A stretch of 62,590 bases of DNA. It comes from an uncultured Candidatus Saccharibacteria bacterium (GTDB lineage: Bacteria > Patescibacteriota > Saccharimonadia > Saccharimonadales > Saccharimonadaceae). Below the pieces are notes generated by a model. It saw only the letters and a list, made by a program, of their open reading frames with translations. It did not search any database and was not told where the DNA came from. Within the stretch, counting starts at the first letter, position 1, and every line of letters begins with the position of its first letter. Made by a program: the position numbers and the translations under genes. Shown one piece after another: positions 1 through 62,590 of this stretch. Location of the stretch: positions 1 through 62,590 of the forward strand of contig CAMNGP010000003.1 of NCBI GenBank assembly GCA_946538495.1, given 5' to 3'.

Positions 1-77
1 TGGTACACCGGGAGGGATTCGAACCCACGACCCCTTGTTCCGAAGACAAGTGCTCTAATCCGCTGAGCTACCGGTGC
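1..77 (-). tRNA. tRNA-Arg (anticodon TCG)
   Basis: The reverse strand folds into a complete cloverleaf. The anticodon stem CTTGT/ACAAG closes a seven-base loop with TCG at the anticodon positions, reading CGA codons. The acceptor stem is seven pairs with a G:U first pair, and CCA is encoded. The 3' end is the first base of the window, so its downstream flank cannot be seen. It is divergent from comEC. Confidence 0.95.
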
Positions 78-169
78 ATAACATTATTATACCATCTTAT
101 CTGTTGAAAATAAATCATAAACGAAATTAGGGGGTTGTTACTATATATTAAATATGATAGTGACTTGGT

Positions 170-1645
170 ATGATAAAGAGGACAAGTTGGTGCCACATTA
201 AAAAGACTCTGTTGAATATTCATCAATCATTTTTAATGGTGGCATTGGCGACTGGAATAATAGTTGGTGTAGTTGTTGGAATAATTTTCAGAATTAATTA
301 TTTTGCGTCGCCAATTTGGGTCGGACTCGTGACAATACTATTTATAATTGCATATTGGAAATCAAATATAGTGTTCGCGATACTAATGTTGATAGCAGGG
401 ATGATTCTAGCTTTTTTTCGGATTTCGAGCGAACTGTCAAATCAAAAATACATGCAGAGTTTTTATGATCAAACGGTGGTTGTGAGCGGCAGAGTGGAAG
501 GCGATCCTGAAACGGACGAAAAAGGTACTAGGTTTAAGCTTAGCAATCTAGAGTTCGGCGAAGAAAACACAACAACAGGAAAAATATACATCACAGTAAC
601 AAAAAATGAAGATTTGGCAAGGAGTGATCTAGTTACGTTAAACGGGAAATTATTAAGTGGTTTCGGTGTTTATAGTGGATATTTATATAAGCCATCAATA
701 ATAAAATGGAGTAGACCTGAACCTGGAGATTTAATTTTAAAAACCAGGAATTGGTTTGCAAATAGAACGCGTAGACTTATTCCGACAACGGAGGCTAATT
801 TGGGATTATCATATTTGCTTGGAATGAAAACTGGCTTGTCGGATGAATTAGAAGAGAATCTAAGGACTGTGGGATTGGTGCATATCGTGGTTGCTTCGGG
901 GGCGCATTTATCGATATTAGTAGAAGTGGCACGAAAGATTTTTGGTAAGATATCTAGATTAACTGGATTAGCTTTTTCTATCCTTTTTATATTGTTTTTT
1001 ATGAGTATGGTAGGGTGGACGCCGTCGATTATGCGAGCTGGTATTATGACAATTATAACTTTGGTAACGTGGTATTCGGGTAGAAAGATAGCGCCGTGGA
1101 GAATGATTATAATGGTGGCAGCGTTTACTCTAATGATGGATCCCATGTTTGTGATTGATTTGGGATGGCTGTTGTCGTTTGCTTCGTATGGTGGGATAAT
1201 GATTCTGGGTCCGAAGTTAACCAAGTTTTTGTATGGAGAGAAGAAGCCTGGCGCAATTTCTTCATTTGCCCTAACGACGATTAGTGCGACATTGATGACT
1301 TTACCTATTACATTGTATCATTACGGAATGATATCTTTGATTTCAGTGATTGCGAACCTTTTGATACTGCCTACATTACCCTATGCAATGGGGCTGGTAT
1401 TTTTGACTGGTATTGTTGCAGGAATGCCGTTGGTGGAAATGTTGGTTTCGGTCTTGACAACGAAAATGCTAGACTACCATATTTTGGTTATTGAGTTTTT
1501 TGGGAAAATGAATGAATTGATGATAGGGATTCCGCAGTTTCAGTCGTGGGTGTTTGGAGTTTATGGGATTATAATCATATTCTTGTTGATTGGACTAATT
1601 AAGAGAAAAGTGGTAAAATTAAGACAAGTTGAATATAAATTTTGA
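170..1645 (+). CDS. comEC: ComEC/Rec2-family DNA uptake channel protein
   Basis: Polytopic membrane protein of 491 residues. In characterised competence systems ComEC carries single-stranded DNA across the inner membrane. Hydrophobic segments start near residue 20. An OB-like soluble region (about 90-175) follows, then the ComEC competence domain (about 215-475), which contains the family-typical stretch GLVHIVVASGAHL near 235. The metallo-beta-lactamase-like nuclease domain found at the C-terminus of many ComEC proteins is absent, so this is a channel-only form. An AT-rich -10-like sequence lies just upstream. yebC follows 12 bp later on the same strand. The pilus genes elsewhere in the window are consistent with DNA uptake. 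Confidence 0.9.
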   Translation: MIKRTSWCHIKKTLLNIHQSFLMVALATGIIVGVVVGIIFRINYFASPIWVGLVTILFIIAYWKSNIVFAILMLIAGMILAFFRISSELSNQKYMQSFYDQTVVVSGRVEGDPETDEKGTRFKLSNLEFGEENTTTGKIYITVTKNEDLARSDLVTLNGKLLSGFGVYSGYLYKPSIIKWSRPEPGDLILKTRNWFANRTRRLIPTTEANLGLSYLLGMKTGLSDELEENLRTVGLVHIVVASGAHLSILVEVARKIFGKISRLTGLAFSILFILFFMSMVGWTPSIMRAGIMTIITLVTWYSGRKIAPWRMIIMVAAFTLMMDPMFVIDLGWLLSFASYGGIMILGPKLTKFLYGEKKPGAISSFALTTISATLMTLPITLYHYGMISLISVIANLLILPTLPYAMGLVFLTGIVAGMPLVEMLVSVLTTKMLDYHILVIEFFGKMNELMIGIPQFQSWVFGVYGIIIIFLLIGLIKRKVVKLRQVEYKF

Positions 1646-1657
1646 TGGGAGAAAAAG

Positions 1658-2359
1658 ATGTCTGGGCATAGTAAATGGGCGACAACAAAAAGACAAAAAG
1701 CAGTTGTGGACGCAAAGCGCGGAGCTTTGTTTACGAAAATTGGAAACCAGATTGCGATTGCGGCAAGGAGTGGAACTGATCCAAATATGAACCCGAGCCT
1801 TGCGATGGTGCTAGAAAAAGCGCGTTTGGCAAATATGCCAAAAGCAAATATTGAGCGTGCGATTGCTAGGGTTGCAGATAAATCAGCGGCTACGTTGATT
1901 GAGGAGGTTTATGAGGCTTATGGGCCAGGCGGAGTTGGTATCGTGATTGAAGTCGCGACAGATAATAAAAACCGTACTTTGCCAGAGGTGAGGCATACAT
2001 TAGACAAAAATGGCGGCAGAATGGCAGACTCTGGGAGCGTGATGTTTCAGTTTAAACGTAAGGGCGTGATTGAGATTTCGGAAAAAGGTGAAGATGCCTT
2101 GATGGTGGCATTGGATGCCGGTGCAGAGGATGCAAACGAAGAGGAAGATGGTATTGTGATTTATACTGATGCGTCTGATTTGATGAAGGTGCGAAATTCT
2201 TTGGCGGATGCAGGCATGACGATTACTTCTGCAGAATTGCAATATGTACCAACTTCTTACATTCCAGTTGAGGGTGAAAATGAGGAGAAGCTAGAGAAAT
2301 TGCTTGGCGCGATTGACGACCTTGATGACGTGACGAACGTTTACACTAACGCAGAATAA
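1658..2359 (+). CDS. yebC: YebC/PmpR-family regulator
   Basis: 233-residue protein beginning MSGHSKWATTKRQK, the near-invariant YebC/TACO1 start. The three-domain layout and length match the family. Members bind DNA as transcription regulators, and some assist translation of difficult sequences such as proline runs. Which role applies here cannot be read from sequence. The start follows a GGGAGAAAAAG purine-rich ribosome-binding sequence, 12 bp after comEC, so the two are probably co-transcribed. The 3' end is convergent with the HNH gene, leaving only 3 bp between stops. Confidence 0.93.
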   Translation: MSGHSKWATTKRQKAVVDAKRGALFTKIGNQIAIAARSGTDPNMNPSLAMVLEKARLANMPKANIERAIARVADKSAATLIEEVYEAYGPGGVGIVIEVATDNKNRTLPEVRHTLDKNGGRMADSGSVMFQFKRKGVIEISEKGEDALMVALDAGAEDANEEEDGIVIYTDASDLMKVRNSLADAGMTITSAELQYVPTSYIPVEGENEEKLEKLLGAIDDLDDVTNVYTNAE

Positions 2360-2362
2360 TAA

Positions 2363-2917
2363 TTAAAACGGTATATCTGAGAGATCGTAGATAGGGTCAG
2401 TATCTTCTGTATCTTTTTGAGTTGTTGTATTCTTGATTGGGTTGTCTTTAATCCAAGATGGTTTATTCCATCCATTATGAACGGTGCCATTTTTGTCGCG
2501 CCAAGTGTAGTTGCCTTTTTTACACCAATAATTACAAGACTTACAAGCAAGAACTAGATTATCAAAATCAGTGGGAGAGCCTCCTTTGCAGAGAGGTTTT
2601 AGGTGATCAACTTGAGTATACGGAGAGTGCAAATCTAGTTGACACCTACACCACGCGCATTTGCCATCTTGACAGTTATACTGGGCTTTTTTCCATTTTT
2701 TGAAGGTATCGGTGGTTTTGAGTTGATTGAATTTGGCTCGTTCGCGGTCGGTGTTTTGATAGGTGGTTCTGTGACTTGAATAATGAGATGGGGATGAATG
2801 GTAGTAAGATGAGTGAGATGACTTTGGTTTTGAGGATGAAGATGAACTATTGCCGTCAAATGCTCCGCAGAGCCATAGGAAACCAACAATAAAACCAATA
2901 ACAATTAAAAATTCCAT
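2363..2917 (-). CDS. Membrane-anchored HNH endonuclease-like protein
   Basis: 184 residues. An N-terminal hydrophobic segment (about 2-20) looks like a membrane anchor or signal. A Ser/His/Tyr-rich low-complexity linker (about 22-52) follows, then a basic region. Residues about 87-130 hold an HNH domain with a CAWC knuckle, the catalytic-type VDHLKPLCKGG stretch, an Asn, and a second knuckle CKSC. HNH domains cut DNA using a metal. With the N-terminal anchor, the nuclease may act at or outside the membrane. It starts 3 bp after the stop of the Pif1-like helicase, so the two form an operon. Whether it serves DNA uptake, defence or host interaction is not decidable here. Confidence 0.85.
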   Translation of the reverse strand: MEFLIVIGFIVGFLWLCGAFDGNSSSSSSKPKSSHSSYYHSSPSHYSSHRTTYQNTDRERAKFNQLKTTDTFKKWKKAQYNCQDGKCAWCRCQLDLHSPYTQVDHLKPLCKGGSPTDFDNLVLACKSCNYWCKKGNYTWRDKNGTVHNGWNKPSWIKDNPIKNTTTQKDTEDTDPIYDLSDIPF

Positions 2918-2920
2918 TTA

Positions 2921-4270
2921 CTAGGCTCCTACATTTACAGCGCGATAATTAACTATATGAGTTTCGATATCGGTATTATTGTTTTCTGACATGTAGTCTT
3001 TAACGTCTTTACTTACCATAATATCGGAATCACGAATTGGACGTTTGAGATAGAGGCCATTTAAGTCTTTGATACGTGAAATTGCAACATAAGTTTGACC
3101 ACACGCAAAAGCTCTGTTGCCAAGATCCACTTCGACTTTTTGGTATGTTTTACCCTGAGATTTGTGAATAGTAATTGCCCAAGCTAATTTAACTGGTATT
3201 TGGTTAAATTCGCCAATGACTTTTGATTCAATCTTCTTAGTCTCTTTATTATAATAATAGTCGATTTCTTCCCATTTATTCTTGTAGACTGTACAGATTT
3301 TGCCAGTGTCTTCGATTTGAACGTCAATAGAATTACTGTTGCAGGCGGTAACTACTGCCATGGTACCATTGACCCAGCGACCTTCAATATCATTGTTCAG
3401 CATAATGACGCGCGCGCCTACTTTTAGTGTGAGATATCGTTCGGTAGGATAATCGGTGGTCGGGAATTCGCCCTCAACCCAGGCTTTATATTGACATGCC
3501 GGGGATTTAATTTGAGCGAGCATTTCCTCGTTAACTTTCTTTGCGGCGTAGTTGGTAGTGGTTAGTGTAATGAAATCGTCGCGATAAGAGCGCGTGCTAT
3601 TTTTGGTTACTTTACTGTTGATTAGTTTAAGATCAGAAGATGTTTGATTCCCTTCACGAATATGGTTTAGAACTTCGATTAAGTCTTCATCTTCCTGACG
3701 GAAGATTTCTTCTAGCTCATAGATTTTAAACCCATTTTGCCTTACGGCTGGGGAATCGAAGAAAAAGGCGCCACCGTAATGATCGAGAATATAGTTTTTT
3801 TCGTCTGAGTTTTCTTTGAGAACTGGTGGTAATTGGTAGAGGTCACCAAATACCAGAACTTGTTTGCCACCAAAAGGAAGATTGTTGCCATTGGCGCGTT
3901 TTAGAATATAATCAATGACGTCCATTAAGTCTGAACGTACCATAGAGATTTCATCAATAATAAGAGTGTCAAGGTTTTTAAAGGTTTCGCGTTTGTGGCC
4001 ATAGATGACGGAATTATCGATTTTTTCAGGGATTTGAAGCTCTGGTTTGAGGCCAAAAAAGCGGTGAATGGTAGAGCCATGCACATTGAGGGCAGCGATA
4101 CCTGTTGGAGCGATGACGACAGTGTTCTTTTTTGTATGCTCAAGAAAGCATCGTAACAGATACGACTTACCAGTACCAGCTTTGCCGGTGATGAACATGT
4201 TTTCGCGAGTGCTCTCCATTTTGTTCAATAGAAAGCGCTTTTCGCGGTTTAATGATAATGGATCTATCAT
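2921..4270 (-). CDS. Pif1/RecD-like superfamily 1 helicase
   Basis: 449 residues. Walker A is GKAGTGKS at about 29-36. The Pif1-type motif VVIAPTGIAALNV is at about 51-63. Walker B is LIIDEISM at about 103-110, GDLYQLPPV is near 146, and a C-terminal TIHKSQG plus YVAISR provides motifs V/VI. Pif1 helicases unwind DNA 5'-3', including G-quadruplexes and R-loops. The length is compact, with no extra domains. A strong promoter lies about 30-60 bp upstream and a GGGAAAGG ribosome-binding site precedes ATG. The HNH nuclease gene follows directly. Confidence 0.9.
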   Translation of the reverse strand: MIDPLSLNREKRFLLNKMESTRENMFITGKAGTGKSYLLRCFLEHTKKNTVVIAPTGIAALNVHGSTIHRFFGLKPELQIPEKIDNSVIYGHKRETFKNLDTLIIDEISMVRSDLMDVIDYILKRANGNNLPFGGKQVLVFGDLYQLPPVLKENSDEKNYILDHYGGAFFFDSPAVRQNGFKIYELEEIFRQEDEDLIEVLNHIREGNQTSSDLKLINSKVTKNSTRSYRDDFITLTTTNYAAKKVNEEMLAQIKSPACQYKAWVEGEFPTTDYPTERYLTLKVGARVIMLNNDIEGRWVNGTMAVVTACNSNSIDVQIEDTGKICTVYKNKWEEIDYYYNKETKKIESKVIGEFNQIPVKLAWAITIHKSQGKTYQKVEVDLGNRAFACGQTYVAISRIKDLNGLYLKRPIRDSDIMVSKDVKDYMSENNNTDIETHIVNYRAVNVGA

Positions 4271-4301
4271 CTGACCTTTCCCTTAGTTAATAACATGTAT
4301 A

Positions 4302-4330
4302 ATTATACACCTTTTATGCTTATTTGTCAA
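4302..4330 (-). promoter_or_regulatory. Sigma-70 promoter of the helicase/HNH operon
   Basis: On the reverse strand TTGACA (4330-4325) and TATAAT (4307-4302) are separated by exactly 17 bp. Both boxes match consensus. The start codon at 4270 leaves a short leader with a ribosome-binding site. Confidence 0.8.
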
Positions 4331-4373
4331 TAGTAATAATGCTAAAATTGAATTCTTGCAAGTTTTAGGGAAT

Positions 4374-4400
4374 CAAAAAACCGAATTTTACAATTCGGTT
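4374..4400 (-). terminator. Rho-independent terminator after the 34-residue ORF
   Basis: Nine-pair perfect hairpin AACCGAATT/AATTCGGTT with a four-base loop, followed on the reverse strand by a run of six T. It lies 20 bp beyond the stop of the small reverse-strand gene at 4420-4524, and its orientation supports that gene being transcribed. Confidence 0.8.
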
Positions 4401-4419
4401 GGATTGCCCCCTGAAAGGA

Positions 4420-4524
4420 TTAGCGACCGTCTTTGAGGCGCGGATGTTGGCGCTTGTCGCTGTGCTTGTGATTATTATTGCGGTTCTGTTTGGATACAGG
4501 ACGCAGTTTGATTTTTCTTGCCAT
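4420..4524 (-). CDS. Small basic protein of 34 residues
   Basis: Reverse-strand ORF starting MARKIKLRPVSKQ and ending RLKDGR. It is very rich in Lys, Arg, Asn and His, as in small ribosome-associated or nucleic-acid-binding proteins, but I do not recognise a family. Support for it being real: a perfect TATAAT at 4536-4531 ends 6 bp before ATG, the leaderless arrangement seen at many genes in this window, and a strong terminator follows the stop at the correct distance. A longer overlapping forward ORF lacks such signals. tRNA-Ser is divergent from it. Confidence 0.55.
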   Translation of the reverse strand: MARKIKLRPVSKQNRNNNHKHSDKRQHPRLKDGR

Positions 4525-4571
4525 AGAATAATTATAACATATTTTTATGGATTATGGTATAATTATCATAC

Positions 4572-4657
4572 GGAAGGGTGGCCGAGTGGTTGATGGCACT
4601 GGTCTTGAAAACCAGCATACGAAAGTATCGCAGGTTCGAATCCTGTCCCTTCCGCCA
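4572..4657 (+). tRNA. tRNA-Ser (anticodon TGA)
   Basis: 86-nt class II tRNA with a long variable arm. Anticodon stem CTGGT/ACCAG, loop CTTGAAA, anticodon TGA. CCA is encoded. A TATAAT at 4558-4563 ends 8 bp before the mature 5' end, so the precursor has almost no leader. The last 22 nt are repeated exactly at 4702-4723. Confidence 0.95.
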
Positions 4658-4723
4658 TGCATTTGACAATGCGTGATAAAAATTAGGATTCGTTCTTCGA
4701 ATCGAATCCTGTCCCTTCCGCCA
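4658..4723 (+). repeat. Downstream duplicate of the tRNA-Ser 3' end with hairpins
   Basis: The last 22 nt of tRNA-Ser (4636-4657, T-loop to CCA) recur without mismatch at 4702-4723. Between the copies lie a small hairpin (GCATT/AATGC at about 4660) and a left arm AGGATTCG that pairs with CGAATCCT at the beginning of the copy. The copy is therefore a T-arm-like hairpin followed by a 3' acceptor strand and CCA. The same plan occurs after tRNA-Gly and, less exactly, after tRNA-His. It may be an integration scar or a functional precursor element. Confidence 0.85.
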
Positions 4724-4756
4724 GATTAGTGAATCCAAAGCTTGCTTTGGATTCTA

Positions 4757-6223
4757 TTATTCTACGTCTATTTCGGTGCCGCAGGTGGCATTAATGCCTA
4801 GGTTACTTAAAACAATCATTTCGTCGTCGGTAATCATGTGGGTGGAATGAAGCTCGGTGTTTTTGAGTTTGCCGATATTCTCTAGGACCTTTTTTACGGT
4901 AGGGTTAGTGGTGGAGCAGATCGATAGAGCGATTAAGACCTCGCCAAGTTTTAGGTAGTTTTCTTTAAAATTGGAGGTTTGGTCCTTGATTTTTAGAATA
5001 GGATCCAAAACTACTGGCGCGATAAGGTCCACCTCGTCTGGTATTTTGCTAATTGTTTTTAGACTATTTAAGATTGTACTAGAAATAGGGGAAAGGTAAT
5101 TGGTCTTGCGACCAACGATGAATTTTTTATCAATTTGTAGACATGCGCTTGGGAGATTACCTGATTGCTTGCGTTTTTCTTCGGCTTTTGCTACAGGCAG
5201 GCGATCTTCTTCTGAAATACCTAATTCGTTCATTAGAAGCTTGATTCTTTCAGGAACGATAGGCTCTACAATGCCTTTTTTGAGGTCGGCTAAAGCTCGA
5301 TAATAGCGCCTGATGATTTCTGCTTTGGCGGCATCCTTGGCGGCTTTGTCGTTGATTATGCATTCGCCGATTACGTTAACACCCATGTCAGTGGGGGAAT
5401 AGTAAATAGTTTTGCCAGTGATGCGAGTGAGAATTTCTTTTAATACCGGGAAGGTTTCGAGATCACGGTTGTAATTGACAGCCATCTTGCCGTATTTTTC
5501 TAGGTGGAAATAGTCGATCATGTTTTTGTCGGCGAGGTCGGCCGTGGCGGCTTCGTAGGCGATATTTACTGGATGCTTGAGTGGCAACGACCAAACCGGG
5601 AAGGTTTCAAATTTAGCATAACCTGCTTTAGTCCCGCGTTTGGATTCATGATAAAGCTGGGAGAGGGAAGTGGCGAGTTTGCCGGAGCATGGGCCAGGTG
5701 CAGATACTACCACTAGTGGGCGCTTTGTCTTGATGTATGGATTAGCGCCATATCCTTCGTCTGAAACGATGGTGTCTACATCAGTTGGGTAGCCTTTCGT
5801 GAAAGTGTGAAAATAGGTTTTGACTTTATAGTCCTTGAGCTTTTCGGCAAAGTCTTTGGCCTTTTTTTGGCCGTTGAATAATGTAATTACAACAGAACTC
5901 ACATATAGATTTTTGGCACGGAGAAATTTTATAAGACGAAGAACTTCTGTTTCGTAAGAGATCATGTGATCGGCGCGGATTTTGCTGTTTTCTATGGCGT
6001 TGGCATTAATGCAAAGGATAATTTCGGCATCTTCTTTGAACTCCTGAAGAAGTCTAATTTTGAGATCGGGTGAAAATCCGGGTAGGGTGCGAGCTGCGTG
6101 TTGATCGTCTATGAGTTTGCCGCCAAATTCAAGATAGAGTTTATCGAACATTTTGATGCGTTTGGTAATTTTTTGCTTTTGGATTTTCAGATACTTTTCT
6201 GCATCAAAACATTTTTTCATCAT
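4757..6223 (-). CDS. DUF1846 family protein
   Basis: 488 residues, the normal size for DUF1846. The N-terminal MKKCFDAEKYLKIQ, the GGKLIDDQHAARTLPGF region and the APGPCSGKLATSLSQLYHE stretch (about 176-194) are family hallmarks. The family fold includes a P-loop-like nucleotide site, but its biochemical role is not established. Two ATGs lie in tandem at 6223 and 6220. The AAGGAGG ribosome-binding site is better spaced for the second (6220). The gene ends about 30 bp past the tRNA-Ser 3' duplicate and is divergent from the pilus ATPase. Confidence 0.9.
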   Translation of the reverse strand: MMKKCFDAEKYLKIQKQKITKRIKMFDKLYLEFGGKLIDDQHAARTLPGFSPDLKIRLLQEFKEDAEIILCINANAIENSKIRADHMISYETEVLRLIKFLRAKNLYVSSVVITLFNGQKKAKDFAEKLKDYKVKTYFHTFTKGYPTDVDTIVSDEGYGANPYIKTKRPLVVVSAPGPCSGKLATSLSQLYHESKRGTKAGYAKFETFPVWSLPLKHPVNIAYEAATADLADKNMIDYFHLEKYGKMAVNYNRDLETFPVLKEILTRITGKTIYYSPTDMGVNVIGECIINDKAAKDAAKAEIIRRYYRALADLKKGIVEPIVPERIKLLMNELGISEEDRLPVAKAEEKRKQSGNLPSACLQIDKKFIVGRKTNYLSPISSTILNSLKTISKIPDEVDLIAPVVLDPILKIKDQTSNFKENYLKLGEVLIALSICSTTNPTVKKVLENIGKLKNTELHSTHMITDDEMIVLSNLGINATCGTEIDVE

Positions 6224-6292
6224 TAACCTCCTTGTTTGAATAATTATAGCACTTAGAAAAGAAAAAGATAATGTTTATGCTATAATGATACT

Positions 6293-7915
6293 ATGGATGA
6301 AAAAGAGATTCAGCTGAAACGACGCGAAAATGAAGAACGGGCGACGGCGGATAGAGCGCGAATTTTGGGTTTTCCTTATCTTGATACGAGACAATTTGAA
6401 AACGATATTCCTTTGGTGGATGGGCTTTTGGATGTGCAACAGATGCACCGAGATTTGGTCTTGCCATTGCAAAAAGGAGGCGGTGAAGAGCACTATCAGT
6501 TTATGATAACTAGTCAAACGCCACGATCCGTCATAGAAAAAATGCGTCAAAGCTATACGGATGAAGGTGAGCGGGCGGATTTCTTCTTGATTTCGAATTC
6601 GGCGTACAGAGTATTTATGTTGAGGTATGATCCGCCGGTTGAAGTGCATTATGATGATATTAAGATTGCGGGAGAAGGTGATTCGGAGACGATCACTAGT
6701 GTTTCGCAGACTTTGGCATCGGTTTCTACGGATAAAGTTTTTGATTTTTTGATTGATCAGGCAGACAAATTAGCGGCATCAGATATTCATATAGAGAATA
6801 TGAGAGACAATATTAGAATTCGCATGCGTGTGGATGGGATTTTGCATCCTGTGGCTAATATCGATAAGGACAAATATCGGATTTTGATGGGTGAGTTATC
6901 TTCACGGGCAAATGTTTCGACGGCTTCAAATGAGCCACAGTCTGGCCACATGCAGAAGGAAGTGGTTTTGGACGGTTCGTCTCATATTCTTAATATTCGT
7001 GTTGAGACTATTCCGACGATGTATGGTCAGGATGCGGTTTTGAGATTATTCAATTTTGATGAGTCATTGCTGAATTTAGATTTGCTTGGTTTATCTACGG
7101 AAGAATTAAGCGAATTAAAAGAAGTGATTTCGCATCCGCGCGGGTTGGTATTGATGGTGGGGCCGACTGGTTCAGGAAAATCAACTACACTTTATTCGAT
7201 GTTGAATGCTTTAAATACTAGCGATCGCAAGATAATCACATTGGAGGATCCAATTGAATATGGTATTACTGGGATTTCGCAGATTCCAATCAATACTAAT
7301 GATGGTGGGTCGTTTGCGGATGGACTAAGGTCGGTGCTTCGGCTTGATCCGGACGTAGTAATGGTGGGTGAGGTTCGTGATGCGGATACAGCAAAAACGG
7401 CAATTCAGGCTTCGATTACTGGGCATCTAGTGCTTTCGACGTTCCATGCGAATTCTTCTAGTGCGGCGTTTTCTAGAATGATTGATTTGATTGGTGTGAA
7501 TCCGATTTTTGCGAGTTCAATTAGATTAATTATGGCGCAGAGGTTGGTAAGGAAACTGGCGGACTCCAAGAAAGCACGTCCAGCGACCGAAGCGGAGGCT
7601 GATTACATTAGAAGAGTGCTAGACGGAGTGCCAACGAAGAAATTGAGCGGAGTAGATTTGAACAGCATAACATTATATGATGCGGTGGCTACTGAGGCTG
7701 CCCCATTTGGCTATAGCGGTAGGACGGTGATTGTGGAGCAATTAATAGTATCTGATGATATCCAAGCTTATATTCGTGGTGACGTGGCCGATATTAACAC
7801 TGACGCAATTGAGAAAACGGCGCGAGCGAATGGAATGCTTACGTTAGAGCAAAAGGGCGTGTTGGCAGTGCTACGTGGCGAAACTACTTTAGAAGAAATA
7901 TCGCGTGTGATATAA
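6293..7915 (+). CDS. pilB: Type IV pilus assembly ATPase, PilB/GspE family
   Basis: 540 residues. The N-terminal half matches the GspE N-terminal domain. Walker A is GPTGSGKS at about 289-296, the Walker B region is VVMVGEVRD near 355, and the His box ITGHLVLSTFHAN is near 376. This hexameric ATPase powers pilus extension or type II secretion at the inner membrane. The usual C-terminal zinc-binding tetracysteine is missing: the segment after AQRLVRKL (about 418-480) has no cysteines. Translation is probably leaderless, as TATAAT (6281-6286) ends 6 bp before ATG. Candidate pilins are encoded at 21.7-24.6 kb. Confidence 0.92.
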   Translation: MDEKEIQLKRRENEERATADRARILGFPYLDTRQFENDIPLVDGLLDVQQMHRDLVLPLQKGGGEEHYQFMITSQTPRSVIEKMRQSYTDEGERADFFLISNSAYRVFMLRYDPPVEVHYDDIKIAGEGDSETITSVSQTLASVSTDKVFDFLIDQADKLAASDIHIENMRDNIRIRMRVDGILHPVANIDKDKYRILMGELSSRANVSTASNEPQSGHMQKEVVLDGSSHILNIRVETIPTMYGQDAVLRLFNFDESLLNLDLLGLSTEELSELKEVISHPRGLVLMVGPTGSGKSTTLYSMLNALNTSDRKIITLEDPIEYGITGISQIPINTNDGGSFADGLRSVLRLDPDVVMVGEVRDADTAKTAIQASITGHLVLSTFHANSSSAAFSRMIDLIGVNPIFASSIRLIMAQRLVRKLADSKKARPATEAEADYIRRVLDGVPTKKLSGVDLNSITLYDAVATEAAPFGYSGRTVIVEQLIVSDDIQAYIRGDVADINTDAIEKTARANGMLTLEQKGVLAVLRGETTLEEISRVI

Positions 7916-7923
7916 TAGTGACT

Positions 7924-8670
7924 ATGAGTGAAAAAGTTGTTTCTGACTATAACGGTTATGATTATAAAAAAGAATTTTGGGAAGATGTGGATCGCGAATA
8001 CGAAGATCAAGCAGATCGGATGGCGATTCGTAAGTTGCTCCCAAAAAGAATGGATAAATTTGCAGATATTGGCGGTGGATATGGCAGATTGGCCGGTGAA
8101 TATTTGAAGCGAGCTCATAAAGTATATATTTTTGATTATTCCAAGACAGAGCTTGAGCAGGCAAAAGAGATTTATGGTGATAAGGTCGAAACTAAAGCAG
8201 GAGATATTTACGAATTGCCATTTAAAGACAATGAGCTTGATGGTTTGATGATGGTGCGCGTGACGCATCACTTGAAACACTTAGATAAGGCGATGAAAGA
8301 ACTTTATCGAGTATTGAAGCCAGGTGGGGTAGCAGTGATTGAAGTAGCGAATAAGCGCACTTTGCCAAAGATGGTAAGATTTGCGACAGGACGAAGTAAA
8401 GTTAATCCATTTGATAAGAAGGTGGCGAACTATAAAGAGATTAGCAAGGATGGGTTTTATAATTATCATCCAAAGTATGTTGAAGAAATATTTTCTAGAA
8501 TAGGATTTAAACAGGAAAAGGTGCTTTCGGTATCGAATTTCAGAAGCCGAGGATTAAAGAAAATATTTGGAACCAAGAACTTGGTAAAGATGGAAGATAC
8601 GGCACAGAAGATGCTGGCACCGATAAGATTTGCGCCATCGATTTATTATAAATTGCGAAAACCAGAATAA
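7924..8670 (+). CDS. Class I SAM-dependent methyltransferase
   Basis: 248 residues from ATG 7924. Motif I ADIGGGYGRLAGEYL lies at about 42-56, with an acidic residue after the second strand (VYIFDYS). A post-motif HHLKHLDKAMKELYRVLKPGG segment (about 110-130) is typical of UbiE/BioC-like small-molecule methyltransferases. The substrate is unknown. An upstream in-frame GTG exists, but TATAAT ends 7 bp before ATG 7924, so a leaderless ATG start is preferred. It follows pilB by 8 bp and is probably functionally separate. Confidence 0.85.
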   Translation: MSEKVVSDYNGYDYKKEFWEDVDREYEDQADRMAIRKLLPKRMDKFADIGGGYGRLAGEYLKRAHKVYIFDYSKTELEQAKEIYGDKVETKAGDIYELPFKDNELDGLMMVRVTHHLKHLDKAMKELYRVLKPGGVAVIEVANKRTLPKMVRFATGRSKVNPFDKKVANYKEISKDGFYNYHPKYVEEIFSRIGFKQEKVLSVSNFRSRGLKKIFGTKNLVKMEDTAQKMLAPIRFAPSIYYKLRKPE

Positions 8671-8728
8671 TAGGTTATAATATATAGGCGAGGGATTGAT
8701 GGTTAAGGTCATTGTTTCTCGTTTGTTT

Positions 8729-8803
8729 GGGGTCGTCGTTCAACGGATAGGACATATCCCCTCTAAGGATACAATGATGGTTCGATTCCATCCGGCCCTA
8801 CCA
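8729..8803 (+). tRNA. tRNA-Arg (anticodon TCT)
   Basis: Cloverleaf with anticodon stem TATCC/GGATA and loop CCTCTAA, anticodon TCT, reading AGA. The acceptor stem contains G:U pairs and CCA is encoded. It lies between the methyltransferase and the large palindrome that separates it from the convergent aspS. Confidence 0.93.
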
Positions 8804-8817
8804 AATAATATTGACGA

Positions 8818-8946
8818 TAATTAAGTAATTTTAAGAACTGGACTTTTCAGCTTGTTAAAAACACAACATCTTCTTCATGGATGTTGTGTTTTTAACGCTG
8901 AAAAATCTGGTCTAAATCTCATTATGTTCTTAAAATTACTTAATTA
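8818..8946. repeat. 129-bp nested palindrome between tRNA-Arg and aspS
   Basis: Outer arms of 21 bp (8818-8838 and 8926-8946) are perfect inverted repeats. Nested inside are an 8-bp pair (TTTTCAGC/GCTGAAAA) and a 16-bp perfect pair (8855-8870 and 8880-8895) around a nine-base loop. The right end touches the aspS stop codon. It can act as a bidirectional terminator, since T runs occur within the arms, but it is far longer than needed. It may be a palindromic insertion element. Confidence 0.9.
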
Positions 8947-8949
8947 TTA

Positions 8950-10710
8950 TTAATCATCTTCTAAAATAGCGAGATGAGACTCGTCTAATTGAGATTGATC
9001 TACTTCTGATGGAGATTCCATCATAAGGTCTACACCAGAGCCATTTTTCGGGAAGGCTACGATGTCACGAATGTTGTCGGTATTTTCTAGGATCATGAAA
9101 ATACGATCGATGCCGAAGGCACAACCAGCGTGTGGTGGTGCACCGAACTTGAAGGCATTTAACATGCCGCTGAAGCGAGCTTCTACATATTCATTATTAT
9201 AGCCAAGCGTATTAAATACTTTGTACATGATTTCTGGATTGAAATTACGGACTGCACCAGAGCAGACTTCGTAACCGTTCATGACCATATCAAATTGGTC
9301 TGCTAGAATGGCTAATTTGTCGGCATCGGTTTTGGCTTCTTCTATTGCCTTGAGCCCACCCTTTGGCATACTGAATGGATTATGACCGAAGTCTAATTTG
9401 TTGCGCGATTCATCCCACTCGTAGAATGGAAAATCTACGATCCAGCACATTGCTACGATGTTTGGGTCTTTGAGGTTGAAATGGTCAGCAAAGGCGATGC
9501 GGAGTTCGCCAAGGACTTTGTTGACTTTTTTGCGTGTGTCGGCACCAAAGAATACGGCATCACCGTCCTTAGCACCGGTTTTTTCTTTGATGGCGGACAA
9601 TTCTTTTTCGGTGAGGAATTTAGCGATTGGAGATTTGGCTTCGCCGTTACTATATAATATATATGCTAAACCGCCGGCACCTAGTTTGCGAGCTTGCTCG
9701 GTGAACTCATCGATTTCGCGACGAGTGAGGGAAGCGCCGTTTTTGACGCAAAGAGCCTTGATGCATTCGCTTTGGAAGACTTTAAAGTCGGTATTTTTAA
9801 AGTCTTCAGTAAGATCGATTAACTCCATTTTGTAGCGAAGGTCTGGCTTGTCGGTGCCGTATTTTTCCATGGCTTCTTCGTAGGTCAAGCGTGGGATTTT
9901 TTCGCTTAGGAGTTTTTTGCGGCCAAAATCGGTAACGAGAGATTTCATTAGAGGCTCCATTTCTGCGCGAACGGTTTCGCCATCATTGACAAAAGCCATC
10001 TCTAAATCTAATTGATAAAAATCACCGTATAATCTATCAGCACGAGGGTCTTCGTCGCGGAAGCAGGGAGCGATTTGATAATAGCGAGGAACGCCACCCA
10101 CCATTAGAAGTTGCTTAAATTGTTGTGGGGCTTGAGGTAAGGCATAGAATTTGCCAGGGCGGAGACGGGAGGGAACTAGAAAATCACGAGCGCCTTCTGG
10201 AGAAGAGTTGGCTAGAATTGGTGTGGTGATTTCGATGAAATCGTGACTTTCCATATATTGGCGTATAAAGGAGTAGTACTTAGCACGGTCGGAAAGAAGT
10301 TTTTGCATGGAAGGACGTCGTAAATCTAGGTAGCGGTATTTGAGCCGTATTTCTTCGCTGGATTTTTCGCCATCGTCGTGAGTGTTGACTGGCAAAGGAT
10401 CTGATTTGTTTAATAGCTCTAGTTGATCTACGACTAATTCGATTTTGCCAGTTTTGATGTTGGGATTGATTAGTTCTGGCTCACGTTCGCGCATCTTGCC
10501 GGTAGCTTTTAAAACGAATTCATCGCGAACCGATTCGGCAAGTTTGAAAGAATCGGCGTTTTCTGGAGTGATTACTAGCTGGAGAATGCCGGTGTGATCG
10601 CGAAGATCAATAAAAATGAGACCGCCATGATCACGGCGGGAATTAACCCAACCTTCTACCGTAATTGTTTTTCCTAGATGTTTTTCCGATTCGTTTGCTA
10701 AAATTCTCAT
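8950..10710 (-). CDS. aspS: Aspartyl-tRNA synthetase
   Basis: 586 residues, the bacterial AspRS length. It has an N-terminal OB-fold anticodon-binding domain (about 1-110), a class II catalytic domain with motif 2 PCFRDEDPRADR (near 215), the bacterial GAD insertion (about 290-420), and motif 3 CAFGIDRI near 530. It charges tRNA-Asp in the cytoplasm. It may also charge tRNA-Asn if the cell uses GatCAB; that is inference. TATAAT ends 7 bp before ATG on the reverse strand, so the mRNA is probably leaderless. Confidence 0.97.
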   Translation of the reverse strand: MRILANESEKHLGKTITVEGWVNSRRDHGGLIFIDLRDHTGILQLVITPENADSFKLAESVRDEFVLKATGKMREREPELINPNIKTGKIELVVDQLELLNKSDPLPVNTHDDGEKSSEEIRLKYRYLDLRRPSMQKLLSDRAKYYSFIRQYMESHDFIEITTPILANSSPEGARDFLVPSRLRPGKFYALPQAPQQFKQLLMVGGVPRYYQIAPCFRDEDPRADRLYGDFYQLDLEMAFVNDGETVRAEMEPLMKSLVTDFGRKKLLSEKIPRLTYEEAMEKYGTDKPDLRYKMELIDLTEDFKNTDFKVFQSECIKALCVKNGASLTRREIDEFTEQARKLGAGGLAYILYSNGEAKSPIAKFLTEKELSAIKEKTGAKDGDAVFFGADTRKKVNKVLGELRIAFADHFNLKDPNIVAMCWIVDFPFYEWDESRNKLDFGHNPFSMPKGGLKAIEEAKTDADKLAILADQFDMVMNGYEVCSGAVRNFNPEIMYKVFNTLGYNNEYVEARFSGMLNAFKFGAPPHAGCAFGIDRIFMILENTDNIRDIVAFPKNGSGVDLMMESPSEVDQSQLDESHLAILEDD

Positions 10711-10774
10711 ATCTGTTATTATACCACTAATTCATTATTATTCAAATTTGAGTTACTTGTAACAGGGTTTATGA

Positions 10775-10802
10775 TTGACAAATTAGTGTTTTAGTATATA
10801 AT
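10775..10802 (+). promoter_or_regulatory. Sigma-70 promoter of the 75-residue gene
   Basis: TTGACA (10775-10780) and TATAAT (10797-10802), both perfect, with a 16-bp spacer. A small hairpin (TGCC/GGCA) and a strong GAAAGGAG ribosome-binding site lie in the short leader. Confidence 0.85.
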
Positions 10803-10846
10803 ATGTATATGCCTATAAATGGCAAGTACCTTGAAAGGAGTTGATC

Positions 10847-11074
10847 ATGAGCAAAAGTAGTGAGCTGACAATCTTGGAGGTGTCAGAAGTACGTGCTAAC
10901 GTTAAGGATGCTATTTTCCTTTATCGCCTTTTGGCTGGAATGATGGAACAGATTTATAGTGTTCCAACCAATGAATTGGATCGTGATGTCTTGAAGCGTC
11001 AGGTGGATTTGATTTGTCGTAAGCATGCTGAATGTAGCGCTGATGTGAAGGCGATTGCTCGTTTGGTTAAGTAA
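10847..11074 (+). CDS. Small helical hypothetical protein
   Basis: 75 residues starting MSKSSELTILEVSEVRANV, predicted almost entirely helical, with no signal peptide or membrane segment. I do not recognise a family. The ATG at 10847 is chosen because GAAAGGAG lies 6 bp before it; an upstream TTG is in frame but lacks a site. The gene is an isolated unit with a consensus promoter, ribosome-binding site and 14-pair terminator hairpin, suggesting strong expression. Confidence 0.75.
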   Translation: MSKSSELTILEVSEVRANVKDAIFLYRLLAGMMEQIYSVPTNELDRDVLKRQVDLICRKHAECSADVKAIARLVK

Positions 11075-11090
11075 CATTGTTGATCGACTT

Positions 11091-11124
11091 TATAATCTCC
11101 CCTCGTTATCGAGGGGAGATTATA
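11091..11124 (+). terminator. Terminator hairpin after the 75-residue gene
   Basis: Perfect 14-bp inverted repeat (11091-11104 and 11111-11124) with a six-base loop and GC-rich core, 17 bp after the stop codon. The T run after it is weak, so termination may be partial. Confidence 0.75.
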
Positions 11125-11197
11125 GTTATTCGTTCATTGTAATCATACAATTTGTATGCTATTATAAAGCATAAGAATAATATGGGAGTACTGTGAT

Positions 11198-13468
11198 ATG
11201 AATAACGTCAATAAAAGATGGGAAGCATCTTCTGTGGGCAATGATAGTTTAGTTCCCAAGAACCCTTTCTTTGAACGTCCAGAAGGACTTAATAGAAGCA
11301 TGTCTGAGGTGGCGCCTATGCCGAGTGAGACAAATGAACAGTTTATTGAGAGAGCAGATAAAGAATTAAGTGGGATATATCCAGATTCTGATAAACATGA
11401 CAGGGCTGGAATGGCTAAGAAAATTTTAGACATGGAACGTCAAAGAATTGATTCGACATTTGACCAAAAGCAACTAGCCCATGAACGGTCTGTAGACGAA
11501 GCATATCGGGAAAAACTAGAGAGTCTTAGATTGATGTATCGGGGCAAGATGGAAACGCTAAGCCAAATAGACGGTTATTTTTCTGCTGATGATGTACGGT
11601 CTGCACGAGAGCAAATGAGAAGAGATTGGCTTTCGGCGAGACGAGATGCTTTTGAGCAGTATGATAGAGAGTTTCATAGGCGCATCGATGCTGGAGTCCC
11701 GCTTGCGGAAGATGTTGAGGCGTTTCGTCAGCAAGAACTACGAGAAATAAATGAGCAGCACGAGCATATGATAAATTTTGAAGCTCAACGTTTAGGGATT
11801 GATGCGGCTTTGGATTCAGGCTTAATATCAAGGTTAGTCGATGGAGATTTTAGCAAAGAGGCATCTAGGAGCGATTTGCAGACAAGTCTTAGTCGTGGAT
11901 TTGAAGATGACTATGAGTCATCGGGGATGTCTGAGGTTAGGCGTTTTGTTGATGACCTGTGGCAACCAGAATTGGAAGCCATAAAGTGCAATGCAGTGAT
12001 GCGTGCGGTCGCGAGTCCGGTAAGATCCAGGAATATTGTTGATGAGGAGGGGCATTCTTATGATGAGAATCATTTTGTTTTGCCAATTGATAGTCAGGAA
12101 TTCACGGAATATGTAATAGATAAGATTAGTGATAATGATGATGTATTAGCGTTAAGTTCTGGCTTATCAGAATCTTTAAGCTATGGAACTAAAGAAGAAG
12201 CAATGGCGCGAGCTAAATGGTTTTGCGATGTAGCCGTCGAAGTGGGTTTAGATATTGATGAATTTTTGAATATTGTAGAAGCACATAATATAACCCATGG
12301 TCGTGGTGGTGATCAAAAATGGAATGAGAGATTTTATGATTTAACTATGGGCCATAGATTTGATGAGGAGCTAGAAAAATATACGGCCGAACAGGAAGAG
12401 GATGATTTGGGCGAAAAAGGAAAGCCTGAAGAAATATTAGAAGCCCTACGCATAAAGCTAAAGGAGCTAGAAGATGAATTCGGTGGTTATGAACAAATCG
12501 TGAGCGACAAAAGGCATGGAGGTGGCGGGAATGATGAGGGTGACACGAGAAGTGTCTTAAGATTAGATGAGATTGCTCAAAAGGCACGAGATATCGTATT
12601 GGTTAGTCGTCGAATTCAGCATATAAATGGCACTAGAGCAGTTATCGATAATCTTAGAGATGTCACGAGTCTGGAAGATGACAGAATTGAGATTGGCGAA
12701 CCAGTTTTTCATTTAGGTAAATGGCTTTCTGGAAATAGGTGTGTCGTATCTATTTTTAAGGTAGCATTTTTGGATGAAGGTAGAGAATCTTGGGCTTTCA
12801 TAAGCGAGGGGACTAGACAAGAACAGGAAATATACTATGGTATGAGAGATTCCTTAGACGATGTTAAAGAATTGTTTAGCGAAAGATTTTATAGACTATC
12901 AGGATATAGCCCAAACATCAACGACGAGGCTGGTGTTAAAAGCGTGAGGCATTTTACGACGGTAGAGAGATTAAGAGACAGGATAGCGAAAAAATGGAGC
13001 GGGGAAATCGCATTTGGGGAGTATATGCCTGATATGAGGACATATCGTGAAGCAATTACAGATGGTATTTTGGATCTGATAACTAAGAGTATTGGCGAAC
13101 CCGATGAGATATTGGTAGAGCCAGAAGTTTCAGAAACGTCTGAGCAACCAGAACAGCAATTACCAAATGAAACCGTAGAGCTAACGGAGGATGAGGCGGG
13201 AGGCGACAAAAGCGAAACTCGTCCGACAGGAGAATCTACACTCAAGAAGACGCCGAAACAATTGTTCCAACACATATTAACCAACAAAGCTATAAGTAGT
13301 CATGGACGTGATGCAATAAGGGATACTAGTGCTACATTGTCTCAATTACTTCGTACGCCTAAACAGATTATGGAGCGTATGTTATCTAGAAGAGATATTG
13401 AAAAGCTTATTCAGATTCTGGATGAAAATGAGGTTGAACATCCACAATGGATTGATAGTGAGCGATAA
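11198..13468 (+). CDS. Large acidic coiled-coil-rich hypothetical protein
   Basis: 756 residues, no signal peptide and no membrane segment. Residues about 40-215 are rich in Glu, Arg, Gln and Lys with heptad character, as in long helices or coiled coils. The middle (about 240-390) and 480-620 look globular. Residues about 640-690 are an acidic Glu/Thr/Pro-rich linker before a short C-terminal helical domain. I do not recognise a family. ATG 11198 follows GGGAG at a usable distance. It ends 10 bp before the convergent CBS gene, with no clear terminator between them. Confidence 0.85.
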   Translation: MNNVNKRWEASSVGNDSLVPKNPFFERPEGLNRSMSEVAPMPSETNEQFIERADKELSGIYPDSDKHDRAGMAKKILDMERQRIDSTFDQKQLAHERSVDEAYREKLESLRLMYRGKMETLSQIDGYFSADDVRSAREQMRRDWLSARRDAFEQYDREFHRRIDAGVPLAEDVEAFRQQELREINEQHEHMINFEAQRLGIDAALDSGLISRLVDGDFSKEASRSDLQTSLSRGFEDDYESSGMSEVRRFVDDLWQPELEAIKCNAVMRAVASPVRSRNIVDEEGHSYDENHFVLPIDSQEFTEYVIDKISDNDDVLALSSGLSESLSYGTKEEAMARAKWFCDVAVEVGLDIDEFLNIVEAHNITHGRGGDQKWNERFYDLTMGHRFDEELEKYTAEQEEDDLGEKGKPEEILEALRIKLKELEDEFGGYEQIVSDKRHGGGGNDEGDTRSVLRLDEIAQKARDIVLVSRRIQHINGTRAVIDNLRDVTSLEDDRIEIGEPVFHLGKWLSGNRCVVSIFKVAFLDEGRESWAFISEGTRQEQEIYYGMRDSLDDVKELFSERFYRLSGYSPNINDEAGVKSVRHFTTVERLRDRIAKKWSGEIAFGEYMPDMRTYREAITDGILDLITKSIGEPDEILVEPEVSETSEQPEQQLPNETVELTEDEAGGDKSETRPTGESTLKKTPKQLFQHILTNKAISSHGRDAIRDTSATLSQLLRTPKQIMERMLSRRDIEKLIQILDENEVEHPQWIDSER

Positions 13469-13478
13469 TCGGAATATG

Positions 13479-14044
13479 TTAACCCAATAGATAGTCTAGT
13501 AGCATTTGAACAGTGAAGAAGCCGGCGAGGGATTGGTCTTTGTTTAAAACAAGGAAGTAGTAGCTATTAGTGCGCTCGATTTCTTTGACGACGAATTGTA
13601 GTGAATCATCGATGTGAAGATAATTAACGTCGCGAGACATGTATTTTTCGGCGCGGTCTGTTTTCTTGATTTCAAGAGCATTGAGCGCCTCGGTATGAAT
13701 AATACCTTTAACTTTTTCTTTGTTGTCTACTACTGGGAAATTCGTAAAACCAGATTTGTAAAGCTTGTCTAACGTGAGGGGGCCAAGAATGTCTTTAGCA
13801 TTGACGAAAACCATTTCAGATTTTGGGATCATAAGATCTTTGACGTAGCGTTCGTCAAAATTCATAATTGCGGCAATGCGGGTACGGTCGCGATCGCTGA
13901 GGATGTCTTTTGGCGTGCGCCTGAGGACATCGATGAATTCTTTGAGGGTTTTGGGGGTATATTTCGGTTTGGCTGGATGTTCGCGATATTTTTCGAGCTT
14001 AGGGTCGATGAATCTAACAAACTTCTGCAAAAACTTAAACCACA
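13479..14044 (-). CDS. Stand-alone CBS-pair protein of the CorC/HlyC type
   Basis: 188 residues from MWFKFLQKF. The central part (about 65-185) is a tandem CBS pair, introduced by the CorC-like stretch DLMIPKSEMVFV. CorC/HlyC proteins usually have an N-terminal DUF21 membrane domain and a C-terminal transporter-associated domain. Both are missing, so this is a soluble adenine-nucleotide-sensing module of unknown target. A longer reading frame exists, but ATG 14044 has a TATAAT box on the reverse strand about 10 bp upstream. Divergent from the DsbA-like gene with overlapping promoter elements. Confidence 0.8.
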
Positions 14045-14076
14045 TGATATAATGATTATAACATAAAGGAGTTAGT

Positions 14077-14835
14077 ATGAAAAAATACAGTGGTTTTTCG
14101 GCGCTAGGTATTGCAATTGGTGTAGTGGTGGTTGCGTTGCTTGGCTTAGCGACATTCGCCGTGATTGACGGTAATAACAAAGCGGTTAAATTCGAGAATT
14201 ATGATTTTAATACAGTGATTGAGGCTAATGCTGATAATGGGAATATTGGAGATCACGTAAAGGGTGATGCAAATGCTCCAGTTTTGATTTTTGAGTATGC
14301 TGATTTTCAGTGTCCTGGGTGTGCATCAATCAACCCTAGAGTCAATAAAGTAATTGAACAGTTGGACGGGAAGCTAGCGATTGTTTACAGAAGCTTCTTA
14401 CTTTCTTATCATCAAAATGGTACAGCGGCAGCTTCGGCGGCTGAAGCGGCGGGGCTTCAAGGATATTGGAAAGCTTATGCAGATAAACTGTTCGCAGAAC
14501 AATCCGAATGGGAATATGCTTCAGCTTCAGAACGTACAGAGCTGTTTGATAAATATTTTACTGAGGTGACAGAAGGAAAAGGTGATATAGAGAAGTTTAA
14601 TAATGACATGAAGAGTGAAGCTGTGTCTAAGAAAATAAGCTTTGACATGGGCATTGGTAAAAGAGTAGATGTAGGCGGTACGCCAGCGTTTTATGTCGAC
14701 GGCCAATTGATTTCCTGGGGCAGTGAGGGGAGCGTGACGATTAATGGCAAAACGATTTCTTGGGATTCGGCAAGATCTGGAGACGATTTTGTTAAACTCT
14801 TAAAAGATATAGTAAGCGCTAAATTAGGCGAATAA
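14077..14835 (+). CDS. Membrane-anchored DsbA-family thiol oxidoreductase
   Basis: 252 residues. A membrane anchor spans about 8-30. The thioredoxin-like domain has active site CPGC at about 79-82 in the context EYADFQCPGC, and the cis-proline stretch GGTPAFYVDG near 206. Similar BdbD/DsbA proteins make disulfides in exported proteins. Several surface proteins here carry cysteine pairs and are plausible clients. The start is set by AAAGGAG 5 bp before ATG. It shares a divergent promoter region with the CBS gene and ends in a strong bidirectional terminator. Confidence 0.9.
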   Translation: MKKYSGFSALGIAIGVVVVALLGLATFAVIDGNNKAVKFENYDFNTVIEANADNGNIGDHVKGDANAPVLIFEYADFQCPGCASINPRVNKVIEQLDGKLAIVYRSFLLSYHQNGTAAASAAEAAGLQGYWKAYADKLFAEQSEWEYASASERTELFDKYFTEVTEGKGDIEKFNNDMKSEAVSKKISFDMGIGKRVDVGGTPAFYVDGQLISWGSEGSVTINGKTISWDSARSGDDFVKLLKDIVSAKLGE

Positions 14836-14868
14836 TCAAAAATCCCCTTAGAAAGGGGATTTTTGATT
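14834..14868. terminator. Bidirectional terminator
   Basis: Perfect 14-bp inverted repeat AATCAAAAATCCCC / GGGGATTTTTGATT with a seven-base loop. The A and T tracts on both arms let it work for the DsbA-like gene on the plus strand and for the small reverse-strand unit at 14874-15049. Confidence 0.85.
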
Positions 14869-14873
14869 CGAAA

Positions 14874-14960
14874 TTAGATTTCGATAAACTCTTGCCATGC
14901 GGCAGGAGCAATTTTTGACTTTTGACGCTGATTAGAGCTTCGTAGTCTTTTGATACGCAT
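14874..14960 (-). CDS. Possible 28-residue basic peptide
   Basis: Reverse-strand ORF starting MRIKRLRSSNQRQK and ending at TAA 14874, with an AAGGAG ribosome-binding site 11 bp upstream. A consensus-like promoter (TTGCAC at 15087-15082, 17 bp, TAGAAT at 15064-15059) lies upstream and a strong terminator follows. The leader is GC-rich and structured. The unit could encode a basic peptide or be a small RNA in which the ORF is accidental. I do not recognise the peptide. Confidence 0.4.
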   Translation of the reverse strand: MRIKRLRSSNQRQKSKIAPAAWQEFIEI

Positions 14961-14987
14961 GTATCTAATATTCTCCTTAATGTTTTT

Positions 14988-15049
14988 CGCTCGTTCGACC
15001 GCACCCACCTCGCGAAGACCTTTAGCCAGTAGCCTTGGGAAATAGAGCG
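14988..15049 (-). ncRNA. Structured leader or small RNA of unknown class
   Basis: The reverse-strand transcript from about 15052 begins with a GC-rich segment closed by CGCTC (15049-15045) and GAGCG (14992-14988), enclosing several short complementary stretches. It does not match any riboswitch, SRP RNA, RNase P or tmRNA signature I know. It sits between a promoter and a possible 28-codon ORF followed by a terminator. Confidence 0.4.
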
Positions 15050-15058
15050 ATAGTGATT

Positions 15059-15087
15059 ATTCTAGCAAAGGTTTTTAAAACGTGCAA
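15059..15087 (-). promoter_or_regulatory. Sigma-70-like promoter for the small reverse-strand unit
   Basis: TTGCAC (15087-15082) and TAGAAT (15064-15059) on the reverse strand with a 17-bp spacer, one mismatch in each box. Confidence 0.6.
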
Positions 15088-15112
15088 GCATAAAGATGAT
15101 ATAATTGGTAAT

Positions 15113-15787
15113 ATGAAAAAGCGTGGGCGGATAAAAATACATAAAATTAAAACTTGGCAGCTCGTTTTGATTTTGATCCCGCTTTTAATTGTGGATGCAA
15201 CTTTGTTAAGGCTAGATCATATTCGGATGACAGAGTTAAGGGATGCTGTATTAGCGGCGGACGTGGCAGAAAAAGACGAAGAAGTGACGCGAACCTTGAA
15301 TGAGCTAAAAGAGTTTGTCTTTTCGAACATCGTAATAAACGTAGTTGATAATAATGGAAAGCAAGAGATTAGTTTTGGGACTGGTCCGTTTTATCTTGAG
15401 CATCAATATCTACGAGCGGCCAACGCCGCACTAGATGAGGCAAAGGAAAAGTTCTCTAATGATAACAATCCCAACGGCAATATATATGCGGCGGCATCGG
15501 CGGTTTGTCAGCCGCAGGCAATTGCTAATGGTTGGACTTGGAATAATGCTAATTTTATTAACTGTATGATGACGGAGATTAATAAATATCCCTCAGCGGA
15601 TAACTTGCAGTCAGATATTATCGCTAGTCTGCCTTCTACGGAGTTGTATCGAAAAGAATATTCTTCACCACTTTGGGCGCCGACTCTATCTGGTTTTATG
15701 ATTGCGATTACGATTATGATAATTGTTGTAATTTTTATCAGATTAATTATCTGGATAATCTTGAGGTTATCTCTATTGTTTATATGA
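15113..15787 (+). CDS. Membrane protein with a single extracytoplasmic domain
   Basis: 224 residues from ATG 15113. A basic N-terminus (MKKRGRIKIHKIK) is followed by a membrane segment at about 15-33. An extracytoplasmic domain of about 140 residues has two cysteines, and a second very hydrophobic segment (about 185-215) precedes a short end. The topology suggests a two-pass protein with one outside domain. Family not recognised. TATAAT ends 7 bp before ATG, so a leaderless start is preferred over the longer in-frame ORF beginning at 15035. Confidence 0.75.
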   Translation: MKKRGRIKIHKIKTWQLVLILIPLLIVDATLLRLDHIRMTELRDAVLAADVAEKDEEVTRTLNELKEFVFSNIVINVVDNNGKQEISFGTGPFYLEHQYLRAANAALDEAKEKFSNDNNPNGNIYAAASAVCQPQAIANGWTWNNANFINCMMTEINKYPSADNLQSDIIASLPSTELYRKEYSSPLWAPTLSGFMIAITIMIIVVIFIRLIIWIILRLSLLFI

Positions 15788-15813
15788 AAGCTTTGAAAAG
15801 TAGTAAAAACCCC

Positions 15814-15842
15814 TTGACATTTACATTTTAAGAATTTAAGAT
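15814..15842 (+). promoter_or_regulatory. Promoter of the 67-residue gene
   Basis: TTGACA (15814-15819), a 17-bp spacer, then TAAGAT (15837-15842). A strong AGGAGG site follows before the ATG at 15875. Confidence 0.65.
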
Positions 15843-15874
15843 AAGAATATATTAACTTAAGGAGGAAAGCTAAA

Positions 15875-16078
15875 ATGGCTTACGAACATACCAATGGTAA
15901 AGGTGTGAAGTATTACCTACATAAATCTGAAGTTACTCTACGTGGTGGCAAACCTCAGACGATTTATTTCTTTACTAAAGACGAAAAAGGTGGCAAGGGT
16001 ACTCCTTGTGATTTGCCATCCGATCGCGTAGTATGCGAGAATCCACGCAACGGCTTCTTGACTCTTAAGAAGAAATAA
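15875..16078 (+). CDS. Small conserved-looking hypothetical protein
   Basis: 67 residues starting MAYEHTNGKGVKYYLHKSE. It is mixed alpha/beta in character, has Tyr/Lys/Gly-rich short strands and ends GFLTLKKK. From memory, proteins with this sequence style are common in Saccharibacteria and related Patescibacteria and have no known function; I cannot verify this here. AGGAGG lies 9 bp before ATG, and a full promoter and a terminator bracket the gene, so it is probably a well-expressed monocistronic gene. It marks the left border of the accessory array. Confidence 0.85.
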   Translation: MAYEHTNGKGVKYYLHKSEVTLRGGKPQTIYFFTKDEKGGKGTPCDLPSDRVVCENPRNGFLTLKKK

Positions 16079-16097
16079 TTATATTTTACGATAGAGT

Positions 16098-16122
16098 AAA
16101 TCGCCCCACGGGGCGATTTTTG
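16098..16122 (+). terminator. Rho-independent terminator
   Basis: Nine-pair hairpin AAATCGCCC/GGGCGATTT with a short loop followed by TT(G)T, 20 bp after the 67-residue gene. Confidence 0.85.
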
Positions 16123-16217
16123 TCGGTTGAGTAGGTATCAACAAGCCGCGAAAGATATGCACGAAGGGGCAGAGTTATGCTATTATGAAGACATAAGTAT
16201 TTTAGAAAGGACAATTA

Positions 16218-16775
16218 ATGGAACAAAATACTGACAATGGAATGTCGGCGGCATCAGCAGTAGACAGCAAGCAAGAAAATGGAAATGGCTTAAAAATTGC
16301 TACTGCGATTGCGTGTGTTGTGGCGGTTTGTGGTATTGGGTTTGGCGTTTATGGTATGATTGATGCTGGCTCTGCGAAAGATTTAGTTTTTTCAAAGAAT
16401 GCTAAAATTTCCGATTTGAATAGTGAGGTGACCAATTTGAACGCAAGAATAAAGGATCTAGAAGACCAAATCAATAAGCAACAAGATTATTCTGATCAGG
16501 ATAACGATGAGTCGGAACAGACATCGGTGAATAGTAGTGATTTGACAGCGGAGGTGCAAGATGGAGTTTTTGTATTAAAAAATAGTAACGGAATGGTTGT
16601 GACGCAAGATACTACTAAAAATATTGCAGAAATAATTTCTTGTGATTCTGGGACGAATAGCTCAAATTCTCCGTTAAAATGTACCGCAAAAACAATAGAT
16701 GGTAAAAGTGTTTGGTTTATTTACGATTTCGAGGGCGGAGAATTAAAGTCCGGATATTCTTCCGTCGATTATTAA
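16218..16775 (+). CDS. Single-pass membrane protein with coiled coil, cassette paralog 1
   Basis: 185 residues. A short polar cytoplasmic N-terminus starting MEQNTDNG is followed by a membrane segment at about 25-48 (GLKIATAIACVVAVCG), a coiled coil at about 60-92, an acidic linker, and a C-terminal outside domain with two cysteines. The first 50 residues, and the upstream motif with AGAAAGGA, are nearly the same as in the 209-residue protein at 20272, while the C-terminal domains differ. The pair are modular surface proteins sharing an anchor. Family not recognised. Confidence 0.85.
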   Translation: MEQNTDNGMSAASAVDSKQENGNGLKIATAIACVVAVCGIGFGVYGMIDAGSAKDLVFSKNAKISDLNSEVTNLNARIKDLEDQINKQQDYSDQDNDESEQTSVNSSDLTAEVQDGVFVLKNSNGMVVTQDTTKNIAEIISCDSGTNSSNSPLKCTAKTIDGKSVWFIYDFEGGELKSGYSSVDY

Positions 16776-16787
16776 GACATGATTTTT

Positions 16788-16983
16788 TAGGGTATTAACA
16801 GACGAATTTATAGGGGTGAAACGACAGTTTTTGCCCCATTTTTCGCGCAAGAACGGCACAAAATAGTACCCTGGAGCTTGCAGGGTACTTAACAGAAATT
16901 TACCACTAAAAAATCGGCGAAAATGCCGAGTTTCTTAAAATCTGGTGGGGCTTAATTCGCCAGGCTTTAACAGCATATAAAGA
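16788..16983 (+). repeat. Cassette repeat R1
   Basis: First clear copy of the array repeat. It starts TAGGGTATTAACAGAC, contains a hairpin GTACCCT/AGGGTAC (about 16866-16888), a second hairpin TCGGC/GCCGA, the core TGGTGGGG at 16943-16950, then CAGGC-TTAACA. The right half closely matches R3 and R4. Confidence 0.85.
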
Positions 16984-17024
16984 AATATATCATGGGCATG
17001 GAGATGATATGATATAATACGATT

Positions 17025-18143
17025 ATGGAAAATGGTAATGCTAATTTTGAAGACCAAAATTTGCGACAACAACCAAAGATTAATAATCTGCAAATCGATT
17101 TTACGGGTTCATCTCAAGTGACACCATCATTAGAGTCAACAACACAGGTTCAGCCGCCAGTTTCCGATATTAGTACAAATACACCCATGTCATCATCTTT
17201 TTTTAGTGGCGCTTCACCTCAAGACTCCTTACCGTATGGCGTAACACAGAAAATGCCCGCTGATTTTACTACAAATATAGATAAGAAAATAAGATTCTGG
17301 AAGAGGTTTTCTTTCATAATCGGACTAATTACGTTTTTTAGCTATATCTTTGTTCTTATTGGCGCAAATGTCTTGGCGCATGGAACACAATTCGGATGGG
17401 TAATCTTCATGATGTTCGGCATGGCTTGGAATGGATTGATTATTGTACTATTCGTATTGTCGTTAATCTCTCTTATAAGAGTGGTAATCTTAAGCAGTCG
17501 ACGCAAAAAACATGTTTTCAAAGATTATGTTATGGTTGTTGTAGGCTTATTATTGATTTTTTCACCATACGCGATTAGCGGCGTTTTATCATTCTTCAGG
17601 ATATCATGGAACGAGGATAGCGGCGTCTTCGTAACTTTAAAATCAAAAGATCCATATTATTTAAGTGGTGATAGTTCGTGGGGCGAGTTAGATTGCACTA
17701 AAATGAAGAAAACCGGAACATCTAATGACCTAAAGGGTATTGATATAGATGACAAATATAGTTATGTTGACGACAAAGAAAGAAGGAAGCTATTCGCGGC
17801 AGAATACTATGTGAAACAAATAGGTGAAGAAATAATATGCCAAGTGGGGGAATTCTATAGAAAAGAGGGACGATATCCGAATGAAACCGAAATCGAAGAC
17901 TTTTCTTCAAGTGCGATCAATGATGACGTAAGGGCTGGAATATACAACGTAAAACTCGAAGTTGGAGCCGAGCCAAATAATAAAGATTTTACCGTTCTAT
18001 TTGATAGAAACTGTACTAATAAAACAGTCAAGGACGGGAATGTAGTGGTCTTATCGCCACTTTATGGAGATGATGGCAGATATTGCGTTTATCAAACTAT
18101 TGACGAAATACGACTGGAAGATTTTCTAAACGAAGGGGTTTAA
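17025..18143 (+). CDS. Multi-pass membrane protein with extracellular domain (cassette unit)
   Basis: 372 residues. The N-terminal 85 residues are a polar, Gln/Pro/Ser-rich disordered cytoplasmic region. Three hydrophobic segments follow (about 90-115, 122-150, 168-190), then a soluble domain of about 180 residues with several cysteines (ELDCTKM, EEIICQVG, NCTNK, RYCVYQ), predicted outside. TATAAT ends 6 bp before ATG (leaderless). It overlaps the start of repeat R2 by a few bases. I do not recognise the family; the C-terminal part recalls variable surface or pilin-like domains, which is only an impression. Confidence 0.8.
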   Translation: MENGNANFEDQNLRQQPKINNLQIDFTGSSQVTPSLESTTQVQPPVSDISTNTPMSSSFFSGASPQDSLPYGVTQKMPADFTTNIDKKIRFWKRFSFIIGLITFFSYIFVLIGANVLAHGTQFGWVIFMMFGMAWNGLIIVLFVLSLISLIRVVILSSRRKKHVFKDYVMVVVGLLLIFSPYAISGVLSFFRISWNEDSGVFVTLKSKDPYYLSGDSSWGELDCTKMKKTGTSNDLKGIDIDDKYSYVDDKERRKLFAAEYYVKQIGEEIICQVGEFYRKEGRYPNETEIEDFSSSAINDDVRAGIYNVKLEVGAEPNNKDFTVLFDRNCTNKTVKDGNVVVLSPLYGDDGRYCVYQTIDEIRLEDFLNEGV

Positions 18144-18327
18144 CCGACAAAATTATAGAGGTAAATTGTGATTTTTAGCATGTTTTTGTTACAAAAATGG
18201 CATAAAAATAGCCCTCTATTTTCGTGAGGGATTTAATAGACATTTATAGATTACGGAATAGTTGAAAATTATTTTATAACCTGAATGGTGGGGACGAATT
18301 GGGCAGGCATTAACAATCTATAGAGAC
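18137..18327 (+). repeat. Cassette repeat R2 (most diverged)
   Basis: Shares order and motifs with R1 and R3: TTAAC-GACAAATTA near the start, a CCCTC/GAGGG hairpin at about 18212-18230, core TGGTGGGG at 18286-18293, and the right-end motif CAGGCATTAACAATCTATA, which is identical to R3. Confidence 0.7.
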
Positions 18328-18476
18328 GAAATAAGAAACAAACTAGCCAATTTATAAACTAATAGCCAAAATACGTCAAATATTATTAACTGGGGTGGCT
18401 ATTCGGTTTTGTCAATTCTATTTCGACAAAAAATGGAGTATTTTGCCCCTGTTACAATTCTTTTGTTGTTACAATA

Positions 18477-18505
18477 TTGACAAAAATAATCATATGTGCT
18501 ATAAT
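18477..18505 (+). promoter_or_regulatory. Consensus promoter with TGTG extension (gene at 18810)
   Basis: TTGACA (18477-18482), 17-bp spacer ending TGTGC, then TATAAT (18500-18505). The same arrangement with a TGTG extension stands before the genes at 34430, 35159 and 50122. Confidence 0.85.
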
Positions 18506-18511
18506 GTAAGC

Positions 18512-18689
18512 ATAAGCTTGAGAGGCCTACTTCTCGGGAGCTTATAGCAAATGAAGAATCTATAGTAACAATTAAAAGTTGTGCTATAGGATGATTCATT
18601 TTAACAATCGGTTACGCAAGTCATTTGTTTCCTCCATCTTATGGACAGCGTAAGGCTAACTAGAGGGTTGGCCGTACGCTGTTCATAAG
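18512..18689 (+). promoter_or_regulatory. Long structured 5' leader with three hairpins
   Basis: Within the 300-nt leader of the 359-residue gene lie three successive hairpins. One is ATAAGCT/AGCTTAT (18512-18545). The second pairs GAATC and CTATAG arms (18556-18597). The third is a long stem (18638-18689) built from CTTATG/CATAAG, CAGCGTA/TACGCTG and GGCTAAC/GTTGGCC. The leader could regulate translation or stabilise the mRNA. It matches no riboswitch known to me. Confidence 0.65.
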
Positions 18690-18809
18690 GACAGTGAAGC
18701 CGTTTGAAGAGAGAGACAATTACTGATCCTGACTAATCTTATCAAAATCAAGGAAAGGTAACTGTATCTTTCAGAGAACACAGTCATTCGTTTTTAGGAG
18801 GGTAAAAAA

Positions 18810-19889
18810 ATGAAGAAAATGACAAAAAATCAGGTAGTAGTAGTGAAGCACATTCTCGGCGAGACCGCAGCTCCTCTGGTAGAGGATCTCGGAAACGGTA
18901 AGTATCGCTTTAAGGTGGACGCTTGGTGTGAGGGAGAGACCTGTAAGGGTGGGTTCTTCCATCTTCGTCAAGCTATTGAGGCGAAACCCGGCAAGAGAAT
19001 TACCAACAGGGTGAACTTTTGGCCCAGACTGAGGCTTGCCCTGCATAACGCGGGCGAGCAGCCTGTCAATATCCCGGGTGGGGATAATCCGCTGCATTAT
19101 ACCGACCAGATGGCGGTAGCGGATTATTCAGTGTCTGGCGCTCACTACTTCATCATCGAGCGTGCAGATATCGGTAAGTATCTTGATTCTCTGCCGCTTG
19201 ATGAGCGTGGGGTCAAGCATCGAGAAGCGATTGAGGAGCGCAAGAAGGCTGAAGAAGCCGAAGCGTATCGTCAAGAACATGACCCGAAGTGCATTGCTGA
19301 AAGGATCGGCGACAGGTTGTGGTATGCGATGCCTGGATGTGCGTTGACTGGGAACACGGAGTTCAACAGGATCACGCTTGTAGCGAAGGACGGTTCCGAA
19401 TTTTCGGTCATTTATCCGTCTTGGACTACGGACTTGATTTCTGGCCTTGGCTGCTGCAACGTGGCCAAGGTGGTATGCTCTGCTCCAGAAGAAACGGAAC
19501 TTCAGTATCTCGACGCTCGTCGTGCTGGAGAGCTTGATCCGCGTCAGCATTATAGAATTAAGAAGATCTATTCTGCTGGATGGTGCAAGTATTCAGCATA
19601 TCTTATGCCACTTGCCGGTCTTGCTACCGAAGTTCGTCATGGTTATCGCTGGCTTGCAATGTTTGATAGCAGCGATAATGACGGGGTTGATCCGCTTCTT
19701 ATCGCCGAAGCAGAACGAGTAATTCTTGAGACGTTTGATCTCTATGACCGAATCAACAAGAAGAGGCTCGTTTATGAAGCTTCGACGAAAGAGGTTCATG
19801 TGGAGTATCTCCACAATGATCCTCAGGATTGGTCGGACAGAAGCAAGTTTAATAAGGCCCCCGAGTGGAGCGAAGAGGAGGTTGCGTAA
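18810..19889 (+). CDS. GC-rich cytoplasmic hypothetical protein (cassette unit)
   Basis: 359 residues, no signal or membrane segment. It has a mixed alpha/beta N-terminal region (about 1-110), a charged helical linker (about 128-155, ERKKAEEAEAYRQ) and a cysteine-containing C-terminal region (CCNVAKVVCSAP near 213). I do not recognise a family. Codon use is clearly richer in G/C at third positions than its neighbours, suggesting a different origin. AGGAGGG lies 7 bp before ATG. It has its own strong promoter, a 300-nt structured leader and tandem terminators, within a repeat-bounded unit. Confidence 0.85.
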   Translation: MKKMTKNQVVVVKHILGETAAPLVEDLGNGKYRFKVDAWCEGETCKGGFFHLRQAIEAKPGKRITNRVNFWPRLRLALHNAGEQPVNIPGGDNPLHYTDQMAVADYSVSGAHYFIIERADIGKYLDSLPLDERGVKHREAIEERKKAEEAEAYRQEHDPKCIAERIGDRLWYAMPGCALTGNTEFNRITLVAKDGSEFSVIYPSWTTDLISGLGCCNVAKVVCSAPEETELQYLDARRAGELDPRQHYRIKKIYSAGWCKYSAYLMPLAGLATEVRHGYRWLAMFDSSDNDGVDPLLIAEAERVILETFDLYDRINKKRLVYEASTKEVHVEYLHNDPQDWSDRSKFNKAPEWSEEEVA

Positions 19890-19937
19890 CAGATTCAAAA
19901 GTGCACCATCACTTTAAACTGGTATAGCTCAACATCA

Positions 19938-20000
19938 CTACCCTCGGGCTTCGGTCCGGGGGTAAACCTTTTTAAGAAAGCCGCGAAAGCGGTGTTTTTT
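19938..20000 (+). terminator. Tandem terminator hairpins
   Basis: A CTACCC/GGGTAA-type hairpin with CGG/CCG inner pairs (about 19938-19965) is followed by GCCGC-GAAA-GCGGT and a six-T run ending near 20000, downstream of the 359-residue gene. Confidence 0.8.
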
Positions 20001-20013
20001 ATACCTGATTGTC

Positions 20014-20208
20014 TAGGGTATTAACAGACAAATTAATAGGGGTGAAAATGTGCTTTCGGGCACATTTTTCGTGCAGAAACGACACAAAATTGCATACTAG
20101 AACTTTCGAGGTAATTAACAGAAAAATACTACTAAAAAATCGGCCAAAATGCCGAGTTATATAAAATCTGGTGGGGGCGAATTAGCCAGGCATTAACAAT
20201 CTATAAGG
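20014..20208 (+). repeat. Cassette repeat R3
   Basis: Starts TAGGGTATTAACAGACAAA and ends CATTAACAATCTATAAGG. About 51 bp of its right half, up to and including TGGTGGGGG at 20169-20177, is identical to the sequence just downstream of tRNA-Ile (R4). Confidence 0.88.
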
Positions 20209-20271
20209 AAGACATTCGAAAAAATTTAACCATGTTATAATAGAAACATAAGTATTTTAGAAAGGAATTCA

Positions 20272-20901
20272 ATGGAACAAAATGCTGATACTGGAGCGCC
20301 AATGACGCCAGTAATAGACAATAAGCAAAAAAGTGGAAATGGCTTAAAAATCGTTACAGCGATTGCGTGCATTGTGGCGGTCTGTGGTATTGGGTTTGGT
20401 GTTTATGGTATGATACAAAGTACACAAAAAGACAACCAGATTTCTGATTTAAAAAATCAAATTGAAAGCTTAAATGGTAAGATATCTTCACTTGAGATCT
20501 ACGACGATGAAGATGGAGGTGCCGACAACGAGGCGAAAGACGACCCAACAGCCGTCGTGAATGGCGATTCGAAAGATTATATCTATGTTGGCGAATGGAG
20601 TTTTAAAATTAAAAAACCTGAAAACTGGAGAGACTTAGTCCAAAAATATGTTTATTATAACGACTATCCTCAGGCAGTGGACACCTTTGAGATAATAGAA
20701 AATGAAAGCTTAGCAACTTCGCATGCGATGATTTCTCCAGGGAATGGTAATTGTAGAGATGATGAATGGACAGATTGTGTCGAAATAAAGTTAGGAGAGG
20801 AATCTATATTGGACGTAAGAGTGCCAAAATCTGATTCGGGCTCAGTTTCGGAAGACTTTAGAAATTGGGTTACTAATTCGGACAACTATTCAAGAATATA
20901 A
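20272..20901 (+). CDS. Single-pass membrane protein with coiled coil, cassette paralog 2
   Basis: 209 residues. The first 50 residues match the protein at 16218 closely (GNGLKIVTAIACIVAVCG membrane segment at about 24-47). A short coiled coil follows (about 55-75), then an acidic linker and a different outside domain with one cysteine pair (GNCRDDEWTDC near 158). The upstream sequence with AGAAAGGA is also shared. Anchor and promoter are therefore conserved while the exposed domain varies, as expected for exchangeable surface modules. Function unknown. Confidence 0.85.
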   Translation: MEQNADTGAPMTPVIDNKQKSGNGLKIVTAIACIVAVCGIGFGVYGMIQSTQKDNQISDLKNQIESLNGKISSLEIYDDEDGGADNEAKDDPTAVVNGDSKDYIYVGEWSFKIKKPENWRDLVQKYVYYNDYPQAVDTFEIIENESLATSHAMISPGNGNCRDDEWTDCVEIKLGEESILDVRVPKSDSGSVSEDFRNWVTNSDNYSRI

Positions 20902-20911
20902 CCGAACAAGA

Positions 20912-20944
20912 AAAGCATCGTAGATTCAATCTGCGGTGCTTTTT
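20912..20944 (+). terminator. Rho-independent terminator
   Basis: Hairpin of about 12 pairs with small mismatches (AGCATCGTAGAT / ATCTGCGGTGCT) followed by TTTTTG, just after the 209-residue gene. Confidence 0.75.
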
Positions 20945-20960
20945 GTGCGACCAAATTGTT

Positions 20961-21114
20961 TAGGGCATTAACAGACATTTTAACAGGGGTAGAAACTACA
21001 TTTTTAGCAGGTTTTTGCTGTAAAAATACCCCAAAATTGCGTACTATTGCTGCAGGGTACTTAACAGACATTTACTACTAAAAAATCGGCCAAAATGCCG
21101 AGTTATATAAAATC
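20961..21114 (+). repeat. Cassette repeat R4, the natural 3' flank of tRNA-Ile
   Basis: Starts TAGGGCATTAACAGAC and runs to the tRNA-Ile CCA end. It includes the tRNA's own reverse-strand terminator (21080-21101: TCGGC/GCCGA stem plus six-T run). Because R1-R3 repeat this flank, R4 probably represents the ancestral target. Confidence 0.85.
21080..21101 (-). terminator. Terminator of tRNA-Ile
   Basis: On the reverse strand the stem TCGGC/GCCGA with a six-base loop is followed by six T, 14 bp after the CCA end. Copies of this terminator are carried in R1 and R3. Confidence 0.8.
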
Positions 21115-21191
21115 TGGTGGGGGTACTTGGACTCGAACCAAGGACACTGCGTGTATAAGACGCATGCTCTAACCAACTGAGCTATACCCCC
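21115..21191 (-). tRNA. tRNA-Ile (anticodon TAT)
   Basis: Anticodon stem TGCGT/ACGCA, loop CTTATAC, so the anticodon is UAU, reading AUA directly. CCA is encoded. Most bacteria read AUA with a CAU tRNA modified to lysidine by TilS; a UAU tRNA-Ile is uncommon in bacteria. Its 3' end is the anchor of the cassette array. Confidence 0.92.
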
Positions 21192-21231
21192 TCGCTATTC
21201 TATTTTATCATAAAATGCTATAATGATAAGC

Positions 21232-21660
21232 ATGAACAAGATAAAAACTTGGGTGAGACGGGCGGAGTATCGTTTGAGGCATGATTTTTTGGTGCCAGAA
21301 AACATCGTTTTGGTTATCGCCGTGATTTTGTGTTTGACGTGGACCTATCAATCGATAGTGGCGATGTCGCGGAACTGGGAATTGTCGGAACGATTAAGGG
21401 CAGAGAGAAAGTCGCTGGAGCTTTTAAATATTGAGGTTGAGGCAGCTGAACTGGAAAATCAGTATTATGCATCGGACGAGTATCAAGAATTGATGGCAAG
21501 ACGCAATCTGGATAAAAAAACTGAAGGCGAAAATATGGTGGTGATGCCAGAAAATTCGGATGAGGCGAAAAACAAATATCAGCAGGTTACGGTAACAGAA
21601 GTTGAAAAAAAATACTCAAATTTTGATAAATGGATGATGTATTTGCTTCCGGATTATTAG
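21232..21660 (+). CDS. FtsB/DivIC-like septum formation initiator
   Basis: 142 residues from ATG 21232, 6-7 bp after TATAAT. One membrane segment (about 24-42), a coiled coil (about 48-80) and a short conserved-type end where DEYQELMARRNLDKKTEGENMVV resembles the AR-x-LGM-x-x-GE pattern of FtsB/DivIC. These bitopic proteins sit at the division site in the FtsQLB complex. The similarity is moderate, and other short coiled-coil membrane proteins are possible. It heads a same-strand run of pilin-type genes. Confidence 0.65.
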   Translation: MNKIKTWVRRAEYRLRHDFLVPENIVLVIAVILCLTWTYQSIVAMSRNWELSERLRAERKSLELLNIEVEAAELENQYYASDEYQELMARRNLDKKTEGENMVVMPENSDEAKNKYQQVTVTEVEKKYSNFDKWMMYLLPDY

Positions 21661-21697
21661 TTTTGAGTTTGTAAAAAGCTTATGATATAATAAGGCT

Positions 21698-22450
21698 ATG
21701 CTAGGAAAAAAGCGTGGGTTTACGATGATTGAAGTAGCGTTGTTTTTGGCGATTACTGGCGCTTTGTTTGTTGGTGTGACCGTGGGGGTGCAAAACTCAA
21801 TTTTTCAACAAAGATATAATGATTCGGTGCAAAACTTTGCGGAATTTTTGCGGACATCATATGCTGAGTCTATGAATGTGCAGGGTGTTGGTAATGGGCG
21901 GAGCGATACAATCATCTACGGCAAGCTAATTGTGTTTAGCACGAATGATAATGATAGTAGAAATGATATTATTAAATATGATTTGGTGGGCAATGAGGGT
22001 GATATTTCTAGTGGAGAAGGTTTATTGAAGGCTTTAAAAGAATTGAACGTTGGCGTGGTCCATGATGGTAAAGTAGGCATGATGGACACATATACGCCAA
22101 GGTGGTCTTCTTCGATTGAAAAAGCATGTAATGGTTCTGAATGCAAATATACGCCTTTTGTTGGTGCAGTACTGATTGTGAGGCATCCTAGGTCTGGAGC
22201 AACATTTACGTATATTACGGACGTAAACATAATAAGCTATGTTGATGCAAATATAAAAGAGGGGAGCTCCATATTATGGGATGGTGTTGAGCTTGGATTC
22301 AAGAAGGAAGAAGTGAATTTTTGTATTAATCCGACTGCTGGCGAGGCTAGGAGCAACCGTCGTGATGTAAAAATCGTGAGAGGCGCACGCAATGGTTCTG
22401 GAGTTGAAATAGTTGCCGACGAGGGCGAACATAATAAATGTACAAAATAG
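21698..22450 (+). CDS. Type IV prepilin-like protein
   Basis: 250 residues. The class III signal KKRG|FTMIEVALFLAIT is cut after Gly7 with Glu at +5, followed by the hydrophobic pilin helix. The mature domain has a cysteine pair region (CNGSECKY near 147) and two further cysteines near the C-terminus, suggesting disulfides. GspH/FimT-like minor pilin is the best general description. TATAAT ends 6 bp before ATG. It forms a probable pilus cluster with the next two genes. Confidence 0.88.
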   Translation: MLGKKRGFTMIEVALFLAITGALFVGVTVGVQNSIFQQRYNDSVQNFAEFLRTSYAESMNVQGVGNGRSDTIIYGKLIVFSTNDNDSRNDIIKYDLVGNEGDISSGEGLLKALKELNVGVVHDGKVGMMDTYTPRWSSSIEKACNGSECKYTPFVGAVLIVRHPRSGATFTYITDVNIISYVDANIKEGSSILWDGVELGFKKEEVNFCINPTAGEARSNRRDVKIVRGARNGSGVEIVADEGEHNKCTK

Positions 22451-22487
22451 GAATAAAAATATGAAGGGAGTATGTTATAATAAAAAT

Positions 22488-23303
22488 ATGCATAAGAGGT
22501 TTTCAAAACGAGGCTTTACGATGGTTGAATTATCGCTGTCGATTGCTTTTATTGCAGTGCTTTCAATTGCGATAGTTCTTATTATCGCAAATGCAGTGTC
22601 GGCTTACCATCGCGGCCTGACTCTTAACAAGATAAATACGGGGGGTAGGGATTTAGTTGATGATATTAGAGGAGCAGTACAAAATTCTGGCTCTGTTTCA
22701 CTGGTTAGTGGTGAAGATCCTCATATTCTGATTCATGAGACGGCTACAATTGTAAAAAAGAAGGGTAATGGTGAGACTGAAGAAATAAATAATGTACCAG
22801 TGTTTGGCGCGTTTTGTACTGGGTCATATTCTTATATTTGGAAATCTGGTTATTATGAGGCGGATGACGTAACGATTAAAGATGGTATTAAGCCTGATCT
22901 TAATGTGGGTTCTGGCCAATTAGATACAGATGTGTTGGGCAAATTCAGATTATTGAAGATTAAAGATGATTCGCGAAAGATTTGCGAGAATTATAATGCG
23001 GATAATAAATCTTTTAGCTTCGATGTCGTAGATAAAGATGATGATTACATAACGGAAATATTGTCATATACGGATTCCGAGAATAACCTCGCATTGTATG
23101 ATTTGACGGTCGCCCCGCCTGCCGATAATGGAAGAAGCTCGTTCTATCAAGTTTCGTTTATACTGGGTACGATTCAGGGTGGAATAAATATTCAATCTAA
23201 TGGTGGTTATTGTGCTACTCCTAATGAATATAATTCTGCTCTTGATTATTGTGCAATAAATAAGTTTAGTTTTGCCGCGCAGGCGATTGGAGATGGCAAG
23301 TGA
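22488..23303 (+). CDS. Type IV prepilin-like protein
   Basis: 271 residues from ATG 22488. Prepilin signal SKRG|FTMVELSLSIAFI with Gly9, Phe10 and Glu at +5. The large outside domain has four to five cysteines. TATAAT ends 6 bp upstream, supporting this start over a longer ORF opening at 22413. The stop overlaps the GTG start of the next gene. Likely a PilW/PilV-type minor pilin; the exact class is uncertain. Confidence 0.88.
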   Translation: MHKRFSKRGFTMVELSLSIAFIAVLSIAIVLIIANAVSAYHRGLTLNKINTGGRDLVDDIRGAVQNSGSVSLVSGEDPHILIHETATIVKKKGNGETEEINNVPVFGAFCTGSYSYIWKSGYYEADDVTIKDGIKPDLNVGSGQLDTDVLGKFRLLKIKDDSRKICENYNADNKSFSFDVVDKDDDYITEILSYTDSENNLALYDLTVAPPADNGRSSFYQVSFILGTIQGGINIQSNGGYCATPNEYNSALDYCAINKFSFAAQAIGDGK

Positions 23304-24646
23304 AAAGCAAGGGATACAGGTTTAAAAAGGGTGCTGCCTCATTTTATATGGTGGCGTTTTCAACATTAATTTTGCTAGTGGTGGCAACTAGCTTTGCGGC
23401 AATTATTATTTCGGAGGTCACTAGGACTGCGAATGATGATTTAGCGCAGTCGGCTTATGATTCGGCGTTGGCTGGCGTAGAGGATGCGAAATTGGCGTTT
23501 TACAGTTATCAAAAATGCTTGGAGCAAGGTGCGACTCTAGAGGAGACGCCAAACGGCGATGAAACATTGACGTGTGGCGAGATTGTATACTATATGAATA
23601 ATCCAGATTGTGATATGGTGGCAAACATTCTTGGCAGGTACGGGAACAATCCCAGTGGTAGTGGTGAAGTGATGATCGAGGAATCCGTTGGCTCGGGTAA
23701 TAATATGTCACAGGCTTACACTTGCGTGAAAATTGAAAAGGAGTTAAGCGATTATAGGACGACTTTATCTTCCGCTAATCAAATGAAAGCTGTAAAAGTG
23801 AAGTTTGCTGATGTTTCTGCCAACGATATAAGTAGTGTTAGAGTAAGCTGGTTTACAAATCAGGACAAAATGACCTCTGACTTGAAATATAGTAATTTTA
23901 ACGTGGGTAATCAATCTGGTAATGTAGTGTTCGGAAGTCTTAATGATGAAAATGGGGCGTCTGTTCCTCCGACAATATCTTTAGCAATGATTCAGACTGG
24001 GCCTGATTTTGCTCTTGACGATTTTGAAAAGACAGTTGGCGATCAAACCAACCGTGGTATGGTTTATTTGGTGCCAGCTAATGAGGATGATTTGAATGAA
24101 ATGTCGGGTCAGTCAGAGGACTATGAATTAGTTGGTTATGATGGGATTGACGTAGAAGGCTTTAAGAAATCTAATGACAAAACGGCAAGAAATCTGCCGT
24201 ATGTCGTGGGTTGCAATCCTGAAAGTGCAGCGGATTTTGTTTGTTCTGTTGAAATCGCGTTGCCAAAGCCGATTGGTGAAGAGCGCAATAATGATACATT
24301 TGTGTTTGTGGTTGGATTGCCATACGGAACTCCTTCGACTGATGTCTCGTTGGAATTTATGTGCGCAGATGGTGCAAAATGTGGGGCGCAGACGATAACG
24401 AATGATGATGGCTCCGAACAAGTCGACTATACTGGCGTTGCGACCTTAGATGGAGTGCAAATTTCTATTGATTCGACTGGGCGCGCAAATGATATGTATC
24501 GTAGAGTAGAAGCAAGGCTAGAGGGGTCTACTGGATCTTCGCTGTCATTGATGGGGCCGTTAGAGTTGCTAGGAACTGGTGGTTCTGGTGGAGGAGAGTC
24601 GCTTCTAGAGAAGAATCTGAGCGTAACTAGCGAATACGGTTTATAA
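23300..24646 (+). CDS. PilX-like pilus assembly protein
   Basis: 448 residues starting at GTG 23300, overlapping the previous stop by 4 bp. The N-terminal RFKKGAASFYMVAFSTLILLVV resembles the PilX N-terminal segment (Gly-Ala-Ala then a long helix) rather than the FTxxE form. The large extracellular domain has three cysteine pairs and a Gly/Ser-rich end (GTGGSGGGESL). It is the last gene of the pilin-type run. An adhesin-tipped minor pilin is plausible but inferred. Confidence 0.75.
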   Translation: MKSKGYRFKKGAASFYMVAFSTLILLVVATSFAAIIISEVTRTANDDLAQSAYDSALAGVEDAKLAFYSYQKCLEQGATLEETPNGDETLTCGEIVYYMNNPDCDMVANILGRYGNNPSGSGEVMIEESVGSGNNMSQAYTCVKIEKELSDYRTTLSSANQMKAVKVKFADVSANDISSVRVSWFTNQDKMTSDLKYSNFNVGNQSGNVVFGSLNDENGASVPPTISLAMIQTGPDFALDDFEKTVGDQTNRGMVYLVPANEDDLNEMSGQSEDYELVGYDGIDVEGFKKSNDKTARNLPYVVGCNPESAADFVCSVEIALPKPIGEERNNDTFVFVVGLPYGTPSTDVSLEFMCADGAKCGAQTITNDDGSEQVDYTGVATLDGVQISIDSTGRANDMYRRVEARLEGSTGSSLSLMGPLELLGTGGSGGGESLLEKNLSVTSEYGL

Positions 24647-24648
24647 TA

Positions 24649-24676
24649 TTGACAAATATTCAAAAATATATATAAT
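24649..24676 (+). promoter_or_regulatory. Promoter of initiator tRNA
   Basis: TTGACA (24649-24654) and TATAAT (24671-24676) with a 16-bp AT-only-like spacer, 27 bp before the tRNA. Confidence 0.75.
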
Positions 24677-24702
24677 ATATATTGCTATCAAGCATCGTAT
24701 GC

Positions 24703-24779
24703 CGCGGGGTAGAGCAGCCTGGTAGCTCGTTTGGCTCATAACCAAAAGGTCGCTGGTTCAAATCCAGCCCCCGCAACCA
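24703..24779 (+). tRNA. Initiator tRNA-fMet (anticodon CAT)
   Basis: Begins CGCGGGG and ends CCCCGCA-A-CCA, giving the unpaired C1:A72 that marks bacterial initiators. Loop CTCATAA. The anticodon stem is TTTGG/CCAAA, so only two of the three G:C pairs typical of initiators next to the loop are present. Confidence 0.92.
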
Positions 24780-24799
24780 AGTTTAATAATCAGAGTTTG

Positions 24800-24835
24800 G
24801 TTCAGCTTGAGTTACCCCCCTAACTCAGGCTGAAC
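24800..24835. terminator. Hairpin between tRNA-fMet and the flavoprotein gene
   Basis: Stem GTTCAGC/GCTGAAC plus TGAGTTA/TAACTCA around a C6 loop. It lies between converging transcripts, 21 bp after the tRNA. T-rich sequence follows on the plus strand (about 24845-24855). Confidence 0.7.
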
Positions 24836-24845
24836 TGAGGTCTGG

Positions 24846-26216
24846 TTATTTTTTCTTGGTAATTAGCTCTTTGGCGGCAAGCTTGATGGCATAGCTGTAG
24901 CTATTGAATACGTGTGGCGTACTGGCTAGTTCGAGTGCGGTGAGATTATGGCGGATGGCTAAGGCGATTTCGGCAGTCATGAGGCTAGCGTTTGGCGCAA
25001 CGATTGTGGCGCCAATGATATGGTTTGATTTGTCAGCTAATAGTTTAACAAAGCCATGTTCAAAATTGTTGATGTGGCTAATCGCAAAATCACTTAGTTT
25101 GATGATTGATTTTTTATATTTACGATCGCGCTTGGTGAGATCATATTCATTAAGCCCGACGGTGCTGACTTCTGGAAAGGTGTGTGTGATGCGTGCGAAA
25201 CCGTTATAATTTAGCTGTGTTTTGGCCTTATTGATTATATTATTGGTTAAAGTTATGGCTTCTTGGTAGGCGCGTTCGGTGGAGGAAGTCTTACCAAGGC
25301 AGTCGCCAATAGCATAAATGTTTTTGGTTGAAGTTTGGAAGAATTTATCAACGATTATGCCGGTGTTTTTGTATTTTATGCCAGCATTTTCGAGACCAAG
25401 GTTCAGGTTTGGAGAACTGCCGGTGGCGAGTACAATACAATCGACGCGGACCATTTTTTCGGAGTTTTCGTTGCGGAATACTACGCGTTTACTGATATCG
25501 TCTTCTTCTAGGGCTACAACGCGACTATTTGATAAGACAGTAACACCGAGTTTTTGGGTAAAATAATCTGCTAAGGTGTCGCCGACTTCTTTGTCTTCAA
25601 GTGGTAAAAGATGTTCGGCGGTTTCTAGGATTAAAGTCCTAACGCCTAGTTCAGCAAAATAATTTGCGATTTCGCAGCCCGTTGAACCCCCACCCACAAC
25701 CGCGACAACTTTTGGTAGATGACGGATTTTGATGGCATCTTCTGGCGTTAGATATTCAACAGTATCGGTGCCGGATATTTCAAGGACTTTTAGGCTGGCG
25801 CCAGTGGCGATAATGAAGTTGTCAGCAGTATACTTTTTTTCATTGACGATTACAGTATGTTTGTCGAGAAAACTGGCATAACCTTTGATGCAGGTAATTT
25901 TGTTGGCTTCAAAAATGGCTTTATTGTTGCCGCCAGATTCGATAATGGTTTTGAGCTGGCGGGCTGAGATAGTGGAGAAATCGAAGGAGAGGTTTTGGCC
26001 ACTGAATTCTGGATAGGAGAGGATTTTGCGGTAAGCATGAGAAAAGTCGAGTGCTACGGAATAGGGAATATCTCTTGTGTTGAGATTGGAACCGCCAAAA
26101 AAGTGGCCCTCTATAAGTCCGACACGTTTTTTGCCTTTGGTTAATTCAATAGCGGCAGTGGAGCCAGCTGGGCCACTACCGATTACAATATAGTTGAAAT
26201 CGTACTTTTTTCCCAT
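24846..26216 (-). CDS. Dihydrolipoamide dehydrogenase-like flavoprotein lacking redox cysteines
   Basis: 456 residues with the whole class I pyridine nucleotide-disulfide oxidoreductase layout: FAD motif VIGSGPAGSTAA (about 10-21), NAD(P) motif VAVVGGGSTGCEIA (about 172-185), the second FAD motif IYAIGDC (near 306), and a C-terminal dimer domain. The active disulfide, normally GGTCxNxGCxPSK, reads GGSNLNTRDIPYS, so both cysteines are replaced. The C-terminal HPTxxE reads PHVFNSY, so the catalytic Glu is absent. It probably binds FAD and NAD(P)H but cannot run the classic disulfide reaction. Substrate unknown. It is the last gene of a three-gene reverse-strand run. Confidence 0.85.
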   Translation of the reverse strand: MGKKYDFNYIVIGSGPAGSTAAIELTKGKKRVGLIEGHFFGGSNLNTRDIPYSVALDFSHAYRKILSYPEFSGQNLSFDFSTISARQLKTIIESGGNNKAIFEANKITCIKGYASFLDKHTVIVNEKKYTADNFIIATGASLKVLEISGTDTVEYLTPEDAIKIRHLPKVVAVVGGGSTGCEIANYFAELGVRTLILETAEHLLPLEDKEVGDTLADYFTQKLGVTVLSNSRVVALEEDDISKRVVFRNENSEKMVRVDCIVLATGSSPNLNLGLENAGIKYKNTGIIVDKFFQTSTKNIYAIGDCLGKTSSTERAYQEAITLTNNIINKAKTQLNYNGFARITHTFPEVSTVGLNEYDLTKRDRKYKKSIIKLSDFAISHINNFEHGFVKLLADKSNHIIGATIVAPNASLMTAEIALAIRHNLTALELASTPHVFNSYSYAIKLAAKELITKKK

Positions 26217-26218
26217 CT

Positions 26219-26458
26219 TTATATTATTTTATCACGATTTCCGTAGACGTAAGCCAAATCAGCATTGTACTTTTTGAGTTCTTTGACAACTGCTTTTTTA
26301 AGATCTTGGTCGGTAACGATTGGTTTTTTCTCGAGAGCGGCAATTGCATCGGCAACGGTTCTTTTGATAAATTCTTCGGCGGCACCAGGAGGTATACCAA
26401 TTGCTTTGGCGTCAATCTTTAATTCCTTGGTAAGAGTTTTGGGATTTAGAGTGCTCAT
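26219..26458 (-). CDS. Small helical protein, ATP-cone- or histone-like
   Basis: 79 residues: a basic N-terminus, two or three helices (PGAAEEFIKRTVADAIAAL, DQDLKKAVVKELKKY) and the ending AYVYGNRDKII. The helix plus IVTDQDLKKAV pattern loosely recalls the second half of an ATP-cone or a histone-fold strand-loop-helix. Neither is secure. It overlaps the upstream membrane gene by 4 bp and stops 2 bp before the flavoprotein start, so all three are translated as an operon. Confidence 0.75.
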   Translation of the reverse strand: MSTLNPKTLTKELKIDAKAIGIPPGAAEEFIKRTVADAIAALEKKPIVTDQDLKKAVVKELKKYNADLAYVYGNRDKII

Positions 26459-27165
26459 AGATTTATAATCCTAAACGTTATTACAATGATTGCGATGAGG
26501 AAATAGAGTGAACTTATGAAAAATCGGTTGAAGTTTTTGTTGCGGATGCGGAATTTTGCAATTTCTACAAAATTGTGGCCAAAATCTAAATAGACATGAG
26601 TAGCGATAAGGGGCGCAATAGCGATTAAAATGAAGATTAGGATGAGGAATCCGCGCAGTAGAGGACTGTCTCCGAGCTGCATAATTTCGAGAGAGGAGAG
26701 AAAATATATTGGAAGGGTAAAGAAAAGTTCTGGCAAAATAGAAATAAAACCAAGAGTAAATGCATCGGAGCGTGATTTGGCTGAGCTAGCCTTTTTGTCG
26801 AAGGCGACGGCAAGACGACGAGAGATAAACAATTTGGTGCCTTTGCCGTTCCTGAAGTAGCAGATCGGAAAAACTGCGCCGATGGCAGCAAAAATACCAG
26901 CTGTAATCCATATCAGTATGTTGTTTTCGAAATCTATTGGAGTGACATATAGTGCCGTAAGGATAAAATATACGGAAAGGAAAATTAGGGTTGTGCATAT
27001 TTCGGCGCCAAAAATGAAGAATAAACTTTGATCTGATGATTTGCGACGAGAGTATTTACCAGAAGCATAATGCGAAAAAAGTAGGAAAACTCCGGGCGAA
27101 AGCTGCAAAAGTAACATGATAAGCATAGCAAGTATCAGAATTACTACAGGGGCAAAAACGTTCAT
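26455..27165 (-). CDS. Polytopic membrane protein, about six segments
   Basis: 236 residues with hydrophobic stretches at about 3-28, 48-70, 82-103, 140-160, 168-192 and 212-234, and basic loops between. The spacing recalls LysE- or CcdA-like six-helix proteins, but no diagnostic motif is visible, so the function is left open. TATAAT on the reverse strand ends 6 bp before ATG (leaderless). First gene of the operon with the small helical protein and the flavoprotein. Confidence 0.75.
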   Translation of the reverse strand: MNVFAPVVILILAMLIMLLLQLSPGVFLLFSHYASGKYSRRKSSDQSLFFIFGAEICTTLIFLSVYFILTALYVTPIDFENNILIWITAGIFAAIGAVFPICYFRNGKGTKLFISRRLAVAFDKKASSAKSRSDAFTLGFISILPELFFTLPIYFLSSLEIMQLGDSPLLRGFLILIFILIAIAPLIATHVYLDFGHNFVEIAKFRIRNKNFNRFFISSLYFLIAIIVITFRIINL

Positions 27166-27224
27166 GCTTTAATTATAGCATGAAGGGGGTTGCAATTCTA
27201 GAATGTCCGTGGTAGTTTCACGGC

Positions 27225-28589
27225 ATGAAAAAATATTTACTGTTTTTCGGAATAATGATAGGCGCTATTTTAGGCTGGAATAATTGTGCGTGGGCAGATG
27301 AAATGGCGGTGGAACTAGTGCCAGATTTATATATAAAAGCAGTTAATCCCGGATATAACATAGACGGGGTGAATAATGTCGGTGAAATGATAGAGATTGC
27401 CAGAAAGAAAACCGACGCACCGATTTCGCTCGCTGGAACCACTGTAGGCTATACTAATTCAAGCGGGAATTATTCGGAGTTGTTCCGATTTCCCGAGAAC
27501 AGTTGGATGACTGGCGAGACCATCCTCCTTCGCTTGGCTAGCTCACCAGGTGCTGAGCTAGCCGCCGTGAATTACACAAAAACACTTGCCATGAAAGCGG
27601 GGATAGAATTAAAAATTGGAGAAGAGGTGGTTGATGGAGTTTGTTGGACGAATAAAGATGGATGCTTGCCAGAGTTTAAAACTGCAAAGCCGACGATCTT
27701 GGTAAGGAATTTAGAGACGGGCGAATTTGAGCATCTTGCAACTTATGAGCCAGTTTTTGATAAAGACAGTTATTTTGTGGAGGGAAAGGATGAGGTGGCG
27801 GAGAAAAGTAGCCAGTGTAAGGGGCTTGAGATATCGGAGATTTTGAGCTACTGGGAAACGACGAGGGCCGAACAATTTATAGAATTGCACAATAACACCT
27901 CAGAACAAATATTGTTGGATGGATGTGGAATAAGATACAAGAATAAGGTTTATGAGTTGAAGGGGATAATAATTGCTGATGGCTATAAGGTTTATACGCC
28001 TGAGTTGTTTAGTTTGACCAAGAATCCAACGAATGGTAATTTGATCGAAATAGTTGATGTGGATGGCGGAGCAGTTGACGTGTTGAGATATCCAAATGGT
28101 CAAAGAAAGGGGACGTCTTATGCGCAAATTGGTTATGACGAGAAGGGAGATAAACTGTGGCACGTGACATATGCGCCAACGCCAGGAGCGCCAAATATTT
28201 ATCAGGAGTTTAAAACTTGTGAGATGGGGAAGGTGATTAATAAGGAAACTGGGAATTGCGTCAAAACTACAACGATTACTGAGAAAATTTGCCCAGAAGG
28301 TCAGTATTTGAACATTCTAACGGGAAGATGTAGAAAAAACGTAACGGCGGAGCAAAAGACGTGTAAGGAAGGATATTATTTAAATCCAGAAACTAATAGA
28401 TGTCGGAAGATAAAAGACAATGATGGGGTGGATTATAGCTTGAAACCGGAAGACTATGAAGAAAAATCTTCGTTTGTAGCACTGTATGCGGTGATTGGTG
28501 TAATTAGCCTAGTGCTAATATATGTAATATACGAATTTAGACGCGAGATTGGGAAGCTAATAGGTAAAGTTTGGCGACGATTTCATTGA
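27225..28589 (+). CDS. Secreted lamin-tail-domain surface protein with C-terminal anchor
   Basis: 454 residues. Signal peptide at about 1-24 (ending CAWADE). An LTD-like beta-sandwich lies at about 35-130, and a clearer LTD at about 205-320 (LEISEILSY, QFIELHNNTSEQILLDGCG). Two or three cysteine-rich repeats of the form CPEGQYLN-x-TGRCRK (about 340-395) follow, then a membrane helix at about 418-437 and a basic tail. LTDs occur in secreted nucleases and surface proteins; no nuclease domain is present, so it is probably an adhesion or wall protein. Its 3' end overlaps the convergent kinase gene by 53 bp. Confidence 0.85.
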   Translation: MKKYLLFFGIMIGAILGWNNCAWADEMAVELVPDLYIKAVNPGYNIDGVNNVGEMIEIARKKTDAPISLAGTTVGYTNSSGNYSELFRFPENSWMTGETILLRLASSPGAELAAVNYTKTLAMKAGIELKIGEEVVDGVCWTNKDGCLPEFKTAKPTILVRNLETGEFEHLATYEPVFDKDSYFVEGKDEVAEKSSQCKGLEISEILSYWETTRAEQFIELHNNTSEQILLDGCGIRYKNKVYELKGIIIADGYKVYTPELFSLTKNPTNGNLIEIVDVDGGAVDVLRYPNGQRKGTSYAQIGYDEKGDKLWHVTYAPTPGAPNIYQEFKTCEMGKVINKETGNCVKTTTITEKICPEGQYLNILTGRCRKNVTAEQKTCKEGYYLNPETNRCRKIKDNDGVDYSLKPEDYEEKSSFVALYAVIGVISLVLIYVIYEFRREIGKLIGKVWRRFH

Positions 28590-29160
28590 AAACATCTTCA
28601 CGAGATTGGGCGCCGTCGATATTGATAAGGAGATTGAGCGATTGGTAATGGCGTAGCACTGGCAAAGTTTTTTCGCGAAATTCTTGAAGACGGGTTTTGA
28701 AGACGGCTGGATCTTGATCGTCAGTGCGTTCGCCGCGATCCCCCAAGGTTTTGGCAGCTTCGAAGCGTTTCTCGGCTTCGGCTTCGGTGATTCTAAGAAA
28801 AATGACGGCTTTGATTTCGTGATTGGCGCCAGCTGCTACGGACATGACTTGACCTTCTTCGCCTTGCCAGCGACCAATGGAAGAGAGAATTAGGGGTTTA
28901 TTGAAGAGATCACGACGTTCAAAGTATGGTAAAACCCATTCATAAAAGATGTTAGTAGGAATGAGATTACCTTGGCCAGAAAGGTCCTGTTTGGTCTCTT
29001 TTTCCATGGCACGAATAATCATGCCAGAGGAGAGGAATTTGGCATCAAGAGCTTCGGCTAGTTTAATGCCTTGAGTGTCTTTGCCGGACATTGGTAGGCC
29101 AAAAATATTGATTGAACCAGTTTTCAGCCAGTCTTTGATTGTAGCGATTTTTTCTTCCAT
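28537..29160 (-). CDS. Adenylate-kinase-like nucleoside monophosphate kinase
   Basis: 207 residues from ATG 29160. P-loop GLPMSGKDTQG at about 20-30 replaces the adenylate kinase GxPGSGKGTQ. An NMP-binding-type segment follows (FLSSGMIIRAM) and a LID-like region with RGERTDDQD near 145. It transfers phosphate between ATP and a nucleoside monophosphate; adenylate is likely but not certain. TATAAT ends 6 bp before ATG on the reverse strand. Divergent from hrcA, and the CIRCE operator lies between, so it could also be affected by HrcA. Confidence 0.85.
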   Translation of the reverse strand: MEEKIATIKDWLKTGSINIFGLPMSGKDTQGIKLAEALDAKFLSSGMIIRAMEKETKQDLSGQGNLIPTNIFYEWVLPYFERRDLFNKPLILSSIGRWQGEEGQVMSVAAGANHEIKAVIFLRITEAEAEKRFEAAKTLGDRGERTDDQDPAVFKTRLQEFREKTLPVLRHYQSLNLLINIDGAQSREDVFNEIVAKLYLLASQSRV

Positions 29161-29178
29161 GCAACAATTATAGCACAA

Positions 29179-29205
29179 TTAGCACTCTTTACTTTTCAGT
29201 GCTAA
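29179..29205 (+). promoter_or_regulatory. CIRCE operator upstream of hrcA
   Basis: TTAGCACTC (29179-29187), nine bases, then CAGTGCTAA (29197-29205). The consensus is TTAGCACTC-N9-GAGTGCTAA, so 17 of 18 positions match. TATAAT (29211-29216) follows at once, so HrcA bound here would block the hrcA-grpE promoter: classic heat-shock autoregulation. Confidence 0.93.
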
Positions 29206-29222
29206 TTTTGTATAATGGGGGC

Positions 29223-29936
29223 ATGGAAATAACAGAGCGACAAAAAGAAATTCTTTGTCAAATTATAGAGGAATACGCCGAAACGGCGTCTCCGGTGGGA
29301 AGCGTGACGATGGCAAAGCTTTTTGGAGTCTCTTCGGCGACTATTCGGGCGGAAATGGCGAGACTAGAAGCTTTGGGATTGATTGCGCAGCCTCATACTT
29401 CGGCTGGACGGGTGCCAACTGATGCGGGCTACCGTTTTTATGTAAATAGTTTAGATGGTAATAATGCAAGTGTGGATTTTCCTGCTTTGCAAAGAAGTAC
29501 CCATGTATTAGAAGTGCGAGCGGGTTCTGGTTCGCGTGCTGACGCAACGATAAGGGGTGCTGTTGATGCTTTGGTGGAATTGACTGGTAATTTGGGGCTT
29601 GCGACAATTGATGGGCAATTATATATGTCTGGAATATCGAGACTATTTAATCAGCCAGAATTTATGGATACTAGGCGAGTGCAAGCGGTGGCTAAGCTGT
29701 TAGATAATCTGGAGCCGTGGCTTCGAGAAGCGGCACCAGGCGAGCCTTTGAATATTTTTATTGGACACGAGAATCCAATTGGCAGAAATTCAGAAGTGTC
29801 GTTAGTGATTTCGAAGTTTCGTTCGCCCTATTCGGATCGGAGTTATATCGGTGTGTTAGGGCCAACGCGCCAAAACTACTCGAAAGTGATGGCATTAGTG
29901 CGCCACGCTGGTAATATGTTGGAGGAAATATTATGA
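29223..29936 (+). CDS. hrcA: Heat-shock repressor HrcA
   Basis: 237 residues from ATG 29223. An N-terminal winged helix has ITERQKEILCQIIEEY and the family stretch SSATIRAEMARLEALG, then HTSAGRVPTDAGYRFYV (about 63-79), all hallmarks of HrcA. It is shorter than the usual 330-350 residues, so the GAF-like and insert domains are reduced. It represses chaperone genes at CIRCE, and a CIRCE lies just upstream. TATAAT ends 6 bp before ATG. It overlaps grpE by 4 bp. Confidence 0.95.
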   Translation: MEITERQKEILCQIIEEYAETASPVGSVTMAKLFGVSSATIRAEMARLEALGLIAQPHTSAGRVPTDAGYRFYVNSLDGNNASVDFPALQRSTHVLEVRAGSGSRADATIRGAVDALVELTGNLGLATIDGQLYMSGISRLFNQPEFMDTRRVQAVAKLLDNLEPWLREAAPGEPLNIFIGHENPIGRNSEVSLVISKFRSPYSDRSYIGVLGPTRQNYSKVMALVRHAGNMLEEIL

Positions 29937-30361
29937 AAAAAGAAAAAAAGGATGTAAGCGAAGAAAAAATAGCCGAACTTACTGCTGATTTGCAGAGGAC
30001 AAGGGCGGATTTCGAAAATTATCGTAAGCAGATAGAGATGCAAAAAGAGAATGAGCGTAAGACGGAGCGTTTAGCGACGGTCTATAAAATGTTGCCATTG
30101 TTAGATGACTTGGATCGAGCAATTATGAACTATGCAGAATTGAAGCCGCTCGAAAAATCATTAACGAAAACGATGAATGATTTGGGGCTAGCAAGAATTG
30201 AGTCGGAGCCTGGAGTAGAGTTTAATCCAGATTTGCATGAGGCGGTGACGGCTGAAGGAGAAGGTGAAAAAGAATTGATTGCAGAAACTTTAAGGCCTGG
30301 TTATTATTATAATGGCGAAGTGCTTAGGCCTGCGATGGTGAAGGTGCGGCGTGAGGCTTGA
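29933..30361 (+). CDS. grpE: Nucleotide exchange factor GrpE
   Basis: 142 residues. N-terminal long helix (about 8-60, TRADFENYRKQIEMQ), then a compact beta domain with VEFNPDLHEAV and the typical end LRPAMVKVRR. GrpE releases ADP from DnaK. It is shorter than most, with almost no disordered N-terminus. It is translationally coupled to hrcA. The usual dnaK and dnaJ are not next to it, and bL25 follows instead. Confidence 0.95.
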   Translation: MKKEKKDVSEEKIAELTADLQRTRADFENYRKQIEMQKENERKTERLATVYKMLPLLDDLDRAIMNYAELKPLEKSLTKTMNDLGLARIESEPGVEFNPDLHEAVTAEGEGEKELIAETLRPGYYYNGEVLRPAMVKVRREA

Positions 30362-30413
30362 AAAATCTAAGAGAAAGTGATAAAATAATAGGAAATTTAA
30401 AGGGAAAATAATA

Positions 30414-31079
30414 ATGGCTGAATATAAATTGACGCTTGAAAAGCGTGAACTAGTTGGTAAAAAAGCAAAACTATTAAGAGCAAAAGGGTTGATTCCGTCG
30501 GTGGTTTATGGTGGTAAAGAGCCAGTAATGATGGCATCTCAATATGTGGCAACTGAAAAAGTTTTGAATGGTGCTGGCTATCATTCTCCGATTGATCTTG
30601 ATATGGCTGGCAAAAAACAAATGGCTATTGTGAAGCATGTTGATGTTGATCCGATTTCACGTATGATTGTTAATGTAGAGTTCCAAGCTATTTCGGCTAA
30701 AGAAGTGGTAGAAGCAACTACGCCTGTAGTGATTGTTAATTTTGAAGAATCTGAGGCTTCGAAAATCTATCACTTTGCAATGACTCAGTCGATTGAAGAG
30801 CTCGAAGTAAAGGCAAAGCCTGCAGATTTGCCTAAAGAGCTTGAAATTGATGCAAGTGGTCTAAAAGATGTTGATGATAAGTTGACAATTGCCGATATTA
30901 AGTTACCAAATGGAGTAGAATTTGCTGATAAAGAATTAGACAGTGAACAGGTAGTTGCTTCGCTTTATGATCCGGCGGCAGAAGCTGAGAAGCGTGAAGC
31001 GGAGTCGCAGGTTGAACCAGTCGAAGAAGAAGCTCCTGCGAGTGAAGCAGGAGCCCCTGCTGAGGAAGCTAAAGAATAG
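30414..31079 (+). CDS. rplY: 50S ribosomal protein bL25 (general stress protein CTC type)
   Basis: 221 residues: an N-terminal 5S rRNA-binding L25 domain (about 1-92, starting YKLTLEKRELVGKKAK), the C-terminal TL5/CTC beta domain (about 93-185), and an acidic Ala/Glu/Pro tail. It sits on the ribosome's central protuberance. A weak AAAGGG site precedes ATG. The 3' end overlaps the convergent fusion gene by 11 bp. Confidence 0.95.
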   Translation: MAEYKLTLEKRELVGKKAKLLRAKGLIPSVVYGGKEPVMMASQYVATEKVLNGAGYHSPIDLDMAGKKQMAIVKHVDVDPISRMIVNVEFQAISAKEVVEATTPVVIVNFEESEASKIYHFAMTQSIEELEVKAKPADLPKELEIDASGLKDVDDKLTIADIKLPNGVEFADKELDSEQVVASLYDPAAEAEKREAESQVEPVEEEAPASEAGAPAEEAKE

Positions 31080-32427
31080 TTTCAAAAATTACAGCATAAA
31101 GATCGATTTCGAATTCTGCTAATTTAGCAGATAAGTCGCTAAGGGTGCGTTGAGGGTTTTGCCCGTCTATTGCTAATTCTATAACTGGCACAAGGTTAGC
31201 GGTTTGGCAAGCTTGAGCGTATTTGGCCAATAAGAAAATGTCGTCTTCGAGTGTATTTGGAGTGAATGGCATGCTGATTTTTGCAAAACGATATCCTTCG
31301 CTATAATACTTTTGAAGTGCGGCAGACAGATTAGTGACGCCTTGAGGGGTGAGCTTTTGGTTAATTTTGATGCCTGGAATGATGCGTTGGGCGGTCAAGT
31401 ATTCGACGACGCTTCGGCCATTGACGGTGATTTTATCGGCTGCTTCGTCTGAAACAGCAATACCATTGGCGAGCTTTGCGTAATCTTTTGCCAATAAATC
31501 GTCGGAGGCACCTATTTCGAGTATATCTTTGCCTTTGAGTATTAAGCTAGCAGCAATGAGTTCGAGATTATTGGAGAGGTCGGCGTGACTAGCAATTTCT
31601 TCCAATTCGGTGAGTGGCAAGGATGAATCTAGTTTGGAATTTTCAACATTAGCGCGTGCCAATTTAAGGCACTTTTCAGCCGAGAATCCTAGAATGAGGC
31701 TGCCTAGAATGGTTGCTGCGGCTATAGAATAAGCAGACAGGTGGGTCATCATATCCACGCGATTAATAGATAGTTGTTCGGATTTATCAAGGTAAGAAAG
31801 CTTAGTTTCGGATAAATGAACGACTTTATTGGGATTGATTTGTGATAATTCAGGCGCGTACGATTTTGCCGAAATAGAGTCAGAATGTTCGACAAAGATT
31901 AATTTAGCGCGTTTGATGAGAGCGTTTAAATGAGGATTTGCAAACGATTTATAGTAGACTATTGGCTTAGTGGTGGGTGAAGAATCTAGATATGTTTGGA
32001 TCTTTTGGGCGGTTTTGGCATTAAGCTCAGCGGAACGGTCAATAAATAGATAATCGTAGGTGATGTTGGGAGGGGTAAAACTGGTAGTTTTGAATTTGCT
32101 AGGGGATAAATAACTAATACCATCGTTGCCGATAAGGATATAGCGATAGGTTTCGGCGGGGGCTTCTGGCTCTTCGGAATTATTGTCATCTGAAAATGAA
32201 AGATGATGGTTTGAGATGGCTGCTTCGAGATTCATTTTTTGAAGTACTTCTAGAGAGACAGCAGCGCCACCGAGGCTGCTATTGCGATTGTAAAAATGAT
32301 GTTCGCTGGCATTAAAACTAATATCTAGCCATGAGATGCCGGATTTGTCGGTTTCGAATTGTTCGGTTCTGCTGTCAAGATTCAGATAAATGTCTTTCAA
32401 GACATTGCCCACTATCAGAATGTTCAT
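31069..32427 (-). CDS. Fusion of a PfkB-like sugar kinase and a class I aldolase-like domain, both apparently degenerate
   Basis: 452 residues from ATG 32427. Residues about 1-255 have a PfkB/ribokinase layout (GNVLKDIYL start, SSLGGAAVSLEVL substrate region), but the anion-hole GAGD with its catalytic Asp reads HLSA near 222. Residues about 285-450 follow class I fructose-bisphosphate aldolase: GKDILEIGASDDL for GKGILAADESTG, then IIPGIKINQKL, YRFAKI, and CQTANLVPVIEL. The chain stops before the GTLLKPN segment that carries the Schiff-base lysine. A regulatory or structural sugar-phosphate-binding role is likelier than catalysis. Divergent promoter shared with the HAD gene. Confidence 0.75.
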   Translation of the reverse strand: MNILIVGNVLKDIYLNLDSRTEQFETDKSGISWLDISFNASEHHFYNRNSSLGGAAVSLEVLQKMNLEAAISNHHLSFSDDNNSEEPEAPAETYRYILIGNDGISYLSPSKFKTTSFTPPNITYDYLFIDRSAELNAKTAQKIQTYLDSSPTTKPIVYYKSFANPHLNALIKRAKLIFVEHSDSISAKSYAPELSQINPNKVVHLSETKLSYLDKSEQLSINRVDMMTHLSAYSIAAATILGSLILGFSAEKCLKLARANVENSKLDSSLPLTELEEIASHADLSNNLELIAASLILKGKDILEIGASDDLLAKDYAKLANGIAVSDEAADKITVNGRSVVEYLTAQRIIPGIKINQKLTPQGVTNLSAALQKYYSEGYRFAKISMPFTPNTLEDDIFLLAKYAQACQTANLVPVIELAIDGQNPQRTLSDLSAKLAEFEIDLYAVIFETIL

Positions 32428-32461
32428 AAGATTATTATAGCACATGTGTTATAATCAACAT

Positions 32462-33220
32462 ATGAAGAAAGTACTATCATTTGACGTTGATCAAACTCTT
32501 AACGTCGCTAAAACTCCTATTACTGACGACATTGCCAATTTGCTATTGGAGTGTCTTAATCATTTTGAGATTTGTCCGATTTCTGGGCAGAAGTTTGACC
32601 AGTTCATGATTCAAATTGTGGATCGTTTGCCAAATCCGACACCTGAGCAGCTGTCGCATTTGCACTTGTTTGTGGCGCAGGGTACGCAATATTATCGTTT
32701 TGAGAATGGGGAATGGAAGCAAGTTTACAATTATCCACTGACGGATGAGCAAGTTGAAAAAATTACAAACGCAATCGAGCAATCAGCACGCGAGTTAGGT
32801 TTTTGGGAAGAAGATAAATTGCAACCGGGGGATGAGATTATTGAGAATCGGATGTCACAGGTAACTTTTTCGGCTTTAGGCCAGAAGGCAAGTACTGAGG
32901 CTAAATATGCTTGGGACCCAGATCATCAGAAACGTGATAAGATTGCGGCACGTTGTAAAGAACTGGCGCCTGAATTTGAATTTGAGGTGGCGGGTACTAC
33001 ATCAATTAATGCGGTTACACCAGGTATGAATAAGTCGTTTGGCATGACTAAGTTGCTGGAAGAGTTGAAGGTGGAGAAATCCGATGTGTTATATTTTGGC
33101 GATATGACACAGCCCGGTGGCAATGATTACCCGGTAGTAGAAATGGGAATTGAGACGATTACCGTGAGAAACCACGAAGATACGGCGTTTGCACTAAGGG
33201 GAATACTGGGGATTTTGTAA
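32462..33220 (+). CDS. Phosphomannomutase-like HAD-IIB protein
   Basis: 252 residues from ATG 32462, 6 bp after TATAAT. HAD motif I is FDVDQTLN (about 7-14). The C-terminal half has AGTTSINAVTPGMNKSFGM and the loop YFGDMTQPGGNDYPV (about 216-230), close to the eukaryote-type phosphomannomutase signature GDKTxPGGNDxE. Such enzymes interconvert mannose-6- and mannose-1-phosphate for glycan precursors. Bacterial proteins of this subtype are less common. Shares a compact back-to-back promoter with the kinase/aldolase fusion. Confidence 0.82.
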   Translation: MKKVLSFDVDQTLNVAKTPITDDIANLLLECLNHFEICPISGQKFDQFMIQIVDRLPNPTPEQLSHLHLFVAQGTQYYRFENGEWKQVYNYPLTDEQVEKITNAIEQSARELGFWEEDKLQPGDEIIENRMSQVTFSALGQKASTEAKYAWDPDHQKRDKIAARCKELAPEFEFEVAGTTSINAVTPGMNKSFGMTKLLEELKVEKSDVLYFGDMTQPGGNDYPVVEMGIETITVRNHEDTAFALRGILGIL

Positions 33221-33318
33221 AGAATAATGCATTATGGTGGGCTTATGTTTGGTGGAAAGATAAGTTTGATTTTGCGCGATTTTGTTGATATAATTAGAAA
33301 AGCAAAAAGAGTGCAAGC

Positions 33319-33888
33319 ATGAATAGAAGATATATGGATTTTGTGCCTGCTAGGTCAAATAAACCAGTACCTAGCCGCAGGAAAGAAACGGTAGCACGGA
33401 GAGAAACGGGCGTAACGCATCGTGTAGTTCGTACTAACGAGGTTATTTCTGAAAGAGTTGATTTTGATGCGCGAACGATGCAGGCGGCAAGATTGGGCGT
33501 GGTGGAAGAGTTAACCCCTAGACATATTAATAGCAGTGCAGTTAAGAGGCCAGCGGTAGAAGACGAAAGGGTTGCACGACCAGTGAATTCTGGGATTAGG
33601 GCAATAAAACCTGTGGAAAAGCCTGTGGAAAAAGTTGCGAAAAAGAAAGAGGCTCCTAAGGTGGTAAAATCGCCATTCATCAATCAGGACAAAGTCGTAA
33701 AGCGCCCGTTGTCGGGGCATGGTTTTCGAAAAGAAGTGGCTGTGCCACAGGAGGTGCCGAAGGGCCCCGTTACGATTATTGCTAAACCAGAAAAAGATGC
33801 ACACGTGAGTATGATAGTAACTATTATTTTGACGATTATTTTAGGGGCAGCGGCTGGTACGGTGGCATTCTTGTTGCTACCTAAATAA
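33319..33888 (+). CDS. Basic tail-anchored membrane protein
   Basis: 189 residues. The first 155 are Arg/Lys/Val/Pro-rich and probably disordered (repeats of KPVEKPVEKVAKKK near 96-110), and a single hydrophobic helix lies at about 163-186, giving a C-terminal tail anchor with the basic region in the cytoplasm. No family recognised. The start is ATG 33319 after a weak purine stretch. Located just before tRNA-His. Confidence 0.75.
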   Translation: MNRRYMDFVPARSNKPVPSRRKETVARRETGVTHRVVRTNEVISERVDFDARTMQAARLGVVEELTPRHINSSAVKRPAVEDERVARPVNSGIRAIKPVEKPVEKVAKKKEAPKVVKSPFINQDKVVKRPLSGHGFRKEVAVPQEVPKGPVTIIAKPEKDAHVSMIVTIILTIILGAAAGTVAFLLLPK

Positions 33889-33907
33889 TATGATATAATA
33901 AAGGCAT

Positions 33908-33985
33908 GGTGGGATTAGCTCAGATGGTTAGAGCGTCTGATTGTGGTCCAGAAGGTCGTCGGTTCGATCCCGATATCCCACCCCA
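33908..33985 (+). tRNA. tRNA-His (anticodon GTG)
   Basis: Carries the extra G at -1 opposite C73, diagnostic for tRNA-His. Loop TTGTGGT, anticodon GTG. The anticodon stem ends in an A31:C39 mismatch. CCA is encoded. A near-copy of its 3' end lies at 34043-34068. Confidence 0.95.
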
Positions 33986-34068
33986 TGCAGCGGTTCCAGT
34001 TGCGCGTGAATAGCTGGGAACCGATGCGTCCCAAGGGGCAAACGGTTCGATTCCGATATCCCACTCCA
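33986..34068 (+). repeat. Downstream near-duplicate of the tRNA-His 3' end
   Basis: The last 26 nt of tRNA-His (33960-33985) recur at 34043-34068 with two transitions. Between them is a GC-rich hairpin (CGGTTCC...GGGAACCG, about 33990-34023). It parallels the duplicates after tRNA-Ser and tRNA-Gly but looks older. Confidence 0.8.
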
Positions 34069-34077
34069 TACAGCGAT

Positions 34078-34152
34078 GCGGGTATAGTACAGTGGTTAGT
34101 ATGCAAGTTTTCCAAACTTGAGATGAGAGTTCGATTCTCTCTACCCGCACCA
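34078..34152 (+). tRNA. tRNA-Gly (anticodon TCC)
   Basis: Anticodon stem CAAGT/ACTTG, loop TTTCCAA, anticodon TCC. Acceptor GCGGGTA with encoded CCA. Its last 22 nt are repeated exactly at 34199-34220. Confidence 0.95.
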
Positions 34153-34220
34153 TTTTTATTTCATAAAAATCTCAAAAAGCGAGAATCGTTTGTTCCAATC
34201 GATTCTCTCTACCCGCACCA
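34153..34220 (+). repeat. Downstream duplicate of the tRNA-Gly 3' end with hairpins
   Basis: The final 22 nt of tRNA-Gly (34131-34152) recur without mismatch at 34199-34220. The spacer has a hairpin TTTTTAT/ATAAAAA and a left arm GAGAATCG that pairs with CGATTCTC of the copy. The architecture is the same as after tRNA-Ser, with different sequence. Confidence 0.85.
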
Positions 34221-34331
34221 TAAGAACGAAAAAAATGAGAGCTTGCTCTTATTTTTTTGTTTTTTTGGAGTGGAGCAAGGAGAAGAACATCTCCTTATCC
34301 GCATACTTTTTAGATAATTATGTTATAACTA

Positions 34332-34360
34332 TTGACATTTTTTGTTGTTTGTGCTATACT
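34332..34360 (+). promoter_or_regulatory. TGTG-type promoter of the GC-rich coiled-coil gene
   Basis: TTGACA (34332-34337), 17-bp spacer ending TTGTGC, TATACT (34355-34360). The leader has an 8-bp hairpin ATCAACTT/AAGTTGAT around 34377-34404. Confidence 0.85.
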
Positions 34361-34429
34361 CATAGCTATACGTAGGATCAACTTGGGTGTATGCCTAAGT
34401 TGATAGGTGGCCAGAGAAAGGAAACTGCC

Positions 34430-34849
34430 ATGGCCAAGCGTGAGTACACTAACTGTTGGAAAGCTGATGGTGAGTCGGAGCAGACCGCTTTGCCCCTGAC
34501 TCCGGAGCCGGCGGTTGAGGCGCCTAAGGTGTCACCCAAGAAGGGGACGCCCAAGAAGGGAACCAAGAGGGTTGATACTCCGCCTTCGCGCTTCGAGCAG
34601 CTGTGCGCCAAGGGGCGCAGCTGGGTCGACGGCGTCGTCGATGCGCTCGACGATACCTTTGCTCGTCTCGACGCTCACGAGGAGCGTCTCGACGAGTACG
34701 GCCGCCGTCTCAACGAGCACGAGGACCGCTTCGGCGAGCTCTCGGCGCGCGTCGAGACGCTCGAGCAGCGTCCTGCGCCGGAGCCGTCGGCAAGTCCGAC
34801 AAGCGTTATTGTCACCATCAAGGTGGAGGGCGGTGACGTTAGCGAGTAG
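34430..34849 (+). CDS. GC-rich small coiled-coil protein
   Basis: 139 residues from ATG 34430, where AGAAAGGAA lies at good distance; an in-frame ATG at 34391 is inside the leader hairpin. Pro/Lys-rich N-terminus (VSPKKGTPKKGTK), then heptads with repeating LDAHEERLDEYGRRLNEHE (about 82-100) forming a coiled coil, and a short beta-like end. Third positions are strongly G/C, unlike neighbours. No membrane segment. Function unknown; structural or DNA-associated roles are possible. Confidence 0.8.
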   Translation: MAKREYTNCWKADGESEQTALPLTPEPAVEAPKVSPKKGTPKKGTKRVDTPPSRFEQLCAKGRSWVDGVVDALDDTFARLDAHEERLDEYGRRLNEHEDRFGELSARVETLEQRPAPEPSASPTSVIVTIKVEGGDVSE

Positions 34850-34860
34850 TATTCGCTTTA

Positions 34861-34929
34861 TGGAGGGTGCAGAAAGCACCCTCCACCTACGAGCACTTTG
34901 GAGGAGCCCGACCATTTATGGTCGGGCTC
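34861..34929 (+). terminator. Two strong terminator hairpins in tandem
   Basis: Ten-pair hairpin TGGAGGGTGC/GCACCCTCCA (34861-34885), then twelve-pair GAGCCCGACCAT/ATGGTCGGGCTC (34904-34929) followed by TTT. Confidence 0.88.
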
Positions 34930-34991
34930 TTTCAATGGTTTATTAAACATAAGCATATATTGGCTATTATTGCAAAGAGGTGGTATATCTA

Positions 34992-35020
34992 TTGACAAAA
35001 AAGCTAAAGTGTGATAGAAT
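34992..35020 (+). promoter_or_regulatory. TGTG-type promoter of the 618-residue gene
   Basis: TTGACA (34992-34997), 17-bp spacer ending TGTGA, TAGAAT (35015-35020). The next bases GTAAGCA are also shared with the 18500 promoter. The 140-nt leader holds hairpins GTTTTG/CAAAAC and CAGATTTC/GAAATCTG. Confidence 0.85.
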
Positions 35021-35066
35021 GTAAGCAGTCTAGGTTTTGGTGTGCTCTCAAAACGAGAAGACCATT

Positions 35067-35092
35067 AACAACCAAATCATCTCAGATTTCAA
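35067..35092 (+). repeat. Left arm of a 26-bp inverted repeat flanking the 618-residue gene
   Basis: AACAACCAAATCATCTCA plus eight further bases. Its reverse complement occurs at 37147-37172 with one mismatch. The two arms bracket the 618-residue gene and its terminators, but not its promoter. Confidence 0.85.
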
Positions 35093-35158
35093 AAGAAATC
35101 TGAAGCTATCCACTAATTTCCCCTCCCCAGGGAAAAGAAGAAAGGAGTGTGATGCTCT

Positions 35159-37015
35159 ATGATGATGAGCATCATTTATGGACTGGCGGTGTTCGCACTT
35201 GCGATTGCCGCGAGTCACTCCCTCTCACACAAGAGGGACGACGTATTGGTTGAGGGGCAGTTTGTGTTGTCCACCAAGGAGGACGGGGTGTGGCAATACC
35301 CCGACTGGATTGTAGCTGCCTGTATGGCAGTGACGGTCGGGTTCGTTCACTACTTTACGCCCACGGAGAGTCTGTGGTTGGCGGTAGTGTTTGCCATCAT
35401 GATGGTCGCGCTATATGTGTTGACTGTCATATGGTGGCAAGAAGAAGGTTCCGAAATTTTGGAGCTAGTGCTGTTCCTGATGCTGGTTGCAGTACTGACT
35501 CCCATGCTGTTTGCGACAGCGTGGAACTTGGCGGCGTTTATTGATAATGCTGCACTAGTGACCACGATAACTGTCGTGCCCGTCCTGATGGCAATCTGTG
35601 CTATTGGGCGTATGCTCTGTGATTTCTTCTATTTTCACGCATCTGTGAATAGAAGAAAAGGGCACGTCTATAACGGGTGGCGCACTCGTGGACGCGTGGC
35701 TTTTGTGGCTACACTCCTGGCGCTGGCTCTGGCTATCTGGTCTGGTTTCACGAACGGCTTTGCTTGGGTTTCGGCCCTAGCATCACAGCCGGCGGCTCAG
35801 CAGCAGGTGGAAGAGCCTACCGAGGAGGAGCTCGAGGCAATCGAGACTCTGACGGTAGACAAGGTGACGCCTCAGGAGCTGGAGCGTTTGACTGTCGACA
35901 AGTATTCTAATGTTGACTGGCGGCTCCTGGATTCGAGCTTGTCGCCTTGCGACCGAGCTCGCACGGAACAGACTGGCTTTTCTGACGCGCTGACCTTTGG
36001 GTTTGACGCGTCGGGAGATGCCGAAAGGTTCGCCGAGCTTGAGGCGGAGATTCTGCGGAATCCCGTCTACGGCGTGACGGTTGTCAACGCCATCAAGGAT
36101 AAGACTATCGGTGGCCAGGCCATCGGAAGTTTCAACCCTTGGATGGAGGAGATGAGCGCCCTAAACGACCAGTACGGAGTTTCGTACTGGCTCGACAAGG
36201 AAGGCGAGTCCTTCTACGTGAGCATGGAGTATCGCTGCTATGCGGCGACGCTCTGCACGTGGCTGGAGCGACTTGTCATTCAAGGCATCCAGGCTCGACC
36301 GACGGTTGAGAACTGGTGTCTAAACACTGCGGCCGCGAATAACGACCGTGCGGGAGTGCCCGCTTCTTACCAGTACACGAAGGACGCGCTTGTCCTCGCG
36401 TATGTGGGTAAGAATGAGGGTGCTGACAATGACGCTGGTACCGATGGTGTAAGCCAGAAGACTGACGGGCTCTTTGTCATTGGATTCAATATCCATGACA
36501 AGCGTCCGGAGTTCTATGGCGAAACGCCGGAACCCGAGCCGACCCCCACGCCGACACCTACGCCGGAGCCGACCCCGACTCCGACGCCCACTCCGACTCC
36601 TACACCGGAGCCGACGCCGGATCCTCGCTACAATAAGGATCCGAGCTTGGCCCCGAAGGAGAACACGGAGCCGAACGACGATCCGGGTCCGGGGCCTAGC
36701 ACCAATAATGGCCCCGGTGCTACGACCTCGACGGCGGATCAGCCGACAAACTCAAACCACACTACGTACCCCGATTATCGGGATACGGTGGACGAGCTTG
36801 CCGACACGAACCAGTCCCAGAAGACTGGTTCGGATCCGAGCACTCCCAGCACCCCTTCGGGTGGTGCCACCGTTGATAACAACGGTGATATTGGGACGTC
36901 AACTTCGGCTCCCATTAATACTCCCACACCCGTGACGCCTCCGGCAACGGATGCGAACACGGGTGAGAATATATCCGACAGTCCGGGGGAAGCCTGGGGA
37001 GGCCCTGCGGACTGA
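35159..37015 (+). CDS. GC-rich multi-pass membrane protein with PT-repeat extracellular tail
   Basis: 618 residues. Five or six hydrophobic segments lie in the first 215 residues, then an acidic linker, a soluble domain (about 245-455) with four or five cysteines, a Pro-Thr/Glu repeat (about 458-495), and a long Asn/Thr/Pro/Gly-rich low-complexity tail. The tail is probably a wall-spanning or exposed stalk. ATG 35159 or 35165 fits the AAAGGAG site. Codon use is much richer in G/C than neighbours. I do not recognise the family. The 26-bp inverted repeat around it and its own promoter suggest an acquired unit. Confidence 0.82.
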   Translation: MMMSIIYGLAVFALAIAASHSLSHKRDDVLVEGQFVLSTKEDGVWQYPDWIVAACMAVTVGFVHYFTPTESLWLAVVFAIMMVALYVLTVIWWQEEGSEILELVLFLMLVAVLTPMLFATAWNLAAFIDNAALVTTITVVPVLMAICAIGRMLCDFFYFHASVNRRKGHVYNGWRTRGRVAFVATLLALALAIWSGFTNGFAWVSALASQPAAQQQVEEPTEEELEAIETLTVDKVTPQELERLTVDKYSNVDWRLLDSSLSPCDRARTEQTGFSDALTFGFDASGDAERFAELEAEILRNPVYGVTVVNAIKDKTIGGQAIGSFNPWMEEMSALNDQYGVSYWLDKEGESFYVSMEYRCYAATLCTWLERLVIQGIQARPTVENWCLNTAAANNDRAGVPASYQYTKDALVLAYVGKNEGADNDAGTDGVSQKTDGLFVIGFNIHDKRPEFYGETPEPEPTPTPTPTPEPTPTPTPTPTPTPEPTPDPRYNKDPSLAPKENTEPNDDPGPGPSTNNGPGATTSTADQPTNSNHTTYPDYRDTVDELADTNQSQKTGSDPSTPSTPSGGATVDNNGDIGTSTSAPINTPTPVTPPATDANTGENISDSPGEAWGGPAD

Positions 37016-37020
37016 CGTGG

Positions 37021-37132
37021 ATAGCTGGGCCTTCGGGCCCCGAGCCGCAAGGCTCAAAAAGGGTGAGGCCCAATGGCCGGGACGGCCACGCACCTTTTGA
37101 AAGAGTCCGGTAGCTCTATAAGGGCTACCGGG
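37021..37132 (+). terminator. Cluster of GC-rich hairpins after the 618-residue gene
   Basis: Successive hairpins: GGGCC/GGGCCC, GAGCC/GGCTC, a longer GGTG...CACC stem ending in TTTT (about 37063-37099), and CCGGTAGC/GGCTACCGG (37108-37131). Together they should stop transcription before the surface-protein gene. Confidence 0.75.
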
Positions 37133-37146
37133 CTTCACCCCATGAA

Positions 37147-37172
37147 TTGAAATTTGAGATGATTTGGTTGTT
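37147..37172 (-). repeat. Right arm of the 26-bp inverted repeat
   Basis: Inverted copy of 35067-35092 with one mismatch. It lies in the region upstream of the DUF11-like surface protein, 65 bp before its start codon. Confidence 0.85.
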
Positions 37173-37236
37173 TAGACGAAAATTAACAATTCGGCTAGCA
37201 ACCACCTGTCAGAATTATTAATTAGAAAGGATTAAT

Positions 37237-38523
37237 ATGAATAAGATTTATAAGTCTATTTTGAGCGTTTCTGCTGCAGCTGTGATGCTTGCGGGTACGC
37301 TTGCTCCTGTGATGGTGTATGCTTGGGGTGACTCTAATAATGGTCGTCCTAGCTATACGCTTGATCAGATTAATAATGGTGAACTTGGTGACACCATTAC
37401 GTTTAACTCGATTTCTAACGGTAAAATCGGGGATGAAAAGAATTTCGTGGGCGCAAAGGTAGCGGGTGCAAACGTCGAGACCTGGAATGCCAACACGATT
37501 AATGTAAAAGACGGCGAAACTTATACGATTCGTTTGTTTGTTCACAACAACAGCCCTAAGGGCGAGGAAGCGATTGCAAAGGGCGTAAAAGCTACTTTCT
37601 CGATTCCAACAACGGTTGCTAAATCTCAAACGATTGTTGGTTATATCGATTCTTCGAATGCCACTCCTAATCGTTATTGGGACGAAGTAACTTTGAATGC
37701 TAGCGAGAATGTCTACCTTGAATATGTTGAAGGTTCTGCTAAGTTTAATAACAACAACGGTACTTTTGCTCTTCCTAACGAAGTAATTACCTCTGGTGCA
37801 ACCTTGGGTTACACTTCAATGAATGGCGAGATTCCTGGTTGTTATCAATATTCTGGCGTAGTAACCATTGACGTTAAGGTTCATAGCTCGGTAGCCGCTA
37901 AGGTTTCTAAACAAGTTCGTATCAAGGGTACAAAGACCTGGAGCGAATCTGTGGAAGCTAAAGTTGGTGACGAAGTTGAATATCAAATTGAGTACGTCAA
38001 CTTACTCTCTGAGCAAGTTAAGGACGTGATGATTCGTGATGTTCTTCCTACCAACGTTGAGTACGTGACTGATTCGACTTATCTTTATAATTCGAATTAT
38101 CAAAGTGGCGTGCTTCTAAAAGACAATACCGTGACTACGACTGGCATTAACATTGGCACTTATAATGCTAAGGGTAATGCCTATGTTCGTTTCACTGGTA
38201 AGGTGGTTGACAAAACCATGGCTTGTGGTGACAACCAGTTAGTTAACTGGGCAAGCGCCACAGTCAAGGGTGAAGTATATAAGGACGACGCTTCGGTGTT
38301 TGTGAATAAGGATGACGAGACTTGTAAGGAGAAACCAACTCCTACCCCAACTCCAACTCCAACTCCTACGCCAACGCCTACACCAACTCCTGACAACCCA
38401 GGTAGTACGCCAACAACAATCGTAAGTACTGGTCCTGAAACAATTGTGACGGGTGCTATTGGTGCTGGTAGCGTAGTAACTACACTTGGCTACTTCATTT
38501 CTAGCCGTAAAAAATTGTTATAA
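37237..38523 (+). CDS. DUF11-like cell-surface protein with PT stalk and C-terminal anchor
   Basis: 428 residues. Signal peptide at about 1-29 (cleavage near VYA|WG), a beta-rich domain at about 30-220, and a DUF11/isopeptide-type Ig domain at about 225-345 (VGDEVEYQIEYVN, DVLPTNVEYV). A Pro-Thr repeat spans about 366-385. A hydrophobic helix lies near 405-421, followed by the basic tail SSRKKLL. The layout is that of a wall-anchored stalked adhesin or S-layer-like protein. GAAAGGATTAATATG gives a strong start. Third-position choices (GTT, GCT, CGT, AAC) look like those of a highly expressed gene. Confidence 0.88.
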   Translation: MNKIYKSILSVSAAAVMLAGTLAPVMVYAWGDSNNGRPSYTLDQINNGELGDTITFNSISNGKIGDEKNFVGAKVAGANVETWNANTINVKDGETYTIRLFVHNNSPKGEEAIAKGVKATFSIPTTVAKSQTIVGYIDSSNATPNRYWDEVTLNASENVYLEYVEGSAKFNNNNGTFALPNEVITSGATLGYTSMNGEIPGCYQYSGVVTIDVKVHSSVAAKVSKQVRIKGTKTWSESVEAKVGDEVEYQIEYVNLLSEQVKDVMIRDVLPTNVEYVTDSTYLYNSNYQSGVLLKDNTVTTTGINIGTYNAKGNAYVRFTGKVVDKTMACGDNQLVNWASATVKGEVYKDDASVFVNKDDETCKEKPTPTPTPTPTPTPTPTPTPDNPGSTPTTIVSTGPETIVTGAIGAGSVVTTLGYFISSRKKLL

Positions 38524-38556
38524 AGTGACCGCTTCATTGAGAGTGGGAACTTAAGA

Positions 38557-38590
38557 AAATGGACTAGGTCTTTGGCCTAGTCCATTTTTG
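38557..38590 (+). terminator. Rho-independent terminator
   Basis: Twelve-pair hairpin AAATGGACTAGG/CCTAGTCCATTT followed by TTG, 34 bp after the surface-protein stop. Confidence 0.88.
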
Positions 38591-38705
38591 TGCAAGGTTC
38601 TTGATTTAGTATATTTTGTTGATGGTTTTGTATTGATTCTTGGTGAATTATGATGACATTTTTGCATTGATTTTTTGAAAATGCTTATGATATAATAATT
38701 GTTAT

Positions 38706-39932
38706 ATGGATCCGTCATACAATAATTCTAACAGTGGTGATGGTTCGGGTGGAATGAATCCGAACGGCGCTATGCAGCCGATGACTCCAGCAGGGCCTGT
38801 GGTTTCTGAACAACCGATAACTCCTGTGCAGTCTGTAGCCCCAGTGCAACCTGTGATGCCTGGGCAATTGCCATCGGCTCTCGAACAACCTGTGGTTTCC
38901 GAACAACCCGTGATGCCGGTGCAGTCTGTGTCACCGATGCAGCCTGCCCAACGGATTAATCCGATTACTCATAGACCGATGGGTCCAGTAGTCGGTGGGA
39001 CGGCGATGAACCAGATGTCGGGACAAATGACAAGCCCGATGATGAATAACACTTTGCCTAACCAGAATATGATGCAACCGATGTCTTCTGGTGCAGGCGA
39101 TGATATTGTGCTGGCTGGAGCAGAAAAAAAGAAACCGAAATTAAGCACGATTGTTATCGTGGCGTTTGCGGTTTTGTTTGCCGTGGTAGTATTGGTGTTG
39201 GCTATTACGAGGACGATTGGTGGTGGAGGTGGAGGTAATATTAAAAATACGAAAGAAGCCTTTAATCGCTATGCGAATTATTATTTATATGGGGAGGATA
39301 AAACTGACGATATCGAAATGGAATATGATGGCGAGAATGATTCCTATTTTGATTTATACTTTTATGATGAAGAAAAACAACAAGAGAACGCAAGTTATTT
39401 AAGTAATTTGCGAGGGTATTTTGATGACTATTATAAACTCAGGTACAATGAGCTTGAATCGGGAGATGATGAGGACTATGAGCTACTTTATTTAGAAGAG
39501 TACGGGAAAGAATTTTCCATTGTTTTTAACTATCATAGCGGCGCATTTTTAAATGAATCAAGCATTATTGATGCGTATATTTCTGGTGGAGAGGAAAATG
39601 TAAATGAGTTAATTGGAAAAACGTATGCTCCTTACGAGAATTTGGGTTCGGTGAATGGTGTTGATTTTTATAGTGTAGTCACCGAACTTTCGCGAAGCGA
39701 GTATGAATTAATATCGCAGTATAATGATGATGGATGCATAAGTGACAATAGGGTTATTAATCAATGTGTGATAAGTAATAATATTGACGCCACTAATACT
39801 AGTCTGATAGAGCGTATTTTCTCTTTAAACCAAAAAAGACAAAACGCATTAATGTTGTATAAGGAAGATGTGCTTACGGGAATTTTTAGGCAGAAAGAGC
39901 TTATTTATAACCAAACGAAGGATATAATATGA
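38706..39932 (+). CDS. Single-pass membrane protein with Pro/Met/Gln-rich cytoplasmic region
   Basis: 408 residues. The N-terminal 130 residues are disordered with repeats of the form EQPVxPVQS (about 37-80). A membrane helix lies at about 147-168, then a Gly run and an acidic, Tyr-rich outside domain (about 178-408) with one or two cysteine pairs. TATAAT ends 9 bp before ATG. It overlaps the VirB6-like gene by 4 bp, so the two products probably work together at the membrane. Family not recognised. Confidence 0.82.
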   Translation: MDPSYNNSNSGDGSGGMNPNGAMQPMTPAGPVVSEQPITPVQSVAPVQPVMPGQLPSALEQPVVSEQPVMPVQSVSPMQPAQRINPITHRPMGPVVGGTAMNQMSGQMTSPMMNNTLPNQNMMQPMSSGAGDDIVLAGAEKKKPKLSTIVIVAFAVLFAVVVLVLAITRTIGGGGGGNIKNTKEAFNRYANYYLYGEDKTDDIEMEYDGENDSYFDLYFYDEEKQQENASYLSNLRGYFDDYYKLRYNELESGDDEDYELLYLEEYGKEFSIVFNYHSGAFLNESSIIDAYISGGEENVNELIGKTYAPYENLGSVNGVDFYSVVTELSRSEYELISQYNDDGCISDNRVINQCVISNNIDATNTSLIERIFSLNQKRQNALMLYKEDVLTGIFRQKELIYNQTKDII

Positions 39933-42900
39933 TAAAAGGAATAAAAAGATTTGTTTATTTATTTGGAGTATTGGGTTTTTTGGTATTTGGTTCGTTATTC
40001 GCTAGCTATCCAGTAATGGCGGTCGGAACTGTAGACGTTCCGGCGTCGGTTGAGAAAAAAATGATTCTTCAAAATGTTTATCAGTGTTATTGGCAAGGTG
40101 CATTTAGGCAAAGAATTGATAGCTTGGGGGCGGTCTATGACCAAAAAGGGGATTTTCTGCTAAATTCAAGTGGGAACGCTGTTTTAGTGTCGAAAATGAA
40201 AAATGGAAAATATACTACCAGTGAAGAGGCGACCTATTCATGTCGGGATTTTGTGGTTGGCAATGGGTCCAGTATTAATTCGGTTTTTTCTGCGACTGGC
40301 ATTGGACTTCCAGATAGTAGTAGCACTGATGATGTTATAAAATTTATGGAAGGAATGGGTTATACCGTTAAGGAGGAAAAAACTGCTTCCTGTTACAATT
40401 TGTCTTATACGGCTACCAGTATAATTAGTGGAGCATATGGAAATAATACGGTTTGGGACGGCAAGACAAATAATGTGTGTATAAATAATGATAATACGGT
40501 GAGGGTTGATAATAGTGGAGATGGTGAAATGGACTTTTATATAAAAGGAGATGGTCAAACGGAACAAGTGTGTTTTAAACCTTTTGCTTTTGGCGAAAGT
40601 TGTATTAATGGTAGTGAGTTTACCTCTGGAAGTAATAAGGCTAGCATAATGATGAATCTAATAGAGGAGTCTTGCGGAGGCGGTAACGTTTGCGTGAAGA
40701 ATTATGGTGCTGGTTCAGTTGAATATGAATTTAATAGGGCTTCGAGTAGTTCGGCAGAACAAAACAGCCTTAATAACTATTCCGTTGCGTTTGGGGCGCG
40801 TAATAGCGCTGGGATGGTTGCCGTGAGAACGTTGTCCGCAGGATCGATATCTGACGCTTCGGGATTTAAAATTAAAAATGATGATCCGGGAAAAAGACAA
40901 CTATACCAGAATTATTATACTCAGTTTTATGGTATGAAAGCCCCTGATTGCACTTTGGGCGATGATGGGGCTTTGGGTAGTATGGTGGCTATTAATTGGT
41001 TGGACGGCGGGACAATGAAGAAGTGTTATTATTCATCGAACGATGTTAGTAATAACAGTAATAGAAATAAAAAGGTAAACGGGATAAATGATAATGGGTT
41101 TTTCGTGTCTGGTAGTTTGGACTTAAACGGTTTGATTGATGCAATTAATCAATTGCCAACTGAATATGATGATATCACTGCTGCAGATGTAAATACTAGC
41201 GAGGCGACAAGTGAAGATAGTTGTCTGGCTGCGGATTTGAATGGGCAGGGATGGTTTCTGTGCTCGGCTTTATCAAATTCAACATATGCTGCTACGTTTT
41301 TAGACAACGTCATTGATGATTGGCTACGTGTGGATACTCAATACTATGATGGCAACAGCTCTACTTATAAGATTTGGGAAGTAATGCGGGGTATAGCCAA
41401 TATAATAATGATTATTTTATTGCTTGTTATTATTGTGTCCCAGTTATCGGGCTTCGGAATCAACAATTATGGCATTAAGAAGATGCTGCCAAGATTTATT
41501 GTGATGGCGATTTTGATTAATCTTAGTTTTGTTATTTGTGATGTTGCTGTAGACTTTTCAAACTTGATGGGCGTAGGGCTCAGGAACCTATTTGGTTCAA
41601 TTGGGCAAAACATAGAGGCACAGGGTACTACTGACTATATAGCAATTTTAGTTACGTCTTTATTAAGTGTCGTTGGGATTGGTGGTGCAGCGAGCTCGTC
41701 CATAACTACTATTATTCCTTTCATAATAGGAGCAGGAGCCGTAGAGGCGCCAATTATCGTTCTGGTTGTACTTCTTGCATTAATTCCAGTTATTATAGGT
41801 CTTGCGATATTCTTTATGATGTTGAGTGGTAGGTTTATCATTATTGTAGGGTGCATTGCTTTGTCTCCTATTGCGTTTACTCTGTTTATACTACCAAATA
41901 CTCAAGGTGTTTTTAAAAAGTGGTGGGGTCTGTTCAAGGCAGCTCTTATTATGTATCCACTATGTGGCGCCGTGATTGGCATTAGTTATTTGGTGAGAGG
42001 TTTCGTAATGACTGATGGGGATAAACAAATATGGATGGGTGTAATAGCTATGATAGCCCCGTATTTACCGTTTTTCATGTTGCCATCTTTGCTGAAGAGT
42101 ACGATTGGGATGCTAGGTACGGCTGGTAATGCGTTGATGTCACTTGGAGATAAGGTAAAAACTGGGGCAAAAGATGGAATGGATGCGATTCGTCACACTG
42201 GTGCGTATCAGGATGCTTCGAAGGCAGCACTAGAAAAAATGAATGTTCAGCGAGCTCAGAATACTATTAAAAAACTAGGTAAATTGAAGAAGGACGAAAT
42301 GTCTGAAAGTCAGAAAAGACGCTTGTTCGATGCGCAGCAGACGGTGAGTGCTGGGCGTATGGCTGACGCGCAACGTGGACTTGGAGCTTATGTTGTGACG
42401 CAAGATGAAGCTGAAAGGCGTGCAGCAGCTGCAAAAGATGCACAAGAGCTCAAGAGTTATACCGAGCGAAACGACGATATGACGCATAGCCAGTTGAATG
42501 ATGAGCTGAAAGGTGCTACAGAAGCTTATAAAAATGACAAGAACGACACTAATAGAATAAGGCTACAGGCTGCAATTATGTCGGCAAATAATAGGGGGAT
42601 GAATCGTGAATTATTGGATGAGTTAAAGCATTTGAAATTGACGGCGGATATTGGTAACGATGCCAAAGTGTTAGGACAGCTAGCGACGAGCAATGACATA
42701 GTTTTACAACAGTTTGGCAAACAAATGAGTAAACCTCTTGACTCTAATGGTACGCTGCCATCGAGAAAGAGTTTGGGGGAATTTGTGTCCGGAGGTGGGG
42801 ATGTTTCATTGCAAGGCGCTCTTGATAGAATTGGTAAAAATGCTTTGGTTGGAGCGAATGATGATACGCTTAAATTTATTAAGGATTCTGCAGGTTCTTC

Positions 42901-43264
42901 TGCGACAATAGATATGCTAGTTACGGCAGGGGTAAATGCTTCTAGCATGAAGGAAGTAAGTGTGATAAATGAAATGCTCGGAACCAAGGTTGCTGAAAGT
43001 GGTGCTAGGATTAGCATCGATGGTAAACAATTGGTTGGATTGGATCCATCCACTGTGGAAGCGATAGTGGACAATGGTAATGAATATATTAAACAAAGTC
43101 TATTAAAAGCGTTTGAACGGGTTAAAAGTAGCCCTGAGTTAATGAGTCAGATGAATCCGCAGACTATAAAATCTCTTGGTGGCGTTGCCCATGGTGGTGG
43201 TTCTGGCCCAACTCTATATAATGCGAATGGCAGGCCGTTGCCGTCTTCTGGAAAGAAATATTGA
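39929..43264 (+). CDS. VirB6/TrbL-like polytopic protein with a large secreted domain
   Basis: 1111 residues. Signal sequence at about 1-30 (ending PVMAVG). A cysteine-rich extracytoplasmic domain of about 450 residues follows. Six to eight hydrophobic segments lie at about 485-725, with a layout typical of VirB6/TrbL channel proteins (LSGRFIIIVGCIALSPIAF, WWGLFKAALIMYPLCGA). A helical, charged cytoplasmic tail of about 370 residues completes it. VirB6-like proteins form the inner-membrane channel of type IV secretion. No VirB4 or coupling ATPase lies in this window, so the system assignment is inference. Translation is coupled to the preceding gene. Confidence 0.75.
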   Translation: MIKGIKRFVYLFGVLGFLVFGSLFASYPVMAVGTVDVPASVEKKMILQNVYQCYWQGAFRQRIDSLGAVYDQKGDFLLNSSGNAVLVSKMKNGKYTTSEEATYSCRDFVVGNGSSINSVFSATGIGLPDSSSTDDVIKFMEGMGYTVKEEKTASCYNLSYTATSIISGAYGNNTVWDGKTNNVCINNDNTVRVDNSGDGEMDFYIKGDGQTEQVCFKPFAFGESCINGSEFTSGSNKASIMMNLIEESCGGGNVCVKNYGAGSVEYEFNRASSSSAEQNSLNNYSVAFGARNSAGMVAVRTLSAGSISDASGFKIKNDDPGKRQLYQNYYTQFYGMKAPDCTLGDDGALGSMVAINWLDGGTMKKCYYSSNDVSNNSNRNKKVNGINDNGFFVSGSLDLNGLIDAINQLPTEYDDITAADVNTSEATSEDSCLAADLNGQGWFLCSALSNSTYAATFLDNVIDDWLRVDTQYYDGNSSTYKIWEVMRGIANIIMIILLLVIIVSQLSGFGINNYGIKKMLPRFIVMAILINLSFVICDVAVDFSNLMGVGLRNLFGSIGQNIEAQGTTDYIAILVTSLLSVVGIGGAASSSITTIIPFIIGAGAVEAPIIVLVVLLALIPVIIGLAIFFMMLSGRFIIIVGCIALSPIAFTLFILPNTQGVFKKWWGLFKAALIMYPLCGAVIGISYLVRGFVMTDGDKQIWMGVIAMIAPYLPFFMLPSLLKSTIGMLGTAGNALMSLGDKVKTGAKDGMDAIRHTGAYQDASKAALEKMNVQRAQNTIKKLGKLKKDEMSESQKRRLFDAQQTVSAGRMADAQRGLGAYVVTQDEAERRAAAAKDAQELKSYTERNDDMTHSQLNDELKGATEAYKNDKNDTNRIRLQAAIMSANNRGMNRELLDELKHLKLTADIGNDAKVLGQLATSNDIVLQQFGKQMSKPLDSNGTLPSRKSLGEFVSGGGDVSLQGALDRIGKNALVGANDDTLKFIKDSAGSSATIDMLVTAGVNASSMKEVSVINEMLGTKVAESGARISIDGKQLVGLDPSTVEAIVDNGNEYIKQSLLKAFERVKSSPELMSQMNPQTIKSLGGVAHGGGSGPTLYNANGRPLPSSGKKY

Positions 43265-43279
43265 CCTTCCTCCACGTAA

Positions 43280-44116
43280 TTAGATTACATGTTCGAACAA
43301 CGCGGCAATGGTGAGGGGGCCGACGCCGCCGGTGGTGGGGGTGATGGCGGTGAGATCGGTGCGGGTGCGGACGTCGTCTGCGACGTCGCCTTTTAGACGG
43401 CCGTTTTCGCTGGCGGTGCCAGCATCGACGATTACGGCGCCGGGGCTAATGAAATCATTAGAAATTAACCCTGGAACGCCAGTGGCTGTGATGATTATAT
43501 CATAGTGCTTAAGTTTTGTCAAATCGGAGCCTTTGTGAAATAACTCGACATCGTAATTTGAATTGGTAAACATTTTATAAAGCGGAGCGCCAACTAGTTT
43601 GCCGCGCCCGACAATAGCGATTTTCTTATCTTTGAGATTAATATCATAGCCGGCTAGAAGCCAGTTGATAGCGGTGGCGGTAGCAGAATCGAATTTGGCG
43701 TGCTCGCCGAGCCCGTCGACATCTTTTTCCGGTGCGATTAGGTTGCAGAGTTCGTCGGTTTTTTCTTTTTCGGTAATTGGTAGTTGGATGATGATACCAT
43801 TTATAGAAGGGTTATTGTTTGCGCGAATTATTTCTTCTCGGAGTGCGTCGCTTGTGCTCGTCGCCACAGGGCGAACGCTCCCCTCCTCGCTTTGCCAAGT
43901 TTCGGATTTCCTCGAAGAATTACTTACGAAAATATCTTCTACTATTACGCCGATATCTTCGCCATATTTGATTTTAAGATTAACGTATTTCATGATAACA
44001 GGATTGTTACTATCACGCAGAATAACGAGCTTGGGTTTTTTAGACAATGCGGCGACTTGATGCGCCTGACGTTCTTTGACAAAGCCAGCTAGCTCGCGAC
44101 CGTCGAGGATTTTCAT
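43280..44116 (-). CDS. folD: FolD, methylenetetrahydrofolate dehydrogenase/cyclohydrolase, with inserted element
   Basis: 278 residues from ATG 44116 (overlaps the murB stop as ATGA). FolD features: the KYVNLKIKYGEDIGV region, GIIIQLPI near 107, PEKDVDG near 128, the NAD(P)-binding VGRGKLVGAPL, and the closing PTTGGVGPLTIAAL. It interconverts methylene-, methenyl- and formyl-tetrahydrofolate. Residues about 65-90 (SNSSRKSETWQS to ATSTSD) have no counterpart in ordinary FolD and coincide with a GC-rich imperfect palindrome at 43826-43925, an apparent in-frame insertion before the helix leading to the QLP motif. Confidence 0.93.
   Translation of the reverse strand: MKILDGRELAGFVKERQAHQVAALSKKPKLVILRDSNNPVIMKYVNLKIKYGEDIGVIVEDIFVSNSSRKSETWQSEEGSVRPVATSTSDALREEIIRANNNPSINGIIIQLPITEKEKTDELCNLIAPEKDVDGLGEHAKFDSATATAINWLLAGYDINLKDKKIAIVGRGKLVGAPLYKMFTNSNYDVELFHKGSDLTKLKHYDIIITATGVPGLISNDFISPGAVIVDAGTASENGRLKGDVADDVRTRTDLTAITPTTGGVGPLTIAALFEHVI
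43826..43925. repeat. Palindromic element inside folD (family C, single copy)
   Basis: GC-rich segment of about 100 bp with imperfect arms (TTCTTCTCGGAG near 43831-43842; reverse-complement match near 43906-43920). It codes for about 25 extra FolD residues. Its core differs from families A and B, so the assignment rests on the protein insertion and palindrome alone. Confidence 0.55.
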
Positions 44117-45210
44117 TGTAGCTCCACGGGTTCTTGTTCGAGCCAAAAACCGAATTTATCATAAACTTTGGCGGTGATTTCGGCGCGTGCTTTGGCGAGA
44201 TCGTTGTAACTTTTGGCTGATTCGTTAATCAGGATAAGTGCGGCTTTGTCGCTGACGCGGATACCGTGCAAAAGTTTACCCTTGAGGCCAGCCTGTTCGA
44301 TAAGCCAACCGGAATTGATTTTGTTGCCATCTTTGCCGCGATAAACTGGATAACCTTTAGCTTCGGCTGCATCGGCGGCGGCTTCGTCCAGATAGATGTT
44401 TTTAAAGAAAGAGCCAGCGCTGGCTTGGTCAAGTGGATCGGGAAGCTTGTTGGCGCGGATGGTACTAACTATGTTACGGATGCTTTGAGGGCTAAAATCG
44501 GTGACGTTATTGGCGGCGATGTATTGTTCGATGGAATTATAATATGGGCGCGACATCTGGCCTGGCTTAAGCTCTAGTGTGATGGAGATAACAAAGTAAC
44601 GACCTTTGCTAGTGGTGTTTAAAATGCTTTTGCGATATGAAAAATTCAGTTCGGATTTTGGAATGGTTTTGTAGGTTTTGTCGGCGGTGTCATAAACCTC
44701 GATTTCTACTAAAGTGTCAGCGACTTCTTGACCATAAGCGCCGATGTTTTGGACTGGAGCAGCACCAGCTAGGCCGGGGATTTTGCTGAGGGCTTCGATG
44801 CCGGTGAGACCTTTTTGGCAGGCATATTCGACGACGTCATCCCAGTATTCGCCGCCCATGATTTTGAGCTGAATTGGAGACGGGTCCTGCCTGAATATCT
44901 CTTTTTCGGACACACTCAAGGCCGTTCGGCCGGGCTTATGGTCCTCAAAAGAGATATTTCGGGCACCCGTCTCCGATTCAATAAAAATACCTTTCATGCG
45001 GTTGATAATAATGACGCCATTAAAGCCTTCGTCGTGGCCAAGGGTATTGGCGCCGTAGCCGAGTACAAAGGTAGGAAGATGGTATTGTTCGGCAAAACCA
45101 TAGGCGTCGGCAACGTCTTCTGGTGTTTCTACTTCTAGGACATAACGGGCGGGGCCGCCGAGGCGCATGGTGGTTAGACTTGATATCAAAATGTTTTCAT
45201 TGACTTTCAT
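44113..45210 (-). CDS. murB: MurB, UDP-N-acetylenolpyruvoylglucosamine reductase, with inserted element
   Basis: 365 residues. FAD-binding features: NTLGHDEGFNGVII (about 55-69), GLAGAAPVQNIGAYGQE (near 148), and the Ser of SAGSFFKN. It makes UDP-MurNAc, the first committed peptidoglycan precursor. Residues about 77-113 (ESETGARNISF to DPSPIQ) interrupt the segment between RMKGI and KIMGGEYW that is short in other MurB proteins; they are encoded by the family A palindrome at 44871-44979. The insertion is in a surface loop between beta strands, so activity may be kept. It precedes folD with a 4-bp overlap. Confidence 0.93.
   Translation of the reverse strand: MKVNENILISSLTTMRLGGPARYVLEVETPEDVADAYGFAEQYHLPTFVLGYGANTLGHDEGFNGVIIINRMKGIFIESETGARNISFEDHKPGRTALSVSEKEIFRQDPSPIQLKIMGGEYWDDVVEYACQKGLTGIEALSKIPGLAGAAPVQNIGAYGQEVADTLVEIEVYDTADKTYKTIPKSELNFSYRKSILNTTSKGRYFVISITLELKPGQMSRPYYNSIEQYIAANNVTDFSPQSIRNIVSTIRANKLPDPLDQASAGSFFKNIYLDEAAADAAEAKGYPVYRGKDGNKINSGWLIEQAGLKGKLLHGIRVSDKAALILINESAKSYNDLAKARAEITAKVYDKFGFWLEQEPVELQ
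44871..44979. repeat. Family A palindromic element inside murB
   Basis: Arms of roughly 30 bp (GGAGACGGGT and AATATCTCTTTT on the left, their complements on the right) enclose the core 44904-44950, which begins TTTCGGACACACTCAAGGCC. The same core is found at 50285-50329 before pnp. The arms of the two copies are unrelated in sequence. The element is in frame in murB. Confidence 0.88.
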
Positions 45211-45239
45211 ACCTCTAATTATACCATAAGGCTCGAATA

Positions 45240-45520
45240 ATGCTTTTGGGGCTTGGGTTGGCTAAATTTATGATTTTGGGAGGGTTATATTGATGTCTTT
45301 GACTTATTTTTAAGCATAAGCGAGATGAGGGGGTTGTAAAAAATATAGGAGCATGTTATACAGAGGCGCAGAAATAGGGTTGGTGATGTTTAAATAAACA
45401 TGGCAGGAGAAAGGAGGGCTTTGGAGGTTGAAGTCGAAACTATAAAAGTGACGATTAAACTGAAAATTTCCCTCGTAAGAAGGGAAATTAACAAAACCTA
45501 AATTGATTCTACCATACACA
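45240..45520 (-). other. Gene-free stretch with a possible reverse-strand RNA
   Basis: Between murB and recA about 380 bp have no convincing ORF. On the reverse strand TTGATT, 17 bp, TAGAAT (about 45524 down to 45496) resembles a promoter. A nine-pair hairpin AATTTCCCT/AGGGAAATT follows at once (about 45466-45490). A small RNA or decayed gene is possible; nothing firmer can be said. Confidence 0.3.
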
Positions 45521-45589
45521 AGTGTAAAAATCAACTCTATTTCTATTTTACGACATATTATATAATAAGCAAAGAAAGGTAATACGACT

Positions 45590-46624
45590 ATGGCAAAAAA
45601 GGATGCGGTGGCAGAAAAGAAAAACGATAAACAGGCTTCGGACGGAAAAAGTGAAGCATTAAAACTAGCAATGGCCCAAATTACTAAGCAATTTGGCGAG
45701 GGCTCGATTATGAAATTGGGCGACACGCCAAAAATGGATGTTGAACTGTTGTCTTCGGGGTCTTTATCCTTGGATTTAGCATTAGGTGGTGGTTATCCTA
45801 AAGGGAGAATAATTGAGATTTATGGGCCAGAATCTTCTGGTAAGACTACGCTGGCTTTGCATGCGATTGCAGAGATTCAAAAGCAAGGTGGACAGGCGGC
45901 TTTTATTGATGCTGAGCATGCTTTGGATCCGGCCTACGCAAAAAAAATTGGCGTAAATACAGAGAATTTGTTGATCTCGCAGCCAGATAACGGCGAGCAG
46001 GCATTAGAAATCTGTGAGACTTTGGTGCGTTCAAATGCAGTGGATTTGATTGTGGTGGACTCTGTGGCAGCATTGGTGCCGCAAGCTGAGATAGACGGAG
46101 ATATGGGCGATTCGCAAATGGGGCTGCAGGCTAGACTGATGTCTCAGGCAATGCGTAAGCTTACAGGTATTATTTCGAAATCGCGCGCTACCGTAATCTT
46201 TATTAATCAGATAAGAATGAAGATTGGTGTAATGTTTGGTAATCCAGAAACTACGACTGGTGGCAATGCGTTGAAATTCTATGCTTCGGTGCGTGTGGAT
46301 ATCAGGCGGATTGGTCAGATCAAAGAGGGCGATAATATTTCTGGTAATCGCACTAAGGTGAAAGTTGTTAAAAACAAGATTGCGGCGCCTTTCCGCACGG
46401 CTGAATTTGATATTATGTATAATGAGGGAATTTCTAAGTCTGGTGACGTGCTTGATCTTGGTGTGCAATATGGAATTTTGGAAAAAGCAGGCGCATTTAT
46501 TAAATATAATGGCGAAACGCTTGGTCAAGGGCGTGAGGCAGTAAAGAAACTATTCCGTGAGAAGCCAGAATTGATGGCTGAAATTGAGAAAAAAGTTCGC
46601 GAAAAAGCAAAAGCTGAAGAATAA
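45590..46624 (+). CDS. recA: Recombinase RecA
   Basis: 344 residues. Walker [14 protein letters not shown] near 82, the [12 protein letters not shown] Walker B region, L1 [16 protein letters not shown], and L2 with [22 protein letters not shown]. The length is standard. It drives strand exchange in homologous recombination and processes DNA taken up by competence. A GAAAGG site precedes ATG by 9 bp, with TATAAT further up. It heads recA-NUDIX-recX. Confidence 0.98.
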
Positions 46625-46627
46625 AAA

Positions 46628-47176
46628 ATGGAACATCCAGGCGAAGTTTGGCAGGAGTGTGATTATAATGGCGAAAGAATTGGCGGAATAGAGCCAGTAA
46701 CTTTGGATGAAGATAAAGTTAGGCGGTTTAATGGTGCGGCAGTGATGCTTTATCGTTATAATGATGGTGAAGTGGAGTTTCTTTTTCAGCGACGTTCAAA
46801 ATTATTGAAAGCAAATCCAGGTAAATGGGATGTTTCGGCGGGTGGGCATGTTAATCTGAATGAATCCAGAATTAACGCGATAATCAGAGAGACGAAAGAA
46901 GAAATCGGGGCTGAGCTTGATGCTGATAAGTTAGAATTGGCTGCAATCTATTTAAGATGGAAGGTTTTTGTGGATTTGTTCTTTTATGATTGGACTGGGA
47001 AGGAAGATAGTTTTATATTTGATGACCAAGAAGTAGAAGAAGTAAAATGGCTAAAATACTCAGAGATTGAAGGTTTTATGAATAATTTCAAATGGACCCT
47101 GGTGGAGGATAAAGTATTCTTTTATTATTTAAAAGAATGGAATGATAAGATTTTGCAAAAATATGAAAATATATAA
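46628..47176 (+). CDS. NUDIX hydrolase
   Basis: 182 residues, 3 bp after recA. Complete Nudix box at about 74-96: G-x5-E-x7-RE-x2-EE-x-G, here GGHVNLNESRINAIIRETKE. The surrounding layout (FNGAAVMLYRY, KWDVSAGGHV) resembles isopentenyl-diphosphate isomerase-like and MutT-like members. It hydrolyses a nucleoside diphosphate derivative; substrate not predictable. Its position between recA and recX suggests a possible clean-up role, by association only. Confidence 0.88.
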   Translation: MEHPGEVWQECDYNGERIGGIEPVTLDEDKVRRFNGAAVMLYRYNDGEVEFLFQRRSKLLKANPGKWDVSAGGHVNLNESRINAIIRETKEEIGAELDADKLELAAIYLRWKVFVDLFFYDWTGKEDSFIFDDQEVEEVKWLKYSEIEGFMNNFKWTLVEDKVFFYYLKEWNDKILQKYENI

Positions 47177-47960
47177 TCTAAGTGATGAGAATTTATTAGA
47201 AGGTGATTCTTGCCAAGAGGCCAAGAGTGAGCTTCGAATTACAGATATTAAGCAAGCGGTCAAAAACGAAAACCGAGTTAATGTTTTTGTAAATGGGAAG
47301 TATTCTTTTTCTTTGGATGTGGCACAAGTAGTAGATTTAAAAATTAGAGTCGGAAATCTTGTTACCGTAGAGCAGCTAGCTGAGTTTAAAAAGGCATCTG
47401 AATTTGGCAAGGCTTATCAGAGGGCCCTGGAATGGGTGTTGATGCGGCCACGGTCAAAAAGAGAATTGGAAGATTATTTGAGGCAACGTGAAAAGAAGAA
47501 TGAAGCGATGGAGCGCAAAAAGGAGTGGGAGAAGAATCGCGAGATTGCCGATTTGATAGCTAAAGGGGAAGATTTGAATGCTGAAAAAATGCAAAAACGT
47601 ATTGAACGCAAGAAAAAGGATGCCGCAACTAGAGAAAAACATGATTTTAATGATTTAATAATTAAGCGACTGGCGGAGCGAGGTTATGTTGATGATTGTA
47701 AATTTGCAGAATATTACGTTGAAAACAGATTTGTTAAAAAGGGTATTTCAAAAAAGCGATTAAAAATGGAGTTGCTAAAAAAAGGCGTTGCGGAAGATAT
47801 TATAGATAGAGTATTAGACAAGAGAAGTGATGACGAAGAAATTTTAAAGATTATTGCTAAAAAAAGAGCAAAATATGATGATGAAAAGTTGATTAATTAT
47901 CTTGTGCGTCAGGGTTTTTCGTATCAACAGGTGCAAAACCTTGTTCGCGAAATGGATTAA
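47163..47960 (+). CDS. recX: RecX-family regulator of RecA with a charged insertion
   Basis: 265 residues from ATG 47163, overlapping the NUDIX gene. RecX three-helix repeats: ALEWVLMRPRSKRELEDYL (about 90-108) and LAERGYVDDCKFAEYYVENR (near 175-195), with a C-terminal repeat. RecX binds and inhibits RecA filaments. Between the first and second repeats a strongly charged helical stretch of about 55 residues (KNEAMERKKEWEKN to DAATREKHDF) is inserted that normal RecX lacks. The last 68 bp overlap the convergent PRC-barrel gene. Confidence 0.87.
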   Translation: MKIYNLSDENLLEGDSCQEAKSELRITDIKQAVKNENRVNVFVNGKYSFSLDVAQVVDLKIRVGNLVTVEQLAEFKKASEFGKAYQRALEWVLMRPRSKRELEDYLRQREKKNEAMERKKEWEKNREIADLIAKGEDLNAEKMQKRIERKKKDAATREKHDFNDLIIKRLAERGYVDDCKFAEYYVENRFVKKGISKKRLKMELLKKGVAEDIIDRVLDKRSDDEEILKIIAKKRAKYDDEKLINYLVRQGFSYQQVQNLVREMD

Positions 47961-48492
47961 CGAAGTTAGGGACAAACTCTTCTTTGGCGGATTTTTCTTT
48001 AATGGTTTTGATCTCGTCTTCAATGATGACTTTGTAATCGTTGATCTCAACTATTTCTTTGCGCGAAATGGTGAGTTCGGGGTCTAGTAGACTCTTAATA
48101 ACGGGACGTTTGACGATGAGTTGCTGGATCATGAAATCTTCAGAGGTGAAGGTGTAATCTATGATGCGGCCGAGTTTAGAACCTTTTTTGGTTTCGACTT
48201 TGAGATTGACGAGATTAAAATTAAGAGCAAGAATTTCGGAAATTTTGATGATATCATCGGATGCGACAAGCTCGTCGATTGAATCAATAACTATACCATA
48301 GGCGGAATATTCTCGAATTGATGCGATATCAAGAATATAGGCATCGGGGCTAACTAACGGTCCAGAGATTTCGAGGGCAATGATTTGAAGGTTGTCTGGG
48401 TTGACTATAATCCTGGAAACATTGCCGATTGTGCTGCCGGTTTGGACGCTGAGCACCCTTGTGTTTAGAAGTTTAGTGCCGTAGACTAACAT
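47893..48492 (-). CDS. PRC-barrel domain protein
   Basis: 199 residues from ATG 48492. Two PRC-barrel-like halves: LVYGTKLLNTRVLSVQTGSTIGN (about 2-24) and NLVNLKVETKKGSKLGRIIDY near 95-115, then an acidic/basic C-terminal helix. PRC barrels occur in the RNA-processing factor RimM and in photosynthetic reaction centre H subunits; small stand-alone double PRC proteins have no firm role. TATAAT ends 6 bp before ATG and lies inside the end of truB. The 3' end overlaps recX. Confidence 0.82.
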   Translation of the reverse strand: MLVYGTKLLNTRVLSVQTGSTIGNVSRIIVNPDNLQIIALEISGPLVSPDAYILDIASIREYSAYGIVIDSIDELVASDDIIKISEILALNFNLVNLKVETKKGSKLGRIIDYTFTSEDFMIQQLIVKRPVIKSLLDPELTISRKEIVEINDYKVIIEDEIKTIKEKSAKEEFVPNFVNPFREQGFAPVDTKNPDAQDN

Positions 48493-48499
48493 AAGTTTA

Positions 48500-49210
48500 T
48501 TATAACATCTTTTTAGCGTCTTTGACGTCGTAATCGCCGATTTTGATGCGGCGAAGGGCGGTAAGGTAGGCGCCAGTGCCAAGTTTTTTGCCGATGTCTT
48601 CGGCTAGGGTGCGAATATAGGTGCCGCTTGAGACGTGGCAGCGGATTTTGAGTTCGGGATAGTGATAGTCGAGAATCTCGATATCGTAAATTTTGACTTT
48701 GCGACTTGGTATTTCGAAATCTGTGCCCTTTCGTGCTAGTTTGTAGGCTCTTTGTCCATTAATTTTGATAGCAGAAAACTTGGGTGGAGTTTGTTCTATT
48801 TCGCCGATAAACGAGCCGATGGTGGATTCAAGAGTATGCCTTATCGGGGTCGCGTCCCTCGCGCCCGTCTTTACGGGGCTCGGGCGCTCATCCTCGGCAG
48901 CTGCCTCCGGGAGTCCCCGATAAGGATACTCTTGAATATCGCCTTCCGGGTCGCCAGTTGAAGAAACATAGCCAAGCTTTAGTTCTGCTTCGTAGACTTT
49001 ATCAAGTTTCAAGAATTCATTAGATTTTTTGGTCATTTTACCGGTTAAAAGAATGAGTAGCCCAGTAGCAAAAGGATCTAAAGTGCCGGTGTGACCAACT
49101 TTGATTTTGTGGCCAAAAGTTTCGCGGAGGTTAGCGCGAACTTTGGCGACTACGCCAAAAGATGAAATGCCGGCAGGTTTATCAACGAGAATTATCTGAT
49201 TTTCATCCAT
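48500..49210 (-). CDS. truB: TruB, tRNA pseudouridine-55 synthase, with inserted element
   Basis: 236 residues from ATG 49210. Catalytic motif KVGHTGTLDPFATGLL with Asp near 45, KVYEAELKLG, PPKFSAIKINGQRAYKLAR, and the closing VSSGTYIRTLAEDIG. It makes pseudouridine 55 in the tRNA T-loop. Residues about 92-128 (QEYPYRGLPEAAAEDE to TPIRHTLES) are an in-frame insertion encoded by the family B palindrome, placed after GDPEGDI where TruB normally has a short loop. TATAAT ends 6 bp before ATG; rpsO is divergent. Confidence 0.93.
   Translation of the reverse strand: MDENQIILVDKPAGISSFGVVAKVRANLRETFGHKIKVGHTGTLDPFATGLLILLTGKMTKKSNEFLKLDKVYEAELKLGYVSSTGDPEGDIQEYPYRGLPEAAAEDERPSPVKTGARDATPIRHTLESTIGSFIGEIEQTPPKFSAIKINGQRAYKLARKGTDFEIPSRKVKIYDIEILDYHYPELKIRCHVSSGTYIRTLAEDIGKKLGTGAYLTALRRIKIGDYDVKDAKKML
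48825..48937. repeat. Family B palindromic element inside truB
   Basis: Arms of about 23 bp (ATTCAAGAGTATGCCTTATC and complement, one-base bulge) enclose core 48847-48912 containing CGCCCGTCTTTACGGGGCTC. The core recurs in lepA at about 54150-54212. In truB it is read on the opposite strand to lepA, yet both reading frames stay open. Confidence 0.88.
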
Positions 49211-49244
49211 TGCTAAATTATAACAGATATGATATAATGGGGCA

Positions 49245-49511
49245 ATGATAACAAAAGAGAATAAAGACAAGGCTATTGCCAAGGTTGCCCGCAATAAGGC
49301 AGACGTTGGTTCTCCTGAAGTTCAAGTTTCAATCTTGACGGAGCGCATTAAAGAAGTTACTGAGCACGTTAAGAATAACAAACATGACTTTATGGCCAAA
49401 AGAGGTTTAATGCAGATGGTTGGTAAGCGCAAACGCTTACTTCGCTATCTAGAAGAGACCGATTTTGAGCTATATAAGAAAACTGTAAAGAAACTTGGTC
49501 TCAGGAAATAG
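49245..49511 (+). CDS. rpsO: 30S ribosomal protein uS15
   Basis: 88 residues, the exact family length, with DVGSPEVQVSILTERIKEVTEHVK and the ending RYLEETDFELYKKTVKKLGLRK. It binds the central domain of 16S rRNA. TATAAT ends 6 bp before ATG, so it is probably leaderless, which rules out the leader autoregulation seen in E. coli. A strong terminator follows. The usual downstream partner pnp is 0.9 kb away because a reverse-strand gene and a palindromic element lie between. Confidence 0.97.
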   Translation: MITKENKDKAIAKVARNKADVGSPEVQVSILTERIKEVTEHVKNNKHDFMAKRGLMQMVGKRKRLLRYLEETDFELYKKTVKKLGLRK

Positions 49512-49525
49512 TTAATAGAATGAGA

Positions 49526-49558
49526 AGAACCCGCCGAAAACTCATGGCGGGTTCTTTT
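49526..49558 (+). terminator. Terminator after rpsO
   Basis: Ten-pair hairpin AGAACCCGCC/GGCGGGTTCT with a ten-base loop and TTTT. Confidence 0.9.
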
Positions 49559-49567
49559 GATGTTGGG

Positions 49568-50122
49568 CTATTTTGCCTTGCGCTTGTCTTTATCTTTGCG
49601 CTTGGCTTTAGCCTTTCGGTCGGCATCAGTTTCGAGACCTGACTTTGCGACGAAGGTGTCCATCATATTCTTCAGGACTTGAATATCGGGGTTGTCCGTA
49701 CTATTGATGTATTCAATATACGGAACGTATCCCCACTCTTCGTCGTTGATCCACATTGTGATGGCATCTTGAAACATTTTCATTTGCCCATCGTATGTAT
49801 CTGGGTCGTCTGGCTTTTCCTTTTCTACTTTAAAGTAGAAGGTATCGTTGAATGAGCCGATTTTTTCGGTGGCAGAGTCTTCGCATTCTGCCACGCTGAG
49901 ATAGAACCGGCACGAGATGAGCTCGCCATCGTACTGGAAAACTCCAGCACTCATGACGTCGTACTTCTCGTAGACTCGGCGCTTGACGGATGACCAGATT
50001 TCGGCTAACGCCGAGTAGTGACCCACTTTGGGCAACTTGAGTCCTCGAATCACCATCTTTCCGAAACCATCGTGGGCTTCGATAAGGTCGAACTTTATTC
50101 CGACGCAGCTAATGTTGCTCAT
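49568..50122 (-). CDS. GC-richer soluble hypothetical protein between rpsO and pnp
   Basis: 184 residues, no signal or membrane segment. Mixed alpha/beta, three cysteines in the first 90 residues, and a Lys/Arg/Asp-rich basic tail (about 165-184, KAKAKRKDKDKRK) that may bind nucleic acid. Family not recognised. Codon use is richer in G/C third positions than rpsO and pnp. Start ATG 50122 follows AGGGAGG. It has a TGTG-type consensus promoter like the genes at 18810, 34430 and 35159, and it splits the usual rpsO-pnp pair, so recent acquisition is likely. Confidence 0.8.
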   Translation of the reverse strand: MSNISCVGIKFDLIEAHDGFGKMVIRGLKLPKVGHYSALAEIWSSVKRRVYEKYDVMSAGVFQYDGELISCRFYLSVAECEDSATEKIGSFNDTFYFKVEKEKPDDPDTYDGQMKMFQDAITMWINDEEWGYVPYIEYINSTDNPDIQVLKNMMDTFVAKSGLETDADRKAKAKRKDKDKRKAK

Positions 50123-50158
50123 ATCCCTCCCTAGGACGAGTTTCCTATATGCTGTATA

Positions 50159-50187
50159 ATTATATCACACTATGTCGCTTATGTCAA
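50159..50187 (-). promoter_or_regulatory. TGTG-type promoter of the 184-residue gene
   Basis: On the reverse strand TTGACA (50187-50182), 17-bp spacer ending TGTGA, TATAAT (50164-50159), all consensus. Confidence 0.87.
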
Positions 50188-50266
50188 TACTTACTACTAT
50201 ATTTTTGGGTATTATGATATAATAATTATAGTAATTTAACATTTGGGAAGACGGCAGATGCTACGG

Positions 50267-50347
50267 CTGAAACTATAACCTTCCTTTCGGACACACTCAA
50301 GGCCGTTCGGCCGAGCTTATGGTCCTCAAGAAAGGTTATAGTTTCAG
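50267..50347. repeat. Family A palindromic element in the pnp leader
   Basis: Near-perfect arms of about 20 bp (CTGAAACTATAACCTT and complement) enclose core 50285-50329, the same as in murB apart from one or two bases. The right arm ends 40 bp before the pnp start. In mRNA it would form a long hairpin ahead of the AGAAAGG site. Confidence 0.9.
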
Positions 50348-50386
50348 ATGAAACACCTGAAGTTTTCCCAAGAAAGGAACATTTTT

Positions 50387-52561
50387 ATGGATATTATTAA
50401 CCCTAATGGTAAAAAGACCGTACAGCTATCTACGGAATGGTTGGGGCGAAAACTGACCCTAGAGGTAAACAGGGTTGGATTTCGTTCGACTTCGTCGGTT
50501 TTGGTAACTTACGGAGATACCGTGGTACTGGGATCGGTAGTTGTGGGTACGAAGCCGGTAGTGCAGGACTTTTTCCCGCTTTCAATTGATTATGAGGAAA
50601 AGTGGTATGCAGCGGGCAAGATTAGTGGCTCTAGATTTATAAAACGTGAAGGTAAACCTGCTGATGAGGCGGTGCTTGTGGGGCGCTTGATTGATCGCCC
50701 GATTCGCCCGCTATTCCCTAAAGGCTATCGCCAGGAGGTGCAAGTAGTATGTACTGTGCTCTCAATGGACCCTTCGTTTAGGCCAGATTGTGTGGCGATG
50801 ATTGCGGCTTCGTCGGCATTAATGAATGCCGGTGTGCCTTTTGACGGGCCGATTGCTGGAATTAGAATTGGTCGGATTGGGGGTGAATTTAAAGGATTCT
50901 TGAGTCCGGAAGAGCGTGAAACTTCGCCAATGGATTTGGTGGTGGCCTGTAAAGATGGGAAAGTGATGATGGTGGAAGCTGGCATGAAAGAGGTGCCAGA
51001 AGAAACTGTAATTGAGGCAATGCATTGGGCGGTGGATAATGTGCAGCCTGTGCTTGATTTGCAAAGAGAATTAGCCACACAAGTGGCGGCACCTGCACAA
51101 GAATATGAATTAGTTTTGCCAGATGAGGCCGTGATGAATGAGGTAGCTGAGTGGACGGATGGGAAATTCGGTTCAAAGGTACGCGGTAACGTGATGGAAC
51201 GTGCACATATTCTAGATGATATTAAGTATGCTATGCATGACGAGATGGCTTTGAAGCATGGCGAAGGTGAGACTGATAACGAAAAGGTAGCATGGTATGA
51301 TGAAAATTTGCGAGATGTATATGATCAGGCGTTTGAGCTAGCGGTACACAAAGAAGTGCGCAGAGGTATTGTAGAAGAAGGGGTACGTCCAGATGGCCGT
51401 AAGCTTGATGAAGTGCGCCCGCTCAGTTCTCAGGTAGGGATTTTGCCGCGTACGCATGGTTCATCACTCTTTACGCGTGGCGTGACTCAGGCGATGAATA
51501 TCGTGACTTTGGCGCCGCTTTCATATTCACAAGATGTAGATACGATGGAAGTAACAGATGGCAAGAGACGTTATATGCATCATTATAATGCTCCTTCGTA
51601 TACTGTCGGTGAGCCTGGCAGAATTGGTTCTCCAGGGCGTCGCGAGATTGGACATGGTTATTTGGCCGAAAGAGCTTTAATTCCAGTTTTGCCAAGTGAA
51701 GAAGAATTTCCGTATGCGATTCGTAGTGTGACTGAAATCATGTCGCAAAATGGTTCAACTTCAATGGCGGCAACTTGTTCTTCTTGCTTGGCATTAATGG
51801 ATGCTGGCGTCCCTATTAAGCGTCCAGTTTCTGGTGTGGCGATGGGATTAATGGTGGATGTCCCAAAAGGTCAGCCGATTGAAATAGCGGATATTGATAA
51901 GGCATATGTTTTGACGGATTTGATGGATGCAGAAGACTTTGCTGGAGATATGGATTTTAAGGTAACTGGTACGACGGAAGGTATTACGGCTCTTCAGATG
52001 GATATGAAAGTGCATGGTTTGCCAGTAGAGATTATGGAAAAGGCATTGAAACAATCTTACGAAGGGAGAATGTTTATCTTAAAGCATTTAACCGATGTGT
52101 TGCCAGAACCACGTGCCGAAATTAGTAAATATGCACCACAGATTGAAAAACTAATGATTAATCCTGACAAGATTGGTGCCGTAATTGGTAAGGGCGGGGA
52201 GATGATTAATAAAATAACTACCGAAACTGGCGCCGAGGTGGATATTGAAGACTCGGGCTTGGTGACGATTTCCGGTAATGATCCAGAAAAAATCGCAAAG
52301 GCTTTGGAGTGGGTGAAGTCTTTGACTGAAGAACCAGAAGTTGGTAAGGTCTATAGCGGTACAGTTGTGTCAATTAAGGATTTTGGGGCGTTTGTGAATA
52401 TCATGCCTGGCATTGATGGCATGTTGCACATTTCTCAAATTTCCGACAAGAGATTAAAGAGTGTAGATGAAGTATTACACGTGGGGGATAAAATAAAGGT
52501 ACGCTTGATTGCTATTGATCATGGTAAATTATCATTAACAATGAAAGGTGTCGAGAAATGA
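50387..52561 (+). CDS. pnp: Polyribonucleotide nucleotidyltransferase (PNPase)
   Basis: 724 residues from ATG 50387, with AGAAAGGAAC just upstream. Two RNase PH domains, a helical linker, a KH domain (DKIGAVIGKGGEMINKIT near 600) and an S1 domain (GKVYSGTVVSIKDFGAFV near 660). It degrades RNA from the 3' end using phosphate. E. coli pnp is controlled through a leader hairpin cut by RNase III; here a palindromic insertion supplies a strong leader hairpin. It overlaps trpS by 4 bp. Confidence 0.97.
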   Translation: MDIINPNGKKTVQLSTEWLGRKLTLEVNRVGFRSTSSVLVTYGDTVVLGSVVVGTKPVVQDFFPLSIDYEEKWYAAGKISGSRFIKREGKPADEAVLVGRLIDRPIRPLFPKGYRQEVQVVCTVLSMDPSFRPDCVAMIAASSALMNAGVPFDGPIAGIRIGRIGGEFKGFLSPEERETSPMDLVVACKDGKVMMVEAGMKEVPEETVIEAMHWAVDNVQPVLDLQRELATQVAAPAQEYELVLPDEAVMNEVAEWTDGKFGSKVRGNVMERAHILDDIKYAMHDEMALKHGEGETDNEKVAWYDENLRDVYDQAFELAVHKEVRRGIVEEGVRPDGRKLDEVRPLSSQVGILPRTHGSSLFTRGVTQAMNIVTLAPLSYSQDVDTMEVTDGKRRYMHHYNAPSYTVGEPGRIGSPGRREIGHGYLAERALIPVLPSEEEFPYAIRSVTEIMSQNGSTSMAATCSSCLALMDAGVPIKRPVSGVAMGLMVDVPKGQPIEIADIDKAYVLTDLMDAEDFAGDMDFKVTGTTEGITALQMDMKVHGLPVEIMEKALKQSYEGRMFILKHLTDVLPEPRAEISKYAPQIEKLMINPDKIGAVIGKGGEMINKITTETGAEVDIEDSGLVTISGNDPEKIAKALEWVKSLTEEPEVGKVYSGTVVSIKDFGAFVNIMPGIDGMLHISQISDKRLKSVDEVLHVGDKIKVRLIAIDHGKLSLTMKGVEK

Positions 52562-53601
52562 AAGGTAACATCATATTAACTGGTGATCGTCCAACTGGGA
52601 GATTGCATATTGGCCATTATGTGGGTAGTTTGAAAGAGCGAGTACGCATGCAAAACGAAGGTGGATACGATGCCTTTTATGTGATGATTGCTGATGCGCA
52701 AGCTTTAACGGATAATGCAGAGAACCCGGAAAAAATTCGTAATAGCGTGACGGAAGTTTTGTTAGATTATTTGGCGGTAGGTTTGGATCCAGAAAGGGTA
52801 ACATTCTTTGTACAGTCTGGAGTAACGGCTTTACCGGAACTTACCGCATATTATATGAATTTTGTGCCATATTCTAGAGTGGTGCGTAACCCAACCGTAA
52901 AAAGTGAAATTGCAACAAAAGATTTTGGCAGATCAGTGCCGATTGGTTTTATTAATTATCCAATTAGTCAGGCGGCAGATATCACAGCGTTTAAGGCTAA
53001 TTTAATACCAGTAGGCGAAGATCAAGAACCGATGCTTGAGCAAACGCGTGAAATTGTGCGAGCATTTAACAGAATTTATAAAAAGAATGTGTTGGTAGAG
53101 TGCGAAGCGGTGTTGCCAAAGAATAAGGCGAGTTTACGATTGCCTGGTACGGATGGTAACGAAAAAATGAGTAAATCAATTGGTAATTGTATTTATCTCG
53201 CTGACGATGCCGCAACAATTAAAAAGAAAGTTAACAGTATTGTGACATTTCCGCGCGAAATTAATGCACCTGGGATATTAGAAAATAATGTTTTGTTTAT
53301 TTATCTCGATGCGTTTTGTGATGATGAGTCGTTTGTAAAATTTTATCCAGAATTTGAGAATTTGGATGAATTAAAGAAGGCTTATACGGCTGGTGGGATT
53401 GGCGATGGCAGGATTAAGCAATTCTTGAATGACGTAATCAATGATGTTTTGACACCGATTCGTGAACGTAGAGAGGCGCTAGCTGGCGATGTTGATAAAC
53501 TAATGGATATATTAAGTAAGGGCACTAAAAAGGCTAATGAAGTAGCAAATGCGACTTTGGCGGAGGTTAAGGACGCAATGGGGATTAATTACTTTAAGTA
53601 A
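52558..53601 (+). CDS. trpS: Tryptophanyl-tRNA synthetase
   Basis: 347 residues. Class I signature TGRLHIGHYVG (about 13-23), KMSKS in GNEKMSKSIGN (near 202), and a bacterial TrpRS-type body with QAADITAFKANLIPVGEDQ. It charges tRNA-Trp. ATG overlaps the pnp stop, and lepA starts 3 bp after its stop, so pnp-trpS-lepA form one operon. Confidence 0.97.
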   Translation: MKGNIILTGDRPTGRLHIGHYVGSLKERVRMQNEGGYDAFYVMIADAQALTDNAENPEKIRNSVTEVLLDYLAVGLDPERVTFFVQSGVTALPELTAYYMNFVPYSRVVRNPTVKSEIATKDFGRSVPIGFINYPISQAADITAFKANLIPVGEDQEPMLEQTREIVRAFNRIYKKNVLVECEAVLPKNKASLRLPGTDGNEKMSKSIGNCIYLADDAATIKKKVNSIVTFPREINAPGILENNVLFIYLDAFCDDESFVKFYPEFENLDELKKAYTAGGIGDGRIKQFLNDVINDVLTPIRERREALAGDVDKLMDILSKGTKKANEVANATLAEVKDAMGINYFK

Positions 53602-53604
53602 AAA

Positions 53605-55461
53605 ATGGATAGTATTCGAAATTTTTGTATTATTGCACATATTGATCATGGTAAATCAACGATTGCTGATCGGATGATGGAATTAACTGGCACTGTAACA
53701 AAACGGGAGATGAAATCTCAGCTCCTGGATTCAATGGAGCTAGAGCGTGAAAAGGGAATTACAATTAAACTGGCGCCTGTAACGATGAAATGGAAGGGAT
53801 GTACTTTGAATCTAATAGATACTCCTGGGCACGTTGATTTTTCGTATGAAGTTTCGAGAAGTCTGCAAGCAGTGGAATCGGCAGTATTGGTGGTGGACGC
53901 GACGCAAGGAATTCAGGCACAAACGCTTGCAAATGTATATTTGGCTTTGGAACAAAATCTAACAATCATTCCAGTAATAAACAAAATTGATTTACCAGCT
54001 GCAGATGTGGAGGGGGTTGCTGCGCAGATTGTGAATTTACTTGGATGTTCTCGTGACGATATTATTGAAGCTTCAGGCAAAACCGGTCGTGGTGTCGATG
54101 AAATTTTAGACAAAATCGTGCTAGTGGGCCCTTGTCCCATAACTGTTTCGGGGTCGCATTCCTCGCGTCCGTCTTTACGGGGCTCGGGCGCTAATCCTCA
54201 GCAGCCTTCGGAATACCCTGAAATAACATTGGAAAAAGAGTCCACTCGGGCGTTGATTTTCGATAGTTATTTTGATGATTACCGTGGGGTAGTTCTTTAT
54301 GTGCGAATTTTTGATGGAGAAATCCCAAAGAATGCCGAAATTAAAATGATGGCAGCAGAGACTAAGGGCTTAGCATTGGAGGTAGGAGTTCTAACGCCCA
54401 AGATGAGCCCACGGGAAAAATTATCAGTAGGTGAGATTGGCTATATTGTAACAAATCTAAAAACCACTAGTGAGGCGAAAGTCGGTGACACTGTGACTTT
54501 ATCAAGAAACCCAGCAGGGGAAGCATTGCCGGGTTATAAAAACGTGTTACCGTTTGTGTATGCGGGGTTTTTCCCTGTTTCAAATGATCAATACAAAGAC
54601 TTAAAAGAAGCGGTAGAAAAGTTATCGCTTTCGGATTCGGCTCTTCGCTTTGAACCAGAAAACTCACCTGTATTGGGTTTTGGTCTCAGAATCGGATTCT
54701 TGGGTCTTCTTCATATGGACATAATAAAGGAACGTTTGGAGCGAGAGTTTAAACTTGATTTAATTGTGACGAATCCATCGACAAACTATGAAGTTGTGAT
54801 GAATAATGGCGAAGTGGTGGAAATAAAGTCAGCTTCGGATTTACCAGATGCGAGTGAGATTCGTGAGATTCGCGAGCCGTGGGTGAAGGGTGAAATTATT
54901 CTGCCTAAATCAATGATTGGTAATGTCCTAAATTTGATTAACGAAAAACGTGGACATCAAACGAATGTTTCTTACATTGAGGATCGAGCAGTGATTGATT
55001 TTGAAGCGCCGATGGCAAATCTATTGACCGATTTTTATGATCAACTTAAGTCAGCTACTTCTGGGTATGCTTCGTTTAATTACGAATTAAATGGTTATAA
55101 ACCAGAGGACTTGGTGCGGATTGATTTCTTGGTGGGTGGCCACAAGATGGATGCACTTTCGGTGATGGCACATCGAAGTGAAGCTGATGGTATTGGTAGA
55201 GAAGTGACAAAAAAGCTAAAAGAAGTGATTCCCCGTCAAAACTATGAGGTTGCGTTGCAGGCGGCGATTGGGGCAAGGATAATTGCGCGCGAAACAATTG
55301 GAGCGTATCGCAAGGATGTCACGGTAAAGATTCATACTGGTGATAGAGACCGCAAGGCTAAGCTGCTGGAAAAACAGAAACGTGGTAAGGCGCGCATGAA
55401 AAGATTTGGCAAAATCGATATTCCGTCCGAAGCGTTTACGGTGATGCTAAAACGTGATTAA
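53605..55461 (+). CDS. lepA: Elongation factor 4 (LepA) with inserted element
   Basis: 618 residues. G1 AHIDHGKST (about 10-18), G3 DTPGHVDF, G4 NKIDLPAA, then the LepA-specific C-terminal domain ending KRGKARMKRFGKIDIPSEAF. LepA is a ribosomal GTPase that helps initiation or back-translocation. Residues about 178-209 (PITVSGSHSSRPSLRG to EITLEKE) interrupt the link between the G domain and the beta-barrel where other LepA proteins have a short PPP-containing loop. They are encoded by the family B palindrome. The reading frame is intact. Confidence 0.96.
   Translation: MDSIRNFCIIAHIDHGKSTIADRMMELTGTVTKREMKSQLLDSMELEREKGITIKLAPVTMKWKGCTLNLIDTPGHVDFSYEVSRSLQAVESAVLVVDATQGIQAQTLANVYLALEQNLTIIPVINKIDLPAADVEGVAAQIVNLLGCSRDDIIEASGKTGRGVDEILDKIVLVGPCPITVSGSHSSRPSLRGSGANPQQPSEYPEITLEKESTRALIFDSYFDDYRGVVLYVRIFDGEIPKNAEIKMMAAETKGLALEVGVLTPKMSPREKLSVGEIGYIVTNLKTTSEAKVGDTVTLSRNPAGEALPGYKNVLPFVYAGFFPVSNDQYKDLKEAVEKLSLSDSALRFEPENSPVLGFGLRIGFLGLLHMDIIKERLEREFKLDLIVTNPSTNYEVVMNNGEVVEIKSASDLPDASEIREIREPWVKGEIILPKSMIGNVLNLINEKRGHQTNVSYIEDRAVIDFEAPMANLLTDFYDQLKSATSGYASFNYELNGYKPEDLVRIDFLVGGHKMDALSVMAHRSEADGIGREVTKKLKEVIPRQNYEVALQAAIGARIIARETIGAYRKDVTVKIHTGDRDRKAKLLEKQKRGKARMKRFGKIDIPSEAFTVMLKRD
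54138..54230. repeat. Family B palindromic element inside lepA
   Basis: Core about 54150-54212 with CGTCCGTCTTTACGGGGCTC shared with truB. Arms (TGTTTCGGGGT left; ACCCTGAAATAACA right) pair with a small gap and one mismatch, weaker than in truB, suggesting an older copy. It is read in the opposite direction relative to the truB copy. Confidence 0.85.
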
Positions 55462-55507
55462 AAGTAACTTATAAATTACTAATCTTAGTCTGTGCTATAA
55501 TCGTAAT

Positions 55508-56002
55508 ATGAAACGTTTTTTGACGATTTTGATGATTTTGGTGGTGAGTCTGATGACTTTGCCGACATTAGCAATTTCTGAGACGCAGAAGGAAACTATT
55601 GCTGACCATTGTGAATCGATAAAGACAAGCCTCAGAATGATTCAACGAAATGACTCTAAGGCAAGAGTTTTCTTAGGTGCTTATTATGAGACTATTATGT
55701 CTAAGTTTATTATGCCGTTTAATGTAAAACTGGTTGAGAAAAGTTTATCGAATGCAGATTTTGTAGAAAACCAAAATGATTTTACGGAAACAAAGTTGGT
55801 TTTTGCAAATGATTTTACAAAATATCAAAAGATGTTGGAGGATTTGATTTCAATTGATTGTAAAAATGAGCCAGAACGTTTTTATAATGAATTGACGGAT
55901 GTCAGAAAAAGGCGTAAAACGATGGAGCAGGATGTTTTGAAAATGCGGCAGTTAATTTCTGAGCATGTTAAGTTGATAGATGGCTTGAAAGGGAAAATCT
56001 GA
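55508..56002 (+). CDS. Secreted helical protein
   Basis: 164 residues. Signal peptide at about 1-22 (MKRFLTILMILVV, cleavage near LAIS). The mature part is helical, with two cysteines (DHCESIK and SIDCKNE) and a C-terminal coiled coil (RKRRKTMEQDVLKMRQLI). TATAAT ends 6 bp before ATG. Its stop overlaps the next start (TGATG), so the two are coupled. Family not recognised; an extracytoplasmic partner of the next membrane protein is likely. Confidence 0.82.
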   Translation: MKRFLTILMILVVSLMTLPTLAISETQKETIADHCESIKTSLRMIQRNDSKARVFLGAYYETIMSKFIMPFNVKLVEKSLSNADFVENQNDFTETKLVFANDFTKYQKMLEDLISIDCKNEPERFYNELTDVRKRRKTMEQDVLKMRQLISEHVKLIDGLKGKI

Positions 56003-56379
56003 TGGGTGATGACGGGAAAAAAAGAGGCTTTGCGAAGTGGAATCTGACTAAAGGCGGTGGGAATCTTGTGATTTTGGGTATTGTATCGGCGGTCGTGGCA
56101 TTAGCAACAACTGGTGTATCTTTGATGATTTATCATAATTCTGGTGATATTTATTTAGATAGGTCGAGACCTGGATTCTTGCCAGACGAGGCAGAATTGC
56201 AAGGTGATGAGGTGGAAGAAGACTATGATTTTGGTAAGATTGATAAGCTGAATGCGGAGACCGTAGAAGAATATCTTAAAAATTTGGAGACTGAGATTAA
56301 AGCAATTGACGAATATGAGACTCCTTTCGGATCGGATGCGTTGTCAGACAAAACACTGGGGATTCCTGATAGTCAATAG
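56002..56379 (+). CDS. Small single-pass membrane protein
   Basis: 125 residues. A basic N-terminus (KKRGFAKWNLTKGGG) precedes a membrane helix at about 22-46, then an acidic outside region with a helix (NAETVEEYLKNLETEIKAI). No family recognised. Coupled by overlap to the secreted helical protein upstream. Confidence 0.8.
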   Translation: MGDDGKKRGFAKWNLTKGGGNLVILGIVSAVVALATTGVSLMIYHNSGDIYLDRSRPGFLPDEAELQGDEVEEDYDFGKIDKLNAETVEEYLKNLETEIKAIDEYETPFGSDALSDKTLGIPDSQ

Positions 56380-56454
56380 ATGTATGAAGTTGCTGTTATA
56401 GATATGTACATTAGCTTGATTTTCTTACGAAAATGATTTATAGTTAAAATAACT

Positions 56455-57588
56455 ATGAGCACAAATAAGAAGAAGCTGCAACATAGAAGGGTCCAGTGGT
56501 TTGGTGGGACGATGTTGGCAGTACTCGGATTGGGCGCAGTTTTGACGGTGGTCGGAATGTCTAGCTCAGTTCATCAAATACATGAAAATCTAATATCAAA
56601 AACCCCAGATGTAGTTTTGGCGAGTGCTGGAGTGTCGGAAGAAAAAGGCGTTTCTTTGCCAGTGGCTTACTATGATCAAAGGGCTGATGCGTGTGTTAAT
56701 CTTTATGACGAGAGTCAAAAAATCGCACTAGAAGAAAGACAGTTTGAGTGGGCAAAGTGCGGATATTACAACAAGGGGCTTGAACAGGGGTTGATGGAGT
56801 ATGAGCTTGGCAATGATTATGCTTTGATTGCTAAAGGAGAGGGCGAGGCTTTGCCTAATCGTGGTATATCCGACATAAAAAGGTGGTTTAATAGTTCTGA
56901 CGGAAAAAGTCAGAGCTATACTGGGAATCTAAAACTAGAATATGATGCGAACGGCGCAGTTTTTACTTATGATAATGAGGATTTCTATCCATTAGATGAC
57001 GTGAAATTTAGTGAGGGTGATTTTGTAAATACCGACGGACATAACCATTTGTTTACAATGAATTATGCAGTACCTTTTACGGTGCTGGCGAGTGGAGATG
57101 AAAGTTTCGAAATTATTGCAGATGATGATACGTTTGTGTATGTAGACACAAGGCTAGCGATTGATTTAGGCGGTGTCCATGATGCTATGAATGGAAAATT
57201 AGTAATTAATCACGATGGAGAAGTGTATACATCGGTAAATGATGAAGAGCTGGCCTATTCTGGTATAAATGTTGAGAAAGGGCAGAACGCAATTTTGAGA
57301 ATTTATCATGCAGATCGTGATTCGGATGATTCTGTATTAAAGGTGCAGATTACGGGAATGAGTTTAAATATAGTTGATGCGACGTTTGCGGGGGCGGATG
57401 AAGGTGTGCAGATTGCTTATGATCCGACAGATCCTTCTTATATGCCTCCACTAGGTCAGAGTGTGATAGTACGGCCAGATAGCACGAGGGGCTATATTAT
57501 TATGGCGACCATAGAAGGTGTGGCTATAGTAGTGATTGCTGTGTTTGCGGTAGTGATGGCACGAGCTTTGATTAAAAACAGAAAATAA
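56455..57588 (+). CDS. Fibro-slime/PA14-like surface protein with two membrane segments
   Basis: 377 residues. N-terminal membrane helix at about 17-38, and a cysteine pair near 75-100. A domain at about 190-310 has FEIIADDDTFVYVDTRLAIDLGGVHDAM-type sequence; the acidic DDD, V-D and DLGGVH pattern is typical of fibro-slime/PA14 carbohydrate-binding domains that coordinate calcium. A C-terminal helix (about 350-372) and basic tail anchor it. It probably binds glycans on a host or neighbour surface. A TAAAAT box ends 5 bp before ATG. The 3' end abuts the convergent tsaB. Confidence 0.82.
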   Translation: MSTNKKKLQHRRVQWFGGTMLAVLGLGAVLTVVGMSSSVHQIHENLISKTPDVVLASAGVSEEKGVSLPVAYYDQRADACVNLYDESQKIALEERQFEWAKCGYYNKGLEQGLMEYELGNDYALIAKGEGEALPNRGISDIKRWFNSSDGKSQSYTGNLKLEYDANGAVFTYDNEDFYPLDDVKFSEGDFVNTDGHNHLFTMNYAVPFTVLASGDESFEIIADDDTFVYVDTRLAIDLGGVHDAMNGKLVINHDGEVYTSVNDEELAYSGINVEKGQNAILRIYHADRDSDDSVLKVQITGMSLNIVDATFAGADEGVQIAYDPTDPSYMPPLGQSVIVRPDSTRGYIIMATIEGVAIVVIAVFAVVMARALIKNRK

Positions 57589-57921
57589 TTATTTTACTGG
57601 TTTTGTGATATTGGCGCCATGGCCATAATCTGGAATAATGATGGGGTGTTTTTTGCCGTGGTGATCGTAGAGAGGAATGTCTAGTTCTTGTGCTAGAGTA
57701 TTAACAATTGTAGCGCCGATACGTAAACCCGTAAAAGAACCTGGGCCAGACATGAAGGTGATTTCGGTGATGTCATCGAAATCTTTGCCATTTTCTTGAA
57801 GTTTATCGTGAATGTATTTAAGTAGTTTTTCGGCGAGGTCGCGGTCAAAATTATAGCGATATTCTTGACTATCTAGCTTTAGAATAGTTTCTGGGGTGGA
57901 GGTATCTAAATAGAGTTTCAT
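57589..57921 (-). CDS. tsaB: TsaB-like protein, short form
   Basis: 110 residues from ATG 57921. N-terminal [14 protein letters not shown] and the conserved GPGSFTGLRIGATIVNTLA (about 67-85) identify the TsaB/YeaZ N-terminal lobe. Usual TsaB has about 230 residues; here the chain stops after the first ASKHA lobe. TsaB scaffolds TsaD in making t6A37 in tRNAs. The surviving lobe contains the main TsaD contact helix. The start overlaps the tsaE stop (ATGA). Confidence 0.88.
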   Translation of the reverse strand: MKLYLDTSTPETILKLDSQEYRYNFDRDLAEKLLKYIHDKLQENGKDFDDITEITFMSGPGSFTGLRIGATIVNTLAQELDIPLYDHHGKKHPIIIPDYGHGANITKPVK

Positions 57922-58325
57922 GTAATTATTTCCCTTCCATTGTCGATATAGTTTATTTGGATTGTGGTGTGATTTTTTGGTAAAAGATTCGAAATGGATT
58001 CGCCCCATTCTATAATTATTATATTGTTGGGGTTTTGGAGATTGTCTTGTAAATCTTCAGACATGAGGCCCGGATCAGGGAGGCGGTAGAAGTCATAATG
58101 GATAAGGCAACCTTCGTGAGATGGTAGAGCGTAAGATTTGGAAATGGTGAAACTGGGGCTTGTGACAGGTTCTTTAACGCCTAGACCTTTAGCGAGTCCA
58201 CGTACAAAAGTGGTTTTGCCAGCGCCAACGTCACCGACGAGTTCAATGACTTTAGAAGTTTTATCTAGGCGTTTGGCATAGCTGGCGCCAAAGTCGAGCA
58301 TTTCTTGTTCAGAATGAACTATCAT
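57918..58325 (-). CDS. tsaE: TsaE, tRNA t6A37 ATPase
   Basis: 135 residues from ATG 58325. P-loop [20 protein letters not shown] (about 30-49), [18 protein letters not shown] and IIEWGE are the TsaE signature. It hydrolyses ATP to reset the TsaBD complex during N6-threonylcarbamoyladenosine synthesis. TATAAT ends 6 bp before ATG on the reverse strand, in a 14-bp divergent gap with murC; the two promoters overlap. Confidence 0.93.
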
Positions 58326-58339
58326 TGTATAATTATAAC

Positions 58340-59647
58340 ATGAAAGTGTATATATCTGGAATATCAGGGACGGGCATGGGACCTTTGGCTTTGATGGCAG
58401 AAGCGGCAGGCCTTGAAATATGTGGATCGGATTTGGCGCGAGGAGCAGTTTATGATGAATTAACAAAGGCCGGGATAGAAGTGGCAGTAGGCGAACAAGA
58501 CGGTGAGTTCTTAGAATCAAAGCTGCGAGAAGGAATAGACTGGTTTGTTTATACTTCAGCTTTGCCAGAAGACCATACCGAGCTTGTGATGGCGAAAAAG
58601 GCAGGTATTAAGTGTACAAAGCGAGACGATTTTACAGCATTTTTAGTTGAGAAGTTGGGATTAAAGATGATCGCAGTAGCAGGGACGCATGGTAAAACGA
58701 CCACAACGGCGATGATTGTATGGGCTGCACTTAAAATGAATCTCAAGGCTTCATATATTGTAGGGACAACTTTGGGGTTTGCCCCATCAGGTTCATATCA
58801 TAAAGGTGATAAATACTTTATTTATGAAGCGGATGAATATGATCGGAATTTTTTGAAATATCATCCGTGGCTGGCAGTGATTCCGGCGGTATCATATGAC
58901 CATCCAGATATTTATCCTACGAGAGAGGATTATATAAAAGCATTTCAACAGTTCAGAGGCCAAAGTGGATTCGTAATTGAATATAAGAACGGCAAGATTT
59001 TAGAAAAACAGATGATGGCGAAAGAGGATTTTGAGTCAGAAGCGATGTATAAATCTAATGACTTTAGTTTAGCTGGCGAAGCAAGGCGAATTGATGCGGC
59101 CTTAGCGGCTAATGCGGTCTTTTTCATGCAGCAGAATGACTATGCCGAGAGGGGTATAGAAGTAGATTATCATACTGGTGCATTAATCGAAACCTTAAAT
59201 CATTTTCCTGGTGTGGGACGAAGATTTGAACGAATTGCGAACTATGTATATACGGATTACGCACACCATCCGGAGGAAATTGTCGCAACGTTAGAGATTG
59301 CAAAAGAAGAAGCGGAATTACTTGGGCGTAAGGGCGTTGTGGTGGTGTATCAGCCGCATCAAAATACGCGTCAGCACGAGGTGAAGGATGGGTATCGCGA
59401 TGCTTTTGTGGGGGCGGAGAAAGTTTTTTGGTTGCCGACATATTTAACTCGAGAAAATCCGGAATTGTCTGTGATTAAACCCGAGGATTTTATTGCTGAT
59501 TTATCTAATTTGGATGTCGCAGAAGCGGCAGAATTGAATGACGATTTGATGCAAAAATTGCAATTTTATTTGGATAATGATTATTTATTGATTTTGATGA
59601 CGGCTGGCCCGGCTGATGAGTGGTGGCGAGAAAAATTTAAGAACTAA
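58340..59647 (+). CDS. murC: MurC, UDP-N-acetylmuramate-L-alanine ligase
   Basis: 435 residues from ATG 58340. N-terminal ISGISGTGMGPLALM nucleotide-sugar loop, the ATP loop AGTHGKTTTTAM near 112, YEADEYDRNFL, and DYAHHPEEI near 305. It adds L-Ala to UDP-MurNAc. Mpl-type recycling ligase is the alternative, but with MurB encoded nearby MurC is preferred. TATAAT ends 6 bp before ATG. A longer ORF starting at 58325 is unlikely, since that would leave the promoter inside it. Confidence 0.9.
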   Translation: MKVYISGISGTGMGPLALMAEAAGLEICGSDLARGAVYDELTKAGIEVAVGEQDGEFLESKLREGIDWFVYTSALPEDHTELVMAKKAGIKCTKRDDFTAFLVEKLGLKMIAVAGTHGKTTTTAMIVWAALKMNLKASYIVGTTLGFAPSGSYHKGDKYFIYEADEYDRNFLKYHPWLAVIPAVSYDHPDIYPTREDYIKAFQQFRGQSGFVIEYKNGKILEKQMMAKEDFESEAMYKSNDFSLAGEARRIDAALAANAVFFMQQNDYAERGIEVDYHTGALIETLNHFPGVGRRFERIANYVYTDYAHHPEEIVATLEIAKEEAELLGRKGVVVVYQPHQNTRQHEVKDGYRDAFVGAEKVFWLPTYLTRENPELSVIKPEDFIADLSNLDVAEAAELNDDLMQKLQFYLDNDYLLILMTAGPADEWWREKFKN

Positions 59648-59685
59648 ACTAAATTTTATAATGTTTATGTTATAATATATAGTAT

Positions 59686-60213
59686 ATGTCGGAAATGAGT
59701 GAAGTACAGAAGAAATCTAACCGTAGCTTAGTGGTGGTTTTGTTGGTATTCGTTTTTTTAATAATAGGATTAGCGATTGCAATTGTGATTATAACGTTGA
59801 ACAAAGATTCTGCGCTTGGTAATATAGAAGAAGCTGATTGTAAAAGCTCGGAAAATGTGAATGAGATTGCTAACTGCGCTGGAGATCTTATGATCGATAG
59901 CGATGATGTTGATGAGGCTTTGGATTATTATCAGGAAGCAATCAATAATGCTTTAGAAACTGGTAGGGAGGATGATGCGATTTATTTGGTAGTAAGCAGG
60001 TCTACACAATTGGCTGTTCTTGATGAAGATTGTGAAACGTCTACAAAAATGTACAATGATTTAGATTACGAAAAATACTCATTGGAGGGGCGGCGCAGTA
60101 TTTATTCGTATGCATTGAGTAATAGCATAGAGTGCGCAGATGAACAGGGTAGAATTAAGTGGGAGAACCTACTATCGCAAAATGAAAATGGGGAGGGGAT
60201 ATGGAGCGAATAA
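59686..60213 (+). CDS. Single-pass membrane protein with helical repeat-like domain
   Basis: 175 residues. A membrane helix at about 14-38, then an acidic helical domain with four to six cysteines (EADCKSSENVNEIANCAGD, DEDCETS, SIECADE). The helix pairs (DEALDYYQEAINNALETG) recall TPR hairpins. The last 13 bp overlap the start of the large adhesin, so the two may be co-expressed. TATAAT ends 9 bp before ATG. Family not recognised. Confidence 0.78.
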   Translation: MSEMSEVQKKSNRSLVVVLLVFVFLIIGLAIAIVIITLNKDSALGNIEEADCKSSENVNEIANCAGDLMIDSDDVDEALDYYQEAINNALETGREDDAIYLVVSRSTQLAVLDEDCETSTKMYNDLDYEKYSLEGRRSIYSYALSNSIECADEQGRIKWENLLSQNENGEGIWSE

Positions 60214-62590
60214 AAAAACCATTTAAATTAACTATTGTGGTTATTATATATTGCTTATTGGTTTCATTGTCAGGCGGCGGTGCTTATGCTGATTACGTAG
60301 GTCCTGGTGGTGGAGGCGGTGGCGGTGAGGTGACATGCGATAATTATCTGTATGCCCGTACGATAACTTGTTCAAAATACGGTGATGGCGGAGGAAGCTG
60401 GTTTATTGGCAAAACGAATTGGGACGGTAGTTATAATCCGAGGTTTTGCATAGGTGGATCTAGCGATTGGTCATCTTCTTGCACTATGAATCCTTTAAAG
60501 AATACAGATATATCGGCTGTTCTGGGAGGGCTTCGGGATAATTGTACCGTTGCGAAAGGTTATGAATATTATGTGTATTTTGGTTTGGTGGGTAGGAAGG
60601 ATGGTTATTGGGAGCAAAGGAGTGGTAAGGAAGCGCCTTATCGTTGGGGGCCATATGGATGGCAAAATGGATTGGAGGGTAGTAACGCTACGTTTGATTA
60701 TAATTCATACTATGACAATATAGCTGGTAATCCAAAAACAACAGATGATATTAAAAATGCAGCTACTAGTGGAACTAATATGAGCGGCTGGAAACTGACG
60801 GAAGCCGCAGCGACGTATTTGTATACGCAGTCTTTTGGTGGCTCTAGTATACCTATGGGAGTTGGGTATTTTTGCGCTAATAAGCCAAAGAAGACACTTA
60901 CTGCTTATGCTGTGACGGGAGATGGGGCTAATTTGAACAATGGAAATAGTATTGGGAGCCAGACGGTAAGTCATGGTAGCAGTGCTTCGGTTTCTAAGCG
61001 TGACTTTACTGGATATACTTTTCAAGGTTGGCGCAGCAATAAAGCTAGTGGTAGCTTAAGGTCTGGAAACACTTATACTGTAAGTAGTCTTACTTCTAAT
61101 ACTACTATTTATGCTGTTTACGAAAAGGATCGAACTCTGACGGCTTATGCTGTGACAGACAGCGGAGCGAACCTAGAAGGTGGAAAGAAGATAAGTAGTC
61201 AGACGGTAAAATATAAGGCGGCAGCTTCAGTAAGCAATAAAAATATAAGTGGTTTTAGTTTCGTGGGTTGGTGTGATGGCGCAAAGATTTGCAGCAGTCC
61301 GATATCTGGAAACAGTTATAGTGTGAAAAGTCTGACGGTAGATAAGAACGTCTATGCTGTTTACAAGCCGTTTAGCGCAACGTCAAGTTTGGAGATCAAG
61401 GTAAAAAACGAGAGTATAAGTAAATATAATAGTTACCAAGATTCTGTTTACGCAAAGCCTGGTGATGTGATTGGCTATCGTGCTATTTATAATCCTGCGG
61501 CACAGGCTGGTTACACTATAATACCTCAAAAGATTAAGATTGGCGATGCCGAGATGGTGTCGAATACTTCATCGAAATCAATAGGCGTATTGGTGAATAA
61601 GTGGAACAATGCCTTTTCGATAGAGAGAGATTTTGCTCCTAATTCTCCACTTAATTATGATGATTATGCTTTGGGCGATATCAATATGGTGACAGTCGAG
61701 AAAACTTATACGATTAGAAATGAGGTTGGCAAGAATTTAAAGATTAGTGCTAAGACCAACCTAAATAGTGTCGTGCAGAACACACCAAAAGCAGTAATAA
61801 TGAGTGCTGATTCTGGGCAGACTTTAGCTACGGTAGATACAAGTAACTTGGAGGATTTTTCATCAGTTCTTGTTCCTTATAATTTTACAAACTCAATCAG
61901 CTTTAAAGACGAGACGGGCGAGCCTGATAAGACGGTACTTTACGCCGGAGAATCTGATTCGGTAAAAGGACTAGTGATTACAGTGACTCCAAAAGAAAAT
62001 GGAACGGTAAATAGTACTTATGCTACGATTGTGAGAAAACCTAAGGTTGAGGTAAAACTATGCTATCATATTGATGATAAAGAGACTTGTGAAACGAAGA
62101 CGAAAGAATATGATTCATTAAATGGCGGTAATGGCGTCGATATTTTTAAGGAAAATCTATACCCAGTAGATAAAATCACTATGGACATTCCAGATGTCCC
62201 AGCTGGTACTAAAATGTGTGTTCGGGCTTCAGTCTATCCTGCTACTAGTGGAGCTGATACTAACTACCAAGACCCTGAGGGCAACCATCAGTGGAGTGAA
62301 GCAGCTGAAAAATGCTACATCGTAGCTAAGCGTCCTTCCCTCCAAGTTTGGGGCGGCAATATATATAGTAATGGAGCTATAAGTACAGCTTTGGTTAACA
62401 AGAAACGTTTAGCTAATCATAATGATGGAGATTACACTTTTGGTTCTTGGGGTGAACTTGGTGTTATTAGTAATGGCAAAGTAACTGGTCTTGCTAGTGG
62501 CGCAGGACTAGGCGGCTATACTACTACTAACGATAATGGCGAATCTGTATTTATTCCTGGTGGTTTAGCTGGTGGTTTTTGCAAAGCAAG
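60201..62590 (+). CDS. Large InlB-repeat surface adhesin (partial, runs off the window)
   Basis: Open from ATG 60201 to the window end, at least 796 residues and still in frame. Signal peptide to about residue 32 (ending AYADYVG), then a Gly run and a cysteine-containing N-terminal domain. Two InlB/Listeria-Bacteroides-type repeats follow at about 230-310 and 312-395, each starting LTAYAV and ending YAVY (TGYTFQGW, SGFSFVGW). Beta-rich domains with Ser/Thr/Asn composition continue to the end. A GGGAGGGG site precedes ATG. Expected to be a surface protein for attachment to a host or neighbour cell; the C-terminal anchor is not in view. Confidence 0.88.
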   Translation, partial: MERIKKPFKLTIVVIIYCLLVSLSGGGAYADYVGPGGGGGGGEVTCDNYLYARTITCSKYGDGGGSWFIGKTNWDGSYNPRFCIGGSSDWSSSCTMNPLKNTDISAVLGGLRDNCTVAKGYEYYVYFGLVGRKDGYWEQRSGKEAPYRWGPYGWQNGLEGSNATFDYNSYYDNIAGNPKTTDDIKNAATSGTNMSGWKLTEAAATYLYTQSFGGSSIPMGVGYFCANKPKKTLTAYAVTGDGANLNNGNSIGSQTVSHGSSASVSKRDFTGYTFQGWRSNKASGSLRSGNTYTVSSLTSNTTIYAVYEKDRTLTAYAVTDSGANLEGGKKISSQTVKYKAAASVSNKNISGFSFVGWCDGAKICSSPISGNSYSVKSLTVDKNVYAVYKPFSATSSLEIKVKNESISKYNSYQDSVYAKPGDVIGYRAIYNPAAQAGYTIIPQKIKIGDAEMVSNTSSKSIGVLVNKWNNAFSIERDFAPNSPLNYDDYALGDINMVTVEKTYTIRNEVGKNLKISAKTNLNSVVQNTPKAVIMSADSGQTLATVDTSNLEDFSSVLVPYNFTNSISFKDETGEPDKTVLYAGESDSVKGLVITVTPKENGTVNSTYATIVRKPKVEVKLCYHIDDKETCETKTKEYDSLNGGNGVDIFKENLYPVDKITMDIPDVPAGTKMCVRASVYPATSGADTNYQDPEGNHQWSEAAEKCYIVAKRPSLQVWGGNIYSNGAISTALVNKKRLANHNDGDYTFGSWGELGVISNGKVTGLASGAGLGGYTTTNDNGESVFIPGGLAGGFCKA

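Follow-up and report, generated by a model that had tools for sequence, protein, structure and literature searches.

A tandem array of single-gene units at tRNA-Ile(UAU)

The window, that is, the whole stretch of 62,590 nucleotides that was analysed, is contig C3 of a 579 kb assembly (15 contigs, 79% complete) of an uncultured Candidatus Saccharibacteria bacterium. Between 16.1 and 21.1 kb it holds four cassettes that abut the CCA end of tRNA-Ile(UAU), each consisting of one plus-strand cargo gene followed by a related repeat of ~150–170 nt (Table 1). The core TGGTGGGG lies at the three internal junctions, each time directly followed by a left-end motif, and the same word is the CCA end of the tRNA. 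Rechecking of the sequence, repeats, ORFs and tRNA confirmed the four-unit tandem array described in an earlier note on this DNA. The junction word and left-end motif claimed there hold at the internal junctions but not in unit 1, the leftmost, whose decayed left end lacks TGGTGGGG. The identity of about 51 bp noted between R3 and R4 is exactly 51 bases, and the run ends in TGGTGGGGG. An Rfam search of the array matched the tRNA only. No recombinase gene was found in or beside the array, and the two PF00589 loci of the genome are elsewhere; the second, a divergent tyrosine recombinase of 280 aa (L002, contig C7), is unlinked to cassette ends.

The cargo varies in GC content and includes two paralogs, as the earlier note had proposed. 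Unit 3 has ~50% GC and the other units ~37–39%; the 185-aa and 209-aa genes are 83% identical in their 5' part and divergent beyond it. The N-terminal part common to these two proteins contains one predicted membrane segment and their C-terminal parts differ; relatives with this N-terminal part occur in cassettes of two other loci (L274 and L276). In unit 3, a promoter-like site with a perfect match to TTGACA-17-TATAAT and then a ~300 nt leader lie ahead of the cargo gene, at positions 18477–18809. Elsewhere in the window, GC content rises to 0.59 between 34000 and 39000, well over the remainder.

Table 1. Features of the cassette array, in window positions
Feature	Positions	Strand	Remarks
Decayed left end, unit 1, core gone	16121–16147	+	CGGTTGAGTAGGTATCAACAAG versus CGAATTGGGCAGGTATTAACAA of the orthologous locus L274, by eye
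Cargo gene, unit 1	16218–16775	+	185 aa; N-terminal part as in unit 4 gene
Right end R1	16780–16942	+	type T, with hairpin; remnant of the 3' coding part of the integrase
Core TGGTGGGG and left end, unit 2	16943–17005	+	reads WWGLIRQALTAYKE...
Cargo gene, unit 2	17025–18143	+	372 aa; predicted membrane segments (by eye)
Right end R2	18140–18285	+	type U, without hairpin; starts at unit 2 cargo stop codon
Core and left end, unit 3	18286–18348	+	reads WWGRIGQALTIYRDEIRNKLANL*
Cargo gene, unit 3	18810–19889	+	359 aa; ~50% GC
Right end R3	20008–20168	+	type T
Core and left end, unit 4	20169–20231	+	reads WWGRISQALTIYKEDIRKNLTML*
Cargo gene, unit 4	20272–20901	+	209 aa; paralog of unit 1 gene in N-terminal part only
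Right end R4	20950–21114	+	type T; abuts tRNA
Terminator-like hairpin downstream of tRNA	21086–21101	-	cassette-borne; fold z-score weak, -1.18
Counterparts of this hairpin	20140–20155 (R3); 16914–16929 (R1)		
tRNA-Ile(UAU), anchor site	21115–21191	-	CCA end 21115–21122 = core

Cassette ends derive from a large serine integrase gene

Sequence comparison traced the cassette ends to the 3' coding end of a large serine integrase gene. The left ends encode a conserved peptide, WWGRIGQALTIYKEDIRNKL, and vary as codons do: within their first 16 codons, stops occur in 15 of 126 in this frame, compared with 124/126 and 103/126 in the other frames. The peptide is the C-terminus of a serine recombinase of 391 aa at locus L312, which has PF07508 and PF13408 domains and lacks the catalytic resolvase domain. 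In this integrase gene the right end (165 nt), the core and the left end (60 nt) lie in one frame within the last ~80 codons. Two right-end consensus sequences are identical to the integrase 3' end at 114/166 (69%) and 110/167 (66%) positions, and some right ends still encode the integrase tail (91% amino-acid identity at L355; 79% at L350/L327). Therefore, the integrase gene contains an attP site whose two halves form the cassette ends. TTAACAG repeats, considered as arm-binding sites of a tyrosine integrase, are instead codons of the serine integrase tail. The right end has a fixed start, which suggests one ancestral mini-element whose gene was replaced many times.

Full-length integrases (L380 and L377) have Resolvase, Recombinase and zinc-ribbon domains (PF00239, PF07508 and PF13408), and their 3' ends contain the right-end sequence. 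L380 encodes a relative of the L312 protein (565 aa, 63% identical; PF00239 at 2.9e-21, PF07508 and PF13408; PHROG integrase at 2.6e-67) that matches solved large serine recombinases in sequence and is integrated at tRNA-Val(CAC) with the core TGGTGGGG. We regard it as the best candidate for a helper. In integrated full-length integrases, which lie at Val, Gln, Pro, Leu, Ser, Gly, Arg, Ala and Tyr tRNAs, the frame crosses the antisense CCA end of the tRNA as a Trp codon and runs on into the tRNA.

The window's genus has integrase homologues in 55 of 174 genomes and a second genus in 12 of 45; across the phylum, relatives occur in 160 of 287 genomes, and the CCA end is read in frame as Trp at 20 of the best 30 loci. 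Full-length integrases with a matching core are rare. A serine integrase was found neither in this genome, at its 79% completeness, nor, at 1e-8, in G144, the genome richest in cassettes.

Anatomy and cargo of the cassettes

Profile models called 151 complete cassettes with a median length of 1003 bp. Exactly one ORF (threshold, at least 80 aa) is present in 133 of them; 130 ORFs run along the array direction and 37 opposite to it. TATAAT stands 50–110 nt from the core in 80/151 cassettes, versus 8 in a control stretch. Cargo falls into 98 clusters, with Pfam families including GNAT, NUDIX, SDR, aminotransferase, peptide deformylase, LysE, AadA-type adenylyltransferase and HNH, and with matches to some defence-related models. 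The window units and nearly all others carry no integrase gene. The exception is a 7.6 kb unit (L312 9482–17211), in which the truncated serine integrase is accompanied by a BsoBI-like restriction enzyme, a DNA methylase and a SMODS/DncV-like nucleotidyltransferase, possibly a defence cargo.

The 204 distinct right ends surveyed lead into a left end in 85 cases, exactly into the 3' end of a tRNA in 85 and into something else in 34; TGGTG or close variants and the tRNA T-arm are common to all in this survey. Type T right ends, which have an intrinsic-terminator-like hairpin on the tRNA strand, precede 46 tRNAs, and type U ends, without a hairpin, 39.

Distribution

The earlier note suggested a search for the same repeat elsewhere, which revealed a second array with the same ends and two genes at tRNA-Val(CAC) in this genome (L014 1863–3819, contig C15) and cassettes in many other Saccharibacteria. 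Genomes were compared at one per species and are mostly metagenome assemblies. Of 199 genomes of the family, 21 matched the left-end pattern and none the reversed pattern, which rules out chance. A search of 85,000 species genomes returned 102 stretches, mostly from ruminant gut; the titles among the matches listed are all Candidatus Saccharibacteria except one 'uncultured bacterium'. With the peptide search of 393 genomes, cassette ends were found in 2 of the 156 genera of the order. The single match in a third genus (G073), with three mismatches and inside an apparent coding sequence, was set aside as probably due to chance. A viral origin was rejected, because the pattern had no match in 2.9 million viral contigs and the left-end peptide none in phage records.

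Anchors are mostly Met, Val, Phe, Ile and Ala tRNAs. Tandem arrays reach seven or eight cassettes, and G144 has arrays of about seven at tRNA-Met and tRNA-Ala.

Cassettes are inserted and transferred as units

We read the tRNA-Ile locus in 20 species of the same genus; sister species have it empty or filled with different cassettes. It is empty in L280, L283 and L284, with a terminator alone between the neighbouring gene and the tRNA, and in L274 it is occupied by two different cassettes, cleanly joined at TGGTGGGGG. These empty and occupied orthologous sites bear out what the earlier note had postulated from this locus, namely that whole units of one gene were inserted repeatedly at a single tRNA end and that the breakpoints fall in TGGTGGGG; further evidence came from transfers and from the pairing of ends.

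One cassette body occurs with ~95% identity at tRNA-Phe, in a tRNA-Ala array and in an array with Met nearest downstream; another is present at Met, Phe and Val tRNAs (93–95% identity). Overall, the near-identical cassettes that occupy different tRNAs of different species share 93–97% identity, whereas conserved flanking proteins diverge by tens of percent between the species compared at the tRNA-Ile locus. Therefore, to judge from these identities, such cassettes were likely transferred recently. Left and right end types are associated within a cassette (74/10/3/45, p=8e-22) and not across neighbouring cassettes (p=0.68), and thus cassettes travel as units.

A model for cassette movement and its alternatives

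We consider it highly probable that these are non-autonomous single-gene integrative cassettes, mobilised in trans and bounded by attP halves from a serine integrase gene. A unit of ~1 kb would comprise a left attachment half, one gene with a promoter-like -10 box, from which it may be expressed, and a right attachment half, the two halves being the sides of an attP within the 3' coding end of the integrase gene. Recombination would cross over at or near the Trp codon TGG, the reverse complement of CCA. The cassette circle would bear a complete attP, and a related full-length element would provide, in trans, the complete integrase that joins it to the 3' end of a tRNA. Repeated events would stack cassettes at one tRNA, one insertion after another. 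Each insertion would leave the tRNA intact, and a type T right end may provide a new terminator. Against this scheme stand the rarity of full-length integrases with a matching core, the negative integrase searches in this genome and in G144, the missing catalytic domain at L312, and the usual preference of serine integrases for one unique site, in contrast to the ten or more tRNAs used here. So many tRNAs are likely accepted because CCA, discriminator A and the T-arm are common to them.

The earlier note looked for a tyrosine recombinase as the mover, and a host Xer protein or a phage integrase acting at the tRNA end has to be weighed against the serine integrase. Ends of tRNA genes are classic targets of tyrosine integrases, and every cassette genome tested encodes at least one PF00589 protein, this genome two. 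However, the cassette ends come from a serine integrase gene, no such ends were seen at the tyrosine recombinase loci as far as these were read, including both in this genome, and six genomes with cassette ends (G195, G001, G169, G094, G136 and G128) have a Xer-type recombinase and no second one. A tyrosine mover is accordingly very improbable. It is also improbable, though to a lesser degree, that the arrays were made long ago by an integrase and now vary mainly by homologous recombination between common ends, through general machinery after natural transformation. Right ends do offer ~165 nt of common sequence, with 51 identical bases in R3 and R4, and many cassette genomes lack the helper integrase; yet the clean junctions at empty sites, the single cassettes standing at many different tRNAs and the close pairing of left and right end types without mixing across neighbours all fit site-specific insertion of whole units.

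That the repeats are nothing but shared tRNA terminators beside a hotspot of gene turnover, a reading close to one that the earlier note named as a refutation, agrees with the hairpin of type T ends on the tRNA strand and their presence before 46 tRNAs. This much of it stands, but the 39 tRNAs preceded by hairpin-free type U ends, the left ends, the integrase homology, the unit structure and the transfers are left without an account. We rejected static terminator repeats on the evidence of the left ends and the integrase homology, and hardly any probability attaches to them.

Comparison with known systems

That the joining sites come from a serine integrase gene points to an integron-like capture with a different enzyme class, by which some gut Saccharibacteria would collect single genes in tandem at tRNA ends. 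The genomes of Saccharibacteria are very small, the cells live on other bacteria, and little is known of how they acquire genes; a concrete route would be cassettes of one gene each at the ends of tRNAs, common to several species. No description of such cassettes was found in the literature searched.

Like class 1 and chromosomal integrons, the arrays consist of tandem, mostly single-gene cassettes (133/151) with a common recombination site, diverse cargo and one anchored end. Unlike integrons, they involve a serine integrase and not IntI, their sites are attP halves from integrase coding sequence, many tRNAs serve as anchors, the cassettes contain promoter-like boxes, and the array has no integrase gene. 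An IntI-type tyrosine recombinase gene was not found next to the array, nor were attC sites at the cassette ends, which are homologous to integrase coding sequence and gave no Rfam match besides the tRNA. On balance we favour a serine-integrase counterpart of the integron, in which single-gene cassettes would form a population-wide pool, be mobilised in trans and accumulate in tandem at many tRNA genes, enabled by an attP in the integrase 3' coding end at a codon mirroring the universal CCA. It would show that integron-like gene collection can arise from another enzyme class, and integrases accepting many tRNA ends could serve as tools.

Staphylococcal cassette chromosome (SCC) elements, many kb long, use large serine recombinases and stand in tandem at the end of rlmH, and some members lack the recombinase. 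The cassettes resemble SCC and pseudo-SCC in the large serine recombinase, in tandem elements at one gene end and in recombinase-less members; they differ in being single genes at many tRNAs and not many-kb elements with ccr at rlmH. Tycheposons, of 4–200 kb, use a tyrosine recombinase, and additive flexible genomic islands have repeated tRNA ends in front of variable content (PMC10872708). The arrays are likewise variable islands anchored at a tRNA, but the cassettes are ~1 kb (median 1.0 kb), with serine integrase ends.

The archaeal 'suicidal' SSV-type integrases are tyrosine recombinases, are described as restricted to archaea and are split by integration, and their movement in trans by a relative has likewise been proposed (PMC8371274). 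As in these, attP lies inside the integrase gene and integration at a tRNA alters that gene, to judge from the reading frame, which runs across the CCA end both where integrases of this clade are integrated and at the 20 phylum loci. Unlike them, the enzyme here is a serine integrase (PF00239/PF07508/PF13408) and only the C-terminal tail is exchanged, so that the system would be a bacterial serine-integrase parallel to archaeal integrases with attP in their own gene. It shares the Resolvase, Recombinase and zinc-ribbon domains and the match to solved structures with phage-type large serine integrases (SPbeta YokA and A118), but, unlike these, it has its attP at a Trp codon within the 3' coding end of its own gene and targets tRNA CCA ends. 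Integrases matched to their sites, as in large serine integrase elements, are present at L380 and L377, whereas nearly all cassettes encode none of their own. At loci L351–L364 and L394–L423, the C-terminal tail of many large serine integrases in the integrated state is antisense tRNA.
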